From Levilactobacillus tongjiangensis (lineage in GTDB: Bacteria; Bacillota; Bacilli; Lactobacillales; Lactobacillaceae): a DNA stretch of 64,000 nucleotides. The stretch spans positions 62,001 to 126,000 of the forward strand of contig NZ_RHNY01000008.1 in the NCBI RefSeq assembly GCF_003946345.1. Reading direction: 5' to 3'. The notes under the pieces were generated by a model. That model was not told the DNA's origin and ran no database searches. It was given only the letters and a program-made list of their open reading frames with translations. The translations under genes and the position numbers were made by a program. Within the stretch, counting starts at the first letter, position 1; every line of letters starts with the position of its first letter. This document shows positions 1 through 64,000 of the stretch, one piece after another.

Positions 1-1151
1 AGGTTTGGCTGAATGGTCTAGGCGGACTACTGCTAGCCTTGTTGATTTTGGTGCTGATTAACCGCTATTTAACTGGTCGGCCCGTGGCTTGGCTTCGAGA
101 GCCCTTTGATGCAGACCGGGTGCGGCGGGTGATTCGTCAATTTGGTGGGAATGAAGTCAGTCATCTTGCCTTTCTGCGGGACAAACAGGTGTACTTTTAC
201 CAGGAAGGCGGGGTCGATCAGCTCTTCTTACTCTATCGGCAACGAGCCGACAAACTATTAGTCATGGGGGAACCCATTGGCAATCAAACAGCCGTTCCCG
301 CCGCGTTACAGGCCTTTATGCACGATGCCGACCAGGCTGGATTCCGGCCCGTCTTTTATGAGATCAGCGAGTCCCTAACGATTCGGTTACACGAGATGGG
401 TTTCGACTTTTTGAAGGTTGGTGAAGAGGGGCACGTTGACCTGCACGACTTTACTCTCGCTGGCAAGGCCCACCGTGGTGAACGAGCCTTGATCAATAAA
501 TTTAAGCGGGAAGGGTATCAGTTTGCCCTCCTTCAGCCGCCATTTAGTACGTCACAGTTGGCCGAGCTTGAGGCAATTTCAACGTCTTGGTTAGGTGACG
601 AGACTGAGAAGGGGTTCTCAATGGGGTTCTTTGATCGGGATTATTTAAATGAAGCACCGATTGCCGTTATGCAGGATGCAGCGGGAAAAGTGGTGGCTTT
701 TGCTAATCTTATGCCAACTGGCGACCAACGCATGACGTCGATTGATTTAATGCGGGCCAGTCGGGACGCACCGTCGGGGATTATGGATGGCTTGTTCGTA
801 TATTTGTTTGAAACCTGCCGTGAAGAGGGCTATCAGAGCTTTAATTTGGGGATGGCACCACTCGCTAACGTGGGGGTGTCTGAGTTTAGTTTCATTGAGG
901 AACGGGCGGCTCACTTGATTTACGAGTATGGCTACAACTTTTACAGCTTCCAGGGATTACGGGCCTATAAGGAGAAATACGTGACGACTTGGCAACCAAA
1001 GTATCTGGCATATCGTCGCCGTCAGTCGTTGATCTTTAGCATGTTACAGCTTATCCTGACAATCAATCGTCCAACCGCTAAGGAAAAAGCAGCTCCCAAG
1101 TGGTTAAGCGGTTGGTTGAGCAACGTGGCGACATGGCCAAATCGTGAGTAA
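1..1151 (+). CDS. mprF: Phosphatidylglycerol lysyltransferase MprF, C-terminal part (5' end outside window)
   Basis: MprF transfers an aminoacyl group (usually lysine) from tRNA to phosphatidylglycerol and flips the product to the outer leaflet, lowering the negative surface charge and giving resistance to cationic peptides. The reading frame is open from base 3, so the gene starts upstream. The first codons here (VWLNGLGGLLLALLILVLI) are the last membrane segment, followed by the cytosolic DUF2156 synthase domain with the family motifs FNLGMAPLANVG and SFQGLRAYKEKYVTTWQPKY near its end. About 380 residues are visible, versus roughly 840-860 in a full-length protein. A bidirectional terminator follows at 1203-1235. 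Family assignment is firm; which amino acid is transferred cannot be read from sequence. Confidence 0.93.
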   Translation, partial: VWLNGLGGLLLALLILVLINRYLTGRPVAWLREPFDADRVRRVIRQFGGNEVSHLAFLRDKQVYFYQEGGVDQLFLLYRQRADKLLVMGEPIGNQTAVPAALQAFMHDADQAGFRPVFYEISESLTIRLHEMGFDFLKVGEEGHVDLHDFTLAGKAHRGERALINKFKREGYQFALLQPPFSTSQLAELEAISTSWLGDETEKGFSMGFFDRDYLNEAPIAVMQDAAGKVVAFANLMPTGDQRMTSIDLMRASRDAPSGIMDGLFVYLFETCREEGYQSFNLGMAPLANVGVSEFSFIEERAAHLIYEYGYNFYSFQGLRAYKEKYVTTWQPKYLAYRRRQSLIFSMLQLILTINRPTAKEKAAPKWLSGWLSNVATWPNRE

Positions 1152-1202
1152 ATTCTTTAACTGGCTTTCGTCGCACGTTTTGACTATATATGTTTGGAGC
1201 GT

Positions 1203-1235
1203 AAAAAAGGCCTGAGTTTTTCTCAGACCTTTTTT
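1203..1235. terminator. Bidirectional terminator between mprF and the LOG gene
   Basis: AAAAAAGG, CTGAG / CTCAG, CCTTTTTT form a hairpin flanked by A and T runs, so it can stop transcription in both convergent directions. Confidence 0.85.
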
Positions 1236-1274
1236 ATCTATAAATTTATCTTTTGGGCCACTATTTTGACCTCT

Positions 1275-1853
1275 TTAGTTGGTGTACTTATAAGGTAATT
1301 GGTGATGAAAATTTTCAAAACCCGAGAAGATCTCGTCGATCGTGGCGGCATCGATGAAGAGTTGCAGGTTTTCTTGTGGGGCAAAACCTTCGTCGCAACA
1401 TCTCTGCATCATCGTAACCAGTGGATCGAAGTAGTGGTCAATGTTGAAGAGGGCGATGGGCTTTTGATGAACGTTGATCTGACTCCACGACAGCATGGTC
1501 GTGAATTCTTCAAAGGTACCAAAGCCACCAGGTAGCACAATAAATGCATCAGCCTGACGCAACATCTCATCCTTACGTTCGTCCATGGTGGCCGTTTCGA
1601 TGAAGGTGGTGACGTCTTCCTTGGCTAGGCCCATCTCACGTAGGAAGGTGGGGATGATGCCGATGACCTCACCGCCAGCCTCCATGGTCGAGGTGGCGAT
1701 AGCCCCCATCAGGCCCTCCTTACCGCCACCATAAACAACAGGGTGTTGGTGCTCAGCTAAGTATTGGCCGAGGTTATTCGTTTCACTTAAGTACTTTGGA
1801 TCGTAGCCGTGGTTGGATCCGCAGAAGACACAAACATTTTTAATTTTTGGCAT
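1275..1853 (-). CDS. LOG-family protein (TIGR00730), cytokinin-riboside monophosphate phosphoribohydrolase-like
   Basis: Rossmann-fold protein of the 'Lonely guy'/lysine-decarboxylase-like family. Members hydrolyse nucleoside 5'-monophosphates, releasing the base and ribose 5-phosphate; the bacterial substrate is often unknown. The start is taken as ATG at 1853 because a GGGGG Shine-Dalgarno lies 9 bases upstream; an in-frame TTG at 1868 overlaps that site. The 192-residue product shows GGGKEGLMG (residues 42-50) and the diagnostic PGGFGTFEE (108-116), with MDERK just before it. It is a single gene convergent with mprF. An older 'lysine decarboxylase' label would be wrong for this family. Confidence 0.9.
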   Translation of the reverse strand: MPKIKNVCVFCGSNHGYDPKYLSETNNLGQYLAEHQHPVVYGGGKEGLMGAIATSTMEAGGEVIGIIPTFLREMGLAKEDVTTFIETATMDERKDEMLRQADAFIVLPGGFGTFEEFTTMLSWSQINVHQKPIALFNIDHYFDPLVTMMQRCCDEGFAPQENLQLFIDAATIDEIFSGFENFHHQLPYKYTN

Positions 1854-2047
1854 GAAGTTGACCCCCAAGTAAACTTATTTTGGCACCATTATAACGCAAA
1901 CCAGTGTTGGGGGGGAGATAGTTTTTTGTAAGTGCCTTTCAATTTAGTAAGGAGTTAGCATCAAGCCGGATGCTTTGATTGACCTTTAGCGGGGACCCTT
2001 CTAAGCTGGTCACATAAAAGGTTCACTAACGGGAAGGATGAAGGGTC

Positions 2048-2944
2048 ATGGCTATTGAAAGGGTCGTTGTAGCGGGCGGCGGCACGTTGGGAAGTCAGAT
2101 TGCCTACCAGGCCGCCTATAGTGGGTTTCGGCTCACAATTTGTGAGGTCAACGCAGCTAAGGTAGCCGCTAGCAAGCGGCGCGTGGCCACCTGGGATACC
2201 ATTTATGCCCGGGAATTGGCCGCCACACCCGCCATGTTACACGATACCAATGAGCGCATTCGGTATGCCACGGACTTGGAGACGGCGGTCGAGGACGCCG
2301 ATTTGGTAATTGAAGCGATCCCCGAGGCGGCCGGCGTGAAGCGGGAGTTCTACGCCACCTTGGCGAAAGTAGCCCCCGCCCGGACGATTTTCACGACAAA
2401 CTCAGCGACATTTATCCCCAGTCAATTTGCGGTGATGACGGGCCGCCCTGACCGTTTTCTGGCCTTGCACTTCACCAGTCCAGTTTGGACCGACCACGCG
2501 GCTGAAATCATGGGACAACCCGAAACGGATCCGGCCGTGTATCAGGAGGTTGTCCAGTTTGCCAAGGATATTGGCATGGCACCGATTTTATTGCGGCGTG
2601 AACAACCAGGGTATGTGATTAACACGTTAACGACACCGTTCTTGGAGGCCGCACTGACACTGTGGGCCAACGGTATCGCGGAGCCGGCTACTATCGACCG
2701 AGCTTGGATGATTGCCACCAGCGCACCGAAGGGACCGTTTGCGATTCTCGACCAGATTGGGTTGAAACGCGTTTACAACGGTCTGTTAGCGGCTAGCGCT
2801 CAGCCAGGGAAGGGCGGCTTGGTTGAAGTGGCCCATAAATTAAAAATGGCGTTGTTAGATCAGCATCGACTAGGCTTGGAAAGTAACCACGGCTTTTACC
2901 AGTATCCGCATCCGGCGTATGAGCGGGCTGATTTTTTAATATAA
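2048..2944 (+). CDS. 3-hydroxyacyl-CoA dehydrogenase family NAD-dependent oxidoreductase
   Basis: 298 residues, the usual size of the short 3-hydroxybutyryl-CoA dehydrogenase / L-gulonate dehydrogenase group. The N-terminus carries the NAD-binding glycine motif AGGGTLGSQIA (about residues 9-19). EAIPE (about 90-94) and LHFTSPVW (catalytic-His region, about residue 137) follow, then the helical C-terminal dimerisation domain. The start is ATG with AAGGATGAAGG upstream. There are no fatty-acid or beta-oxidation neighbours, so the substrate is unclear; lactobacilli commonly carry such an orphan gene annotated 3-hydroxybutyryl-CoA dehydrogenase. Downstream lies the degraded surface-gene block. 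Confidence 0.85.
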   Translation: MAIERVVVAGGGTLGSQIAYQAAYSGFRLTICEVNAAKVAASKRRVATWDTIYARELAATPAMLHDTNERIRYATDLETAVEDADLVIEAIPEAAGVKREFYATLAKVAPARTIFTTNSATFIPSQFAVMTGRPDRFLALHFTSPVWTDHAAEIMGQPETDPAVYQEVVQFAKDIGMAPILLRREQPGYVINTLTTPFLEAALTLWANGIAEPATIDRAWMIATSAPKGPFAILDQIGLKRVYNGLLAASAQPGKGGLVEVAHKLKMALLDQHRLGLESNHGFYQYPHPAYERADFLI

Positions 2945-3006
2945 ATTAACGCGTAGTGCTAGTCATGTAATATTTACTGGATAGAATTCTGAATCAAATC
3001 AAATAG

Positions 3007-3365
3007 TCTGCAAAAGGCCCGCAATTTGCGGTAGCTTCTAAAGACCCTAATGGTAGTGATGTTTATACCAAGGCTTATGACGATGAGGCGACGAAAAACG
3101 CTAATGATTATAAGGCCGGCCAAACCGATGGAAATGCTGATGGCGAAGGCGGTAAAGGGTCAAATCCTAAAGCTAATCAGTCCGAGGCTTATAATCAAGG
3201 TTATGATTCTGGGTATGCGACTGGAAAAGCAGACTATGATAAGAACAATAGTGGGAAAACAGATTCCGATGATTCTGGAAATTCTGGTTCTGGAACTAAC
3301 ATTGGATCCAGTACGGGTACCGTCTTGTTGGAATGGCGGAATTGAAACGAAAGAAAGTAGCTTAG
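3007..3365 (+). pseudogene. Remnant of a cell-wall-anchored surface protein (C-terminal end)
   Basis: An open frame without a usable start (3007-3345, stop TAG just upstream at 3004) encodes a polar Asn/Asp/Gly/Tyr-rich stretch with AYNQGYDSGYATGKADY, a composition typical of lactobacillar surface-protein stalks. It ends in Ser/Gly/Thr-rich DSGNSGSGTN. In the frame starting at 3327, VGMAELKRKKVA-stop (ends 3365) looks like the positively charged tail after the membrane segment of a sortase substrate. The LPxTG motif and most of the hydrophobic segment are missing between the two frames. Inference: an LPxTG protein that lost its 5' end and suffered an internal deletion plus frameshift. Confidence 0.6.
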
Positions 3366-3384
3366 TACAACTGTCATCTCAAGA

Positions 3385-3425
3385 GACGTTCACCAATTCA
3401 GGTGAGCGCCTTTTTAATTTTTTTG
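3385..3425 (+). terminator. Rho-independent terminator after the surface-protein remnant
   Basis: GTTCACC-AATTCA-GGTGAGC stem-loop followed by a T-rich run (3410-3424). Confidence 0.75.
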
Positions 3426-3656
3426 AGTTAGTGAAGAGGTGTAGGCCTTATTTATAGGTTAACTGAGTTTAAACGGATTTGAACTATGATTGGTTGCATC
3501 ATTAAGCGAGCAAACTAGCGTTTTGGATTAAGGTTCACCTAAATTACTATTGACTAAAGAAAACATTAAGAATAAATTATAAAAGGAAGCACCACACATT
3601 GCCTCGAGTGGATAGTATATTGTGCTTGAATAGGTGAAAGTGGGAGGAGCGTCGAA

Positions 3657-3904
3657 ATGAATAGACAGTCAAGAAAAGTGACAAGTAAATATGGAAAATT
3701 TATAAATAAAAGGAATTATCAGTATTTGGGGTTATTAGGAATTTCGTTGTTTTCTCTTTCATTGAGCCAGTTAAAGCCGGTTGATGCATATGCGGATTCT
3801 ACAGGTGAACAGAAGGTATCTTCGTTAAAAATAATCAAAATGGAAAATATGTACGAGCTTCTAATGCTCATCAGTATACGATTAAACAGTTATTTAATAG
3901 ATAG
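3657..3904 (+). pseudogene. Small exported protein with YSIRK/KxYKxGKxW-like signal peptide, frameshifted
   Basis: ATG at 3657 with a GGGAGGAG ribosome site 8 bases upstream. The N-terminus is basic (RQSRKVTSKYGKFINKRN), followed by a hydrophobic core (YLGLLGISLFSLSLSQL) and a likely signal peptidase I site near VDAYA-DS. The frame then runs into unrelated codons and stops at 3926. Adding one A to the A5 run at 3829-3833 continues a sensible polar sequence (NNQNGKYVRASNAHQYTIKQ) to a TAG at 3902-3904, only 14 bases before the next gene's ATG. Inference: an exported peptide of about 82 residues, inactivated or switched off by a one-base A-tract change. No function is recognised. Confidence 0.6.
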
Positions 3905-3918
3905 GCGGGCGTGTGAGC

Positions 3919-4855
3919 ATGGATAAACATCGATTATTCAAAAAATTATTGTATCAATTGGGGTAATTTGTCTGTATTTGCTGCCAATCGTAAGTATTTC
4001 GGCGAATTCAAATTCTCAAAAATACGGTTATGCTTTTAAAAACTCGAGTCCGGTGAAGTATAGTCGGCACCTATCGACGCCTTTGGTAACTAAGGTGATG
4101 GATCCACGTACAAAAAATCTATATTTTAAAAAACGTGAGATGACGCACCATGGTGTTAAGTACATTGGCCTTCAGCGTCAATCGGTTGATTGGGCATTTA
4201 CGAAAGGGCATGCACGTAGAAAACCGTCCAGAACATTCTATGTTCGTCGGAGTGCTGTAAAAAAGGTCAAGACGGTGTTGGCCCAAACGTCGATTAAAAA
4301 AACGCCAGTTAACTTAAAATCCAGTCAGTATAATTTTTGGACGTATCCAAGAGGGACGCGGCAGAGCGTTAAGGAACAGTACCGAGGCAGTACTTATCGT
4401 TTTCGTACGCTATATGCGACTGAGAAAATGCATACCCGATTACATGGGACTTTTATAAAAGTACAGACAGCTTCCGGGAAAAAATTGGGTTGGATTTATC
4501 AAGGGGCAGTATTAAGTGGCCGGTATTTAGACCCTGTTGCTTACCTAACGCGTAATACACAGCTCACCAAAAGAGTGTGGGTAAACAAAAAGAAGCCACG
4601 TATCAAAGTTGCTTCACTAAGTCAGGATAATCAGTTGAAAACTTTGATTGTCCAAGCTGAAGATAATTCAGCAACCGCACGCGAACCGAGGTTAAAAAAA
4701 CCAGCAATAAGATGTACAATGATACTTTTTATCGTTACGGTTATGACGGCGTCAGAGATAATCGGGTAATCTTCGTAAGATTTTTCCTGGATGATGCTAC
4801 TCAAGGATCGAGAATTGATGTGAAGATGAACGGGCAACTACATCAAGCATATTAG
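3919..4855 (+). pseudogene. Secreted protein with SH3/GW-like repeats, two A-tract frameshifts
   Basis: ATG at 3919 (MDKHRLFKK) is followed, after a shift in the A6 run at 3940-3945, by a clear signal-peptide core (IIVSIGVICLYLLPIVSISANS). The long middle frame (to about 4700) contains basic, aromatic SH3/GW-like modules typical of lactobacillar wall-binding proteins, e.g. HGVKYIGLQRQSVDWAF and HGTFIKVQTASGKKLGWIY. At the A7 run 4694-4700 the frame shifts again, and the third frame (NDTFYRYGYDGVRDNRVIF to KMNGQLHQAY-stop, 4853-4855) completes the protein. Both shifts would be repaired by one extra A. Total about 311 residues. Family function is unknown; wall association is inferred from the modules. 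Confidence 0.7.
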
Positions 4856-4939
4856 GATTGATGCGAAAATTCCCCAAAAATAATCATATTAAAAACATGA
4901 CTCTGGTTGTTTAAGAATCCCTTTTCTAATGACGAATTG

Positions 4940-5044
4940 TCAAATCAAGTGTAACGATTGCCCGAAGAAAACTTCTGCTGGAGACTTCCAGCCCAGGACC
5001 TTGCGTGGTCGATTATTGTACAAATTATGTTTCACAAATTGTGA
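4940..5044 (-). mobile_element. IS30-family transposase C-terminal remnant
   Basis: Read on the minus strand this fragment gives VKHNLYNNRPRKVLGWKSPA then EVFFGQSLHLI-stop. That is the conserved C-terminus of IS30-family DDE transposases (LNxRPRKxLGWxTPxEVF). Everything upstream of it (N-terminus, catalytic D-D, left end) is missing. At base 5044 the IS sequence abuts the Amidase_6 fragment, so the junction looks like an IS-adjacent deletion that removed the rest of the element and the 5' part of the neighbouring gene. The element's outer terminus should lie between 4856 and 4940, but no inverted repeat can be paired because the partner end is absent. Confidence 0.85.
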
Positions 5045-5046
5045 GA

Positions 5047-5523
5047 CATGGGGGCGCTAAAGTTTATGTTCATAAAGTGCATCATCATAATCGCAGCACT
5101 TCTACTAAGCAGTGGTTTCTACACAAAAAAATGGACTTGTTTGGGCAGAATATTCGACTTCCTGGACGTCGGTTGTAGACTTTTATAAACACTGGACGAA
5201 ATATGGGCATAAACGTCATTATACCCGGATAAGTCGAAAGAAATTCTCTAGAAAACAGAGAGCTACAGTCGTAAGAATGGTTGAAAAAAAAAGCTAAGTT
5301 GGGAGACATTATTCAATTTAGAAGGTACAGAAAAGGACATGGGTATGAATGGTTTCATTCGGGATTTGTCGATGGAACATACAAGAAAAAGAAGCATGGT
5401 CACTATGTGTATCGGGTTTATTATGCGTCGCACACAGGAAATTATAAGCATAGGAATTTAAATACGGGATTAGCATCGAGTGGTTCAAATGGTGTTCGGC
5501 TAATCCATATGAAAATGAGATGA
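5047..5523 (+). pseudogene. Amidase_6-like secreted amidase, 5'-truncated and frameshifted
   Basis: Three frames join into one sensible protein. 5056-5108 gives AKVYVHKVHHHNRSTSTKQW. After one missing A in the A7 run near 5125, 5112-5290 gives NGLVWAEYSTSWTSVVDFYK. After a length change in the A9 run (5284-5292), 5293-5523 gives AKLGDIIQFRRY, GHGYEWFHSGFVDG, YYASHTG and NGVRLIHMKM-stop. The order W-x-SxSWxxVxxFYxxW, GDIIQ, H-S and SHTG matches the C-terminal half of the putative amidase domain PF12671. The N-terminal part with the expected catalytic Cys is missing, cut off by the IS30 junction. Domain match is by eye and moderately sure. Confidence 0.65.
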
Positions 5524-5527
5524 TTTC

Positions 5528-6097
5528 TTGAAAACAAAATATGATCATTTTAAAGAGAAATTAGTTAGTCATTGGAAAAATATTGGAAGAGTGAGGAAAG
5601 TTCTTGAGGTTCTGCTTTTTACCGTCCTTGCTTTTCTTACAGTGCCGAGTAATTCTGTAAGATTGGCGATAGCCTTGTCTGGGCATCCGCATATTGCACT
5701 CCATACTCAGGTCACTAAAGTAGGCTCTGGTGAAACTCGATATTTGCTTGGTAAGTATCATATTGGTCGAGCTTATGAAATTAATAATTCATATTTAAGC
5801 TGGGATGGAAGCTATTATGTTTCTGCATTTCATGTGACTAGAATTATTTTATTTAATGTGGCATATTCAGTACCTGAGCCTGGTTGATAGACACGAAAGT
5901 GTTGAGCGGTTTATTAGTACACATGGAAAATATCTATTTAATGTGGGGAATGTTGAAAAAGGCAGCTTTTAATTACGGGGTCTAAAATTCCAAAATCAAC
6001 CGGTCTGTTTTTTGCTCGCAACTTGAGTGTTTTTCGTCGCTCCGACAATGCAGGATTGAATGAGTTCACTAATTTGTTTTATTCTTCGTTTGTGTGA
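5528..6097 (+). pseudogene. Unknown membrane-anchored or exported protein, frameshifted
   Basis: TTG start at 5528, five bases after the Amidase_6 stop, suggesting they formed one operon. The N-terminus is basic/amphipathic (KTKYDHFKEKLVSHWKN), with a hydrophobic stretch (VLEVLLFTVLAFLTV), then a polar domain with a repeated Y/G pattern (RYLLGKYHIGRAYEI). The frame ends at 5887, but the next frame continues (SLVDRHESVERFISTHGKYL) to 5972. One extra A in the A5 run at 5956-5960 would extend it (GLFFARNLSVFRRSDNAG) to a TGA at 6095-6097, which lies inside the terminator. About 190 residues if restored. No homologous family is recognised. Confidence 0.5.
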
Positions 6098-6139
6098 AGC
6101 TTAGGGGAATCCCTTAGTTTCACACAAACGATTTTTTTT
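6086..6139 (+). terminator. Strong terminator ending the degraded operon
   Basis: The 13-base arms TCGTTTGTGTGAA / TTCACACAAACGA enclose an inner TTAGGG/CCCTTAG stem and are followed by T8. The left arm overlaps the restored stop codon of the preceding broken gene. Confidence 0.9.
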
Positions 6140-6163
6140 AAATTCAGAAAGAAGTGATCTGAT

Positions 6164-6691
6164 ATGCGATTCAAGCAATTATCGCGTGAGGGTGATATGA
6201 AGCTTCACTATAAGCTTTTTAAGGCAGGCAAACAGTTAGTCAATGCCCCTATCGGAAAGTTAGCACTGACAAACGTCGTTTTATTTACGATAGCGTTAGG
6301 CGGGGTCAATGCGTATGCGGATACAGCCGGAAGTATTGATCCGACCACAACATAAACGAGTTCTGCGGCAACTTCAAAAAGTACGTCGGCAAACATTAAC
6401 CAATCTGACGCTACCATTAACACAAGCAACACGTCACAGGCTGCCAGTTCATCAGCAGAACAAGCAATCTCTGCTGCAGTTTCGAGTTCTCAGAGTCAAG
6501 CTGCAAGTTCAATTTCGAGCTCAGCTACTTCTACAACTTCGACTAGTACGACTGAAGCTAAAAGCAGCATTACTCCAGCAAGTTCTTCAGCTCAGGCAGA
6601 GGCTTCGACAGCTGTCCAGGTAGCTAGTTCAGCAGCGAGTCAAAGCACATCGCCTACTAGTTCAATTTCTTCTACAGCGGGGGTCGACTAG
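6164..6691 (+). pseudogene. Serine-rich surface adhesin remnant with KxYKxGKxW signal peptide, nonsense-interrupted
   Basis: The first 63 codons contain the KxYKxGKxW-type signal motif LHYKLFKAGKQLV, a hydrophobic core and a cleavage-like GVNAYADTA. TAA at 6353-6355 interrupts the frame, yet the same frame continues directly for 111 codons of Ser/Thr/Ala-rich sequence (e.g. SSSQSQAASSISSSATSTTS) until TAG at 6689-6691. The stop at 6691 follows a G5 run; with one G fewer the frame would read AGSTSTTS before hitting the IS605 remnant. Signal type plus Ser-rich repeat identifies a serine-rich repeat protein, a family normally exported by the accessory SecA2/SecY2 system and glycosylated. Neither that system nor the binding region is in this window. 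Confidence 0.75.
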
Positions 6692-6715
6692 CACAACCAG
6701 TTAAATTAGGCAGAA

Positions 6716-6739
6716 ATCCCTTGCTTTCAAGCAAGGGAT
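6716..6739. other. Left-end hairpin of the IS605-type remnant
   Basis: Perfect 11-bp arms (ATCCCTTGCTT / AAGCAAGGGAT) with a 2-base loop lie just outside the tnpA stop codon, where IS200/IS605 elements carry the end hairpin recognised by TnpA. Confidence 0.75.
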
Positions 6740-6747
6740 GAATGTCA

Positions 6748-6972
6748 CTATACTTTTCGTTGATTAGAAATGTATCTGTCCACGGTCGTCTTGCTCATGT
6801 CACCCAGGGTACTCATGAAGTAACTAGGCAACCAAAGATGTCCACCCCAGAATTTTTGAGCCTTTATCTCTGAATGTCGTTCAAAGAATAAGCGAGCCGA
6901 ACCGCCCTTGAAGGCTTTGATAACATTAGTTTGTGCATACTTGGGCTTAAAGCTTAGCAGTAAGTGGACGTG
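6748..6972 (-). pseudogene. tnpA: IS200/IS605 TnpA (HUH Y1 transposase), C-terminal fragment
   Basis: 74 codons read on the minus strand: HVHLLLSFKPKYAQTNVIKA, then FKGGSARLFFERH, FWGGHLWLPSYFMSTLGDMS and a stop. It begins at the HVH (HUH metal-binding) motif and keeps the C-terminal part with GGHLW..SYF, but lacks everything N-terminal of HVH. The helix that should carry the catalytic Tyr (consensus YF..T.GD) is present. Non-functional alone because of truncation. Confidence 0.88.
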
Positions 6973-7051
6973 CCCTAGTTGTGAGACGTTTCATGTGCGT
7001 GACCATAATGCAGCTAAAAATATTCTAGCTAAGAGTTTAGCAGCTTGGTAG
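6971..7051 (+). pseudogene. tnpB: TnpB C-terminal tail (IS605 RNA-guided nuclease family)
   Basis: CPSCETFHVRDHNAAKNILA then KSLAAW-stop. It contains the second CxxC of the TnpB zinc finger and the RDxNAAxNI motif holding the last RuvC catalytic Asp. About 26 of roughly 370-430 residues remain, so no nuclease is encoded here. Confidence 0.85.
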
Positions 7052-7205
7052 GAAACGAGTCCGTCTGGCAAGCTGCGGACCTAAAAAGCTTTGGTAATTA
7101 GCGGATAAGTCCAATTCGTAGGCTAGCGCTGTATCTAAGTAAATTGTGGTCACCATGCCAAGGGGTGTGGTGACCACAAGCGCCCGTTTTTAAACGGGCG
7201 TGGTT
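7052..7205 (+). ncRNA. Possible orphan TnpB guide-RNA (omega RNA) segment and right end
   Basis: In intact IS605-type elements the guide RNA covers the 3' end of tnpB and the right end of the element. Here that stretch is retained although tnpB is gone. It carries a perfect 10-bp hairpin (GTGGTCACCA / TGGTGACCAC, 7146-7177) and immediately after it a perfect 9-bp hairpin (CGCCCGTTT / AAACGGGCG, 7181-7200). RNA function is inference; the hairpins are also what TnpA would recognise at the DNA end. Confidence 0.45.
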
Positions 7206-7289
7206 GACAGGAATAAGGCGCATTCGACTGGCTATCGGTAAGGCGGAAGGCCACTAAGTTAACGAATCAACATTGAAATACTCTCTGCT

Positions 7290-7545
7290 CCTGATACAAC
7301 AAGGATTGGATGTTGGGGGGGCAGACATAGTGGGAAGTCGCTGCCTGACCGTTCGCCGAATTTGGACTGGAACGCGGTGGGAACGACGGGACAAACCCAA
7401 GGTCGGTCTTGCCCCTCGATTGAAGCCGCAAAGCACGTCTTCAAGTTGCCATTTTCAAAAAAACCACTTGAAAATCTCACGACTGAGTGAGACGAATTTT
7501 AAGTCTATAACGTTTTACTAGTTTTGGTTTAATAATGGTTTTCTA
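7290..7545 (+). repeat. Dispersed intergenic repeat, copy A (partial/divergent)
   Basis: Shares its two ends with copy C at 27655-28047: the start (CCTGATACAACAAGGATTGG, then a CCGTTCGCC block) and the end (ACGAATTTTAAGTCTATAAC, then GTTTTACTA and a TTTGG...TAAT...GGTT tail). The middle is different from B and C. It lies between the IS605 remnant and the nrd terminator. No gene is seen in 7206-7563. Confidence 0.7.
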
Positions 7546-7563
7546 ACTTTGGTTAAATGAATA

Positions 7564-7612
7564 AAAACGCCGCAAATGGTTGGTAATTTTCCAATCGTTT
7601 GCGGCATTTTAT
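7564..7612 (-). terminator. Terminator of the nrdHEF operon
   Basis: GCCGCAAATGGTTGG / CCAATCGTTTGCGGC form a 15-bp imperfect stem with flanking A and T runs, placed 8 bases after the nrdF stop on the minus strand. It is probably bidirectional. Confidence 0.88.
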
Positions 7613-7619
7613 TTAGCGC

Positions 7620-8615
7620 TTATTTACTTGGATCTTGCGGATCAGCTGGCTCACCGATATTGTAATCATCGTCATTCATGGCTTCAACGTTACCTAAGAG
7701 ATAACCGTTCCCAACTTGGGAGAAGAAGTCGTGGTTGGCCGTCGAGGTGGAAATACCGTTCATGACCACGGGGTCGACGTCTTCAGCGGTGTCGGGGAAC
7801 AAGGGATCTTGGCCCAGGTTCATCAAGGCTTTGTTCGCGTTATAGCGAATGAACGTTAACACCTTTTCTGACCACCCAATTTGGTCGTAGAGGGTGTGGG
7901 TGTATTGTTCCTCATTAGCGTAGAGCTTGTAGAGGAAATCGTACATCCAGTCCTTCATCTGTTGTTGTTCGTTGTCCGTCAGTTCCTTCATGCCAAGCTG
8001 GAACTTGTAACCAATGTAGGTCCCATGGACGGATTCGTCGCGCAAAATCAATTTAATGATTTCAGCGACATTGTTGAGCTTGTTGTGTCCCAGGTAGTAG
8101 AGGGGCGTAAAGAAACCGGAATAGAACAGGAAGGTTTCTAAGAACACACTTGAGATTTTTTTCTTCAACGGATGTTCATCATCGTGATAGAGATCATAGA
8201 TGCGTTTGGTCTTATTTTGGAGAAATTCTTCAGAATCACTCCATTGGAAGATTTCGTCAATTTCATCCGGCGTGTTCAGCGTGGAAAAAATGGTGGAATA
8301 ACTCTTAGCGTGAACGGATTCCATGAATTGGATGTTGTTCAGCACGGCTGTTTCGTGTGGCGTCCGGACGTCCCGTCGCAAGGCGGCCATCCCATCTTGA
8401 GACTGAAGCGTGTCTAGCAGGGTCAAGCCCCCAAAGACGTGACCTACGACCCACTTATGGTCAGTATCTAGCGTACGCCAGTCATCTAAATCGTTGGAAA
8501 CGGGAATCCGGGTATCCAGCCAAAATTGTTCCGTGAGTTTTTCCCAGGTGGCTTTGTCGATTTCATCGGAAACTTGGTTCCAGTTGATTGCGTTATAATT
8601 TTCAGTTCTTGCCAT
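7620..8615 (-). CDS. nrdF: Class Ib ribonucleotide reductase beta subunit NrdF
   Basis: The R2 subunit generates and stores the tyrosyl radical on a dinuclear Mn/Fe centre needed by NrdE to reduce ribonucleoside diphosphates. 331 residues, normal length. Visible metal-ligand motifs are ESVHAKSYS and the later DESVHGTYIGYKFQ helix; NWNQVSDEIDKATWEKLTEQFW near the N-terminus is family-typical. ATG at 8615 is preceded by AAGGAGTGGC. Last gene of the minus-strand nrdH-nrdE-nrdF operon, 45 bases after nrdE. No nrdI is present in this cluster; its flavodoxin would have to be elsewhere. Confidence 0.97.
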   Translation of the reverse strand: MARTENYNAINWNQVSDEIDKATWEKLTEQFWLDTRIPVSNDLDDWRTLDTDHKWVVGHVFGGLTLLDTLQSQDGMAALRRDVRTPHETAVLNNIQFMESVHAKSYSTIFSTLNTPDEIDEIFQWSDSEEFLQNKTKRIYDLYHDDEHPLKKKISSVFLETFLFYSGFFTPLYYLGHNKLNNVAEIIKLILRDESVHGTYIGYKFQLGMKELTDNEQQQMKDWMYDFLYKLYANEEQYTHTLYDQIGWSEKVLTFIRYNANKALMNLGQDPLFPDTAEDVDPVVMNGISTSTANHDFFSQVGNGYLLGNVEAMNDDDYNIGEPADPQDPSK

Positions 8616-8660
8616 GATGCCACTCCTTTTTGCGGTCTGTTTTACAGGTAGGGGAAGTTG

Positions 8661-10826
8661 TTAAATCACACAACTCTCACACTGGTTGGCGCCGACTTCG
8701 TTGTTATCATCGGTAAATGTCCGTACGTAGTAGATGGATTTGATACCCTTGCGGTAGGCATAGTTGCGCAAAATGCTGAGATCCCGCGTCGTCATCTTAT
8801 CAGTGCGGCCATTTTTCCACTCGTACAGGCCGGCTGGAATCGTTGAACGCATGAACAATGTCAGACTCATTCCTTGGTCCACGTGCTTTTGGGCAGCAGC
8901 GTAAACGTCGATGACCCGGCGCATGTCGGTGTCGTAAGCAGACTTGTAGTAAGGCATGGTGTCGTTGTCCAGGTAAGGTGCGGGGTAGTAGATCTTACCG
9001 ATCGTCTTTTCCTGGCGTTCTTCAATCCGGTTGATGATGGGGTGGAGACTGGCAGTAGTATCGTTGATGTAGGAGATGGATCCGTTAGGTGCAACGGCCA
9101 TCCGATTCTGATGATAGAGACCGTCGCGCATGACGGCAACCTTGAGGTCAGCCCAGTCTTCAGGTGAGGGTAACCAAACGTCAGCGAAGAGGTCTTGGAC
9201 CTTATCGTTGGTTGGTCGCCAATCTTTTTCCGTGTAACGGTCAAAGTAGGACCCGGAAGCGTAAGCACTCTTGTCAAAGTTGTGGAATGTTTCGTGCTTT
9301 TCCTTAGCAATCTGGTTAGAGGCTTTTAACGTCCAGTAGTTTAGGAGCATGAAGTAGGTGCTAGTAAAGGCCACACTATCCTTAGAACCGTACATCATGT
9401 GGTTCTTGGCAAAGTAACTATGTAGGCCCATTGCTCCTAGCCCAATCGTGTGGGCGAGGTGGTTACCCTTTTGGATGGATGGCACGACGTCGATATCCGA
9501 ATGATCCGTCACAAACGTCAGCGCCCGCACCATAGTTTCCACGGAGTGACCGAAATTTGGTGACGTCATCAGGTTGACAATGTTGGTCGATCCCAGGTTG
9601 CAAGAAATATCGGTACCGAGCTTGACGTATTCCTGCTGGTTGTTGACGGTGGAAGGTGTTTGGACCTGCATGATTTCAGAACACAGGTTGCTCATGACGA
9701 TGCGCCCATCAATGGGGTTTTCACGATTAGCCGTGTCAATGTTGACAATGTAAGGGTAACCGGATTCTTGTTGGAGTTTACCAATATCGGTTTCCAAGTC
9801 CCGGGCTTTCATCTTTTTCTTGTGAATGTCGGGATTGGCGACCATATTGTCGTACTCAGTTGAGATGTCCACGTAGGAGAAAGGCTTGCCGTAGATCCGT
9901 TCTACGTCGTAAGGACTGAAGAGGTACATGTCCGCGTCCTGTTCACAAAGTTCGTAAAATTTATCGGGCACAGTGACGCCCAGTGAGAGTGTTTTGAGCC
10001 GAATCTTTTCGTCGGCGTTTTCCTTCTTAGCACTCAAAAAAGCGACGATATCTGGATGGAAGACACTCAGGTAAACAACCCCGGCACCTTGCCGTTGTCC
10101 CAATTGATTGGAGTAAGAGAAGCTGTCTTCAAGTAACTTCATGACTGGCACGACCCCGGAGGCAGCCCCCTCAATGTGTTTGATTGGATCACCGGCGCCC
10201 CGTAAGTTGGAGAGACTGATGCCGACCCCACCACCGATACGGGAAAGTTGTAGGGCGGAATTGATAGTCCGACCAATGGTATTCATATCGTCAGTCGATT
10301 GGATCAAGAAACAAGAGACTAATTCACCTCGGCGGGAACGACCAGCGTTCAAAAAGCTGGGGGTAGCGGGTTGGTACCGCTGATGAATGATTTCGTCGGC
10401 CAGGTCATGGGCTAATTGTTCGTTACCATCGGCGAAGTCTAAGGCGTTCATAGCGACCCGGTCAATAAAGTTTTCTAAGTAAAAATCGTTGTCGTCGGTC
10501 TTCAGTGCATACTGGGCATAGAACTTGTACGCTGCCATAAAGGATTTAAAGTGAAAATTTTGACTACGCAAAAAGGCGTACAAATCTTCGATAAAGCTGA
10601 AGTCATACTGGTCAATGACGTGCTTTTCGATGTAATTATTGTCGACTAAGTAGTCGAAGCGGTCTTTCAGTGACGTGAACTTTTTGGTATTGGGTTCGAC
10701 GTTTTCTTTGATGAAGGCTTGGAGCGCTTCTTGGTCCTTGTTTAGCGGAATCTGGCCGTTAACGGGGATGTTGATCTCATTGTTTAAGTCGTAATACGTA
10801 ACGTTCTTTAAGTCCTTTAGGCTCAT
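8661..10826 (-). CDS. nrdE: Class Ib ribonucleotide reductase alpha subunit NrdE
   Basis: Catalytic subunit reducing NDPs to dNDPs. Start set at ATG 10826 (MSLKDLKN), where AGAAGAG lies 9 bases upstream; an upstream in-frame TTG at 10835 abuts that site and is unlikely. 721 residues. Visible: the substrate-site cysteine in MSNLCSEIMQ, the NPIDGR and NCLGSTN-like core (CNLGSTNIVNL), the PNGSISYINDTTASLHPI loop, and the C-terminal redox pair in CESCVI that is re-reduced by NrdH. The short N-terminal region lacks a full ATP-cone, as expected for class Ib. Confidence 0.97.
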   Translation of the reverse strand: MSLKDLKNVTYYDLNNEINIPVNGQIPLNKDQEALQAFIKENVEPNTKKFTSLKDRFDYLVDNNYIEKHVIDQYDFSFIEDLYAFLRSQNFHFKSFMAAYKFYAQYALKTDDNDFYLENFIDRVAMNALDFADGNEQLAHDLADEIIHQRYQPATPSFLNAGRSRRGELVSCFLIQSTDDMNTIGRTINSALQLSRIGGGVGISLSNLRGAGDPIKHIEGAASGVVPVMKLLEDSFSYSNQLGQRQGAGVVYLSVFHPDIVAFLSAKKENADEKIRLKTLSLGVTVPDKFYELCEQDADMYLFSPYDVERIYGKPFSYVDISTEYDNMVANPDIHKKKMKARDLETDIGKLQQESGYPYIVNIDTANRENPIDGRIVMSNLCSEIMQVQTPSTVNNQQEYVKLGTDISCNLGSTNIVNLMTSPNFGHSVETMVRALTFVTDHSDIDVVPSIQKGNHLAHTIGLGAMGLHSYFAKNHMMYGSKDSVAFTSTYFMLLNYWTLKASNQIAKEKHETFHNFDKSAYASGSYFDRYTEKDWRPTNDKVQDLFADVWLPSPEDWADLKVAVMRDGLYHQNRMAVAPNGSISYINDTTASLHPIINRIEERQEKTIGKIYYPAPYLDNDTMPYYKSAYDTDMRRVIDVYAAAQKHVDQGMSLTLFMRSTIPAGLYEWKNGRTDKMTTRDLSILRNYAYRKGIKSIYYVRTFTDDNNEVGANQCESCVI

Positions 10827-10930
10827 ACTAATCAACTCTTCTTTCTCTCAATAGGTGCGAAAAATCAAACAAAAAAGCGCCACCGTGAACAGACACGACG
10901 TCGCCAAGACGGGTTAGTGCCGAACTTAAA

Positions 10931-11158
10931 TTAGCCCGCGATTTGGGTTAATTGATCAGGTCGGAAGCCATAAAAGGCTGGGTGACCGGGTGCTTCAATT
11001 ACGGGAACCGCCTGGAAACCTTTTTCTTTTAGGTAAGTCACATATTCTGGATTCTGGTTAATATTGCGTTCTTCGAATTCCACGTTGTGTTCGCTGAGAA
11101 AACGCTTTGTCATCTTGCACTGCATGCAATTGTTCTTTGAGTAAATCGTTACTTTCAT
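10931..11158 (-). CDS. nrdH: Glutaredoxin-like electron donor NrdH
   Basis: 75-residue thioredoxin-fold protein that passes electrons from thioredoxin reductase to NrdE. Redox motif CMQC at residues 11-14, followed by KMTKRFL; the C-terminal FRPDQL is typical of NrdH. ATG 11158 is chosen (AGAGG 11 bases upstream); an in-frame GTG at 11167 is only 2 bases from that site. First gene of the operon, about 100 bases from nrdE. A trxB gene in the same window (56203-57144) could supply its reductant. Confidence 0.95.
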   Translation of the reverse strand: MKVTIYSKNNCMQCKMTKRFLSEHNVEFEERNINQNPEYVTYLKEKGFQAVPVIEAPGHPAFYGFRPDQLTQIAG

Positions 11159-11194
11159 TGTTGCCACATCCTCTAAATTTCATTATCAATGTGT

Positions 11195-11226
11195 TCAGTG
11201 TACACCAGATATGGAAAAATACAATC
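11195..11226 (-). promoter_or_regulatory. Probable nrdHEF promoter
   Basis: On the minus strand, TTGTAT and TACACT are separated by 16 bases, about 35-60 bases upstream of nrdH and directly below the NrdR boxes. Confidence 0.55.
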
Positions 11227-11233
11227 AAAAAAG

Positions 11234-11281
11234 ACACCATATTTGGTAGTTGGAACATACAATAACTACTAAATGTGGTGT
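11234..11281 (-). promoter_or_regulatory. Tandem NrdR boxes upstream of nrdHEF
   Basis: Two related 16-mers, ACACCATATTTGGTAG (11234-11249) and CTACTAAATGTGGTGT (11266-11281, the inverted form), begin 32 bp apart, three helical turns. They resemble the NrdR consensus (ACACNATATNTNGTGT) and lie just upstream of the nrdH promoter. The pairing and spacing are those bound cooperatively by the ATP-cone repressor NrdR. Confidence 0.8.
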
Positions 11282-11357
11282 CTGAGCTGTTAAATTTATT
11301 TTGCTTGGCCTCGACCCGTTTTCTACGGTAAAATAGGTCTAAAAGGTGGCGGAAATA

Positions 11358-11960
11358 TTGACTAATCATTATTATACACAAAATCCAGACGTTTTACACG
11401 AAGAACATCATTGGCCGTTTACCCTCTTAGGCAACGAATTGTTGTTTACCACCGACAACGGTGTCTTCTCGAAAAATCGCGTGGACTACGGCTCACGGGC
11501 GTTATTAGCGGCCTTCAATGCCGACCAGACGCCGGCTGGCCCCTGGCTTGACTTGGGGACAGGATACGGTCCTATCGGTCTAGCATTGGCTAAGAAGTGG
11601 CCTGAACGACAGGTGACAATGGTCGATGTGAATGAGTTGGCATTAGCACTGGCTCGTCAAAATGCGGTGGCTAACCAAATCGAAAATGTTGAAATCAAGA
11701 CGTCAGATATCTATGCGGACGTCACGGAGCGTTACGCGGCTATCCTTACTAACCCACCGGTCCGAGCTGGGAAAAAGGTGGTTACAGCGATGCTGACGGG
11801 AGCCAAGGAGCACCTGCTGCCAGGGGGGACGTTGACAGTTGTTCTTCAAAAGAAGCAGGGGGCACCATCGGCTGAGAAGGCGATGAAGGAAACGTTTGGT
11901 AACTGTGCCATCATCAAAAAAGATAAAGGTTATTACATCTTAGAAAGCACACTGAATTAA
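11358..11960 (+). CDS. Class I SAM-dependent methyltransferase, RsmC-like
   Basis: About 200 residues in one MTS domain. The N-terminus NHYYTQNPDVLHEEHHW is the typical start of the Firmicute 'YbxB/RsmC-like' proteins, followed by motif I DLGTGYGPIGLALA and the N6/N2-amine signature NPPVRAGK. These proteins are thought to methylate a guanine in 16S rRNA (G1207 in E. coli RsmC), but the Gram-positive short form is less well proven. TTG at 11358 is preferred because GGTGGCGG lies 6-9 bases upstream; GTG at 11346 has no ribosome site. It is followed by tadA after 28 bases, likely one operon. Confidence 0.87.
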   Translation: MTNHYYTQNPDVLHEEHHWPFTLLGNELLFTTDNGVFSKNRVDYGSRALLAAFNADQTPAGPWLDLGTGYGPIGLALAKKWPERQVTMVDVNELALALARQNAVANQIENVEIKTSDIYADVTERYAAILTNPPVRAGKKVVTAMLTGAKEHLLPGGTLTVVLQKKQGAPSAEKAMKETFGNCAIIKKDKGYYILESTLN

Positions 11961-11988
11961 CTGTCAGCAATGAAAGGAAGCGGTCCGC

Positions 11989-12519
11989 GTGCGACAAGTC
12001 AGTTACGGCCCAATGGAACGACATTACATGGAAGAAGCGCTCTTTGAAGCTGACCAGGCTGGCCTGATTGGTGAGGTGCCTATCGGTGCGGTCATCGTTC
12101 ACGGTGATCAAATTGTGGGGCGCGGCCATAATCTCAGGGAACACGGGAATGATGCAACCATGCACGCGGAAGTTCGCGCGATTGAGGAGGCTTGTGCCAC
12201 GTTGCATAGTTGGCGATTAGAAGATTGTCAATTGTACGTGACGATTGAGCCGTGCCTCATGTGTAGTGGGGCCATTATCAATTCACGAATTCCGGTAGTC
12301 TACTATGGTGCCAGAGATCCTAAAGCGGGCGCAGTCGATAGCCTTTACGAAACGTTGACGGATAGTCGGTTGAATCACCGAGTGACGGTGTACGAAGGCC
12401 TGATGGCTAAGAGTGCTGGCGAACGCATGGTAAGTTTCTTCCAGGCAGCTCGTAAGCGACAAAAGGCGGAAAAAAAGGCTCGGAAGGCGGCTCAGCGGGC
12501 CGAACGGGTCGAGAAGTAA
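11989..12519 (+). CDS. tadA: tRNA(adenosine34) deaminase TadA
   Basis: Converts A34 to inosine in tRNA-Arg(ACG), an essential reaction for decoding. The zinc-deaminase motif is complete: HAE at residues 59-61 (proton shuttle Glu61) and PCLMC at 88-92. GTG start with AAAGGAAG 9 bases upstream. 176 residues; the last 20 or so form a Lys/Arg/Ala-rich tail (KRQKAEKKARKAAQRAERVE), longer than in most homologues and probably RNA-binding. A long palindromic repeat follows the stop codon. Confidence 0.95.
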   Translation: MRQVSYGPMERHYMEEALFEADQAGLIGEVPIGAVIVHGDQIVGRGHNLREHGNDATMHAEVRAIEEACATLHSWRLEDCQLYVTIEPCLMCSGAIINSRIPVVYYGARDPKAGAVDSLYETLTDSRLNHRVTVYEGLMAKSAGERMVSFFQAARKRQKAEKKARKAAQRAERVEK

Positions 12520-12539
12520 GTGGGCGCGGTGGCTGAAAC

Positions 12540-12650
12540 GTGGTCGGTGAGGCAGCTGGTGAGCATTAACCCCGTAAAAATAAGAATCCAAGTCCAGGAT
12601 TCTCATTTTTACGATGTTAATGCTCACCAGCTAAGCGCCTCACCGACCAC
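12540..12650. repeat. Long intergenic palindrome, copy 1
   Basis: 111 bases fold into one long imperfect hairpin: GTGGTCGGTGAGG, AGCTGGTGAGCATTAA and a GTAAAAAT...GAATCC block pair with the mirror blocks down to CCTCACCGACCAC. The 7-base centre is AAGTCCA. There is no T-run after it, so it is not a standard terminator. A diverged relative is at 35466-35587. Confidence 0.85.
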
Positions 12651-12665
12651 TCTTTAATAACATCC

Positions 12666-12694
12666 TAGACACTCCGCCAAAATCATGCTACACT
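12666..12694 (+). promoter_or_regulatory. Promoter of the SRP RNA gene
   Basis: TAGACA (12666-12671), 17-base spacer, TACACT (12689-12694), placed 7 bases before the predicted RNA 5' end. Confidence 0.7.
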
Positions 12695-12700
12695 AGTATT

Positions 12701-12801
12701 AGCCGTTAAGGCCTTGGAGCAAGGGTGGGCTTACGAATCGTGTCAGGTCCGGAAGGAAGCAGCACTAAGTTCGTTTCGCTTTGTGCTTCAAGTTTATGAG
12801 C
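12701..12801 (+). ncRNA. ffs: Signal recognition particle RNA (small bacterial 4.5S type)
   Basis: The universal SRP domain-IV core GTCAGGTCCGGAAGGAAGCAGC is present (from 12738), with its GGAA tetraloop and the asymmetric internal loop bound by Ffh. Flanking arms CTTGGAGCA / TGCTTCAAG and CGAAT / AGTTCG close the hairpin. It targets ribosomes making membrane proteins to FtsY. Position between tadA and dnaX matches other Firmicutes. Ends are approximate. Confidence 0.93.
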
Positions 12802-12806
12802 TAATT

Positions 12807-12841
12807 CCAACTCCTAGTCCGTGGACTGGGAGTTTTTTTGT
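12807..12841 (+). terminator. Terminator of ffs
   Basis: AACTCCTAGTCC-GT-GGACTGGGAGTT followed by T7. Confidence 0.9.
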
Positions 12842-13088
12842 ACCTAATTTTGGGTACTCAGCTATTTACCAGTGAAACTATCTATATGGAAGAAAAATAT
12901 TTTATTGTGGTAGCGGATACGGTTTAAGTCCCGACAATGGTTGGCTCGGAGGTAGGGGGAGATTCCCGAAATACTTGCGGCCAATTCGTGGCGGGGACCC
13001 ACGAAAAAGGCTATAATTGTTATCAGTGAATTTTAAAAATGTGCCTCTTAAATAATTGATTTTAACCTCACGGAAAGGAACGGATTGC
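12842..13088 (+). other. Leader/promoter region before dnaX
   Basis: No gene seen. A TATAAT hexamer at 13012-13017 is a likely -10 for dnaX, but its -35 is weak. The GC-rich stretch 12930-13005 contains short hairpins (GGGGGAGATTCCC; CGTGG...CCACG) of unknown role. Confidence 0.35.
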
Positions 13089-14858
13089 ATGGCTTATCAA
13101 GCACTTTATCGGGTCTGGCGGCCCCAAAGATTTGACGACATGATTGGGCAAGAAGTGATTACCCGAACGCTTAAGAACGCGATTACCACGAATCAGATCA
13201 GTCACGCCTATCTCTTTGCCGGTCCTCGTGGGACGGGGAAGACTTCAGCAGCTAAGATTTTTGCCAAAGCCATCAACTGTCACCACCAAACGGATGGTGA
13301 ACCTTGCAATGAATGTGAGACGTGTCGCGCAATTACCGATGGGACCTTGAACGACGTCATTGAAATTGACGCGGCGTCTAATAATGGCGTCGAAGAAATC
13401 CGTGATATTCGGGATAAAGTAAAATATGCGCCAACGGTTGCCGACTACAAGGTCTACATCATTGATGAAGTCCACATGTTGTCGACGGGGGCGTTCAATG
13501 CCTTACTGAAGACCTTGGAAGAACCACCGGCTAACGTCATCTTTATTTTGGCGACGACGGAACCTCACAAGATTCCAGCAACAATTATTTCTCGAACACA
13601 ACGGTTTGATTTTAAGCGGATTGCGGCGAGCGATAGTTATGATCGGATGATCTACATCCTGAAGCAAAAGGATGTAACTTACGATGACCAGGCGGTTAAG
13701 GTGATTGCGAAGGCGGCTGAAGGTGGTATGCGGGATGCCTTGAGTATCCTCGATCAAGCGCTGTCCTTTGGCGACAACGAAATCACACTGGATAACGCCC
13801 TCTTAGTTACGGGGAGCGTTACCCATGAACTCCTGGCCACCTATGTTCAACAGGTGCTGGCCGGGGACACGAAGGCAGCCTTAGCGACCTTGCAGTCCGT
13901 TCTGGAAGCCGGAAAAGATGCTGAGCGCTTTACGGAAGACGTGATTGGCTACGCGCGTGACTTATTACTGTACCAGCAGGCACCACAATTGGTGGAAGAA
14001 GCAGAAATGGGCAGTGTCAGTGACGACTTTAAAGCCTTAGCAGAAAAGACGCCGGCCCAGACCATGTACGCCATGATCAATGAGCTGAACGCGATTCAAC
14101 AGCAGATGCGGTTTACCACCCATCCGGACGTTTATTTAGAAATTCTGACGATCAAGCTGGCTGAAATTGGGCGGCAACCCGGGACACCAGTTGCAACACT
14201 AGCAGCGGCGACACCAAACGCGGCCGCTGCTAGCACACCAACGCCCGCAGCTACTGAAGGGCAAGAAACACCGGCCGTGGCCGAGTTGCAACATGAAATC
14301 GACCAGTTGCGTTCTGCGGTCAAACACCTCGAACAAGCGCCCGCACCGACTAAGGCAGCCGCACCAGCTAAGCCGCGGGTCAATAAGTCCGCACCAGCTA
14401 AGGAAGTCAACTTAGCCAAAATCTATCCCGTTCTGGGGAGTGCTACGCGAGAAAAGCTGAACCAATTACAGGAAGCTTGGCCAGACTTGTTGAACAGTTT
14501 GTCAGTTACCCAACGGGCAGTAATGAAGGTTTCTCAACCCGTAGCGGCAGCAGATTCGGGGGTCATTGTCGCCTTTGACTACTCGTTCTTGTATCAACGG
14601 GCAACAACCGACAACGAACTGACGGATGCCTTAGAAAACGGATTGGACCGCATGATTGGTGCCGCTCTGCCGGTGGTCTTCGTACCGAAGGATGAGTGGC
14701 CAGTGATTCGAAAGAATTACTTGACGGCGCATAAGGCTGAGTTGCAAAATAACGCAGAGGGTGAACCGGAAGAACCAGCGACGCCCGCAGCCAATCCAGT
14801 TGTGACCAAGGCGGAAGAATTATTTGGTAAAGAAATTGTTGATGTGAAAAAAGATTAA
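13089..14858 (+). CDS. dnaX: DNA polymerase III subunits gamma/tau DnaX
   Basis: Clamp-loader ATPase and organiser of the replisome. Start ATG 13089 ([10 protein letters not shown]) with AAAGGAAC upstream; earlier in-frame codons lack a ribosome site. Walker A GPRGTGKT (residues 45-52), a four-Cys zinc module (C..CNECETC, about 63-78), DEVHML (Walker B, about 127) and SRT (sensor 1/arginine finger). After about residue 370 an Ala/Pro/Thr-rich linker precedes the tau-specific C-terminal domain. 589 residues, so tau length; no frameshift signal for gamma was identified. Head of an operon with ybaB, recR and yaaL. Confidence 0.95.
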
Positions 14859-14878
14859 ATTTTGGAAGGATGATTAAA

Positions 14879-15196
14879 GTGCGGAACATGGGAAATATGG
14901 GTAGCATGATGAAACAAATGCGTCAAATGCAAAAGAAAATGGAACAGGATCAAGCCAATTTGAACGCCCAATGCTTTACCGGGACGTCTCCTGATGACTT
15001 AGTGCAGGCAACCTTTACTGGTGAACGGAAGATGACGGATCTGACGATCAAGCCGGAAGCCATCGATCCGGATGACCCTGATATGCTGGCTGACTTAGTG
15101 TTAGCAGCTGTTAACGATGCTTTGGGCAAGGTTGATGACACGACGAAACAGACCATGGGAAAGTACACGCAAGGTATGAATATCCCTGGTATGTAA
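14879..15196 (+). CDS. YbaB/EbfC nucleoid-associated protein
   Basis: 105-residue DNA-binding protein of the YbaB/EbfC family, found almost always between dnaX and recR. Met/Gln/Lys-rich helix at the N-terminus ([18 protein letters not shown]), then the tweezer beta-sheet ([21 protein letters not shown]) and a C-terminal helix. GTG 14879 is preferred, with GGAAGG 9 bases upstream; the ATG at 14870 directly abuts that site. Role in nucleoid structure or recombination is known for the family, not shown here. Confidence 0.92.
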
Positions 15197-15218
15197 TTAA
15201 GAAAGGACGTTGTGAGGC

Positions 15219-15818
15219 ATGCAGTACCCAGAACCAATTGCACAACTGATCGACAGTTACATGAAGTTGCCGGGAATTGGCCAAAAGTCCGCCACACGAC
15301 TAGCCTTTTTCACGATTGATATGCAGGAAGACGACGTGACGGCCTTTTCAAAGGCGCTGGTTGCGGCCAAAAAGGATCTTCATTTTTGTTCAATCTGTGG
15401 CAACATTACTGAGACTGATCCGTGTGTGATCTGTGCTGACAAGACGCGGGATCAATCCCACGTGTTGGTGGTTGAACAGGCCAAAGACATCATGGTCATG
15501 GAAAAAATGAAAGAATATCATGGTCTGTATCACGTCCTCCACGGTGTTATGTCGCCAATCGAGGGTAAGGGACCTGAAGACCTAAACATTTCTAGTCTGA
15601 TCAACCGGTTACAACAGAATCCCACGATTAAAGAAGTGATCATTGCCACTAACGCAACCCCTGAAGGTGAAGCGACGGCGATGTATCTGTCACGTTTGAT
15701 TAAACCAGCCGGTATTAAAGTTACTCGGTTAGCTCACGGATTATCTGTGGGGAGTGACATTGAATACGCTGATGAAATGACATTGTTCAAGGCCGTAGAA
15801 GGCCGAACGGAAATGTAG
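15219..15818 (+). CDS. recR: Recombination mediator RecR
   Basis: Ring-forming partner of RecF/RecO that loads RecA at gaps. 199 residues: helix-hairpin-helix (about 17-27, LPGIGQKSA), four-Cys zinc finger (C57, C60, C69, C72), then a Toprim domain with [13 protein letters not shown] and [14 protein letters not shown] 22 bases after ybaB, AAAGGACG upstream. Translationally close to the neighbours, same operon. Confidence 0.96.
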
Positions 15819-15829
15819 GAGGTCTCCCG

Positions 15830-16081
15830 ATGTTCGGAAGAAAGAAGCGCCAACTTCCTCGGCTCAAGGCGGCTTACGATGATCAACTTTTAGCAACCAT
15901 CGATGCTGCGAAGGACCGTTGGGACCATGCGAAGCAAACGGAGGAAGCTATCGCCGATGCGGACAACCAAATGACCGCGAATACGGCATTAGCTCGGCAG
16001 ACGTACTTGTTTTTATACCGGGAAGCCCGTCGGCGCAAAGTCCGGGGTAAGCACATTTCAGCCGCTATTTTCCGCGACTAA
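15830..16081 (+). CDS. YaaL-like DUF2508 protein
   Basis: 83-residue, very basic and charged helical protein following recR by 11 bases, exactly where DUF2508 (YaaL) lies in Bacillus and lactobacilli. FGRKKRQLPRLK at the N-terminus and YLFLYREARRRKVRGKHISA at the C-terminus are the family patches. AGGAGG ribosome site. Function unknown. Confidence 0.85.
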   Translation: MFGRKKRQLPRLKAAYDDQLLATIDAAKDRWDHAKQTEEAIADADNQMTANTALARQTYLFLYREARRRKVRGKHISAAIFRD

Positions 16082-16421
16082 TGGGGTAAATAGTTGAAGA
16101 GCAACCAAGTGGAGGTCGAGACCAGGTGTCTCGGCCTCTTGACATCTAGAGGCAATGTTAAGCAAAACTTATTGTGAGTGGTATCGTGGGTAGTTCTTTG
16201 AAGTCGTTCTTAGAGTGATAACACAGCTATTTAAATGAAGTTTTATTAATTTGATGCCGAAAATACAAAGTTCACCCAAATTAGCTAGTATGGGACGTAT
16301 AATCTAGTCGTTGCTGAATGCCAGCTAATAACTAAACCTATGATAAGCAATGGATGCAAATAGACATCAATTCTGAATTCAAGTACAATATAACTATCAA
16401 TCAAAAATGGGGTCGAGTATC
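16082..16421 (+). other. Intergenic region between yaaL and tmk
   Basis: Contains a weak terminator-like hairpin GAGGTCGAGAC / GTCTCGGCCTC (16112-16138) without a good T-run. It also has TATAAT-like hexamers (16296 region) and TACAAT at 16384-16389, the likely -10 for tmk. No gene or RNA family recognised. Confidence 0.4.
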
Positions 16422-17063
16422 TTGTCAGGAACGTTTATTAGCTTTGAAGGACCAGATGGTGCGGGGAAAACGAGTGCACTGAAGGCAATAACGGCGCAGA
16501 TTACACCGCTATTGGGCGACCGGTTGACGATTACCCGGGAACCAGGAGGCAATCCCATTTCCGAGAGCATTCGCGCGGTGATTTTGGATCGAAAAAATAC
16601 GGCCATGGACTATCGGACCGAAGCTCTGCTCTATGCAGCGGCACGGCGACAACATTTAGCTGAAACGATTCTACCAGCTTTGGCGGCCGATCAACTGGTG
16701 CTTTGCGACCGGTACGTTGATAGTTCCGTTGCCTATCAAGGCGCGGGCCGGCAAATTGGTGAGCAAGCAGTCGAAGAGATGAACAGATTCGCGACCGATG
16801 GCTTACTGCCGGAATTAACGATTTATTTTGATGTTCCTGCCGAGGTGGGGTTGCAGCGTATTCAGGCGCACCGCCAACCTGACAAGGTTGATCGACTCGA
16901 CGTTGAACAAACGGCCTTTCATGACCGGGTGCGGGCGGCCTACCTGCGTTTGCAGGCAGCCCATCCAGACCGAATCAAACTGATCGATGCGACGCAATCT
17001 CCGGACCAAGTGGTTCAGGAATCGTTAGCATTGATCAAGCAAACAGCCCGCAGGTACTTTTAA
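16422..17063 (+). CDS. tmk: Thymidylate kinase
   Basis: Phosphorylates dTMP to dTDP. P-loop GPDGAGKT (residues 10-17), REPGG, the DRYVDSSVAYQG signature, and a LID region. TTG start at 16422 is chosen because GGGGTCGAG precedes it; an in-frame ATG at 16407 has no ribosome site. About 213 residues, normal. First of the cluster tmk-darA-holB-yabA-rsmI, conserved across Bacilli. Confidence 0.95.
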   Translation: MSGTFISFEGPDGAGKTSALKAITAQITPLLGDRLTITREPGGNPISESIRAVILDRKNTAMDYRTEALLYAAARRQHLAETILPALAADQLVLCDRYVDSSVAYQGAGRQIGEQAVEEMNRFATDGLLPELTIYFDVPAEVGLQRIQAHRQPDKVDRLDVEQTAFHDRVRAAYLRLQAAHPDRIKLIDATQSPDQVVQESLALIKQTARRYF

Positions 17064-17088
17064 CCGGCATTGAGGGAGGAAATTCACA

Positions 17089-17418
17089 ATGAAATTACTA
17101 ATCGCTATCGTCCAAGATAAAGATGCTAATCGGCTAAGCAATGAGTTTATTGATCATGACATTCGGGCAACCCGGTTGTCCACTACTGGTGGTTTCTTAA
17201 AGTCTGGCAACACGACCTTTATGATTGGGTTGGAAGATGAACGAGTAGATGAAGTTCTGGACATGATCAAGGCAGCCAGTCACACGCGGCAGCAATTTAT
17301 GACCCCACCGGTTAATTTGGATGCGCAATTGGACAGTACGTCGGCGTACCCGGTTGAAGTTCAGGTCGGTGGTGCGACGGTGTTTGTCATGCCAGTTGAC
17401 CAATTTCATCGCTTTTAG
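17089..17418 (+). CDS. darA: Cyclic-di-AMP receptor DarA/PstA (PII-like)
   Basis: 109 residues of the YaaQ/DUF970 family. B. subtilis, S. aureus and Listeria members bind c-di-AMP as PII-like trimers. Visible conserved patches are QDKDANRLSNEF, TRLSTTGGFLKSGNTTFMIG (the nucleotide loop) and PVEVQVGGATVFVM. The downstream target is unknown. A KimA-type potassium importer, another c-di-AMP-linked protein, is in the same window. 10 bases from holB. Confidence 0.93.
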   Translation: MKLLIAIVQDKDANRLSNEFIDHDIRATRLSTTGGFLKSGNTTFMIGLEDERVDEVLDMIKAASHTRQQFMTPPVNLDAQLDSTSAYPVEVQVGGATVFVMPVDQFHRF

Positions 17419-17427
17419 GGGGCCGAG

Positions 17428-18441
17428 ATGACTGAAGAATCCGTAGTGGCTACGGCCCAACGGCTTCAACCGCAACTGGTAAGCCACTTTATGCATCTGA
17501 TACAGCAACAGCATTTGTCCCACGCTTACCTCTTCAACGGGGCCGATGGGACTGGTCGGCAGGTGGTGGCCCGAACGATTGCCATGCGCTTGTTTTGTCA
17601 AAATATCACGGCTGAGGGCTTGCCTTGTGGGCAGTGTTCCGAGTGTCGGCGGATTTTAGCAGGCGACCACCCCGACGTGGTCACGGTGATTCCAGACGGG
17701 CAACGAATCAAGGTGGACCAAGTTCGGTACCTCAAGGCCGAGTTCACTAAGAGTGCGGTTGAGGGGAACCAGAAGATCTTTATTGTGGATCAGGTCGACC
17801 GGATGACCACGAGTGCCGCCAATAGTTTACTGAAATTTATTGAGGAACCCGTGGGCAAAACAGTGGCCTTATTATTGACGGCCAATAAAAATTTGATTTT
17901 GCCCACGATTCTATCGCGAACGCAGGTGGTTGATTTCTTGCGGGTGGCACCACAGGCGTTGGCCAGTGCCTTAGCTGATGCTGGGATTGCGCCTAGCCAG
18001 CGCTACTTACTCGCCACGTTGACGGAAAGTGTGCAGGCGGCGCAGGAGCTGACGACCGATGACTGGTTGAAGGACGCCCAAGCTAAAGTTGGACAGTGGT
18101 TTACGGCTTGCTGTCAGGGTGACGAGCGGGCGTTTGTCCGCGTGCAATCCGAGTTGTTACCTTTGGCGTTAAATCGTGATCGACAAGGGGTTATCCTGGA
18201 CATGCTGGTGCAGGTTTGGCACGATGCTTTACGGCAACAGGCTGGTGAAGTGGGCGACCAATTAGCATTTCCTCAGGTGGCGCAGGCCAGTCAACAGGTA
18301 GCACGGCAGTTGACCATTGACCAGTTAGTTACAATTATGACGTTGACATTAGCAACCCGCAGTCAATTGGCGGGGAACATGAATTTTCAAACAATTTTAG
18401 AAGCCTTAACTTTACAAATCTTAGCGCAGGTAACGCGTTAA
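17428..18441 (+). CDS. holB: DNA polymerase III delta-prime subunit
   Basis: Clamp-loader subunit, AAA+ fold. The P-loop position is degenerate (GADGTGRQ), as expected for delta-prime, which does not hydrolyse ATP; zinc module CGQCSECRR; VDQVDRMTTSAANSLLKFIEEP contains the SRC-side sensor region, followed by LSRTQ. 337 residues. ATG with GGGGGCCGAG upstream. Confidence 0.94.
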   Translation: MTEESVVATAQRLQPQLVSHFMHLIQQQHLSHAYLFNGADGTGRQVVARTIAMRLFCQNITAEGLPCGQCSECRRILAGDHPDVVTVIPDGQRIKVDQVRYLKAEFTKSAVEGNQKIFIVDQVDRMTTSAANSLLKFIEEPVGKTVALLLTANKNLILPTILSRTQVVDFLRVAPQALASALADAGIAPSQRYLLATLTESVQAAQELTTDDWLKDAQAKVGQWFTACCQGDERAFVRVQSELLPLALNRDRQGVILDMLVQVWHDALRQQAGEVGDQLAFPQVAQASQQVARQLTIDQLVTIMTLTLATRSQLAGNMNFQTILEALTLQILAQVTR

Positions 18442-18469
18442 AATCAGGTTAGCACTGGAGGGTGGCAGT

Positions 18470-18808
18470 TTGGATAAACAGGAAGTATACGATCAATTTA
18501 AGAGTCTTGAAGCGCAGTTGGACCAAATGTCGGCCCAGTTCTCTGACTTACAGGCGGAGATGACCAAGGTCTTTGAGCAGAACGCGGAATTGGAAATTGA
18601 AAATCAACATCTGCGGGATCTGGTCAGAGAACTCCAGCGCACCTTGCCGGAAGACCCAGAGACCCCCCAGGGACTATCGAAGTCTCGGCAGATTCTGGAA
18701 AAGCTGTACGAGGAAGGGTTTCACGTGTGTCGGGAATTTTACGGGACACGGCGTAAGCAAGACGAGGAATGTGCCTTTTGCTTAGAAGTTATTTATCGTG
18801 ATCAGTAG
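18470..18808 (+). CDS. yabA: Replication initiation control protein YabA
   Basis: Negative regulator that bridges DnaA and DnaN in Firmicutes. N-terminal coiled coil (about residues 1-65, Leu/Glu/Gln heptads), then a C-terminal zinc domain with H-x-C-(x)n-C-x2-C (FHVCREFYGTRRK...EECAFCLE). TTG start with GGAGGGTGG upstream. 112 residues, normal. Confidence 0.95.
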   Translation: MDKQEVYDQFKSLEAQLDQMSAQFSDLQAEMTKVFEQNAELEIENQHLRDLVRELQRTLPEDPETPQGLSKSRQILEKLYEEGFHVCREFYGTRRKQDEECAFCLEVIYRDQ

Positions 18809-18817
18809 GAGGCAATA

Positions 18818-19699
18818 ATGGAACGACGAAGAAGTTTTCAGCGTGACGAGGAAGGGCATTTATACCTGGTTCCCACGCCAATCGGTAACTTGGATGACAT
18901 GACGTTTCGGGCGGTTAAGACGCTGCAGAATGCGGATTTAATTGCAGCAGAAGACACACGGAATACGCAAAAGCTTCTCAATCATTTTGAAATTGAGACG
19001 AAGCAAATCAGTTTTCATGAACACAACACACAGGAACGTATTCCCCAACTGATTGCGAAACTACAAACGGGGATGGATATTGCCCAGGTCAGTGATGCGG
19101 GGATGCCTTCCATCTCTGATCCCGGCCATGAACTGGTGAATGCCTGTATTGAAGCACACATTCCGGTAGTACCCTTACCCGGTGCCAATGCTGGTTTAAC
19201 GGCCCTCATTGCCTCAGGTTTAGCCCCACAACCATTTTACTTCTACGGTTTTTTGGATCGGAAGCCCAAGGATCAACGGGCTGAAATTGATAGCTTAGCT
19301 CAGCGGCCAGAAACGTTGATCTTCTACGAGGCACCACACCGGTTAAAGAAAACGTTGCAAAATTTAGCAGAAGGTTTTGGTGATGATCGACCTGCCGTTT
19401 TGTGTCGGGAGTTAACCAAACGCTACGAAGAATTCTTGCGCGGTTCCTTAGCAGAGTTGGCCGATTGGGCCGCTAACGATACGGTGCGGGGGGAATTTGT
19501 TGTTCTGGTTGGCGGGAATCCCGCGCCCACCACAACTGCCACCACGGCGGTTGACCTCAGTGAACCCGTTGAAGTGCAAGTTGACCGGTTGATTGCGGCC
19601 GGCGACAAGCCTAATGCTGCCATTAAAGAAGTGGCAAACCTCCGAGGGGTTAAGAAGCAAGAAATTTATCGTCAATATCACCATTTAGACAAGGAGTGA
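18818..19699 (+). CDS. rsmI: 16S rRNA (cytidine1402-2'-O)-methyltransferase RsmI
   Basis: Tetrapyrrole-methylase fold enzyme. LYLVPTPIGNLDDMT, AEDTRNTQKLL, SDAGMPSISDPG and PLPGANAGLTALI are all diagnostic. 293 residues with a C-terminal helical extension (VKKQEIYRQYH). Starts 9 bases after yabA with AGGAGG. Last member of the conserved tmk cluster and overlaps the next gene's ribosome site. Confidence 0.96.
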   Translation: MERRRSFQRDEEGHLYLVPTPIGNLDDMTFRAVKTLQNADLIAAEDTRNTQKLLNHFEIETKQISFHEHNTQERIPQLIAKLQTGMDIAQVSDAGMPSISDPGHELVNACIEAHIPVVPLPGANAGLTALIASGLAPQPFYFYGFLDRKPKDQRAEIDSLAQRPETLIFYEAPHRLKKTLQNLAEGFGDDRPAVLCRELTKRYEEFLRGSLAELADWAANDTVRGEFVVLVGGNPAPTTTATTAVDLSEPVEVQVDRLIAAGDKPNAAIKEVANLRGVKKQEIYRQYHHLDKE

Positions 19700-19704
19700 C
19701 CCAG

Positions 19705-20445
19705 GTGGCCGCAAATGAGTTTTCCGAAACACACCGTGTCGTTTATTACGAAGTAGACGACACGGCCCACTTGACCCTCGCCATGTTGATCAATTTATTT
19801 GTATTGGTCTCCGAGGATCAGAACACTGCACTGAACCTAACCACCGACTTCATTAAGAGTCAGGGTGTGGGCTGGGTCGTTACCCAGTACCATATTCAAA
19901 TCGAGCGGCTTCCACGGACGGGGGATGTGGTGACGGTTAAGACCCGCGCCACCTCATACAACCGTTATTTTGCTTATCGAGAGTACTGGCTATTCGATGC
20001 CGCTGGTCATCAATTGGCCTATGGTGAGGGTATCTGGGTAACGATGAGTTATGAGACCCGGAAGATTGCAACGATTCCTGACGCCATCATGGCACCATAC
20101 GCCAGTGAACAACAGACCCGCTTGCCACGGTTACCACGACCGGACCGGGCTGATGCAGCGTTGACGGGAGTATTTAAACCTTATACGGTGCGGTATTTTG
20201 ATATCGATAACAACGGTCACGTGAACAATGCCCACTATTTTGAGTGGATGCTGGATGCGTTGCCAGCTGATTTTCTTCGGCAACAACAACCAACGGACGT
20301 CAAAATTCGGTTTGAAAATGAGGTTCAGTATGGCCATCAAGTAATCAGTGAAGTTCGCCGTTCGACAGCGACGACTACACAACACACCGTTAAGCTGGGA
20401 ACGACCACGGCGGTGGAAGCAACGGTTACCTGGGAAAAAGCCTAA
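19705..20445 (+). CDS. Acyl-ACP thioesterase
   Basis: Double hot-dog thioesterase (PF01643) that releases fatty acids from acyl carrier protein. N-terminal hot-dog begins SETHRVVYYEVDDTAHLTLAM, and the second begins TVRYFDIDNNGHVNNAHYFEWM with the catalytic Asp/Asn/His-type D-NGHVNN motif. GTG 19705 is preferred (AAGGAG 8 bases upstream, inside the rsmI stop); GTG 19696 sits on top of the ribosome site. About 246 residues. Probably cotranscribed with rsmI. Confidence 0.9.
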   Translation: MAANEFSETHRVVYYEVDDTAHLTLAMLINLFVLVSEDQNTALNLTTDFIKSQGVGWVVTQYHIQIERLPRTGDVVTVKTRATSYNRYFAYREYWLFDAAGHQLAYGEGIWVTMSYETRKIATIPDAIMAPYASEQQTRLPRLPRPDRADAALTGVFKPYTVRYFDIDNNGHVNNAHYFEWMLDALPADFLRQQQPTDVKIRFENEVQYGHQVISEVRRSTATTTQHTVKLGTTTAVEATVTWEKA

Positions 20446-20619
20446 ACCTGAAAAATCAGGCAGGTAAGGTGTAGCCACGGCGGCTTTGTGGTAGTATAGT
20501 AAACTGATAAAGACAGTCAACGGAAAATACATCCGGGCGTTGAGCGGTGACGCCGTTTTTAGCGTTTCCGGAGTTTTAAAAGTTATGGCGAAACACAGTG
20601 AAGGGGAACGTAAGCAATT

Positions 20620-21342
20620 ATGAAGATTTTAGCAATTGATACATCAAATCGACCACTGAGTGTTGCCGTCTTAGATGACAGCACGGTGTTAGCTGCCATT
20701 ACGGTAACCGTTCACCAAAAGCATGCAGAGTACTTGTTACCTGAAATTGAACGTTTGATGGGGATGGCAGGGTTAAAGCCAGCCGATTTAGACCGCATCG
20801 TCGTGGCAGCTGGGCCGGGGTCCTATACCGGAATCCGGATTGCCGTGACAACGGCCAAGACACTGGCCACGACGTTAAATATCGACCTGGTAGCCGTATC
20901 GAGCCTGGCTACACTGGCTGCTAATGTGCCAGTTGAAGGGGCCTTGGTGGCACCGCTGTTTGATGCCCGTAATCAGAACGTATTCGCCGGTTTATACCGG
21001 ATCAAAGACGGGCAGCCAACGGTGGTCATTGCAGACGCTCATACGAATATTGCAGCCTTTTTGGAAGCCGTTAAGGAGTATGCAGAGCCCGTCTGGTTCT
21101 TGGGGGATGCTGACCACTTCACGGAACTGATTAACACGACTGTGTCAGCCGCCACACCACGAATCAGTCCTTGGCTGAATTTGCCACAAGTGGCGACGAT
21201 TGGTTTACTGGGCCAGCAAATGACTCCCGTGAAGGATGTTGACCGCTTTGTGCCCAACTATCTTCGTTTGACGCAGGCTGAAGCTGAATGGCGCGCTAAG
21301 AACCCGAAAGAGGACGTCGAATCATATGTTGAAAAAATTTAA
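20620..21342 (+). CDS. tsaB: tRNA threonylcarbamoyladenosine biosynthesis protein TsaB
   Basis: Partner and activator of TsaD in t6A37 synthesis. ASKHA fold: AIDTSNRPLSVAV at the N-terminus and AAGPGSYTGIRIAV. 240 residues. Upstream 20446-20619 carries TATAGT as a possible -10. Overlaps rimI by 17 bases, so translation is coupled. Confidence 0.95.
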   Translation: MKILAIDTSNRPLSVAVLDDSTVLAAITVTVHQKHAEYLLPEIERLMGMAGLKPADLDRIVVAAGPGSYTGIRIAVTTAKTLATTLNIDLVAVSSLATLAANVPVEGALVAPLFDARNQNVFAGLYRIKDGQPTVVIADAHTNIAAFLEAVKEYAEPVWFLGDADHFTELINTTVSAATPRISPWLNLPQVATIGLLGQQMTPVKDVDRFVPNYLRLTQAEAEWRAKNPKEDVESYVEKI

Positions 21343-21910
21343 AGTCTGGTATAAAAATGTATTTGGGAGTCGGAATGAGCTCGCTCGTGAAGAGGCCATG
21401 GATGTGAAAAATCACCGGGTTGAGATTCGAGACGTCACTTATTTTGTGGCGAAAGCGTTGTTCACCGACATTCCGGAAATGATCGAGATTGAAAAGGCGG
21501 TTTATGCCGGTAAGGCACCGTGGGATTCGACGGCGTTTGCCAACGAATTACGGCGTGAAAAGGACCGGCTGTATTTGGTTGTGCGGAAGAATGATCGGCT
21601 GTTAGCCTTCATCGGTAGCACGTTTGATGACCGGACGCGTGACGCCCACATTACCAACATCGCCGTCTTACCAGAGTTTCAAAGTCGGGGCTTAGGTCGC
21701 TTCCTGTTAGGTGTCATGATCAAGAAGGCGCGTCAGATGGGCTACAAGTCCGTGAGTTTAGAGGTTCGAGTTTCAAATCAAAATGCTCAAAAGCTGTACC
21801 GTGAGTTAAACTTTGAACAATCTGGCATTAAGCGGGGGTATTACTTCGGTGATCACGAAGACGCTGCTGATATGACGCTGTATTTAAATGATGAATCTGA
21901 TTCAGACTAA
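21326..21910 (+). CDS. rimI: Ribosomal protein S18 alanine N-acetyltransferase RimI (GNAT)
   Basis: GNAT fold with the acetyl-CoA loop [11 protein letters not shown] and [15 protein letters not shown]. The first 35 residues are an extra basic segment before the RimI-like core ([25 protein letters not shown]), making it longer (194 residues) than the usual 150. It lies between tsaB and tsaD, the typical location. Substrate not provable from sequence. Confidence 0.9.
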
Positions 21911-21942
21911 GGCGAGTTGGCGCTTGGCCGCTCGTTTTTTTT
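21911..21942 (+). terminator. Terminator-like hairpin between rimI and tsaD
   Basis: CGAG-TTGGCGCTTGGC-CGCTCG with T9 immediately downstream. It would reduce read-through into tsaD. Confidence 0.6.
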
Positions 21943-21972
21943 GTGAGAGCATTTGGGAGTTTGAAAGAGGGA

Positions 21973-23016
21973 GTGAGTCCAACGGATAAGCGAAATTTAA
22001 TTTTAGCATTTGAGTCGAGTTGTGACGAAACGAGTGTAGCGGTGATTGAAGACGGGCACAAAATTTTGTCCAACATTGTGGCGACGCAAATCAAGAGTCA
22101 CCAACGGTTTGGCGGTGTCGTGCCAGAAGTTGCCAGTCGGCATCATATTGAAGAAGTAACGTTATGTATCGCTGATGCTTTGAGCGAAGCCCAGGTGGGC
22201 TATGATGATTTAGACGCCGTGGCTGTAACGTATGGTCCTGGGTTGGTTGGGGCCTTGCTGATTGGTGTGACGGCGGCTAAGACGGTGGCCTTTGCTCACA
22301 ACTTACCTTTGATTCCGGTTAATCATATGGCAGGCCACATCTATGCGGCTCGTTACGTGGAACCAATTGAATTTCCAGCCATGGCGCTGTTGGTTTCAGG
22401 GGGCCATACCGAGTTGGTTTATATGCCAGCTGAAAATGAATTTGAAATCATCGGTGAAACACGAGATGACGCTGCCGGTGAAGCCTACGATAAAGTTGGC
22501 CGGGTCATGGGGGTGAACTACCCAGCCGGTAAGACGGTTGATGAATGGGCCCATCAAGGTCACGATACGTTTAAGTTCCCCCGGGCAATGGAGAAGGACG
22601 CCAACTTCGACTTTAGTTTTAGTGGGTTGAAGAGTGCTTTCATCAATACCACGCACCATGCTGATCAGATTGGCGAGGAGCTGAGCAAGCAGGATCTGTC
22701 CGCTAGTTTCCAACAGGCGGTTGTTGACGTCTTAGCTGAGAAGACCCAGCGGGCATTGGCCGATTATCCCGTTAAGCAGTTGATTTTAGCCGGCGGTGTG
22801 GCTGCCAATCAGGGGCTACGTGAACGTTTGGAACGCGACTTGTCCAGCAATCCCACGACTCACCTGGTTAAAGCACCCCTGAAGTTGTGTGGCGATAACG
22901 CTGCCATGATTGGGGCATTTGCCTACGTGGCATTTAAGCACGGCGTCTTTGCTGACGCAACGTTGAATGCTGATCCTAGTTTGGAATTTGACTGGGTGGC
23001 TGATCCCGTTAAATAA
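21973..23016 (+). CDS. tsaD: tRNA N6-adenosine threonylcarbamoyltransferase TsaD
   Basis: Transfers the threonylcarbamoyl group to A37 of ANN-decoding tRNAs. The core starts [22 protein letters not shown] supplies the metal ligands; [19 protein letters not shown] and SFSGLKSA are all present. The start is unclear: no ATG exists upstream. GTG 21943 lies directly at the end of a terminator T-run; GTG 21973 is adjacent to an AGAGGG site. An ACG codon at 21982 is at ideal spacing from GAGGGAG. GTG 21973 is reported as a compromise. About 347 residues. Confidence 0.95.
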
Positions 23017-23338
23017 GGATTGGGTATTGGTATTTAGTCATGTAAGCTGGCTTAGTTTTAGTTTCCAAGAACCCGTTTAACCAGAGGTGATCAGAGGTAG
23101 AGCCAGCTGTGTCGACGGTGATAGCTAATTTTCGGCTTACAGCGTGGGATGTGTTTGGAGACTGGTGTTTTTCCAGGCTTCAAACCGAGCCGAAGGACTG
23201 CTTTTTAGGCCGGAGGCGTTCCCCCACAGCAGGCGGAATCTCTGACAGCCGCAGGTGGCTGGGAGAGACTAATTTTAAGCCTGTAACGCCTGACTGTTAT
23301 TGGTTTGATAATAGTTTTCAGATTTTCAATCTTTAGTT
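23015..23338 (+). repeat. Dispersed intergenic repeat, copy B
   Basis: Starts at the tsaD stop codon with AAGGATTGGGTATTGG and matches copy C through CCAGCTGTGTCGACGGTG, TTTTCGGCTTACAGCGTGGG, GTTTGGAGACTGG, CAGGCGGAATCTCTGAC, GAGACTAATTTTAAG and the terminal TTCAATCTTTAG. The central GTTTGGAG-A-CTGG / CCAG-GCTTCAAAC can form a stem. No coding sequence in 23017-23414. Confidence 0.85.
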
Positions 23339-23414
23339 AAAAAATACAATGGTATCAGAAAAGGACGGTCGCATTAAATGTGACCGTCCTTTTTGCTGTG
23401 CGTCATTGTTAGGA

Positions 23415-24245
23415 TTAGTTGTGTTTACCGATAATGAAGGCATACCCATTATCCATATTTGAGCCACTATAGGTAGTCCGGTACGTACTATCAACGATGT
23501 TAAGGCCAATTTGGTAGTTTTTAGAGAGGTGGTTTAACTTGTTGGTTGTGTATCCGTAGGAAGCTAGAATCGCCTTTACTTTCTGGACGCGGGTCTTCAC
23601 GGGTGTATTTTTACTGGTATTCAGGTAAGTGATTACTTTTGGAAATTTGACGATGGTATACTTGGTCAAATCAGGTTTGACGGAATATGGTGACGGGGCA
23701 ATGTCGGGGAAGTAGCTCGCATTAGTGATTGCAGCAATATTTGTCATGTTAAGTGTTACTTTGTTATTCGGAAACAGCTTGACGATTTCGCGAGTTATTT
23801 TTTGTGAGGGCGATTTTTTGAGATAACTAAGGTAGTCACCATTATTTACAAAGAAGTCTAAGAGTAAATAATTTGATCTAAGCTCTTCCTTGCCAAATCC
23901 CAATTCTAAGTTACCATGCCAGACGTATCCCGAGACTAAGTCAGTATGTTTCTTATTGTGTCCAGTGATGTAAGTATATTTTGCGGTGGTCTTCCCATGT
24001 TTCAGTATTTCGCTACCGCGTCCGTACCAAGAATTGTTGGGGTAATCTTTCAGGTGAAACTTAACCTTGGTGTGTTTGGCGTTCCAGACCGCAATCGATT
24101 TTTTGGGAAATTTAGCACGATTAATAGTGGCTTTTTGCCAAAATGATTGTTTTTAAATCGAATATTTAGTGTTAGCCGATCCAGATTGTGATAGACCAAA
24201 TATTGCGATAATGGCAATGAGTCCAGCAACTAGCAGCTTTTTCAT
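23415..24245 (-). pseudogene. Secreted protein of unknown function with in-frame stop at codon 31
   Basis: ATG at 24245 starts a clean signal peptide (KKLLVAGLIAIIAIFGLSQS then GSANTKYSI). Codon 31 is TAA (24155-24153 on the minus strand). The same frame is otherwise open for 245 more codons to a stop at 23415, without any other lesion. The downstream part is a globular, Tyr/Lys/Asn-rich sequence (NSWYGRGSEILKHGK; GYVWHGNLELGFG; ASYGYTTNKLNHL). No convincing internal start with a ribosome site was found. Lactobacilli encode many such secreted hypothetical proteins; no domain is recognised. Either a fresh pseudogene or a strain-specific stop. Confidence 0.75.
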
Positions 24246-24395
24246 GGTAGTGTTCCCCTAATTTTTAGTTCCCAGGAATCGATGTTCAATGAATTATATT
24301 ATGTTTAAGAAGGCGGTTTCTAAAATTGTCAGCTATTGTTAGATAAAAAATGGGGAGGAAACGAGAGAGGGTTAACCCCCGGTAGAATTGGGGAC

Positions 24396-24430
24396 TAAAA
24401 AAGGGCCTGAGATGTTTGTCTCAGGCCCCA
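24396..24430 (-). terminator. Terminator of the ABC-F gene
   Basis: GGGGCCTGAGAC / CTCAGGCCC stem on the minus strand followed by T6. Confidence 0.88.
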
Positions 24431-24457
24431 ATGCTATCTGGTTTAAACTAAAGCGCA

Positions 24458-26410
24458 TTAATCCTCAAATTCCTCTAACGCCAGGCTTTTTTCAGTCCAA
24501 TCAGTTTCGGTACTGTCGAGTTCCGTTGTGATCCGGTTCAGGTCAGCCTGAAGATCACCAAGCTTGCCAGCATCGTTAAAGTTTTCTGGTGCGCTCATTT
24601 CTGTTTCAACTGCGGCCTTTTGTTTTTCCAACTCGCCGAGTTTTTCTTCGAGAGCATCTACCTGCCGGCTTAGTTTCCGTTTGGCTTTCTGCTGTTCCTT
24701 CTGTTGTTGATAGTCGACCTGAGTCTGCTTGGGGGCCGTGACTGTTGGATGAGCGGCTTCTGCTTCAGCTGCTTCTTTGGCAGCGTAAGCGTCCTGCTCA
24801 GCCTTCTTGGAGACATAGTAGTCGTAGTCACCCAGGTAACGAGTTGTGCCGGCTGGGGCCAGCTCAACGACCTGTGTGGCTACTTGGTTAATGAAGTACC
24901 GGTCATGGGAAACGAAGAGAATGGTGCCATCGAACTCGTTCAGGGCGTTTTCCAATACTTCACGACTGTCGATGTCCAAATGGTTTGTCGGTTCGTCCAA
25001 CATTAAAAAGTTGTCGTGGCGCAGGGCTAGCTTGGTTAGCAGAAGTCGCGCCCGTTCCCCACCACTGAGGCTGTGGACGGATTTGTCGACGTCACTCCCG
25101 GTAAACAGAAAACTGCCCAAGATTGAACGAATATCGCCCTCTGGTGTAGTGGGGTGATCATCCCACAGCTCATGTAACACGGTTTTCTTATCGTGGAGAG
25201 TTGCTTGATCTTGATCGTAGTAGCCAGTGTCCACACCAGTACCAAAGATGATCTGGCCCTGAATGGCCGGAATCCGACCGAGAATCGTTTTCAGAAGAGT
25301 CGATTTTCCAATGCCGTTGGGGCCAACAATGGCGACAACCTGATGTTTCTTAATATCCAGGTTGACTGGCTGACAAAGAATCTGATCATCGTAGCCAACT
25401 GCGCCGTTAACGACGTCCAGGACGACGTTACCGCTCTGACGATTGGGTTTAAAGGTAAAACGGGCAACCTTTTCTTCACCCTCAGGTTTGTCCATCTTGT
25501 CCATTTTCTCTAACTGTTTCCGACGGGCCTGGGCTCGCTTGGTTGTGGAAGCCCGAACAATGTTTTTGTTCACAAAATCCTCAAGTTTACCAATTTCGGC
25601 TTGCTGCTTGTCATATTCCTTCCATTCCTGACGGAGCCGTTCGGCCTTGGATGAAATGTAATGGGAGTAGTTGCCAGGGTAGTGAACCAGACCGCCGTGC
25701 GCCATGTCATAGACGTCGTTGACCACGTGATCCAGGAAGTACCGGTCATGGGAAACGACCAGGATAGCGCCCGGATAACCCTGCAAGTAACTTTCCAACC
25801 AGGTTAAAGTTTCGACGTCCAAGTGGTTGGTGGGTTCGTCGAGGATTAGGAGATCGGGACGTTCTAGCAAGAGTTTAGCCAGAGCAAGCTGGGTCCGTTG
25901 GCCACCGGACAATTCATTAATAGGCTTATCGTAGTATTCCTCACCAAATTCAAAACCGTGCAGCACGCCGCGAATTTCGGCCTGATAGCCGTACCCATTT
26001 TGGTCGCTAAAGTCTTGTTGCAATTGGTCGTAAGTGGCGCTGATCTGTTGAAAACGTTCCTCATCGGCAATGACGTCAGGGTTACTCATTTCGGTTTCCA
26101 GTTCATGAATCCGGTTCTCCATGGCACGGACTTTTGCGAAGACACTCAGCATCTCGTTCCAAACGGTTTTAGTGGAGGCCAAGCCAGCATTTTGGGCTTG
26201 GTAGCCCATGGTCAAGCCACGCTTGGTAGTAATCTGGCCAACGTCTGGCCGAGTTTCGCCGGCAATCATTTTAAGTAGGGTCGATTTACCTGCACCGTTG
26301 CGGCCCACTAGGGCGACCCGACCGTGTTCGGGAACGTCCATACTGACATTCTCAAATAAAACGGTGGCACCAAACCGACGTGTCACTTGTTGCACTTGTA
26401 ATAGAATCAC
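24458..26410 (-). CDS. ABC-F family ATPase (YdiF/Uup-like), ribosome-associated
   Basis: Two ABC domains in one chain and no membrane segment. Domain 1: GRNGAGKST, LSGGQRTQLALAKLL, LDEPTNHLD. Linker rich in Arg/Lys (TTKRAQARRKQLEKMDKMDK). Domain 2: GPNGIGKST, LSGGERARLLLTKLA, LDEPTNHLD. The Lys/Glu/Gln-rich C-terminal coiled coil starts near residue 530. 650 residues fits the YdiF/Uup subgroup. ABC-F proteins bind the ribosomal E site and affect elongation; antibiotic resistance is known only for some subgroups and cannot be claimed. GTG start with AAGGAGG 9 bases upstream. Confidence 0.9.
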   Translation of the reverse strand: MILLQVQQVTRRFGATVLFENVSMDVPEHGRVALVGRNGAGKSTLLKMIAGETRPDVGQITTKRGLTMGYQAQNAGLASTKTVWNEMLSVFAKVRAMENRIHELETEMSNPDVIADEERFQQISATYDQLQQDFSDQNGYGYQAEIRGVLHGFEFGEEYYDKPINELSGGQRTQLALAKLLLERPDLLILDEPTNHLDVETLTWLESYLQGYPGAILVVSHDRYFLDHVVNDVYDMAHGGLVHYPGNYSHYISSKAERLRQEWKEYDKQQAEIGKLEDFVNKNIVRASTTKRAQARRKQLEKMDKMDKPEGEEKVARFTFKPNRQSGNVVLDVVNGAVGYDDQILCQPVNLDIKKHQVVAIVGPNGIGKSTLLKTILGRIPAIQGQIIFGTGVDTGYYDQDQATLHDKKTVLHELWDDHPTTPEGDIRSILGSFLFTGSDVDKSVHSLSGGERARLLLTKLALRHDNFLMLDEPTNHLDIDSREVLENALNEFDGTILFVSHDRYFINQVATQVVELAPAGTTRYLGDYDYYVSKKAEQDAYAAKEAAEAEAAHPTVTAPKQTQVDYQQQKEQQKAKRKLSRQVDALEEKLGELEKQKAAVETEMSAPENFNDAGKLGDLQADLNRITTELDSTETDWTEKSLALEEFED

Positions 26411-26731
26411 GTTGAACCAACCTCCTTATGTTCTAAAATTCAATTTTAATTTTTTTGAGGGGACGCCAGCAGGTCATTATCACTGCTGGTAAATTTAATG
26501 GTGACTGAAGACTTGAGTCCCTTAATTAGTTATGGCAATTTTATTAAAGTTAGTGAAGAATTTAAATGTGACAAGTTGAGACTTGATCAAGCGCTTTTCG
26601 GCGATTAATTCCGGGTTGCAATCAGCGAGTAAACCGCGGCGGGACGCTACCAGCCATGGGGGCTAATCACAATGGTCACCGATACAATCTATTCTATCAT
26701 ATTCTGACTCTAGACCGAAATTTGTAAAAAA
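26411..26731. other. Divergent intergenic region, ABC-F / rex
   Basis: No gene seen. A stem-loop CCAGCAG...CTGCTGG (26468-26487) would lie in the ABC-F mRNA leader. A GC-rich patch at 26630-26660 has CCGCGG-containing sequence of no recognised family. Confidence 0.4.
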
Positions 26732-26750
26732 TTGTGAAAAATATTTGCAA
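26732..26750. promoter_or_regulatory. Rex operator 1
   Basis: TTGTGAAAAATATTTGCAA matches the Rex consensus TTGTGAAATAATTTCACAA with a perfect left half, just upstream of the rex promoter. Confidence 0.7.
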
Positions 26751-26755
26751 TTTGT

Positions 26756-26783
26756 TTCACAAGACGAGTGGTTATGCTATAAT
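26756..26783 (+). promoter_or_regulatory. rex promoter
   Basis: TTCACA (26756-26761), 16-base spacer, TATAAT (26778-26783). Confidence 0.7.
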
Positions 26784-26787
26784 CTTT

Positions 26788-26806
26788 AGGAAAGTTAATT
26801 TCACAA
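26788..26806. promoter_or_regulatory. Rex operator 2 (right half-site)
   Basis: AATTTCACAA at 26797-26806 is a perfect right half of the Rex consensus just below the -10; the left half is degenerate. Together with operator 1 it suggests NADH-responsive autoregulation. Confidence 0.5.
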
Positions 26807-26879
26807 TCGGATTGTATTTAAAGTGTATGTTGTCATTTACGGAGTGACAACGAGTGCTATTGATTAGGAGGGCCCTCAT

Positions 26880-27518
26880 TTGACAGACCAAAAGATTCCC
26901 CGTGCAACGGCTAAACGGTTGCCAATTTACTACCGTTACCTGAATATTTTGCTGGACGCGGACAAGACACGAGTTTCATCGACGGAGCTATCAGAGGCCG
27001 TTAAAGTTGATTCTGCAACTATTCGGCGTGATTTTTCCTACTTCGGTGCCTTAGGTAAACGAGGTTACGGATATGACGTCGAAAGTTTATTGAAATTTTT
27101 CAAAAAGATCTTGAACCAGGACCGGTTGACTAACGTCGCTTTGATCGGTGTTGGTAACTTGGGTCACGCGCTGTTGAACTTCAACTTCCACCAGGACAGC
27201 AACGTTCGAATCAGTGCGGCCTTTGATGTGAATGAAGATATCGCCAACACCATTCAGAGTGGGGTACCAATCTATCCTATGACTGATTTACGGACACAGT
27301 TGGAAGAACAACAGATTGAAGTGGCAATTTTAACTGTGCCATCGCCCGTTGCACAAGAGGTCACGAATAACGCCATCGCTGGTGGTATCAAGGGTATCTT
27401 GAACTTCACACCACTGCGGATCACGGTGCCAAAAAATATTCGAGTGCAAAACGTTGATTTGACCAATGAATTGCAAACATTGATCTACTTCTTGGAACAC
27501 TATAACGATAAAAACTAA
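26880..27518 (+). CDS. rex: Redox-sensing transcriptional repressor Rex
   Basis: Senses the NADH/NAD ratio and represses fermentation genes. N-terminal winged helix ([17 protein letters not shown]...[15 protein letters not shown]), then a Rossmann domain with [12 protein letters not shown] and the C-terminal swapped helix. 212 residues. TTG start with TAGGAGGG upstream. Two Rex-like operators flank its own promoter. The gene is monocistronic, closed by a strong terminator. Confidence 0.96.
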
Positions 27519-27553
27519 GTGACCCGGATTGCATTGGGTCACTTAGGTGAGGG

Positions 27554-27586
27554 GAAGCTGTGATAAAATCACGGCTTCTTTTTTTG
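27554..27586 (+). terminator. rex terminator
   Basis: GAAGCTGTGAT-AAA-ATCACGGCTTC followed by T7. A second hairpin (AGTGACCC / GGGTCACT) overlaps the rex stop. Confidence 0.92.
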
Positions 27587-27654
27587 CGTGTTTTTGAATA
27601 CCGAGCCAGTGCTGGAGAAGTAAGTAAAGGTTGAAAGCACTGAAATATCTACTA

Positions 27655-28047
27655 TGCCTGATACAACAAGGATTGGGTGTTGGGGTTTAGTCAGATATAG
27701 CGGGGAATTGTCGCCTTACCGTTCGCCAATAATATTGAGTAAACACCATCATTCAGGCATGTAAGCTAGTTTAGTTTCTAGAAACTAGTTTAATCGGAGG
27801 TGGTCAGAGGTGGAACCAGCTGTGTCGACGGTGTTAGCCGATTTTCGGCTTACAGCGTGGGACGTGTTTGGAGACTGGTGGTTTTTCCAGGCTCCAAACC
27901 GAGCCGGAGGACCATTTTTCAGGCCATAGGCGTTTCCCACAGCAGGCGGAATCTCTGACCGCCGTAGGTGCCTGGGTGAGACTAATTTTAAGTCTATAAC
28001 GTTTTACTATTCTTGGCTTGATAACAGGTTTCGAACTTTCAACCTTT
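27655..28047 (+). repeat. Dispersed intergenic repeat, copy C (fullest copy)
   Basis: About 390 bases between rex and the groESL promoter. It contains every block seen in copies A and B: CCTGATACAACAAGGATTGG, the CCGTTCGCC block, CATGTAAGCTAGTTTAG, CCAGCTGTGTCGACGGTG, TTTTCGGCTTACAGCGTGGG, GTTTGGAGACTGG...CCAGGCTCCAAAC, CAGGCGGAATCTCTGACCGC, ACTAATTTTAAGTCTATAAC. No open frame is conserved between copies, so it is not an IS coding region. Confidence 0.85.
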
Positions 28048-28202
28048 AGATCCTTAATTGATTTAGCACATATTAGACCCTTACTGGCGTGATTTTACTT
28101 CGTAAATAGAAGCAATCGACTATCAAATATTTAATTTTTCGCGAGCTTTCACAGGTGCCAAGGCCTTTCCGGAAACGGTTGCAAAATAGTTTGTCAAATT
28201 CC

Positions 28203-28231
28203 TTGATTTTTAGCGAAAAAAACCATATATT
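28203..28231 (+). promoter_or_regulatory. groESL promoter
   Basis: TTGATT (28203-28208), 17-base spacer, TATATT (28226-28231), with the CIRCE operator at the transcription start. Confidence 0.8.
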
Positions 28232-28242
28232 AGATATTGTGA

Positions 28243-28269
28243 TTAGCACTTATGTTAGTCAAGTGCTAA
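28243..28269 (+). promoter_or_regulatory. CIRCE operator (HrcA)
   Basis: TTAGCACTT-N9-AAGTGCTAA, the HrcA inverted repeat with only the last base of each arm changed from the consensus TTAGCACTC-N9-GAGTGCTAA. Confidence 0.95.
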
Positions 28270-28304
28270 CAGTGCTAAAAAGTAAGTTTATTGGAGGGAT
28301 TCAA

Positions 28305-28589
28305 GTGTTAAAACCATTAGGAGACCGCGTCATTTTGGATCAACCACAAGAAGAAGAAACCACGGTTGGTGGCATTGTTTTGGCAAGTAATGCTCAGGAA
28401 AAGCCTTCAACGGCAAACGTTGTTGCTGTTGGTGATGGCCGTGTGTTAGACAATGGCGATAAGGTAGCCCCAACTGTTAAAGTTGGCGACAAGGTATTGT
28501 TCGACAAGTATGCCGGCACGGAAGTTAAGTACCAAGATTCGACGTACCTTGTTTTACACGAAAAGGACTTAGTCGCAGTTATTGACTAA
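28305..28589 (+). CDS. groES: Co-chaperonin GroES
   Basis: 10-kDa lid of the GroEL chamber. GTG start at 28305 with TTGGAGGGA upstream; the product begins [17 protein letters not shown]. The mobile-loop region [19 protein letters not shown] and C-terminal HEKDLVAVI are intact. 94 residues. First gene of the HrcA/CIRCE-controlled operon. Confidence 0.97.
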
Positions 28590-28637
28590 CCTTTCCCACT
28601 GATACAGAGCGTAATTAAAAAATTTAGTATGAGGTGA

Positions 28638-30272
<1,635 letters not shown>

Positions 30273-30297
30273 GCTTCGTCAATTAATTGATAATTAA

Positions 30298-30328
30298 GAC
30301 GTCGATCCGTTGTGGGTCGGCGTTTTTG
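30298..30328 (+). terminator. groESL terminator
   Basis: GACGTCGATCC-GTTGTG-GGTCGGCGTT followed by a T-run. Confidence 0.85.
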
Positions 30329-30329
30329 T

Positions 30330-30697
30330 ATAGGTGCGCCGATGAATGTGGTTGATCGGTGATTGTCAGGGGGATGGCAGGAGAGATTCTTATTCGGGAC
30401 ACCACGGTCTGTGTGGTAAACGTCTGCTGGGAAAGTGGATGGATTAAATGCCGCCAGATTAATCTTTAGGGGTAGCAATAAATTAAAGTGAAAAACAACC
30501 CTTTATTTCTCTTACGCTTTGCCGGATAATGGAAAAGTTCGGTTGCCAAATCTTCGGTTGCGAAGTCAGAGATTTGTGGTAATGTTTAGCTAGTTGTAGT
30601 AGAATTACGTCTGCATTCGAACTTGAATTAAATCAAGCAATTATACGACGGGTGAATGCCCGTCTTCATTATTTATGGAGATAAGGAGTAAATAGTC
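30330..30697 (+). promoter_or_regulatory. Upstream/leader region of the KimA-type gene with terminator-like hairpin
   Basis: No gene in 370 bases. GACGGG-TGAAT-CCCGTC (30647-30664), followed by the T-rich TTCATTATTT, sits just before the ribosome site. That is the position of an attenuator or riboswitch expression platform. Upstream, GCCGGATAATGG and CGGTTGCCAAATCTTCGGTTGC suggest local structure. The ydaO (c-di-AMP) riboswitch consensus could not be recognised by eye. Confidence 0.4.
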
Positions 30698-32533
30698 ATG
30701 TGGCGTTATTTAAAGCGGGTTTTAATTGGAAAACCCCTCAAGACCATGGACGAAGGCGGTCAGGCGCTAACTAAGTTTAAAGCGCTGGCTCTCTTGTCGT
30801 CTGATGCGTTATCTTCCGTGGCTTATGGTACTGAGCAAATCACCACAGTCCTAATTACCTTGTCAGCAGCTGCATTGATGTATCAATTGTGGGTTGCTGC
30901 ACTGGTCTTAGTTCTGTTATTTGCGATTACGCTTTCTTACCAGCAAATTATTCATGCCTACCCATCTGGTGGTGGCGCCTACGTTGTAGCCAGTACGAAT
31001 TGGGGGCAATCGGCAGGGTTGATTGCCGGTGGTTCCTTGCTCGTTGACTATATGTTGACCGTGGCGGTTTCCACGACTTCTGGGACTGAAGCTATTACGT
31101 CGGCGATTCCGGCGCTATATCCGTATTCTGTATGGGTATCAGTCTTAATTGTGATTGGTATTATGTTGTTGAACCTGCGGGGGATGCGTGAATCGGCGGC
31201 ATTTCTGACGGTTCCCGTTTACCTGTTCATCCTGATGATCATTGTGATGATTGGGGTTGGGTTCTACAACATTGTGACGGGTAATATCACGTATCATGCG
31301 GCGGCCTCGTTCAACGGTCCCGTCCAAGGCATGACGTTATTGCTGTTCTTCCGGGCCTTCTCGTCCGGGTCTTCTTCCCTGACTGGGGTGGAAGCCATCA
31401 GTAACGCTGTGCCTAACTTCAAGGAGCCGAAGCGGCACAATGCTGCGGCGACCTTGGCAATTATGGCGGGAATCTTGGCCATCTTCTTCGCTGGGATTAC
31501 GTTCTTGAGTTACTACATGGGGATTCGTCCGCAAAGTAACCAAACTGTTTTGTCTCAAATCGGGACTGGCGTGTTCGGTCACGGTGTCTTCTATTACATC
31601 CTTCAGTTGTCCACGGCGATGATTTTGGCAGTGGCAGCCAACACCGGGTTCTCAGCCTTTCCAATCCTGGCTTACAACCTGGCTAAGGATAAGTTCTTAC
31701 CGCATGCGTACCTGGATAGAGGGGACCGGTTGGGTTACTCTAACGGAATCATTTCGTTAGCCGTTGGGGCTATCGTGCTGATCTTTATCTTCCATGGGCA
31801 AACGACTTTACTGATTCCACTGTACGCGGTTGGGGTTTTCGTGCCATTTACGTTGTCACAATCAGGGATGATTATTCACTGGTTCAGAACACGTGAGGGA
31901 TTCTGGTTAGGCAAGGCCTTCATCAATTTGATTGGGGCCCTCATTTCTCTGGTCCTCGTTGTCTTCTTACTGTTCTTACACTTTGGCAACGTTTGGCCAT
32001 ACCTGATCATCATGCCGTTGATTCTGTTGTTGTTCTACCGAATCAATCAGCATTATCACAACGTGGCTAAGCAGTTGCGGGTTGCTGCTAAGGAAAAGGC
32101 TGATATCCATCAATACGATGGGGCAACGGTCATTGTCCTGGTCAGCAACATCACGCGGGTAACGTCTGGTGCCATTAACTATGCACAGTCCATTGGGGAC
32201 TACGTCATTGCGATGCACGTGTCCTTCGATGAAAATCCTGAGAAGGAACACAAGACGGCTCAGGAATTCAAAGAGGAGTTCCCGGACATTCGGTTTGTGG
32301 ATATCCATTCCTCCTACCGGTCGATTGCGACGCCAACGTTGCGGTTCTGTGATGTGATTGCGAAGCGGGCGGCAGAACGGAACTTTACGACTACGGTCCT
32401 GGTTCCGCAATTCGTTCCCCGGCATCCTTGGCAAAACGTCTTGCATAACCAAACAGCGTTACGGTTACGGACGATTTTGAACTCACGGGAAAACATCATT
32501 GTTTCGACTTATAATTATCATTTGAAAGAGTAG
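30698..32533 (+). CDS. KimA/YdaO-type high-affinity potassium transporter (APC superfamily)
   Basis: 611 residues. The N-terminal cytosolic signature LIGKPLKT...KFKALALLSSDALSSVAYGTE matches the KimA (YdaO) group of proton-coupled K+ importers rather than amino-acid permeases of the same superfamily. About 12 membrane segments follow (to about residue 450), with SYQQIIHAYPSGGGAYVV in TM2-3. A soluble C-terminal domain begins KEKADIHQYDGATVIVLVSNITR (USP-like fold in KimA). ATG with AAGGAG upstream. In relatives, activity and expression respond to c-di-AMP; DarA in this window binds the same messenger. Other annotation systems would call it an amino-acid permease. Confidence 0.85.
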   Translation: MWRYLKRVLIGKPLKTMDEGGQALTKFKALALLSSDALSSVAYGTEQITTVLITLSAAALMYQLWVAALVLVLLFAITLSYQQIIHAYPSGGGAYVVASTNWGQSAGLIAGGSLLVDYMLTVAVSTTSGTEAITSAIPALYPYSVWVSVLIVIGIMLLNLRGMRESAAFLTVPVYLFILMIIVMIGVGFYNIVTGNITYHAAASFNGPVQGMTLLLFFRAFSSGSSSLTGVEAISNAVPNFKEPKRHNAAATLAIMAGILAIFFAGITFLSYYMGIRPQSNQTVLSQIGTGVFGHGVFYYILQLSTAMILAVAANTGFSAFPILAYNLAKDKFLPHAYLDRGDRLGYSNGIISLAVGAIVLIFIFHGQTTLLIPLYAVGVFVPFTLSQSGMIIHWFRTREGFWLGKAFINLIGALISLVLVVFLLFLHFGNVWPYLIIMPLILLLFYRINQHYHNVAKQLRVAAKEKADIHQYDGATVIVLVSNITRVTSGAINYAQSIGDYVIAMHVSFDENPEKEHKTAQEFKEEFPDIRFVDIHSSYRSIATPTLRFCDVIAKRAAERNFTTTVLVPQFVPRHPWQNVLHNQTALRLRTILNSRENIIVSTYNYHLKE

Positions 32534-32578
32534 TTGTTGAACTGAGCTGCTGAGTAGCAGGTTAGTCGACGACAGTAT

Positions 32579-32617
32579 TAAAGGGCATTGGGACTTTCGT
32601 CTCGATGCCCTTTTTTG
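32579..32617 (+). terminator. Terminator of the KimA-type gene
   Basis: AAGGGCATTGGGAC / GTCTCGATGCCCTT followed by T6. Confidence 0.9.
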
Positions 32618-32675
32618 TTGGATTGAAACGCAGCAAAAGTCCGTCTAGGGAAGCGGTCGGCAATAATGGAATAAC

Positions 32676-32708
32676 AAAAAAGGTTCTCCCAGTTGGGGGA
32701 GAACCTTA
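32676..32708 (-). terminator. lrgAB terminator
   Basis: AAGGTTCTCCC / GGGAGAACCTT stem; on the minus strand it ends in T6. Confidence 0.9.
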
Positions 32709-32723
32709 CGTAACTGTTGAATT

Positions 32724-33530
32724 CTAACGTAGGCCAACCAGTGATGCGAATTGTGGCACCACCAAGTCGACGACGATTGAGATAACGACGACGGCGATGG
32801 AGGCCATGGACCCCTGAATGGATCCTAGCTGTAAGGCCTTGGCGGAACCCACCGTCTTCCCAGCGGTTCCTAATCCTAAGCCGGCACCGATTGGGTCGTT
32901 GTTGATTCGGAAAACTTTTACCAGCCAGTCACCTAAAGCGTAGATGATGACGGCGTTTAGGATACAAACCATGGCGGTAATGGCTGGGTTTCCACCGATA
33001 GCAGCCGCAATTGGCATTGCGATGGCCGTAGTGGCCCCGGTAGGCAGTAACGAAGCCAACGTCCCCTTGGACAGTCCGAAGAGCTTACCAGCCTCGTAAA
33101 TGATGAATAACGAGATGACCAGTCCAACAATCAGTGAGAGGACAATTTCTAACCAGAAACGCTTGACGATATCATTCCGTCGGTACAGAGGAATGGCAAA
33201 GGCAATGGTTGCTGGGTTTAAGAACCAGAAGATAATATTTCCTCCGGGGAGGTAGGCCGACTTGTAAAAAGTGGCGGTGTCCGTGCCAAAGGCTTTGGCC
33301 AGGAGGAACAGGATAAAGATTCCTAACACCATCCCCACGAAGAGGGGTTGGAAGATAAAGAAGCCGTTACTAATTTTAAAGAGCCATTGGCCGATTAAGA
33401 AGACGACCAACGTGAGAAAAATCCCAAAAACAGCGTTACCCGCAGAGGCACCAGTGGCCGTTTTACTCAGGCCATCGCCTAGCCACTTGCCCCAAACCGC
33501 CATCTCGGCGGCAACATTTAAGCTGATCAT
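32724..33530 (-). CDS. lrgB: LrgB-family membrane protein
   Basis: Antiholin-like/CidB-LrgB family (PF04172), multi-pass membrane protein, 268 residues and about 8 hydrophobic segments. Family motifs include FLNPATIAFAIPLY and GATTAIAMPIAAAIGGNPAIT plus the glycine-rich GLGLGTAGKTVGSAKALQ. Work on relatives links LrgAB to autolysis control and, in some bacteria, pyruvate transport; which applies here is open. ATG with GGATGGAG upstream. Second gene of the minus-strand lrgAB pair. Confidence 0.92.
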   Translation of the reverse strand: MISLNVAAEMAVWGKWLGDGLSKTATGASAGNAVFGIFLTLVVFLIGQWLFKISNGFFIFQPLFVGMVLGIFILFLLAKAFGTDTATFYKSAYLPGGNIIFWFLNPATIAFAIPLYRRNDIVKRFWLEIVLSLIVGLVISLFIIYEAGKLFGLSKGTLASLLPTGATTAIAMPIAAAIGGNPAITAMVCILNAVIIYALGDWLVKVFRINNDPIGAGLGLGTAGKTVGSAKALQLGSIQGSMASIAVVVISIVVDLVVPQFASLVGLR

Positions 33531-33575
33531 AATTCTCCATCCTTTTCTGTTGAGTGTTAATCGTTGTCAGGCAAA

Positions 33576-34016
33576 TTATTGGTCGATATCGGTATTTCCG
33601 TGGAAGACGTGCTTCCGAATCCAAATAAATCCGGCCGTGGTGTAGGCGATGACGACCAGCATCACAATTGTCGCGATGATAACCACGATGATGATCTTAA
33701 CGCCTTCAGCTTGCAGTACTTTTAGACTGGCAGCCAGCTGGATTCCTGAGGGAACGAACAGAAAGGCAATTAAACTGATTAAGAAGTCCCCAAACTTCTC
33801 AACATTCCGGAGCTTCACGATGTGGGTGGCTAGGAGGACGTAGAGGAGAATCAGTCCGACCACTGGTGTGGGCACCGGAAAACTAGCAGGAAACAGAGGG
33901 GAAATAAGGCTGGAAACGAACAGAATAGCAGCGAAGATACCCATTTGAATCAAGATGGGAGAAGCTTGTTCTTTTTCTGGAGCTTCTGCTGATGAAACTT
34001 TTTTATTAGCAGCCAT
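33576..34016 (-). CDS. lrgA: LrgA-family holin-like membrane protein
   Basis: 146 residues with a charged N-terminus (ANKKVSSAEAPEKEQ) and four membrane segments: GIFAAILFVSSLISPLF, FPVPTPVVGLILLYVLLA, FGDFLISLIAFLFVPSGI and the last VVIIATIVMLVVIAYTTA. The FP-P-P-V-G-I/L pattern is the PF03788 signature. Start ATG 34016 has AAGGAGAG upstream; an earlier in-frame codon at 34064 lacks a site. Paired with lrgB. Confidence 0.92.
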   Translation of the reverse strand: MAANKKVSSAEAPEKEQASPILIQMGIFAAILFVSSLISPLFPASFPVPTPVVGLILLYVLLATHIVKLRNVEKFGDFLISLIAFLFVPSGIQLAASLKVLQAEGVKIIIVVIIATIVMLVVIAYTTAGFIWIRKHVFHGNTDIDQ

Positions 34017-34106
34017 TGAAAACTCTCCTTTCAATTGATGACCTGGTTGCACGACAATCCCCAAAATTTAGAGGGCAAGCCTGTTCTGAATTGAATGCAT
34101 AATTGT

Positions 34107-34135
34107 ATTATATGGGGTGTAAGCGCTTAAAACAA
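34107..34135 (-). promoter_or_regulatory. lrgAB promoter with embedded cre-like site
   Basis: On the minus strand TTGTTT (34135-34130), 17-base spacer, TATAAT (34112-34107). The spacer contains TTTAAGCGCTTACA (34131-34118), a near-perfect match to the CcpA cre consensus TGWAANCGNTNWCA, so glucose repression would be direct. Confidence 0.7.
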
Positions 34136-34358
34136 GCGTAAATATCGTATTCACTATACGTTTATAAGTATTAATTATTATCCGTGTGATAAATCACAAA
34201 TGCCGTTATTGTAGACTGGCGTCCAGTAGAGATGGGTGGACCAAAGTTGCGGCACTTTTCACAAAAAACTTTTTTTACAAACTAAATGGTGGTTGTGTTT
34301 AATTTACGAGATTTGTATAATTAGCAAAAGAACCATTAGGAAAGAATGAGGACACTTT
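34136..34358. other. Intergenic region upstream of tagO
   Basis: AT-rich promoter region for tagO; TTTACG...TATAAT-like hexamers (about 34302-34321) are present. No gene recognised. Confidence 0.35.
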
Positions 34359-35456
34359 ATGAAATTTGAGATTATTGTTAGCTTGTTTGCTACCATGATT
34401 ATCTCCGCGGTCCTAACCCCGTTTGTACGCCGCTTTGCGTTTCAAATTGGTGCGGTGGATAAACCGAATCAGCGCCGGGTCAACAAGGTTCCCATGCCGA
34501 CGTTGGGCGGCCTAGCTATCTTTATTGCGTTTACTTTTTCAACGATGTTTTTATTGCGAGATCAAATGCCAACGCAACAGCTGTGGGGGTTGTTCGGTGG
34601 TGAATGTATCATCGTCGCCGGTGGGATGATCGACGACGTCTTCGAACTGAAGCCACGACAAAAGGTGATGTTTCAGTTGTTAGCGGCCATTGAAGTTTAC
34701 TTCGTGGCTGGTATCCGAATGCGGTATTTAACGTTACCATTCGTGGGTGCATGGCACTTTGGCTGGTTATCGTTGCCCATTACCTTGTTGTGGATTGTTG
34801 CCATCGTTAATGCCATTAACTTGATTGATGGTCTAGATGGATTGGCGACCGGGGTCTCAATTATTGCGTTAACGACGACTGGGATTACTGGATTGTTCTT
34901 CTTGAACGTAGCGAATACCTGGGTGGCCATCATGATTTTTGCACTAGTCGCCGCTATGGTGGGGTTCTTGCCATACAATTTCTTTCCAGCCCGCATTTAC
35001 TTGGGGGACACGGGGGCGCAATTCATTGGATTTATGATTGCCTGCTTCTCCCTGTACGGTTTGAAAAACGTGACCTTCATTTCCGTGATCATTCCGGTGA
35101 TCATTCTGGGTGTTCCCATCACGGATACGGTGTACGCTATGATTCGCCGGATTTTGAATCGGCAACCTATCTCTCACGCGGATAAGCACCATTTGCATCA
35201 TCGCTTGATGCAATTAGGATTGACGCACCGACAGACGGTTCTAGTAATTTACGGGATTGCGTTGATTTTCTCGTTTATTTCACTGTTGTACCCGCTGTCT
35301 ACGATTTGGGGGTCGGTACTGTTGACCATCGCGATTCTGATTGGCTTGGAGTTATTCGTCGAAGCCATCGGGCTAGTGGGGTCGGACCGACAGCCGCTCT
35401 TACACTGGATCAACCGGGTCGTTAAGAAGTTAACGTCGAAGAATTCGGAAAGATAG
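34359..35456 (+). CDS. tagO: Undecaprenyl-phosphate N-acetylglucosaminyl-1-phosphate transferase TagO/WecA
   Basis: First membrane step of wall teichoic acid (or other wall polymer) synthesis: moves GlcNAc-1-P from UDP-GlcNAc to undecaprenyl phosphate. PNQRRVNKVPMPTLGG, the DDVFELKPR Mg site, NLIDGLDGLATGVS and the HADKHHLHHRLM histidine motif are all visible, along with about 11 membrane segments. 365 residues. A single gene followed by a long palindrome and a terminator. Confidence 0.93.
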   Translation: MKFEIIVSLFATMIISAVLTPFVRRFAFQIGAVDKPNQRRVNKVPMPTLGGLAIFIAFTFSTMFLLRDQMPTQQLWGLFGGECIIVAGGMIDDVFELKPRQKVMFQLLAAIEVYFVAGIRMRYLTLPFVGAWHFGWLSLPITLLWIVAIVNAINLIDGLDGLATGVSIIALTTTGITGLFFLNVANTWVAIMIFALVAAMVGFLPYNFFPARIYLGDTGAQFIGFMIACFSLYGLKNVTFISVIIPVIILGVPITDTVYAMIRRILNRQPISHADKHHLHHRLMQLGLTHRQTVLVIYGIALIFSFISLLYPLSTIWGSVLLTIAILIGLELFVEAIGLVGSDRQPLLHWINRVVKKLTSKNSER

Positions 35457-35465
35457 GGATAAAGA

Positions 35466-35587
35466 GTGGACCCAAAGGCGTTTAGCTGGCGAGCATTAAC
35501 GGTGATAACCGAAGAATCCTGGTCTTGGATTGTTTGGTTATCAGTGTTAAGCGGAGTCAGCTGCCTTCGGGCGCACGTTTCCGCCAC
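35466..35587. repeat. Long intergenic palindrome, copy 2
   Basis: Imperfect hairpin: AAGGCGTTTAGCTGGCGAGC, ATTAACGGTGATAACC and GAATCC pair with GGATT, GGTTATCAGTGTTAA and CAGCTGCCTT; the centre is TGGTCTT. It shares AGCTGGYGAGCATTAAC and the GAATCC...GGATT core with copy 1 at 12540-12650. Confidence 0.8.
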
Positions 35588-35595
35588 ATAAAATT

Positions 35596-35632
35596 AAAGG
35601 AGCCAAGGGGAAAATTCCCAAGGCTCCTTTTT
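35596..35632. terminator. Bidirectional terminator tagO / yigZ
   Basis: AAAGGAGCCAAGG / CCAAGGCTCCTTT followed by T-run; A-rich on the other side. Confidence 0.85.
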
Positions 35633-35673
35633 ACGTGGAATCACATTACAATAGTGCTAGTGTTCAGATAAAC

Positions 35674-36336
35674 TTAATCACTTGACCGGCTGCTGGCGTT
35701 GATCTCAACCGGCACCTCGTTGTAGGCAATGTCGCCCAGGTCCACGGTTAGCCGGTCACTCAGCAGGTTGGTGATTGCTGTTTGTGTGGTGGTCACGGCG
35801 TCCAAATCAACGGCAATGGTGACTGAAACTGCAGCCGTGTACGTGGTGTCCATGATACTGATCTGATTTTCAGTGAGGTAGTGATTAAGACGGTCGTAGT
35901 TGGGATAGTCCACGGAAATCGTCATAGCTTGCTGTCGAACAAGTTTGACGACGCCGACCGCTTCAATTCCAGTGGAAGTGGCGTTGCTGTAAGCCCGAAT
36001 CAGACCACCGGCCCCCAGCTTGATACCGCCAAAGTAACGGGTGACCACCCCAATGACGTTGTGCAGGTGGTTGCGTTGGAGCACCGTTAGAATGGGAACA
36101 CCAGCGGTACCAGAAGGCTCGCCGTTGTCGCTTTCTCGTTGAATTTCATCATGCTCTCCGACCATGTAGGCCCAACAATGATGGGTGGCTTTCGGTTCCC
36201 GCGCGGTTACCGCAGCAATGAAGGCCTTGGCTTCGTCTTCGCTGGATACGCGACCGAGGTCGGCAATGAACCGTGATTTTTTAATTTCGAGTTCGTGATT
36301 ACCACTTGCTTGAATGGTTAAGTAGTCAGTTTCCAT
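35674..36336 (-). CDS. YigZ/IMPACT family protein
   Basis: 220 residues, two domains: N-terminal UPF0029 (ATHHCWAYMVG, SDNGEPSGTAG, VTRYFGGIKLGAGGLIRAY) and C-terminal DUF1949 ferredoxin-like domain. Family related to the eukaryotic translation regulator IMPACT; the bacterial role is not established (sometimes annotated YvyE). ATG with GAAAGGTG upstream. It diverges from comFA with about 96 bases between. Confidence 0.92.
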   Translation of the reverse strand: METDYLTIQASGNHELEIKKSRFIADLGRVSSEDEAKAFIAAVTAREPKATHHCWAYMVGEHDEIQRESDNGEPSGTAGVPILTVLQRNHLHNVIGVVTRYFGGIKLGAGGLIRAYSNATSTGIEAVGVVKLVRQQAMTISVDYPNYDRLNHYLTENQISIMDTTYTAAVSVTIAVDLDAVTTTQTAITNLLSDRLTVDLGDIAYNEVPVEINASSRSSD

Positions 36337-36432
36337 TGGCAGACACCTTTCTTCTAAATAAAGTTAGTTCTTAAAAAATTAGTGGCTCCCTTCACGTAGT
36401 TATTCAGTAGAGGCTGGAAGGGAGAACTTTTC

Positions 36433-37746
36433 TTGGATAATGATGAGCAATTCTTTGGGCGGTGGGTCCCGTCTGCAAGACCCCCGTTGAAACCGTTGGT
36501 AAACCGTGAGGCAATTGCGCAAAGTCGTGGCGCAGCTCGGTGCACCCGCTGTGGCAACTGGTTAACCGTGACAGATCAGTTACCAAACGGGGCACGGTAC
36601 TGTCGACAGTGCTTACAATTGGGTCGTTTGACCACGCACCATAAATTATACACTATTCCGGAACCCAATCAGTTTCCGAGGATGACAGAATCACCATTGA
36701 CCTGGTCGGGACAACTTAAACCACAACAGGTGGTGGCCGCAACGGCCGTTCGTAAATTGGCGGCGGCTAAGAAAAATCAATTGTTGTGGGCGGTCACTGG
36801 TGCTGGTAAGACGGAAATTCTGTACCCAGCATTGGCTTGGGCATTACAGCAAGGCTGGCGGGTCGCCTGGGCATCGCCGCGGGTGGACGTTTGCTTAGAA
36901 CTGGCGCCACGGCTGGCCCGGGCCTTTGCCGGTGTGTCACAGGCCGTCTTACATGGAAAACAGGAACAGCCCTATACCTATCGGCAATTGACAATTTGCA
37001 CCACGCACCAACTTTTGCGGTTCCAGGCCGCCTTTGATTGGCTGATTGTGGATGAAGTTGATGCCTTTCCGCTTACCACAAGTCCCATGCTACAACGTGC
37101 TGTGAAACAGGCTCAGAAGCCCAGTGGCAGTCATATTTTTTTGACCGCAACGCCGGGCCCTCATTTACAAAAACTAGTGGCGCAACGAAAAATAGCGGTG
37201 ACTTACGTGCCCTTACGATATCACGGCTATTTACTTCCACAGATGATGGTACATCTGAGCTGGCAATGGCGACAGCATTTGCTGAAGGGACGGTTGCCTG
37301 GTCACCTCGTTCGTCAATTACGGGGATACCAGCAGATTGGGCAGCGGTTTCTCCTATTTGTTCCCCACGTAGCGGATCTGGCACCCATTGCAGCAGCCTT
37401 GGCTCAGGCGGGGGTCGTTGGTGGGGTGACGGTCCACGCTGCTGACCCAGAACGAACTGCGAAGGTTCAGGCGATGCGCGACGAGCGTTGTCAGTTTTTA
37501 GTGACGACCACCATCCTCGAACGAGGGGTGACATTCCCCAACGTGGCCGTTGTCATTCTAGGTGGGGATGAGGCTGTCTTTTCAACGGCGGCCTTAGTCC
37601 AAATTGCTGGTCGGGCGGGCCGCCATGCTGCCCATCCCCGGGGTGAAGTGACGTGTTATTGTCAGAGCCAGTCGCGAACGATTCAGCAGGCCCGCGCCAT
37701 GATCGGTCATTTGAATCGGCAGGGACGTCAGCAGGGCGGTCAGTGA
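36433..37746 (+). CDS. comFA: Competence ATPase ComFA (DNA-uptake helicase-like)
   Basis: DEAD-box-like motor that helps pull single-stranded DNA into the cell. Four-Cys zinc module (CTRC...CRQC, about residues 36-60), Walker A TGAGKTE, DEVD Walker B (IVDEVDAF), ATPGP motif III, and the C-terminal helicase domain with TTTILERGVTFPNV and QIAGRAGRH. 437 residues. TTG start with GGGAGAAC upstream. Stop overlaps the comFC start. Confidence 0.94.
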   Translation: MDNDEQFFGRWVPSARPPLKPLVNREAIAQSRGAARCTRCGNWLTVTDQLPNGARYCRQCLQLGRLTTHHKLYTIPEPNQFPRMTESPLTWSGQLKPQQVVAATAVRKLAAAKKNQLLWAVTGAGKTEILYPALAWALQQGWRVAWASPRVDVCLELAPRLARAFAGVSQAVLHGKQEQPYTYRQLTICTTHQLLRFQAAFDWLIVDEVDAFPLTTSPMLQRAVKQAQKPSGSHIFLTATPGPHLQKLVAQRKIAVTYVPLRYHGYLLPQMMVHLSWQWRQHLLKGRLPGHLVRQLRGYQQIGQRFLLFVPHVADLAPIAAALAQAGVVGGVTVHAADPERTAKVQAMRDERCQFLVTTTILERGVTFPNVAVVILGGDEAVFSTAALVQIAGRAGRHAAHPRGEVTCYCQSQSRTIQQARAMIGHLNRQGRQQGGQ

Positions 37747-38420
37747 TGCCGGCGTGTGTATGGTGTAATCGGGACATTCCTCAGGTGGTGACCCTTGATC
37801 AAATACTCAGTTGGGGGCCGTTCCCCGTTCAGGAGGTTTGTCAAGCCTGCCGGGAACGATTAACCCCCATCACAGGTAGTTGCTGTTCACGGTGCGGTCG
37901 CCAGCAGCGTGCTGCCACTATTTGCCATGACTGTGAACGTTGGCGCGATGCGGTGATTAATCGGGCACTGTTTCAGTACGATGCTGGTTTCAAGGCTTAC
38001 ATGCAGCAGTACAAATTTCAGGGGGACTATGCATTACGAGTCGTGGTGCAGGCAACACTGGCCCGGGCCTTACAGCGAGCTACGTATGATGTGTTGGTTC
38101 CCATTCCGGTGGATGTGGCAACCTGGCAGAGCCGCGGGTTCAATCAAGTGACGGGGTGGCTGACCGGCCAACCGTTTTTTCAGGCACTTGAGGTGGTTGC
38201 TGACCATAAAGAACGTCCCCAGTCTGCCAAGACGCGGGCAGAGCGACTGGTCACGCCACAGCCGTTTTCATTAGCTCCCAATGCGTGCAAAGTGCTTCAG
38301 CACCAGCGTGTTTTACTGTTGGATGACGTCTATACGACTGGGCGAACAATTCGGCATGCCATTGATCAAATTAATTTGAGTGGTGCGAAAGCGGTTACCA
38401 GCCTGACTTTAGCACGTTAA
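37746..38420 (+). CDS. comFC: ComFC/GntX-like competence protein
   Basis: Phosphoribosyltransferase-fold protein. N-terminal zinc cysteines (CVWC, CQAC, CCSRCG, CHDC), middle QYKFQGDYALR, and the PRPP loop VLLLDDVYTTGRTIRHA. Start ATG 37746 overlaps the comFA stop (TGATG), so translation is coupled. 224 residues. Interacts with ComFA in studied species. Confidence 0.93.
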   Translation: MPACVWCNRDIPQVVTLDQILSWGPFPVQEVCQACRERLTPITGSCCSRCGRQQRAATICHDCERWRDAVINRALFQYDAGFKAYMQQYKFQGDYALRVVVQATLARALQRATYDVLVPIPVDVATWQSRGFNQVTGWLTGQPFFQALEVVADHKERPQSAKTRAERLVTPQPFSLAPNACKVLQHQRVLLLDDVYTTGRTIRHAIDQINLSGAKAVTSLTLAR

Positions 38421-38445
38421 ATTGTGATTATTTTACTTAGATTAA

Positions 38446-38474
38446 TTGTTTATGAGAGGGCTTTCTATTATAAT
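38446..38474 (+). promoter_or_regulatory. hpf promoter
   Basis: TTGTTT (38446-38451), 17-base spacer, TATAAT (38469-38474). The 80-base leader has an AGCCAAG...CTTGGCT hairpin just before the ribosome site. Confidence 0.8.
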
Positions 38475-38558
38475 AAATGTAAGCAAAGCATATTAGAAGA
38501 GTGGTCCTTCTAATGCTAAGCAAGCCAAGTATCTCTTGGCTGAAGGGAGAGAAGTTTT

Positions 38559-39113
38559 ATGCTCACATTTAATATTCGTGGTGAAAACATCGAAGTTACT
38601 GACGCAATACGGGATTACGTTGAAAAGCGTATCAGCAAGTTGGAGAAATATTTCGACAACAATGTTGAGGCAATTGCGCATATCAACCTGAAGGTCTACC
38701 AAAATAAGACAGCGAAGGTTGAAGTAACAATCCCACTCCCATACTTGACATTACGGGCAGAGGAAACCTCTCCGGACCTATATGCAAGTGTTGACCTGGT
38801 TACGGACAAGTTGGAACGTCAGATTCGCAAGTACAAGACTAAGGTTAACCGTAAGTCCCGGGAAAAAGGTTACAAAAACCTCGACTTCTCAGCTGAAACG
38901 CCAGACGCCGATTCCGACGACAATGGTGAGTTAGAAGTTGTCCGGACCAAGCGGGTTTCTTTGAAGCCGATGGATAATGAAGAGGCCGTTCTGCAAATGG
39001 ACATGTTAGGTCATGACTTCTTTATCTACGAAGATGCTGAAACCAATGGTATCAGCATCGTCTACCGCCGGAACGACGGCCGGTACGGTTTGATTGAAGC
39101 CGACGACGAGTAA
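38559..39113 (+). CDS. hpf: Ribosome hibernation-promoting factor, long form
   Basis: Dimerises 70S ribosomes into inactive 100S particles in stationary phase. N-terminal S30AE domain (IEVTDAIRDYVEKRISKLEKYF) and a C-terminal dimerisation domain (VVRTKRVSLKPMDNEEAVLQMDMLGHDFFIYEDA) joined by an acidic linker; 184 residues, i.e. the long Gram-positive type. Own promoter and terminator. Confidence 0.96.
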   Translation: MLTFNIRGENIEVTDAIRDYVEKRISKLEKYFDNNVEAIAHINLKVYQNKTAKVEVTIPLPYLTLRAEETSPDLYASVDLVTDKLERQIRKYKTKVNRKSREKGYKNLDFSAETPDADSDDNGELEVVRTKRVSLKPMDNEEAVLQMDMLGHDFFIYEDAETNGISIVYRRNDGRYGLIEADDE

Positions 39114-39130
39114 TGTTAAATCAGCTAACG

Positions 39131-39158
39131 AAGCACTGCAATTTTGCGGTGCTTTTTT
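39131..39158 (+). terminator. hpf terminator
   Basis: AAGCACTGCA-ATTT-TGCGGTGCTT followed by T6. Confidence 0.88.
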
Positions 39159-39312
39159 AGTTATAATTCGAAGAAGAAAGCGGTTACCCTTGCGTTGACC
39201 ACGTCTTAAAGTTTCATCTTGGGTTGGTTAGTGGTAAAATGTAGGTTGATTTATTGTAAATAAATGGGTAACTTTAAATAGACTTATTAAATGTACTGAA
39301 GGGAATTCTCAC

Positions 39313-41676
39313 ATGCCAAATATTTTGAAACGATGGGTCGAAAGTGATCGCCGGACTTTACGACGCCTCAGTAAATTAGCGGACCAAGTTGGTTCTTACG
39401 CTGATGAATACGAACAACTTTCAGACGATGATCTGAAAGCGAAAACGCCAGAGTTCAAGCAGCGCTACCAAGACGGCGAAACTTTAGACGACTTACTGCC
39501 TGAAGCGTTTGCTGCAATTCGTGAGGGCGCACGGCGGGTCCTCGGTCTCTATCCATTCCACGTGCAAATCATGGGGGGAATTGTGCTTCATGAGGGGAAT
39601 ATCTCTGAAATGAAGACCGGTGAAGGGAAAACCTTGACCGCCACGATGCCTGTCTACCTAAATGCCATTGCCGGCAAAGGGGTTCACGTTGTTACGGTTA
39701 ACGAATACTTATCCGCACGTGATGCCACTGAAATGGGTGAATTATACTCCTGGATGGGCTTAACGGTTGGGTTAAACTCCGCTGAGAAGTCACCAGAGGA
39801 GAAGCGTGAAGCCTACAATGCCGATATCACTTACTCAACTAACGGGGAAATCGGGTTCGATTACCTGCGTGATAACATGGTCGTCTACAAAGAAGACATG
39901 GTACAACGGCCGCTGAACTTCGCGATTGTCGATGAAGTTGACTCCATCCTGATCGATGAAGCGCGGACGCCATTGATTATTTCTGGCCAATCCGAAGGAA
40001 CGAGTGCCCTTTACCAACGGGTAGATCGTTTTGCTAAGACGTTACATGAAAAAGATGACTTTAAGATCGACTTGGAATCCAAGACGGTTGCTTTAACCGA
40101 TCAAGGGATTGAAAAAGCCGAAAAATACTTCAATTTGAAGAACCTGTATGATACGGACAACACGGCCTTGACCCACCATTTGGATCAAGCGCTGCGGGCC
40201 AACTTTATCATGTTACGTGATAAGGATTACGTGGTTCAAGACGGTGAAGTTCTGATTGTTGATTCCTTTACTGGACGGGTTATGGACGGTCGTCGTTACT
40301 CAGACGGGTTGCACCAAGCCATTGAAGCCAAAGAAGGCGTTGAGATTCAGGAAGAAACCAAGACGATGGCCAACATCACCTACCAAAACTTATTCCGGAT
40401 GTACAAAAAGCTTTCTGGGATGACTGGTACGGCGAAGACCGAAGCCGAAGAATTCCGGGAAATCTACAACATGGAAGTTGTTTCCGTGCCAACCAACAAA
40501 CCGGTTGTCCGGGTCGACCAACCTGATCTGTTGTACCCAACTTTGGAATCTAAATTTGATGCCGTTATTCGGGAAATCAAGGACTTGCATGAAAAGGGTC
40601 AACCAATGTTGATTGGTACCGTGGCCGTTGAAACTTCTGAATACTTGTCTGAACGTTTGGATCAAGAAAAAATTCCACACGTGGTCTTGAACGCTAAGAA
40701 CCATGCGAAGGAAGCCGATATCATTCAAAACGCTGGTCAACGTGGTGCCGTTACGATTGCCACCAACATGGCTGGGCGGGGGACCGATATTAAATTGGGA
40801 CCCGGCGTTGTCGAAATCGGTGGGTTAGCCGTTATCGGGACTGAACGTCATGAATCACGGCGGATCGATAACCAACTTCGTGGCCGTTCAGGTCGTCAAG
40901 GGGATCCTGGTATGACTCAGTTCTACCTGTCCTTGGAAGATGACTTGATGCGTCGATTTGGTTCAGACCGGGTCAAGAGTTTCTTGGAACGGATGAACGT
41001 TGACGGTGAGGATGCTGTTATCCGGAGCCGGATGATCACGAAGCAAGTGGAATCCGCGCAAAAGCGGGTTGAAGGGAATAACTACGATTCCCGGAAGAAC
41101 GTGTTGCAGTACGATGACGTAATGCGTCAACAACGGAACGTGATCTACGGCGAACGGAACCAAATCATTAACCAGGAAGAATCCCTCAAGTGGGTTCTGA
41201 TGCCAATGATCAAGCGGACCGTTGATCGCGTGGTTGACCTGCATACGCAAGGCGACCAAGCAGATTGGGACTTAGATACGTTACTGGACTTTGGGATTTC
41301 CGCAATGGTTACGCCTGAAAAGATCAGTTTAGACGCTCTGAAGAACAAGACGGCTGACGAGATCAAGGAATTCTTTATGGGCTTGGCCAACGACGTCTAC
41401 GCTGAAAAGCAAAAGCAACTTTACGATCCAGCTCAAATGTTGGAATTTGAAAAGGTTGTGCTGTTGCGGGTCGTGGACTCTCACTGGACGGACCATATCG
41501 ATGCCATGGATCAATTACGTCAATCAATTGGTTTACGTGGATACGGGCAATTAAACCCATTGGTTGAATACCAACAAGATGGGTTCCGGATGTTTGAAGA
41601 AATGATTTCAAACATTGATTACGATACTACCCGGTTGTTCATGAAGTCTGAAATTCGACAAAATATTACCCGGTAA
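39313..41676 (+). CDS. secA: Preprotein translocase ATPase SecA
   Basis: Motor for post-translational export through Sec[14 protein letters not shown] (Walker A), [19 protein letters not shown] (Walker B and following helix), [10 protein letters not shown] and [11 protein letters not shown] (motif VI) are visible; helical scaffold and wing in the C-terminal third. 787 residues. Ends in [10 protein letters not shown], without the C-terminal zinc/SecB-binding tail, which is common in lactobacilli. This is the housekeeping SecA1 type; no SecA2 is in this window even though a serine-rich adhesin remnant is. Confidence 0.97.
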
Positions 41677-41687
41677 ACGGGAACGTG

Positions 41688-41720
41688 ACGAGGCGGGAAG
41701 TGATTCCAGCCTCGTTTTGT
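41688..41720 (+). terminator. secA terminator
   Basis: ACGAGGCGGGAA-GTGA-TTCCAGCCTCGT followed by TTTG. Confidence 0.75.
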
Positions 41721-41824
41721 CTTAACCGACGGGGATCAGCTAGGGATGAAAACGATTGTCAGATTATTTCGTTTAAGCAGGTCACCAAACTAACCGAAAA
41801 TAACTTTAAAGGAGCCAATGCACA

Positions 41825-42941
41825 ATGGAATTAAGCGATGCAAAACGTGAAATTGCGACCATGCGCAGTCAGTTAACCGGCTTTAGGGGGTCGCTTTGAC
41901 TTTGATGCTTTAAATGAAAGCATTAGTGTCAATGAGTCCCAAATGGCTGAGCCTAATTTTTGGGACGATGCGCAGGCGGCACAACGATTGATCGATGCGA
42001 CCAATGAAATGAAGAAAAAAGTTGATGAGTACCAGAACCTAGCCAACCAAATTGATGATCTTGAGGTAGCCTTGGAGCTGCTTCAAGAGGAACCGGATGC
42101 AGATATGCAGGCAGAGTTTGAACAGGACTTTGCGACGGCGCAAAAGGCTCTCCAGCAGTATAGTCTCAACATGCTGCTGAACCAGAAGTATGACCACAAC
42201 AACGCTATTCTGGAAATTCATCCCGGGGCCGGGGGAACGGAATCTCAGGACTGGGGTGACATGCTCATGCGGATGTATACGCGTTGGGCGGAGCAACACG
42301 ACTTTAAAGTCACCGTATTGGACTACCAACCGGGCGACGTTGCTGGGTTAAGCAGTGCCACCTTGTTGATTGCTGGACACAACGCCTACGGTTATCTGCG
42401 TTCCGAAAAGGGCGTTCATCGGTTAGTCCGCATCTCGCCATTTGATTCGGCTGGGCGGCGCCACACGTCGTTCGCTTCCGTGGACGTCCTGCCAGAGCTG
42501 GATGATTCCGTGGATGTTGAAATCAATCCGGCAGATTTGAAAGTTGACGTTTACCGGGCATCCGGTGCCGGTGGACAACATGTCAACAAGACGTCTTCCG
42601 CGGTCCGAATCACCCACTTGCCTACGGGAATCGTGACGCAAAGTCAGGCGCAACGGTCGCAGCTTCAGAACCGGCAAACGGCAATGGGGATGTTGCGGGC
42701 CAAACTCTACGAACGGGAAGAGGAAAAGAAGGCCGAGGAAAAGGCGAAGCTTGAGGGCGACCAGATGGACATTGGTTGGGGCTCTCAGATTCGGTCGTAC
42801 GTTTTCCACCCGTATACTATGGTCAAGGATCATCGTACCAATTATGAAACGGGGAATGGGCAGGCCGTCATGGACGGCGACCTGGATCCATTTATTGATG
42901 CCTTTTTGCAGTGGCAGTTGAGTCAGAAGAATCCGGATTAA
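41825..42941 (+). CDS. prfB: Peptide chain release factor 2, with programmed +1 frameshift
   Basis: Recognises UGA and UAA. The first 24 codons (from ATG 41825, MELSDAKREIATMRSQLTG) end at an in-frame TGA (41897-41899) inside AGGGGG-TCG-CTTTGAC. This is the classic site: an internal Shine-Dalgarno AGGGGG three bases before CTT-TGA-C. Skipping T41897 continues as DFDALNESISV. The rest has RISPFDSAGRRHTS and the catalytic loop GAGGQHVNKTSSAVR. About 371 residues in all. The frameshift autoregulates RF2: low RF2 favours shifting. 150 bases downstream of secA, the usual order in Firmicutes. Confidence 0.97.
41885..41900 (+). promoter_or_regulatory. prfB recoding site
   Basis: AGGGGGTCGCTTTGAC: internal Shine-Dalgarno, slippery CTT and in-frame TGA for RF2-controlled +1 frameshifting. 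Confidence 0.96.
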
Positions 42942-42978
42942 TGATTTAGCAAAACCCTATTATTAAGATAATGGTTGC

Positions 42979-43012
42979 ACGGGTAACACGAATGTCGTGT
43001 TGCCCGTTTTTG
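42979..43012 (+). terminator. prfB terminator
   Basis: ACGGGTAACACG-AATGT-CGTGTTGCCCGT followed by T5. Confidence 0.9.
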
Positions 43013-43062
43013 TTTCATGCTATACTGAGGACAGCTATTTTTTCAGGAAGGATGTCGATTTC

Positions 43063-44217
43063 ATGCGGACATTAATTGCGCTGGGGAGTTATTTACTCCA
43101 GCCGCTGTTGTGGCTTGCCATTATTCGGGTCTGGTTGACCAGTAAGTCACGGATTAAAGCTGAACGTCGCAGTTTTGGAAGTGCGGTGTACAGTGATCAT
43201 TATGAGTTGCGGCATATGTTAACCCAGGGCTTGCTCCTGGGAGCGGGACTTTCGCTACTCAACTTTTTGCTAGGATTTAGTTTGCCGCTATTGTGGATCA
43301 TTATCTATGAGATTTTAGGAGCAGTTACCTTATTGTTATTGCCAACCACTGTTTTACCAATGACCTTGATCGTGGTAACCACCTTGTTAACGGTTCTGGC
43401 AGGCCCTTACATAACGGATAAACCTGATTTGTCGACTGTTGGGTTGAGTTGGCACGGTGTCGCTCATCTCAATTACTTATGGTTATTGGTTATTTTCTTC
43501 ATGATTTTGGGACACTGGCTGGCGAACTACGGTGGCCGCTTTGTGAGTCCCAAAATTTACGCCAAGCAGCGGGGCAAGCGAATTGCTGGCTACCCGTGGC
43601 GTGAGTTGCTGGTGCTTCCGATGGTGACATTAGTGCCAGGTGATTGGTTTACCAGTCAGCTAAGCTTTTGGCCAGTGTTAAATATCCACGGTCAAACGTA
43701 CGCCATTCTAGTAGTACCGCTGTTGCTGGGATTGAGGTTCACCGTTTTTCGGCAAGTGCCCCGTGAAGTGTATCGGCGCTTGGCCCGCAAAATGGTGTGG
43801 CTCGCTGCGTTGAGCTTGGTTGGCTTGGGTTGGACGGCTTGGCGCCCACAAGATTTGCCGGTCGGATTAATCGTCCTGTTAGTTGGTTACGGACTAGTCC
43901 TATGGCAAGCTAAACGCTATGATGAGCGGCAACAATTCTGGTATTCTCAAGTCGATGATGGCGTTCGCGTTTTAGCCATTCGTCCCCGCACGCCCGCAGT
44001 CAAAATGGACTTAGAGGCGGGAGACATCATTTTAGAGTGTAATCACCAAGCAATTAATAGTGAAACAAGTTTTTATGAAGCCTTATTGGCTAATCCAACG
44101 TATTGTCATTTACGGGTGCGTGATGTTCAGGGGGAACTGAAAGTGACCGAAACGGCCATTTATTCAGGCGCACCACATGAGATTGGCATCGTCCTATTCA
44201 GAGATCAGGAGGGGTAA
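43063..44217 (+). CDS. Multi-pass membrane protein with C-terminal PDZ domain
   Basis: 384 residues from ATG 43063 (AGGAAGG upstream). About eight to nine hydrophobic segments cover residues 1-290, with a basic loop KSRIKAERRSFGS after the first. The C-terminus is a PDZ-like domain (VLAIRPRTPAVKMDLEAGDIILECNHQAI) but there is no protease domain: no Ser-Lys or HDSG motifs are seen. Similar PDZ membrane proteins lie at this place in other lactobacilli. It directly precedes the PhoP/PhoR genes (5 bases), so it may be cotranscribed with them. A role in signal sensing is speculation. Confidence 0.8.
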   Translation: MRTLIALGSYLLQPLLWLAIIRVWLTSKSRIKAERRSFGSAVYSDHYELRHMLTQGLLLGAGLSLLNFLLGFSLPLLWIIIYEILGAVTLLLLPTTVLPMTLIVVTTLLTVLAGPYITDKPDLSTVGLSWHGVAHLNYLWLLVIFFMILGHWLANYGGRFVSPKIYAKQRGKRIAGYPWRELLVLPMVTLVPGDWFTSQLSFWPVLNIHGQTYAILVVPLLLGLRFTVFRQVPREVYRRLARKMVWLAALSLVGLGWTAWRPQDLPVGLIVLLVGYGLVLWQAKRYDERQQFWYSQVDDGVRVLAIRPRTPAVKMDLEAGDIILECNHQAINSETSFYEALLANPTYCHLRVRDVQGELKVTETAIYSGAPHEIGIVLFRDQEG

Positions 44218-44221
44218 ACCT

Positions 44222-44929
44222 ATGAGTAGAGTCTTAGTCGTCGATGACGAGCCAGCCATCGTGACGTTGCTACAGTACAACCTTGAACAAGCGGATTATC
44301 AAGTTGTGACGGCAATTGACGGTGAGCAGGCCTTAAACCTAGCGTTGCATGAGAAGTTTGATGTCATTTTGTTAGATTTAATGTTACCTAAGATGGATGG
44401 CGTAGAGGTGACAAAGCGTTTGCGTCAGGAAAAGATTAGTACGCCCATCATTATGATTACGGCTAAGACCAGTGAATTCGACACCGTTTTTGGGTTGGAA
44501 TTAGGAGCCGACGATTATATCACCAAACCGTTCAGTCCTCGTGAGGTCATTGCGCGAATGAAGGCGGTTATGCGGCGGTACCACGATGACGAGCCACAGG
44601 CGACGACGCCAACGAAGGCCGACCACCGGTTGCAGGTCGCTGACTTGACGATCGACCAGGATAAATTTCAAGTTAAACGGGGAGCAACCCCCATTGACTT
44701 GACGCCCAAGGAGTTCGAACTTTTACTCTTCTTTGCGAAGCGGCCGGGTAAAGTTTGGAGCCGTGAGCAGTTGCTCGAAGGCGTTTGGGGATTTGACTAC
44801 AGTGGGCAAACTCGGATGGTGGACATTCACGTGTCTCATCTACGCGAAAAAATTGAACTCGATCCAAAACATCCGGTTCTCTTGAAAACGGTGCGGGGGT
44901 TCGGCTACACGTTTGAGGCGCAATCATGA
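44222..44929 (+). CDS. phoP: Response regulator, OmpR/PhoB class (PhoP/PnpR-like)
   Basis: Receiver domain VLVVDDEPAIV with phospho-acceptor Asp52 in LLDLMLPKMDG, ITAKTSEF (conserved Lys) and a C-terminal winged helix (DLTPKEFELLLFFAKRPGKVWSREQLL). 235 residues; ATG 44222 with AGGAGGGG upstream, not the longer in-frame start at 44177. Followed by its kinase (ATGA overlap) and the pst operon with a Pho box, so phosphate control is strongly implied. Confidence 0.93.
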   Translation: MSRVLVVDDEPAIVTLLQYNLEQADYQVVTAIDGEQALNLALHEKFDVILLDLMLPKMDGVEVTKRLRQEKISTPIIMITAKTSEFDTVFGLELGADDYITKPFSPREVIARMKAVMRRYHDDEPQATTPTKADHRLQVADLTIDQDKFQVKRGATPIDLTPKEFELLLFFAKRPGKVWSREQLLEGVWGFDYSGQTRMVDIHVSHLREKIELDPKHPVLLKTVRGFGYTFEAQS

Positions 44930-46269
44930 TTCGCCGCCTAATGACAGCCTTGTTGATTATGGGTGGTTTAAACAGCCTGTTAGTATGGCTGGTTGATTCG
45001 CCACACTTAGGCTGGGCATTGCTGATGGCTTGGTCCTTGGCAATTTTGGAAACAGTCGCGATTGGCTATCTGATCAGGTTGGGGGATCAGCGGATTTCAA
45101 TTCTTACGAACAAAGTTAAGGGGATTCGACATGAGGAGGAACCTGCCCACGTGCTCTTGTCACCGCATGATCTGTTCTATCAATTGGCGTTACAGATTAA
45201 TTATCTGCAGACCCAGCAGCGAAAGGTGCAGCGCCAAATGGCCGGCCAAAATCAGGAGTTTGCCACGTTACTTGACTATCTGCCCATTGGGGTGATGGTC
45301 ATCGATCGTTACCGTAAAGTTGAGTTGGCCAACCCGGCGATGGAACAGTTCTTACAGCATCGCATTTCGCCACGACGACACCTGTTTACCCAGGATGTCC
45401 GCCAATTCGAGCTGGCCAGTCTCATCAACTCGGCGTTAAGCGAACGACAAACGCAGCATAAGACGTTAAAGTTACCAGGGGTTACCGCTGACCGGACCGT
45501 TGACGTTCGGGCGGTTTATACGGCAACCTCTCAGGATTATTTTCAGGTGCTAGTCTTACTGTATGATGTGACGGAGGTCTATGCCGTTGAACAGATGCAG
45601 ATGGACTTTGTGTCGAACGCTTCTCATGAACTGAAGACGCCAGTTACGGCGATTTCGGGATTTGCTAAGACATTGTTAGCGGGAGCAAAGGATGATCCAG
45701 AGAAGTCAGTTGAATTTCTAAAAATCATCGACGAGCAGAGTGAACGCTTAGTAGAGCTGATCAACGATGTGTTGACAATTTCACATATTGAGTCCGGAAA
45801 TGCTGTGGAGGCAACCGCGGTCCCCGTTGGTCAGATGGTGGCCAATCAGGTCCGGTTATTGGCGCCACTGGCGGGCGTGAATCAGGTGACCCTGGTCAAT
45901 CAGGTGCCCAATGAGTTGATTGAAACGACTGATCGCAGAAAGTTTGATCAAATTCTGAAAAATGTTTTAGGTAATGCCATCAAATACAATCGACCACAGG
46001 GGTCAATTACGATTTCAACGACTAAGTCGGGCCGGTCGTGGGCACTGATTATTGCCGACACGGGGGTGGGAATTTCTCCCCAGGATCAACTTAGAGTCTT
46101 TGAACGGTTCTACCGAGCGGATGTTTCTCACTCGAACCAGCTGGTCAGTGGAAGTGGTCTTGGTCTCGCCATTGTCCGGGAACTCGTGGAATCATTGAAT
46201 GGTAAAATTGATTTACAAAGTGCAATCGATGAGGGAACGACGGTCACGATGACCTTTCCAGTCGACTAG
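44926..46269 (+). CDS. phoR: Sensor histidine kinase PhoR/PnpS-like
   Basis: Two membrane segments near the N-terminus (residues 5-22 and 29-50) with almost no extracellular loop, PAS-like domain (about 112-220, LLDYLPIGVMVIDRYRKVE), HisKA box FVSNASHELKTPV with His234, and HATPase with NAIKYN, DTGVGI and GSGLGLAIV. 447 residues. The tiny outer loop fits PnpS/PhoR kinases that read phosphate through Pst/PhoU rather than a periplasmic ligand. Confidence 0.92.
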   Translation: MIRRLMTALLIMGGLNSLLVWLVDSPHLGWALLMAWSLAILETVAIGYLIRLGDQRISILTNKVKGIRHEEEPAHVLLSPHDLFYQLALQINYLQTQQRKVQRQMAGQNQEFATLLDYLPIGVMVIDRYRKVELANPAMEQFLQHRISPRRHLFTQDVRQFELASLINSALSERQTQHKTLKLPGVTADRTVDVRAVYTATSQDYFQVLVLLYDVTEVYAVEQMQMDFVSNASHELKTPVTAISGFAKTLLAGAKDDPEKSVEFLKIIDEQSERLVELINDVLTISHIESGNAVEATAVPVGQMVANQVRLLAPLAGVNQVTLVNQVPNELIETTDRRKFDQILKNVLGNAIKYNRPQGSITISTTKSGRSWALIIADTGVGISPQDQLRVFERFYRADVSHSNQLVSGSGLGLAIVRELVESLNGKIDLQSAIDEGTTVTMTFPVD

Positions 46270-46278
46270 CGTTGCCCC

Positions 46279-46314
46279 AACGGGATTCACCAAAGTGGTG
46301 AATCCCGTTTTTTA
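46279..46314 (+). terminator. phoPR terminator
   Basis: AACGGGATTCACC-AAAGT-GGTGAATCCCGTT followed by T6. Confidence 0.92.
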
Positions 46315-46346
46315 TTTTGCATAATAATTCCTAATAATGGGTTACA

Positions 46347-46400
46347 TTTACACAACCTTTACAATACGTCTACCAGACATTTACATTCGTTCGCTATACT
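46347..46400 (+). promoter_or_regulatory. Pho box and -10 of the pst operon
   Basis: TTTACA (46347), TTTACA (46358), TCTACC (46369) and TTTACA (46380) are spaced exactly 11 bp apart, the direct-repeat layout of Gram-positive PhoP sites. The -10 TATACT is at 46395-46400. No normal -35 hexamer is present; the repeats cover that place, as for activator-dependent promoters. Confidence 0.88.
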
Positions 46401-46452
46401 TACTTTTGAAATGGTTGGGCCGCGACGCTTAACCGATAGGAGGTCAAACGGT

Positions 46453-47337
46453 ATGTCTAAAAAACGCTGGGTACAAGGACTCATTCTGGTTGTCTTACTA
46501 GGCTTGGGAGTCTTTGCTTATCAAACGCGTCAGGTCAGCCATGCGGGGGAATCCATCACTGCGGTTGGGTCGACAGCTTTGCAACCCTTAGTGGAGGCGG
46601 CAGGGGAACAGTATACGGGGGAACACTTAGGAACGTTTGTAAACGTCCAGGGTGGGGGAACTGGAACTGGTCTGAGCCAAATTCAAGAGGGGGCCGTACA
46701 GATTGGCAATTCTGATCTGTTTGCCGCTGAGCAAAAAGGCATCCGTTCGACTGAACTGGTTGACCACCGGGTAGCCGTGGTCGGCATTACACCAATCGTC
46801 AATAAAAAAGTAGGCGTCAAAAACTTATCAACTAAGCAATTAATCGGGGTATTTACTGGTAAGATTACCAACTGGCAACAGGTGGGAGGGGCCAATCTCC
46901 CCGTTGTTTTGATTAATCGGGCCCAGGGAAGTGGAACGCGGGCAACGTTTGAGCAATTTGGCTTGAACCAAAGTCGTTCAAAGACGGCTCAAGAACAGGA
47001 TTCCTCGGGGATGGTCCGGTCAATTGTGGCCACCACTCCGGGTGCCATCAGTTACGTGGCATTTTCTTACGTAGACAAGACGGTCCAGGAACTGGATCTG
47101 AATCATGTCGCTCCAACGGAGGTCAACGTGACCACGAACAAATGGCGAATCTGGTCCTATGAACATCTGTATACCAAGGGACAGCCAACCGGGTTGACTA
47201 AGAACTTCATTGCGTATGTTCAGTCACCAGCAGTTCAAAAAACGCTGGTTCGTCAACTGGGTTATTTGTCGCCTGATCAAATGCAAGTTGAGCGGAACGC
47301 ACAGGGACACGTTAAACAGTTGGGAGGCACAAACTAA
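46453..47337 (+). CDS. pstS: Phosphate ABC transporter substrate-binding protein PstS
   Basis: Captures phosphate outside the membrane. AVGSTALQPLVEAAGEQY, VQGGGTGTGLSQI, GNSDLFAAEQ, and RAQGSGTRATFEQF contribute the phosphate-binding loops. 294 residues; ATG 46453 with AGGAGG. Oddity: the signal segment (WVQGLILVVLLGLGVFAYQT) has no cysteine and thus no lipobox, so this PstS is not lipid-anchored by Lgt. It would be held by the uncleaved segment or released after SHA-GES-like cleavage. Confidence 0.93.
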   Translation: MSKKRWVQGLILVVLLGLGVFAYQTRQVSHAGESITAVGSTALQPLVEAAGEQYTGEHLGTFVNVQGGGTGTGLSQIQEGAVQIGNSDLFAAEQKGIRSTELVDHRVAVVGITPIVNKKVGVKNLSTKQLIGVFTGKITNWQQVGGANLPVVLINRAQGSGTRATFEQFGLNQSRSKTAQEQDSSGMVRSIVATTPGAISYVAFSYVDKTVQELDLNHVAPTEVNVTTNKWRIWSYEHLYTKGQPTGLTKNFIAYVQSPAVQKTLVRQLGYLSPDQMQVERNAQGHVKQLGGTN

Positions 47338-48266
47338 TGAAAGCAACGCAACAGTTAGAGCAACAATTAAAGCGGCGTTCTAAGGCCGCCAAGCTAGAAA
47401 TCTGGGGGCGGGTCGTTAGTTTCTCAGCCCTACTCCTGATTGTGGCCGTTGTGGTTGCCATCATTGGATTTGTGGCCTCTAAAGGGATTGCGACGTTTAC
47501 TAGCAATCACGTTAATCTCTGGGACTTTTTAACCGGTAAGCAGTGGAATCCTAATATTACGGATGCTAATGGTAAGCCTGAGGTGGGTGCCTTACCCATG
47601 ATTGTGGGGTCGTTCTTGATCACAATCTTATCGGCCCTAGTAGCCACACCATTTGCGATTGGAACGGCGGTCTTTATGAATGAAATCTCTCCTAACAAAG
47701 GGGCTAAGATCTTACAGCCCGTTACGGAATTGCTAGTGGGAATTCCCTCAGTGGTTTATGGATTCATTGGGTTATCCGTGGTGGTTCCGGTGACGCGGGC
47801 CATCTTCGGTGGCAGTGGTTTCGGCATTCTTTCTGGAACCTGTGTGCTCTTCGTGATGATTTTACCCACGGTAACGTCCATGAGTGCTGATGCCTTGAAG
47901 TCGGTTCCCCGTTATTACCGGGAAGCATCACTAGCCTTGGGCGCTACGCAATGGCAGACCATCTATAAGGTTGTTCTGCGGGCGGCCACGCCGGGACTAA
48001 TGACAGCCGTGGTCTTCGGGATGGCCCGGGCCTTCGGTGAAGCTTTGGCCGTACAGATGGTTATCGGAAACGCGGCATTAATGCCCAATAGTCTGGTGTC
48101 ACCATCATCGACGCTGACGTCTGTCTTGACGACGGGAATTGGGAACACCGTGATGGGTTCGCTGCAGAACAATGCGCTCTGGTCACTGGCTCTAGTACTC
48201 TTACTGATGTCCCTAGTCTTTAACTTAATTATTCGCTTGATTGGCCGAAAGGGGCGCTTGCAATAA
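47337..48266 (+). CDS. pstC: Phosphate ABC transporter permease PstC
   Basis: 309 residues, six membrane segments, with the coupling-helix EAA region REASLALGATQWQTIYKVVLRAATPG. Overlaps pstS (ATGA junction at 47335) and pstA by one base, so translation is coupled. Confidence 0.95.
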   Translation: MKATQQLEQQLKRRSKAAKLEIWGRVVSFSALLLIVAVVVAIIGFVASKGIATFTSNHVNLWDFLTGKQWNPNITDANGKPEVGALPMIVGSFLITILSALVATPFAIGTAVFMNEISPNKGAKILQPVTELLVGIPSVVYGFIGLSVVVPVTRAIFGGSGFGILSGTCVLFVMILPTVTSMSADALKSVPRYYREASLALGATQWQTIYKVVLRAATPGLMTAVVFGMARAFGEALAVQMVIGNAALMPNSLVSPSSTLTSVLTTGIGNTVMGSLQNNALWSLALVLLLMSLVFNLIIRLIGRKGRLQ

Positions 48267-49150
48267 TGACTTCTAAAAAACAAAATCAGCTAGCCATTGG
48301 TGCTCTTTACGGAATCGCTGGGTTAGTTGTCCTGATTCTGCTGGCGCTATTGGGGTACATCTTGGTGAGTGGGATGCCTAAGTTGAGTTGGCACTTTCTA
48401 ACCTCTCCAGCGAAGGCGTTCTTGTCCGGTGGTGGGGTAGGAATCCAACTGTTCAATTCCTTTTACCTCTTGATTCTAGCGATGCTGATTTCCTTTCCCA
48501 TTGCCTTGGGGGCAGCAATCTACCTCTACGAATACGCGAAGGATAACTGGGTAACCGCCACGATTCGCACGGCCATTGAAATTCTAAGTTCACTGCCTTC
48601 GGTGGTAGTTGGACTGTTTGGCTTCCTGTTCTTCGTGGTGAAGTTACGGTTAGGCTTCTCCATTCTTTCTGGGGCCTTTGCGTTAACCTTCTTCAATCTG
48701 CCGCTGTTGACCCGGAGTATTGAGGATTCACTCCGAACAATTAGTGATGTTCAACGCGAAGGTGGCTTGGCATTAGGCTTATCACGTTGGGAAACGGTGA
48801 CCCGGGTCATCTTGCCAGCAGCGGTGCCCAGTATTTTGACCGGTGTCATTTTAAGTGCCGGCCGAGTCTTTGGTGAAGCGGCTGCCTTAATTTACACGGC
48901 GGGGCAAAGTGCGCCAGCCTTGAACTTTGCGGACTGGAATCCGTTCAATATTTCCAGTCCATTGAATCCAATGCGGCCGGCTGAAACGTTGGCGGTCCAC
49001 ATTTGGAAAATCAATTCTGAGGGAATTATGCCGGATGCGAAAGCCATTTCGTCTGGGTCGTCCGCAGTTTTAGTCCTAGCAATTTTACTATTTAACTTCG
49101 CTGCTCGTTACCTAGGTAAGCGGCTGTATAAGCGGCTAACGTCTGCATAA
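48266..49150 (+). CDS. pstA: Phosphate ABC transporter permease PstA
   Basis: 294 residues, six membrane segments, with EAA region [28 protein letters not shown] and the [17 protein letters not shown] segment. Partner of PstC; the two form the channel. Confidence 0.95.
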
Positions 49151-49163
49151 AGGAGGGCACGCC

Positions 49164-49988
49164 ATGTTTGTGAATAACGACGTCAGAAAGTCTGAAGAAA
49201 TGTTAGAACGACACGTCACCCAACCAAGTGAGGCGGGTCACCCCATTATTCTGTCGACTGAGGATTTGCACGTGTATTATGGCAAAAAGGAAGCCCTGTT
49301 CGAGGGTGACCTGCAATTTGCTAGTAACCAAATTACCGCGTTGATTGGGCCTTCCGGTTCCGGTAAATCCACGTTCTTACGGTCTTTGAATCGAATGAAT
49401 GATCGAATTGCGACGGTGACTGGGCGCATCATGTATCGTGGCGTGGACATTAACCAACCGGCCGTGGACGTCTATGAGATGCGACGGCGGGTTGGGATGG
49501 TGTTTCAACGCCCCAATCCATTTGCTAAATCAATCTACGACAACATTGCGTTTGCCCTCCGTCTGCGCGGGGTGACCGGTAAACACGAGTTGGATGAAAT
49601 TGTAGAAACGTCCCTCAAGCAAGCGGCACTCTGGGAACAGGTCAAGGATGACTTGAACAAGAGCGCCTTAGCCTTGTCGGGGGGGCAAGCCCAACGGTTG
49701 TGTATTGCCCGGGCGATTGCCGTCAAGCCCGACATTTTGTTGTTGGATGAGCCGGCAAGTGCTTTGGATCCCGTGTCAACCGGTCAGCTGGAAGACACGT
49801 TGTTGGAATTGAAGGAGAATTACACCATTATCATCGTGACGCACAACATGCAACAAGCGGCCCGGATCAGTGAATACACGGCATTTTTCAATCAGGGGCG
49901 GGTGTTGGAATACGACACCACGAGCCAAATATTTACGAATCCACAGGTTCAGGTCACGAGTGATTATGTTTCGGGGAACTTCGGCTAA
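49164..49988 (+). CDS. pstB1: Phosphate ABC transporter ATPase PstB, first copy
   Basis: Walker [11 protein letters not shown]-loop [15 protein letters not shown], signature [14 protein letters not shown] (A instead of the usual Q after GGQ), Walker [13 protein letters not shown] (PASALD rather than PTSALD). 274 residues with an about 25-residue N-terminal extension ([19 protein letters not shown]) absent from the second copy. AGGAGG site. Confidence 0.95.
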
Positions 49989-50003
49989 GAGGAGGAAAAG
50001 AAC

Positions 50004-50762
50004 ATGAGTAAGGAAATTTTGACGACACAGGACCTACATCTGTATTATGGGGACAAGGAAGCTTTGAAGGGAATCAACCTGAACTTCGATGAGAAGGGTA
50101 TTACCGCGTTGATTGGACCATCCGGTTGTGGGAAGTCCACGTATCTGCGGACACTGAACCGCATGAACGACTTGATTCCCAACGTGACTATCACGGGAAC
50201 CATTAAATTCAAAGATCAGAATCTCTATTCACCAAGTGCGGACACGGTTGAAATTCGGAAAGAAATTGGAATGGTCTTCCAGCAACCGAACCCTTTCCCA
50301 TTCTCAATCTATGACAACGTTATTTATGGCTTGCGAATTGCCGGTGAGAAAGATAAAGAAAAACTGGATGCTGTGGTTGAAAAATCTTTGCGGCAAGCAG
50401 CGGTTTGGGATGAAGTGAAGGACCATTTGCATGAAAGTGCGTTGGCCCTTTCTGGTGGGCAACAGCAACGGGTCTGCATTGCACGAGTGCTCGCCGTTTC
50501 ACCAGAAATCATTCTGTTGGACGAACCGACCAGCGCACTGGATCCGGTGTCCAGCAGTCAAATTGAAGCAACTCTCTTGAATTTGCGGAATGATTATACG
50601 ATTATTATCGTAACCCATAACCTCCAGCAAGCCTCTCGAATCGCTGATCGAACAGCGTTCTTTATGAATGGTGAGCTGATTGAGGTGGATCAAACCAAGA
50701 ACATTTTTATGAATCCCGCCAAGAAACAGACGGAAGACTACATTAGTGGGCGCTTTGGCTAA
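50004..50762 (+). CDS. pstB2: Phosphate ABC transporter ATPase PstB, second copy
   Basis: 252 residues with canonical motifs: [49 protein letters not shown]. Tandem paralogue of the upstream gene, 15 bases away; both end in DYxSGxFG. Tandem pstB genes are known in lactobacilli and streptococci. The diverged motifs in copy 1 suggest a heterodimer or division of labour (inference). Confidence 0.95.
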
Positions 50763-50773
50763 GGAGGTAACTT

Positions 50774-51451
50774 ATGCGAAGATTATTTGATGATGAGTTG
50801 GCAGATTTAGACGCTGACTTTACAGAAATGGGGATGCTGGTCAGTGAGGTCATTCAGCAATCGGTAGATTCTTTTACGAATCGAGATGCCGTGGCTGCTC
50901 AGCATATTATTGATACTGATCATGAAATCAACCAACGGGAAATTGCGTTGGAAAAGAAGACGTTTGAGATGATTGCCCTGTACCAACCAGTGACGACCGA
51001 CTTGCGCGAAATCGTCACGATTTTAAAAGCCGTCTCGGAACTGGAACGAGCGGGGGATCATGCGAGAAACATTGCCCACGCGACCATTAAGTTTGGTTCC
51101 AAGCAGAAGATTCCGGTCTTGGAAGAGCTGATCGACCAAATGGGCCAGTTGGGCACGCAAATGATCAAGGATGTCCTGGCGGCTTACGTGAACAAGGATG
51201 AGCACGAAGCCCGTAAACTAGCAGACATTGATCGTAAGTTGGACCAATTGAATCATCAGGTTAGAGCAGATAGCTATCAACAAATGCGGCAGGACCCAGT
51301 CTTTGAAACCGGGGCTTCCATTTACCTGAACGTGGCCCAAGATTTGAGCCGCATCGGGGATTACGTGACGAACGTGTGTGAATGGATCGTCTACCTGAAG
51401 TCCGGGCAGATCATTGAATTAAATCCAGCCAACCAGGATTCAACGGACTAA
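50774..51451 (+). CDS. phoU: Phosphate transport regulator PhoU
   Basis: Two PhoU helical repeats (about residues 10-105 and 115-215) with the metal-binding E/DxxxD signatures ELERAGDHARNIA and DLSRIGDYVTNVCEW. 225 residues. Couples Pst activity to PhoR and closes the operon, 11 bases after pstB2. Confidence 0.96.
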   Translation: MRRLFDDELADLDADFTEMGMLVSEVIQQSVDSFTNRDAVAAQHIIDTDHEINQREIALEKKTFEMIALYQPVTTDLREIVTILKAVSELERAGDHARNIAHATIKFGSKQKIPVLEELIDQMGQLGTQMIKDVLAAYVNKDEHEARKLADIDRKLDQLNHQVRADSYQQMRQDPVFETGASIYLNVAQDLSRIGDYVTNVCEWIVYLKSGQIIELNPANQDSTD

Positions 51452-51481
51452 ACGTTAACCAAAACTGAAGATTTAGATGAA

Positions 51482-51518
51482 CGACCACTGGAAACTTGCT
51501 TTCAGTGGTCGCTTTCGT
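51482..51518 (+). terminator. pst-phoU terminator
   Basis: CGACCACTGGAA-ACTTGC-TTTCAGTGGTCG followed by a short CTTTCGTT. Confidence 0.7.
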
Positions 51519-51567
51519 TATTCTTGCCGTAATAGGAAATCAATTTTACAAAAGGAAGTGTCCGTCG

Positions 51568-51903
51568 ATGGCAGCAAAAAAACGTTTTGTTCGTTCCCGT
51601 ACGAACCGATTAGTTGGTGGGGTATTGGGTGGAATCGCCGAATACTTTAATTGGAATGCCAACCTCTTGCGGTTAATTTACGTGTTAGTTTCTCTCGCTA
51701 TTCCGACCCACGGAATCTTGGGATTGTTGGTGTATGTGGTCGTCATGACTTTCATGCCGCTGGATGATTCTCGCCCTGTTGGGGGACCAAGTTTAGGCGA
51801 CCTTTTTCGGGGCGGAACGAGGGCTGCCCAAGATTCCGGGCGCAAGGTGATTCATGATGTGACTGAGCAGGATATTAAGAACCATCACAAGGATGGTGAG
51901 TAG
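51568..51903 (+). CDS. PspC-domain membrane protein
   Basis: 111 residues. PspC core FVRSRTNRLVGGVLGGIAEYFNWN followed by a hydrophobic segment (LRLIYVLVSLAIPTHGILGLLVYVVVMTFMPL) and a charged tail. Related to the phage-shock-protein C envelope-stress sensor. ATG 51568 with AAAGGAAG upstream. The next gene starts 2 bases after its stop codon. Confidence 0.88.
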   Translation: MAAKKRFVRSRTNRLVGGVLGGIAEYFNWNANLLRLIYVLVSLAIPTHGILGLLVYVVVMTFMPLDDSRPVGGPSLGDLFRGGTRAAQDSGRKVIHDVTEQDIKNHHKDGE

Positions 51904-51904
51904 C

Positions 51905-52276
51905 GTGGGCTTTTGGCGACGAATATTCTTTAATGCCTTAATATTCTTGGCCTTAGCGGGGTTCTTTCAAAGTTCCTGGGCAGGGAGCCTACAAAACTCC
52001 TTCGTCGTATCCAGTGTGTGGGTCGCTATTCTGGCGAGTCTGGTGCTTGCGGTGTTGAATGCGGTCGTCCGGCCCATTCTGTTCGTGTTGTCACTCCCAA
52101 TCACTATTTTGACCCTCGGGCTTTTTAGCATTGTGATTAATGCGGCCATGTTGGAACTGACCTCGGCGTTGGTAGGAAATAGCTTTGCCTTTACCTCGTT
52201 TGGTACGACCATGATCATTGCGGTGGTGATGGCTCTTTTCAATACAATTATTAGTGATCACTACGCCCGAGGATAA
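51905..52276 (+). CDS. YvlD-type phage-holin-like membrane protein (PF04020)
   Basis: 123 residues, four hydrophobic segments, with VLNAVVRPILFVLSLPITILTLGLFSIVINAAML, the PF04020 core. GTG 51905 (MGFWRRIFFNALIF) is preferred with AAGGATGGTGAG upstream; ATG 51893 overlaps that site. Often next to pspC in Firmicutes as part of an envelope-stress set. Followed by hprK after 90 bases. Confidence 0.87.
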   Translation: MGFWRRIFFNALIFLALAGFFQSSWAGSLQNSFVVSSVWVAILASLVLAVLNAVVRPILFVLSLPITILTLGLFSIVINAAMLELTSALVGNSFAFTSFGTTMIIAVVMALFNTIISDHYARG

Positions 52277-52366
52277 GTTGACTCGCAAACGAATTAATTT
52301 GGTAGGAGTCGACCCCGTAAAGTGCTAAAATTAGAGTAGTTTACTATGCAGTAAGGAGGAGCGCCC

Positions 52367-53302
52367 ATGACAGAGAGTGTCACAGTGGCCGACCTCGTCA
52401 AGGTGAACCGGTTGGATATTTATTCCGGTGAAGATGACTTGGACCGACCAATTACCACCAGTGATATTTCACGTCCCGGTCTGGAATTGACCGGTTACTT
52501 TAATTATTACCCAGCTCGACGAGTGCAGTTACTTGGAATTACTGAAACGTCATTTGCTAAGGGCATGAGTCACGAGAAACTGTTGGATGTCATGCGGAAA
52601 ATGTGTCAACCTGAAACACCCGCATTCGTCATTTCTACGCAGTTGGATCCACCAGAAGAGTTGAAAGAATCCGCTAAGGAAGCGGGAATTCCTATCTTAG
52701 GAACGAAATTGACAACTTCACGGGTCCTCAGTAACATGACTAACTTCCTAGAAGGTAAACTGGCGGAACGTCAGTCAGTTCACGGTGTTTTAGTCGATAT
52801 TTACGGTGTTGGGGTCATGATTACCGGTGATTCTGGTGTCGGGAAGAGTGAAACGGCGTTGGAACTGGTTAAACGGGGCCACCGGCTGATTGCCGATGAC
52901 CGAGTTGAAGTTTACCAACAAGACGAACAAACGCTGGTAGGGGCAGCGCCCGCCATTCTTAGCCATCTGTTGGAAATCCGTGGAATCGGAATCATTGACG
53001 TCATGAACCTCTTTGGTGCTGGCGCAGTGCGTTCTGAAACGGATATTGACCTGATTGTGCACCTGGAAGCTTGGCACGATGATAACCACTTTGATCGCTT
53101 AGGAAACAACAGTGAATCACAACGGTTCTTTGACGTTGTTGTTCCCAAGATTACAATTCCAGTTAAGACTGGGCGTAACTTAGCAATCATTATTGAAGCG
53201 GCAGCCATGAACTTCCGGGCCCGTTCCATGGGATACGATGCAACGAAGGTCTTTGATGAGAACTTAAAGCGCTTAATTAAAAAGAACGGAAATAACTCAT
53301 AA
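52367..53302 (+). CDS. hprK: HPr kinase/phosphorylase
   Basis: Phosphorylates HPr at Ser46 to drive CcpA-dependent catabolite repression. N-terminal sensor domain, then P-loop [13 protein letters not shown], catalytic [10 protein letters not shown] and the [16 protein letters not shown] signature. 311 residues; AAGGAGGAG upstream. First of the lactobacillar set hprK-lgt-gpsA-galU-trxB. Confidence 0.97.
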
Positions 53303-53307
53303 GGGAG

Positions 53308-54171
53308 ATGGGCGTTATCTTTTCACCAATCGTGGCGGCGCTTAACCCCATCGCCATTCATTTAGGCCCCATTGCCGTTCACTGGTACGGGGTCATCATT
53401 GCTGCGGGCGTTGTCCTCGCAGTTACGTTAGCGGTCCGTGAAGGGCGGCGGCGAGGAATTAATCCCGATGACATCTATGACATGATCTTGTGGGCGTTAC
53501 CCGCAGCGTTAATTGCTGCACGACTGTATTATGTCGTCTTTAATTGGAACTATTATGCTAAACATGCCAGCGAAATCATTGCGATTTGGGATGGTGGTAT
53601 TGCCATCTATGGGTCCCTGATTGGGGCTGGAATCGTCGTAGTGATTTTCTGTCGGTCACGGTTTATTCCAACCTGGCTGATGTTGGACGTGGCTGCGCCG
53701 ACCGTGATTTTAGGCCAGGCCATTGGTCGGTGGGGGAACTTCATGAATCAAGAAGCCTATGGTCGGGTGACCAGTCTGGCGTTCTTGCAGGGATTACACC
53801 TACCTAATTGGATTATTAGTCAGATGTTGGTCAACGGGATGTACCGTCAGCCAACGTTCCTCTATGAATCCACTTGGAGTCTCATGGGGTTCGTGGTCCT
53901 AATGAGCTTACGTCACTATCCTGGGTTATTTCGCCAAGGTGAGGTGTTCCTGGCCTACGTGATGTGGTATTCATTTGGTCGGTTCTTCATCGAGGGTATG
54001 CGGACGGATAGTCTGTGGCTGTTCCATCTACTACGCATCTCACAAGCCTTATCAGTTGTGTTATTCGTGGGGGCCCTGATTATTTGGATCTACCGGCGGC
54101 GCGAAGCTAATCCACCGGTAGCCTACCTTGACGGGAATCCGTTTCGAGAAAAAACTAAACTTTCTAAATAA
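53308..54171 (+). CDS. lgt: Prolipoprotein diacylglyceryl transferase Lgt
   Basis: Adds diacylglycerol to the lipobox Cys of prelipoproteins. Seven membrane segments, [10 protein letters not shown], and the Lgt signature [13 protein letters not shown] plus [14 protein letters not shown]. 287 residues. The AAGGGAG site nearly touches ATG 53308, so a slightly later start is possible. Five bases after hprK. Confidence 0.95.
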
Positions 54172-54186
54172 GGAGAATCCATTACT

Positions 54187-55200
54187 ATGTCAGAGAAAAT
54201 TGCAGTACTCGGTGCCGGTTCATGGGGGTCAATTTTAGCGAGCGTCCTGGATGAAAATGGGCATGATGTTCGTTTATGGTCGTACAACCCTAAGCAGGTT
54301 GAGGAACTGAATACTCAGCACACCAATGCACACTACATCAAGGATTACACGTTCTCACCTTCATTAGTAGCTTACTCCGACCTAGCCAGTGCTCTGGACG
54401 GGGTTGATGCCATCTTATTCGTGGTCCCAACCAAGGCTATCCGGTCTGTTGCGGGGAATGTTGCGGCAATTCTGAAGGAAAAGAACTTACAGCCCCAACT
54501 GATCCACGCTAGCAAGGGAATCGAGCAGAAGACGTACAAGCGGCTCTCACAAGTATTGGAAGAAGAAATTCCTGAAAGTAACCGCAAAGGGGTCACGGTA
54601 CTGTCCGGCCCTAGTCACGCTGAAGACGTTGCCCGTAAGGATATTACGTTGGTCACGGCGGCTAGTGCTAACCCAGAATCAGCTAAATTTGTGCAAAAAT
54701 TATTCATGACACCATACTTCCGGGTTTACACGAACTCTGACGTCATCGGTGTTGAAATCGGGGCTGCCCTCAAGAACATCATTGCTTTAGGAGCTGGGGC
54801 CCTACACGGTTTAGGCTACGGGGATAACGCTAAGGCTGCTCTGATGACTCGAGGCTTGGCCGAAATTTCTCGGTTAGGGACGTCATTTGGAGCTGACCCG
54901 ATGACATTTATCGGGTTGTCCGGCGTCGGCGATATCATCGTGACCGCAACAAGTTCTAATTCACGGAACTGGCGAGCCGGTGACGAATTAGGCCGCGGCG
55001 AAGCGTTGGATGATGTCATCAACCATATGGGTATGGTGATCGAAGGCTTAGCGACGACCAAGGCAGCTTACGAGCTATCCAAGGAACGTGGCGTTTCGAT
55101 GCCTATCACGGAAGCTATTTACCAAGTTATTTATGAAGGCAAGGACATTCGGCAGGCCATTTCAGATTTGATGCAACGTGAAGGCCGTTCTGAATTTTAG
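54187..55200 (+). CDS. gpsA: Glycerol-3-phosphate dehydrogenase [NAD(P)+] GpsA
   Basis: Makes sn-glycerol-3-phosphate for phospholipids. [13 protein letters not shown] (nucleotide fold), [12 protein letters not shown], the catalytic Lys in [28 protein letters not shown], and [11 protein letters not shown]. 337 residues. 15 bases after lgt. Confidence 0.97.
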
Positions 55201-55231
55201 TTGCAGGGGATACGAGGAAGGATTTTGAACT

Positions 55232-56137
55232 ATGAGAAAAGTTAGAAAAGCAGTGATTCCAGCGGCGGGTCTGGGGACCCGTTTCTTACCAGCAACCAAG
55301 GCGTTAGCCAAGGAAATGTTACCAATCGTGGACAAGCCAACGATTCAATTTATCGTTGAGGAAGCGCGTAAATCTGGAATTGAAGATATCGTCATCGTTG
55401 ATGGCAAGTCAAAGCGGTCTATCGAAGATCACTTTGATTCCAATCCTGAACTGGAAGCTAACCTGGAGGCTAAACATAAGGATGAACTATTGCGCCAGGT
55501 TCAGGAGACGACTGGCATGAATCTTTACTTCATTCGCCAGCCTTATCCTCGTGGCTTAGGGGATGCTGTCTTGACGGCGAAGGCTTTTATTGGAGATGAA
55601 CCGTTCATCGTTATGTTGGGTGATGACATGACTGACAGCAAGGTGCCACTGACTAAGCAACTGATCGACCGTTACAACGAAACGGGTACTTCCACGTTGG
55701 CTGTGATGCGGGTGCCTCACAAGGACACTGCCAAGTATGGGGTTATCAACCCTTCCGAAGAAACAGAGCCAGGTTTGTACAACGTTACGAACTTCGTGGA
55801 AAAGCCACAGCCAGATGAGGCACCGAGTGACTTGGCAATCATTGGCCGGTACCTGTTTACGCCAGAAATTTTTGAAGCATTGGAAAATACCCCGGTTGGT
55901 TTAGGCAACGAATTACAATTGACGGATGCCATTGATCGACTCAACCAGACACAACGGGTCTTTGCCCACGAATACAAGGGCAAGCGGTTTGATGTCGGTA
56001 ACAAGTTCGGTTGGATTCAAACCAACATTGAATACGGTCTGCAACACCCTGAAACTAAAGATCAACTCCGGGCCTACATCAAGGAACTCGGAACGAAGTT
56101 GACCGCAGCTGACGAAAAGGCAGCCAAGTCGAAATAG
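55232..56137 (+). CDS. galU: UTP-glucose-1-phosphate uridylyltransferase GalU
   Basis: Makes UDP-glucose for wall polymers and glycolipids. [22 protein letters not shown] (split over the nucleotide loop), [22 protein letters not shown] and GNEFQLTDA-like [10 protein letters not shown]. 301 residues. AGGAAGG upstream. Confidence 0.96.
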
Positions 56138-56202
56138 GTGACAAACTTACTTTTTAATAGTAAAGTATCATTTAGGCTAAAGAGCAGAAGGGAGCGTTAC
56201 AC

Positions 56203-57144
56203 GTGAAAAATTATGATGTCATTGTCATCGGTGCGGGTCCTGGCGGTATGACTGGGGCGCTGTATGCGTCGCGGGCTAACTTGTCAGTCCTGATGCTCGA
56301 CCGGGGAATTTACGGTGGGCAAATGAACAACACCGCTGCGATTGAAAACTATCCTGGTTTCAAGTCGGTCCTCGGGCCAGATTTAGCAAAGGATATGTAT
56401 GATGGGTCAACTCAGTTTGGCGCTGAATTTGCGTACGGCAGTGTTGAATCTATTGAAGACCACGGCGACCATAAGGTTGTGAAGACTGATGATGGCGATT
56501 ACTCAGCCAAGGCAGTCATCGTGGCAACGGGCTCCGAGTACAAGAAACTTGGCGTCCCTGGTGAAGATGAATTTGGTGGCCGAGGCGTTTCCTACTGCGC
56601 GGTCTGCGACGGTGCGTTCTTTAAGAATCGTGAAGTCATTGTTGTTGGTGGAGGAGATTCCGCGATTGAAGAAGGAATCTACTTAGCCGGTTTGGCTTCT
56701 AAGGTAACGATTGTCGTTCGGCGTGATCAACTCCGGGCACAAAAGATTATTCAGGACCGGGCTTTTGCCAACGAAAAAATCGAATTTGTTTGGAACACGA
56801 ACGTAACAGCCATCTTGGGTGACGAGATGAAGGTTACGGGCGTTGCAACTAAGAATAATCAGACCGGTGAAACCGGTGAACTAGCAGCCAGTGGGGTCTT
56901 CATTTACGTGGGAACCTTACCAATGACCGACGCCTTCAAGGGCTTGGGTATCTTGGACGAAGCTGGTTGGATCAAGACCGATGATCACATGGCAACTGCC
57001 GTTCCTGGCATCTTTGCTATTGGTGACGTTCGGCAAAAAGACCTGCGGCAGATTACCACGGCCGTTGGTGACGGTGGTATCGCTGGTCAAGAAGCCTTCA
57101 GTTATTTGGAGACTTTAAAATCAAAGGCGGCTTCCGCCCAATAA
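56203..57144 (+). CDS. trxB: Thioredoxin-disulfide reductase TrxB
   Basis: FAD site GAGPGGMTGALYASRANL, redox motif CAVCDG, NADPH site GGGDSAIEEGIYLA and the C-terminal GDVRQKDLRQI. 313 residues. It supplies electrons to thioredoxin and probably NrdH. Closes the hprK cluster with a terminator. Confidence 0.96.
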   Translation: MKNYDVIVIGAGPGGMTGALYASRANLSVLMLDRGIYGGQMNNTAAIENYPGFKSVLGPDLAKDMYDGSTQFGAEFAYGSVESIEDHGDHKVVKTDDGDYSAKAVIVATGSEYKKLGVPGEDEFGGRGVSYCAVCDGAFFKNREVIVVGGGDSAIEEGIYLAGLASKVTIVVRRDQLRAQKIIQDRAFANEKIEFVWNTNVTAILGDEMKVTGVATKNNQTGETGELAASGVFIYVGTLPMTDAFKGLGILDEAGWIKTDDHMATAVPGIFAIGDVRQKDLRQITTAVGDGGIAGQEAFSYLETLKSKAASAQ

Positions 57145-57156
57145 CATGTTAAACTT

Positions 57157-57196
57157 AGCGGAGACGACCTCATCGGGGTGGTTTCCGCTTTTTTGT
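57157..57196 (+). terminator. trxB terminator
   Basis: AGCGGAGACGACC / GGTGGTTTCCGCT stem followed by T6. Confidence 0.9.
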
Positions 57197-57262
57197 CAGC
57201 AAAATATCAGCAACGTGGAAGCTAACGACGATGAGAACTAATTTTAAGGGAGCTGAGCAAAC

Positions 57263-57901
57263 GTGGGAATGAATCAATTTTTACAGAGTTTAAGTGACTT
57301 GGAAACAATTGACCGGGCACCGGGGTACTTTAAATTTGAACAACATTCCGTGGCTGCTCACTCATTCAAGGTTGCCGAGGTTGCGCAATTCTTAGGGGAT
57401 GTGGAGGAGCAGGCAGGGCACCAGGTAAAATGGCGATTACTGTATGAAAAAGCCTTAAATCACGATTATACCGAACGGTTTATCGGGGATATTAAGACAC
57501 CCGTGAAATACGCGACCCCCGAGTTACGTACGATGTTAGCTGATGTAGAAACTTCTCTGACGGCCAACTTTATTCAAAATGAAATTCCCAAACAGTTTCA
57601 GGCGGCTTACACCCGGCGGCTGGGTGAAGGCAAGGATGACACGCTGGAAGGCCAGATTTTGTCGGTGGCAGATAAAGTGGACCTGTTGTACGAGTCGTTT
57701 GGCGAGATTCAAAAGGGTAATCCAGAACCCGTCTTCACAGAAATCTATCGTGAGAGTTTATCAACGATTTTAAAGTTTAAACAAATGCCGTGTGTGCGTT
57801 ACTTCTTATCAGACGTGTTGCCTGAGATGTTGGCCGCTGACTTCAGTGACCGGCAAAAGTTGGCGCAGTTGACCGATCACTTATTGGAGGATAATGATTA
57901 A
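57263..57901 (+). CDS. HD-domain hydrolase, YfbR-like 5'-nucleotidase family
   Basis: 212 residues. EQHSVAAHSFKVAEVAQFLG carries the first His; the HD pair is in KALNHDYTERFIGDIKTPVKY; the last Asp is in VADKVDLLYESFGEI. The layout resembles YfbR (dNMP 5'-nucleotidase) and YqeK-type HD proteins. Substrate unproven. GTG start, AGGGAGC upstream. Immediately followed by the GNAT-like gene. Confidence 0.85.
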   Translation: MGMNQFLQSLSDLETIDRAPGYFKFEQHSVAAHSFKVAEVAQFLGDVEEQAGHQVKWRLLYEKALNHDYTERFIGDIKTPVKYATPELRTMLADVETSLTANFIQNEIPKQFQAAYTRRLGEGKDDTLEGQILSVADKVDLLYESFGEIQKGNPEPVFTEIYRESLSTILKFKQMPCVRYFLSDVLPEMLAADFSDRQKLAQLTDHLLEDND

Positions 57902-58429
57902 ATGAAACTTGCTGAAGTTTGGAATCAGAAATTAAATGGGGCCACTGTGCGGCCACTAACGCATGACGACGACGATATGATCTATGCGTTTCAGGCGGCT
58001 CATCCGGACTATTTTGACCATTTTCAAGACCACCCCGTGACCCGTCAGGAAGCTATTCAGGACGTCACGGATATTCCATTGAACGCCTTACCAGAGCAGA
58101 AGGCCTACCTGGGAGTCTTTCAGGACGAGCAGTTAGTGGTCCTGGTTGATCTGATTATCGATTATCCACTGCCCAGTTTGGTGTGGTTGGGGATGTGGTT
58201 GCCAGCTAAGACTTTGACGACAGCGGAGTCGGCCGCCTATTATCACAGTCTGAAAGCGGTACTCCGCGAGGCTGGCGCCGTCCAGCTTCAGCTCAGTGTC
58301 TTTATGGGTGATCGGCAGATGAAACAGTTCTGGGAAGACTTACAGCTAACGGCGGTCCAGACGACCAGCGTTGTTAAGGGAGACCGAACTGCTAACATCA
58401 CCATCTATCAGGATAAATTTCCCCGATAG
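57902..58429 (+). CDS. GNAT-like acetyltransferase (putative)
   Basis: 175 residues starting with the base after the HD-domain gene's stop. ATVRPLTHDDDDMIYAFQAA and the central beta-strand/bulge KAYLGVFQDEQLVVLVDLIIDYPLPSLVWLGMWL resemble GNAT motifs. The pyrophosphate loop (Q/RxxGxG/A) is not clear, so catalytic function is uncertain. No other family recognised. Confidence 0.6.
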   Translation: MKLAEVWNQKLNGATVRPLTHDDDDMIYAFQAAHPDYFDHFQDHPVTRQEAIQDVTDIPLNALPEQKAYLGVFQDEQLVVLVDLIIDYPLPSLVWLGMWLPAKTLTTAESAAYYHSLKAVLREAGAVQLQLSVFMGDRQMKQFWEDLQLTAVQTTSVVKGDRTANITIYQDKFPR

Positions 58430-58442
58430 GACGCCTGAGTGG

Positions 58443-58456
58443 CGAAAGTATGTTCG
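58443..58456. promoter_or_regulatory. LexA (SOS) box upstream of uvrBA
   Basis: CGAAAGTATGTTCG differs at one base from the Gram-positive LexA consensus CGAAC-N4-GTTCG. A possible -10 (TAAAAT, 58463-58468) follows. Confidence 0.7.
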
Positions 58457-58479
58457 GTATGGTAAAATATTTGAACGTG

Positions 58480-58506
58480 ATGGGAAGCGCTCCGTTTCCC
58501 ATTTTT
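58480..58506 (+). terminator. Terminator-like hairpin in the uvrBA upstream region
   Basis: ATGGGAA-GCGCTCC-GTTTCCCAT followed by T4. It may end the HD/GNAT transcript or attenuate transcripts started near the LexA box. A second promoter candidate lies downstream: TTGTTC (58539-58544), 16 bases, TAATAA (58561). Confidence 0.6.
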
Positions 58507-58593
58507 CTGATGAAATTAACTAAACGGCTGGGGATTAGTTGTTCGGCAACGGCCACAGCCTAATAATAATTTGAGGTAGGGAGGTTACCATCT

Positions 58594-60600
58594 ATGATCG
58601 ACCGACAAACGGACAAAAAGTTTGATCTGGTATCAAAATATCAGCCAACGGGGGATCAGCCCGAAGCGATTCGCCAATTGACCCAGGGTATTGAGGGCGG
58701 TGAAAAGGCGCAGATTCTTTTGGGAGCTACCGGGACTGGGAAGACTTTTACGATTTCTAACGTTATCAAGAATGTTAATAAGCCGACGCTAGTGCTGTCT
58801 CATAACAAGACATTAGCGGGTCAGCTATACGGGGAGTTCAAGCAGTTCTTTCCTAACAACGCGGTTGAATACTTTGTGAGTTACTATGACTATTACCAAC
58901 CGGAAGCGTACGTGCCTTCGAGTGATACGTACATTGAAAAAGATTCATCCATTAATGATGAGATTGATAAGTTACGACACTCGGCAACGAGTTCCTTATT
59001 GGAAAGAAATGACGTCATCGTGGTAGCCTCCGTTTCCTCTATTTTCGGATTAGGGGATCCTACTGAATATAAGAATCACGTGGTTTCCTTGCGAGTCGGG
59101 CAAGAGATCGAACGGGATGCACTTCTGCGTAAATTGGTGAATATTCAATTCGAACGCAACGACTACGACTTTCAACGGGGCCGGTTCCGGGTTCACGGTG
59201 ACGTGGTTGAAATTTTCCCAGCTTCGCGGGATGACCGCGCACTACGGGTGGAATTCTTTGGCGATGAAATTGATCGCATTCGTGAGGTTGATTCACTGAC
59301 TGGCGAAATTGTGGGCGACCGTGAACACGTGGCTATTTTCCCGGCCACCCACTTCATGACCAACGATGACATCATGGCTCAGGCCACGAACGGGATTGAG
59401 GGTGAACTGAAGGACCGGGTGGCCGAACTGGAAGGTGACGGTAAGTTGCTCGAGGCGCAACGTTTGAAGCAACGGACCACGTACGATGTTGAAATGATGC
59501 GGGAAATGGGCTACACGAGTGGGATTGAAAACTACTCTCGCTGGATGGACGGTCGCAAACCTGGCGAACCACCGTATACCTTACTGGACTTCTTCCCGAA
59601 GGACTTTTTGTTGGTCGTCGATGAATCTCACGTGACGATGCCGCAAGTCCGCGGGATGTATAATGGTGACCGGGCGCGGAAACAGCAGTTGGTAGATTAC
59701 GGTTTTCGATTGCCTAGTGCGTTGGATAACCGACCACTGAAATTAAATGAAGTAGAGCAGCATATCAATCAGGTCGTGTACATGTCAGCTACACCGGGAC
59801 CCTACGAGCATGAGCAAACGGATCACGTCGTGCAACAAATCATTCGGCCGACTGGATTACTGGATCCAACCATCGAAGTTCGCCCAATTATGGGGCAGAT
59901 AGATGACTTAGTTGGTGAAATCAACGCGCGAGTTGAAAAGAACGAGCGAACTTTCGTCACGACCTTGACTAAGAAAATGTCGGAAGATTTGACGGATTAT
60001 CTGAAGGATTTAGGTATCAAGGTGGCCTACTTGCACTCCGACATTAAAACTTTGGAGCGAACTCAAATTATGCGTGACCTGCGTTTAGGTAAGTATGACG
60101 TTTTAGTCGGCATCAACCTGTTACGAGAAGGTATCGACATCCCCGAAGTTTCCTTAGTTGCGATTTTGGATGCGGACAAGGAAGGCTTCTTACGGAACGA
60201 ACGGTCACTGATCCAAACGATTGGTCGGGCGGCTCGGAACTCCCATGGGGCGGTCATTATGTATGCAGACTCCACCACGGAATCGATGCAGGCAGCGATT
60301 GATGAGACTGCTCGCCGGCGGAAGGTCCAGATTGCTTACAACAAGGAGCACGGCATTACGCCAACGACGATTATCAAACCAATTCGTGATTTGATTGCGG
60401 TTACTAAGAAGAACGACAATGGTGATGAGAAGGATGACTTCGTTGCCAGTGACTTTGAGGATATGACCAAGGAAGACCAAGAGAAGTTGATTGCCCGGTT
60501 GGAAGACGAAATGCGTGCGGCTGCCAAGAAGCTTGACTTTGAGCAGGCTGCTTCGTTACGGGACACAGTTATGGATATGAAGACCGAAATTGGTGATTAG
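58594..60600 (+). CDS. uvrB: Excinuclease ABC subunit B
   Basis: DNA-damage verifying helicase-like subunit. Walker [11 protein letters not shown], the beta-hairpin region [29 protein letters not shown] (DEAD-like), YMSATPGP, and helicase motifs [14 protein letters not shown] and [12 protein letters not shown]. The C-terminal UVR motif ([21 protein letters not shown]) binds UvrC. 668 residues. AGGTAGGGAGG upstream. Confidence 0.98.
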
Positions 60601-60620
60601 GTCGGTGAGGAGACAAGCAA

Positions 60621-63491
60621 TTGGTAAATGATAAAATTGTGATTCACGGGGCACGGGCCCACAATTTAAAGGATATCGACGTTACGATTCCAAAAAACAA
60701 GTTGGTCGTCATCAGTGGGTTGTCAGGTTCTGGGAAGAGTTCCCTCGCCTTCGACACCCTCTATGCTGAAGGCCAACGACGTTACGTGGAAAGCTTGTCG
60801 TCATACGCACGACAGTTCTTGGGTCAAATGGATAAGCCGGATGTTGATTCTATCGATGGGTTAAGCCCGGCCATCTCTATTGATCAAAAGACCACGTCTA
60901 AGAACCCCCGCTCCACCGTGGGAACGGTCACTGAAATCAACGATTACTTGCGTCTGCTCTGGGCTCGGGTAGGGACGCCTATCTGTCCGAACGATGGTAC
61001 GGAAATCACGAGTCAAAGTGTTGAACAAATGGTTGACCAGATCCTAGATCTACCGGAGCGGACCAAACTTCAGATTCTTTCGCCCATTGTGCGGGGGAAG
61101 AAGGGGCAACATAAAAAGATTTTTGAAAAGATTCAGCGTGAGGGTTTTGTCCGGGTTCGGGTCGATGGTGAGACCATGGACTTAGATGATGTGCCTGAAT
61201 TAAACAAGAATCAAAACCATGATATTGCAATTGTGATTGATCGAATTGTGGTTAAATCGGGTATTCGGTCGCGGTTGTTTGATTCCTTTGAAGCAGCGCT
61301 ACGGTTGAGCGGTGGCTATGCAGTAGCTGATTTGATCGATGGGGAACCCATGATTTTTTCCGAGCACTACGCTTGTCCAGTCTGTGGGTTCACAGTTGGT
61401 GAGCTAGAACCGCGCCTGTTCTCTTTCAACGCGCCATTTGGTGCCTGCCCAGACTGTGATGGCCTAGGGGTCAAGTTGGAAGTCGATTTGGATCTAGTTG
61501 TCCCAGATCGGACTAAGACGTTGCGCGAAGGGGCTTTGGAGCCTTGGAATCCAATTAGTTCACAGTACTATCCTGCTTTATTGGAACAGGCTTGTGAGGC
61601 CTTTGAGGTTGACATGGATACGCCATTTAAGGACTTATCCAAGACGGACCAGGCAATGGTTTTATACGGTTCTCAGGGCAAGGAGTTCCATTTCCACTAT
61701 GAAAACGATTTTGGTGGCGTGCGTGACATTGACGTGGCTTTTGAGGGGGTCATTCCTAACGTTAACCGGCGCTACCATGAAACGAACAGTGAATTTACCC
61801 GGGACGTAATGCGTAAGTACATGACGGAGTTAACCTGCCAGACTTGTCACGGCTACCGGTTAAACCGGCAAGCCCTGAGTGTTAAGATCAACCACCAACA
61901 CATTGGTGAGGTCTCCAACTTGCCCGTTGATAAGGAGCTTTCGTTCTTTAAGGACCTGTCCTTCGGTGAACAAAATCAGGTGATCGCCCAACCAATTTTA
62001 AAGGAAATTCGGGACCGGTTGACGTTCTTACGGAACGTGGGTCTGGATTACCTGACGCTGAGTCGTTCTGCCCGGACGTTGTCTGGTGGGGAAGCGCAGC
62101 GGATTCGGTTAGCTACTCAGATTGGGTCTAACCTTTCCGGTGTGTTGTATATTCTGGATGAACCGTCAATCGGGTTACACCAGCGTGATAACGACCGGTT
62201 GATTGCCTCGTTGAAGCAAATGCGGGATCTTGGTAATACCCTGATTGTGGTTGAACACGATGAGGATACGATGCGGGCCGCAGATTATATTGTTGATATT
62301 GGTCCGGGTGCTGGTGAGAACGGGGGGCACGTGATGGCCGCCGGTACGCCGAAACAGGTGATGCGGTCGCGCAAATCTTTAACGGGTCAATACTTGGCAG
62401 GTAAGCAGTATATCCCAGTTCCCTTGGAACGCCGTGAAGGTAATGGCAAAGAGATTCGGGTAACTGGCGCTGCCGAGAACAACCTGAAGGATATTACAGT
62501 AGATTTTCCTCTAGGTGAATTTGTGGTCGTGACCGGGGTTTCCGGTTCAGGTAAGTCAACGCTAGTGAATACAATTTTGAAGCGGGCGTTAGCACAAAAG
62601 CTGAATAATAATTCAGAAAAGCCTGGGAAGTATCAGAGTATTGCGGGTGTGAAGAACATTGAACGGCTAGTCGATATCGACCAGAGTCCAATTGGGCGGA
62701 CCCCGCGTAGTAATCCAGCCACCTACACAGGTGTGTTTGACGACGTACGGACCCTCTTTGCCCAGACCAATGACGCGAAGCTTCGCGGTTATCAGAAGGG
62801 ACGTTTCAGTTTTAACACTAAAGGGGGCCGTTGTGAGGCCTGTCATGGTGATGGTATCTTGAAGATTGAAATGAACTTTTTACCAGACGTTTACGTTCCT
62901 TGTGAAGTCTGCCATGGGACGCGTTACAATTCTGAAACCCTGGAAGTTGAGTACAAGGGGAAGAATATTTCGGACGTTCTGAACATGACGGTCAGTGAGG
63001 CTTTGAAGTTCTTTGAAGCGATTCCTAAGATTACGCGGAAGCTGCAGACGATTCAAGACGTTGGGTTAGGTTACGTAAAGTTGGGTCAACCGGCCACGAC
63101 GCTATCCGGTGGTGAGGCGCAACGAATGAAATTGGCTTCCGAACTGCACAAACAGCAGAACGGGAAGAACTTTTACATTCTTGATGAACCAACTACCGGG
63201 TTGCACACTGACGATATCAAGCGGTTGTTGGTCGTTCTTCACCGGTTGGTAGATAAGGGCAACACCGTGCTGGTGATTGAACATAATCTGGACGTCATCA
63301 AGACAGCCGACCATCTGATTGACTTGGGTCCTGAAGGCGGGGAAGCCGGCGGTAACGTTGTTGCTACTGGAACACCGGAAGAACTTGCTGAAGTGGCGGA
63401 CAGCTATACTGGAAAGTACCTTAAGCCCGTCTTGGAACGGGATAAGGCTCGGACGGTGGCTGATCAAAAACCAGTTAAAGCTAATAAATAG
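60621..63491 (+). CDS. uvrA: Excinuclease ABC subunit A
   Basis: Damage-recognition ATPase dimer. Two ABC modules: [14 protein letters not shown] and [14 protein letters not shown] (Walker A), [17 protein letters not shown] and [16 protein letters not shown] (signatures), [12 protein letters not shown] and [12 protein letters not shown]. Zinc modules CPVCG...CPDCDG and CEACHGDG...CEVCHG. 956 residues. TTG start with GAGGAGAC upstream. 20 bases after uvrB, one operon. Confidence 0.98.
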
Positions 63492-63539
63492 TTATAGACT
63501 GGTCCGGGGAAATACTCTCGGCTAGTTATTAAATGGGTG

Positions 63540-63572
63540 AAGGACCTGGGACAAAAGTCTCAGGTCCTTTCT
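63540..63572 (+). terminator. uvrBA terminator
   Basis: AAGGACCTGGGA-CAAAAG-TCTCAGGTCCTT followed by TCTTG. Confidence 0.85.
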
Positions 63573-63715
63573 TGTCTCCAAGGTTACCTTGCTGGAGCGG
63601 GTATCAGCTGACAGTTAGGTCCGCTTAACCATGCCACTGCTAATTGCCTTTCAGCTCACTTATGGTTTAAAAATAGTCAGTGTGGCGTATAGGGGTGATT
63701 TTTGTGCCCCACAAC

Positions 63716-63744
63716 TTGTGAGAAACGGCGAAAACCAGTACAAT
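63716..63744 (+). promoter_or_regulatory. Promoter of the downstream membrane-protein gene
   Basis: TTGTGA (63716-63721), 17-base spacer, TACAAT (63739-63744). Nothing else is seen in 63573-63791. Confidence 0.65.
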
Positions 63745-63791
63745 GATTGAAACCAGTCGTCAAATGACTGAATTTGTGAGGAGATGCAAAT

Positions 63792-64000
63792 ATGTTTGAT
63801 ATGAATCGGTCGCGTTGGGGATTTGACTGGAGCGAGTTTATTCTCGGCATTTTATTCTTAGTTGCCGCCCTTGGCCTCTTTCGCTCACCAAAAATTGGGC
63901 TTACCGGATTAGCTATTATCTTTGCCTTCATGGCGTTGCTGAGTGGGTTGACCACGATTGCTGGGTACAAAAAATTACACGATGTCACCGGGTTGCGGGC
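63792..64000 (+). CDS. DUF308/HdeD-like membrane protein, N-terminal part (runs off the window)
   Basis: ATG 63792 with GAGGAGATG upstream. The visible 69 residues include two hydrophobic segments (FILGILFLVAALGLF and GLAIIFAFMALLSGLTTIAG) separated by RSPKIGLT, the pattern of small DUF308-type multi-pass proteins. Function unknown; family call tentative. Confidence 0.6.
   Translation, partial: MFDMNRSRWGFDWSEFILGILFLVAALGLFRSPKIGLTGLAIIFAFMALLSGLTTIAGYKKLHDVTGLR

Follow-up and report, generated by a model that had tools for sequence, protein, structure and literature searches.

The window analysed here is a 64,000-nt stretch (positions 62001-126000 of contig C42) of a Levilactobacillus genome near L. 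yonginensis, assembled to 2.72 Mb in 43 contigs and 99.97% complete. In this window, broken genes for exported and wall proteins cluster between two intact ORFs (2048-2944 and 7620-8615), which from their sequences we take to be a 3-hydroxyacyl-CoA-dehydrogenase-like and an nrdF-like gene, respectively. The plus strand of 2945-7500 holds five broken genes, the 3′ end of a sixth and one small intact gene, and the same stretch also contains an IS30-type end on the minus strand, one copy of a genome-wide repeat and what is left of an IS200/IS605 element. The original prediction had described five adjacent surface genes, all of them broken; five broken genes were indeed found, but the gene at 5528-5887 proved to be intact. 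Rfam gave no match at gathering level within 2900-7650 and none up to an E-value of 1 within 7200-7560. Large parts of the locus are present in two members of the genus, L. yonginensis JCM 18023 (G031) and the genome G032. The G031 contig of 4319 bases is identical in sequence to the named L. yonginensis record. The features of the locus are as follows:

3028-3345, plus strand: C-terminal remnant of a wall-type protein, acidic, with AY..GYDSGY-like repeats and no 5′ part
3657-3812, plus strand: signal-peptide start, the first 52 codons of a wall-protein gene (tblastn match to G032)
3813-3904, plus strand: 3′-terminal part of a second gene, joined to 3657-3812 at a rearrangement junction (3812/3813)
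3919-4855, plus strand: broken GW/SH3-like gene whose product would be exported (the genome G006 has an open homologue of 329 aa)
4929-5017, minus strand: 3′ end remnant of an IS30-type transposase gene (DNA and protein matches)
5018-5523, plus strand: remnant of an Amidase_6-type gene, the profile being matched from its position 32
5528-5887, plus strand: intact small gene with a TTG start, 119 aa, one likely membrane helix recognized by eye
6164-6690, plus strand: broken gene for a Ser-rich protein with a KxYKxGKxW signal peptide (KxYKxGKxW models of Pfam and NCBIfam)
6702-7208, unstranded: remnant of an IS200/IS605-type element with an internal deletion (copy in the genome G017, plasmid annotations)
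7271-7488, unstranded: repeat copy of roughly 220 bp (40 scored places in this genome)

Lesions of the individual genes

The remnant at 3028-3345 is a single open frame with an in-frame stop upstream (3004-3006), and no intact sorting signal was seen in it when read by eye. It sits in a stretch common to three species: positions 2945-3735 aligned with 94% identity to L. yonginensis and positions 2945-3813 with 95% identity to G032, both at the same place and both including the remnant, which indicates that it is older than the species split. In tblastn, 3657-3812 matched residues 1-52 only of a G032 wall protein (90%), encoded by an intact 860-aa ORF on the minus strand (L023:2272-4854) with MucBP and antigen-I/II-like domains detected by Pfam and an LPQTN-like end recognized by eye. 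What is presumably an IS3-like transposase pair adjoins this intact gene. From 3813 onward, L. yonginensis agrees with the window at 98 of the first 100 bases of the alignment; its sequence upstream of the equivalent position differs, and its frame stays open as far as the gene's stop. The A5 tract at 3827 (given as 3829 and taken for a lesion in the original prediction) is identical in L. yonginensis and lies there in this open frame. The frame break near the tract is a gene fusion at 3812/3813, not a slip.

The GW/SH3-like gene bears two lesions, a frame change at an A6 tract and a loss of 52 nt at 4676/4677; its Pfam GW match stayed under the cut-off in the window piece and in the G006 homologue alike. 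The A6 tract at 3940 was correctly proposed as a lesion, as its length differs by one base from that in L. yonginensis and the frame shifts between 3933 and about 3948. The second break had been ascribed to the A7 tract at 4694. At this position L. yonginensis shows no indel and one substitution, with the tract length unchanged, and the homologues from G006 and L. yonginensis follow one window frame to 4676 and another from 4670, running straight across the A7. The cause of the break is a stretch of 52 nt, present in L. yonginensis and missing from the window at 4676/4677, at whose edges lie two 7-base words agreeing in 6 bases. Since the gene has two lesions, tract length alone does not decide its state. 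Over its readable part (3978-4676), dN/dS against L. yonginensis was about 0.19, with mostly synonymous substitutions, suggesting that the divergence gathered mostly under selection and that inactivation is recent. The value gives no sign of long neutrality of the part.

The minus-strand remnant at 4929-5017 gave DNA matches of 83-85% to a repeated sequence in four genomes (G016, G019, G025 and G034) and, at the protein level, matched a 332-aa ORF that contains HTH_38 and rve domains, a transposase that we take to belong to the IS30 family. At its junction with this remnant the amidase-like gene is truncated, the 5′ end being gone. It also carries two frame changes, one within about 5112-5148, which contains an A7, and one within 5281-5294, which contains an A9. 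For the first, the Amidase_6 match runs in one frame to about 5130 and the G017 homologue in another from 5148; the change brackets the A7 at 5125, as had been proposed, but is not pinned to it, and the tract falls outside the DNA alignments to the relatives. For the second, the G017 homologue follows one frame to 5294 and another from 5281, so that the predicted coincidence of the A9 at 5284 with a frame change was borne out. This A9 is the longest A/T run within the window, and the frame change may reflect a real slip or an error at that single tract. Protein searches of plasmids gave no match for the two amidase pieces. For the C-terminal piece, the genome itself was the sole match listed among 201 family genomes, in a search whose 21 listed genomes leave out L. 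yonginensis, a carrier of part of the piece.

The small gene at 5528-5887 was judged intact because its homologues stop at the same place: the L. yonginensis copy is 98% identical over all 119 residues, and a paralogue in the same genome (G000:C23, L063:4835-5224) has 58% identity, with its C-terminus at the same point. The A5 at 5956, predicted as a further lesion, lies downstream of this conserved stop. The stretch after 5887, up to 5978, resembles the sequence downstream of the copy in the genome G011, with one 3-base and one 2-base gap, and is thus not coding-like. We also considered 5888-6100 as coding sequence, and none of the paralogues tried matched there.

The KxYKxGKxW gene contains an in-frame stop at 6353-6355, where L. 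yonginensis has a sense codon, and its 3′ end is missing; the L. yonginensis copy is truncated by another deletion. In the neighbouring IS200/IS605-type remnant, two parts that adjoin in the window sit about 1.46 kb apart in the G017 copy, and one of them is annotated as tnpA, IS200/IS605, in plasmid records. For the repeat copy at 7271-7488, the predicted fold was not much better than that of shuffled sequences (z 0.36 and -0.71 for the two strands).

The two lesions at A-runs (with a third possible), the one intact gene and the dN/dS of about 0.19 are points against pure decay.

The site in sister species

Comparison with L. yonginensis showed that its locus is damaged differently, with IS-like ends at the equivalent of 3735 and inside the GW gene and with a deletion that reaches the equivalent of 7548. 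The identity of the two loci is patchy. Per 100 bases it was 98% at 3813, 91% at 3913, and 82 and 81% over 4012-4211, rising to 96-100% at 4212-4611, 99% at 4709-4908 and 99-100% at 5345-5844, while long core alignments had about 91-97% identity. In addition, the block 5345-5900 precedes 3813-4677 in L. yonginensis and follows it in the window. The patchy identity and the changed block order point to transfer and rearrangement around IS elements.

The same pattern would be expected from a silent store of surface-gene fragments, swapped between Levilactobacillus species by recombination and feeding working surface genes. If this were true, near-identical blocks would move at the site, beside IS ends and with their order changed, in line with segments that are more alike than the core next to one that is less so. 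We regard such a store as very unlikely, however, as ordinary horizontal transfer beside IS elements also gives patchy identity, and no working chimera was seen.

A-tracts in the locus and in core genes

All six A-runs named in the original prediction are present (A5 at 3827, A6 at 3940, A7 at 4694, A7 at 5125, A9 at 5284 and A5 at 5956). The idea that the lesions are mostly one-base changes in such tracts did not survive the comparison with relatives: two of the six sites were confirmed (3940 and 5284), one is possible (5125), and three were explained otherwise, by a rearrangement (3827), the 52-nt loss (4694) and an intact gene (5956). Within 2945-6700 there are 20 runs of A5 or longer. The 16 that could be aligned to L. 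yonginensis or G032 (all but those at 5125, 5284, 5956 and 6376) included 15 without an indel, 10 of them identical and 5 substituted in or beside the tract, and one with an indel.

The abundance of A-runs was assessed by two kinds of shuffling. Against dinucleotide shuffles of 3657-6100, the 18 runs of A5 or longer (10.8 expected) were reached by 0 of 300 shuffles and the 9 of A6 or longer (3.9 expected) by 2 of 300. Synonymous-codon shuffling was applied to nine single-frame pieces, 678 codons in all, which include five of the six named tracts. Here, 15 runs of A5 or longer were observed vs. 14.3 expected (reached by 459 of 1000 shuffles), 9 of A6 or longer vs. 7.4 (257 of 1000) and 4 of A7 or longer vs. 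3.4 (485 of 1000). With the lesion-flanking stretches and the named tracts removed, the count was 10 runs of A5 or longer vs. 9.7 (550 of 1000). In shuffles that preserve the amino acids and codons the excess vanishes, and the excess over dinucleotide shuffles is thus explained by the codons.

Since frame changes are associated with homopolymers at two or three sites, assembly or base-calling errors could be suspected. As a control, ORFs of at least 100 codons in the window above 7600 were aligned to G032 and L. yonginensis. No frame-changing indel was found in 49.9 kb of these ORFs against either genome; indels in multiples of three numbered 3 (G032) and 0 (L. yonginensis), and outside such ORFs there were 43 and 39 indels, respectively. 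A second control, based on the relatives' ORFs and therefore able to catch genes broken in the window, gave no frame-changing indel in 49.1 kb for G032 and one in 48.5 kb for L. yonginensis, located in a C-run that lies 31 bases away from the earliest start the ORF could have. These control ORFs contain 119 (G032) and 115 (L. yonginensis) A/T runs of 5 or more, and no A/T-tract frameshift was detected in the roughly 49 kb of core ORFs that were aligned. A general assembly fault is accordingly unlikely, and the doubt about a uniform base-calling fault voiced in the original prediction is supported. A homopolymer fault also cannot make the losses and junctions that constitute most lesions here. 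An error is possible at the A9 at 5284; as an account of the frameshifts, sequencing artefacts seem very unlikely.

A contingency locus in which surface proteins would be reversibly switched on and off through A-tract slippage, has in its favour the frame changes at the A6 at 3940 and the A9 at 5284 and the precedent of tract-switched surface structures such as bifidobacterial pili with a G-tract (PMC9187656), yet we consider it exceedingly improbable: the named tracts at 3827, 4694 and 5956 are no lesions, nearly all tracts alignable to relatives lack an indel, A-tract number is not above codon expectation, most tracts have 5-7 A only, and all five broken genes bear non-tract lesions, so that no tract change by itself could switch any of them.

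Probable decay of the surface genes and known systems

In the light of these data, the island is very probably the product of ordinary decay of surface-protein genes at an IS-rich, recombining chromosomal site. Lesions outside the tracts were one half of what, in the original prediction, would point to simple decay, and they were found in each of the five broken genes, in the form of 5′ loss, 3′ loss, gene fusion, an IS junction, the 52-nt loss and a nonsense codon. The surface genes were wrecked mainly by deletions and mobile elements, not by an A-run switch. As in other pseudogene clusters, there are several separate lesions, and open homologues exist elsewhere, namely the 860-aa wall protein of G032 and the 329-aa GW protein of G006; for the amidase-like gene, the 3028-3345 remnant and the KxYKxGKxW gene, no open homologue was established. 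The two lesions at A-runs, with the third possible, indicate that slippage contributes. Of the two readings offered initially, decay is therefore supported, with slippage as a minority cause, whereas the contingency block found no support beside the other lesions of all five genes.

According to this decay model, the site would gather both insertion sequences and surface genes. Separate events, i.e., deletions, a rearrangement junction, an IS insertion followed by loss, and a nonsense mutation, have inactivated the genes; a few one-base A-run slips add to this, and one small gene remains intact. The lesions themselves, a differing lesion set in the sister species and nearly constant tract lengths across species are observed; from them we infer the present absence of selection as well as the order of events.

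Our results remove a tempting false lead, as frameshift guesses made from a single sequence can mimic an A-tract switch; once two sister species were compared, half of the sites turned out to be losses or rearrangements or to lie by an intact gene. A homopolymer contingency locus is described for the sortase pilus of Bifidobacterium breve, where the tract is a G-tract (PMC9187656). Like such loci, the island comprises surface genes with one-base tract changes, here at two sites and possibly three. Unlike them, it has other disabling lesions and mostly short tracts, and the alignable tracts are nearly all free of indels. In titles and abstract openings of the papers listed by our searches, A-tract switching of lactobacillar surface proteins was not found. 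In insect endosymbionts, poly-A slippage rescues frameshifted genes. The resemblance to this system is that decaying genes change frame at A-runs; the A9-bearing gene, however, is without its 5′ end, and transcriptional slippage alone would thus not rescue it.

IS-associated pseudogene clusters for cell-surface proteins occur in lactobacilli, and there, as here, adhesin and wall genes are broken by IS elements, deletions, nonsense codons and frameshifts, and the lesions differ between sister species. We found no clear difference between such clusters and this locus, which may serve as a small example of a surface-gene site eroding differently between sister species.

Small-protein family and Amidase_6

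The intact 119-aa gene at window 5528-5887 belongs to a family of small proteins, seven ORFs of which are as follows.

Window 5528-5887, plus strand: small-protein family member
L063 (own-genome contig C23) 4835-5224: family member
L063 5315-5671: family member
Sequence stretch L062 611-970, minus strand: further family member
L062 1293-1658, minus strand: further family member
L062 2481-2729, minus strand: further family member
L062 2905-3267, minus strand: further family member

These seven encode 82-129 aa, and a P.NAVRL....GHP-like motif, read by eye, marks the family. Searches of Pfam and NCBIfam with two members gave no match. In genome G017 four family ORFs flank an Amidase_6 gene; yet Amidase_6 was detected in only two of the 35 genus genomes. 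The small-protein family was matched in 14 of them.

Repeat copy and IS200/IS605 remnant

Window 6702-7208: IS200/IS605 remnant
Window 7271-7488: repeat copy of roughly 220 bp

Out of 76 first-look candidates in the own genome, we obtained 40 scored matches of the repeat (the window copy included), the others being 77-90% identical to the window copy. ORFs of at least 90 codons were not overlapped by 16 of the 20 copies examined, and about 146 bp of the repeat is also carried by other species of the genus. For the window copy, an Rfam search returned no match and a folding test gave no clear signal.

Compared with the G017 copy, the IS200/IS605 remnant lacks about 1.46 kb. Its two matches to G017 have 7 bases of the query in common, suggesting that this segment was lost by deletion between short repeats.

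IS-like ends in Levilactobacillus yonginensis

L021 (L. yonginensis JCM 18023) 2608-2678: IS-like end sequence (TGCTATAGTCCCCTTAA...)
L021 4243-4319: IS-like end sequence (TGCTATAGTCCCCTTAA...)

These ends bound the broken surface genes of L. yonginensis. The first, about 70 bp long, is imperfectly palindromic; either it is a solo element or the assembly has collapsed there.
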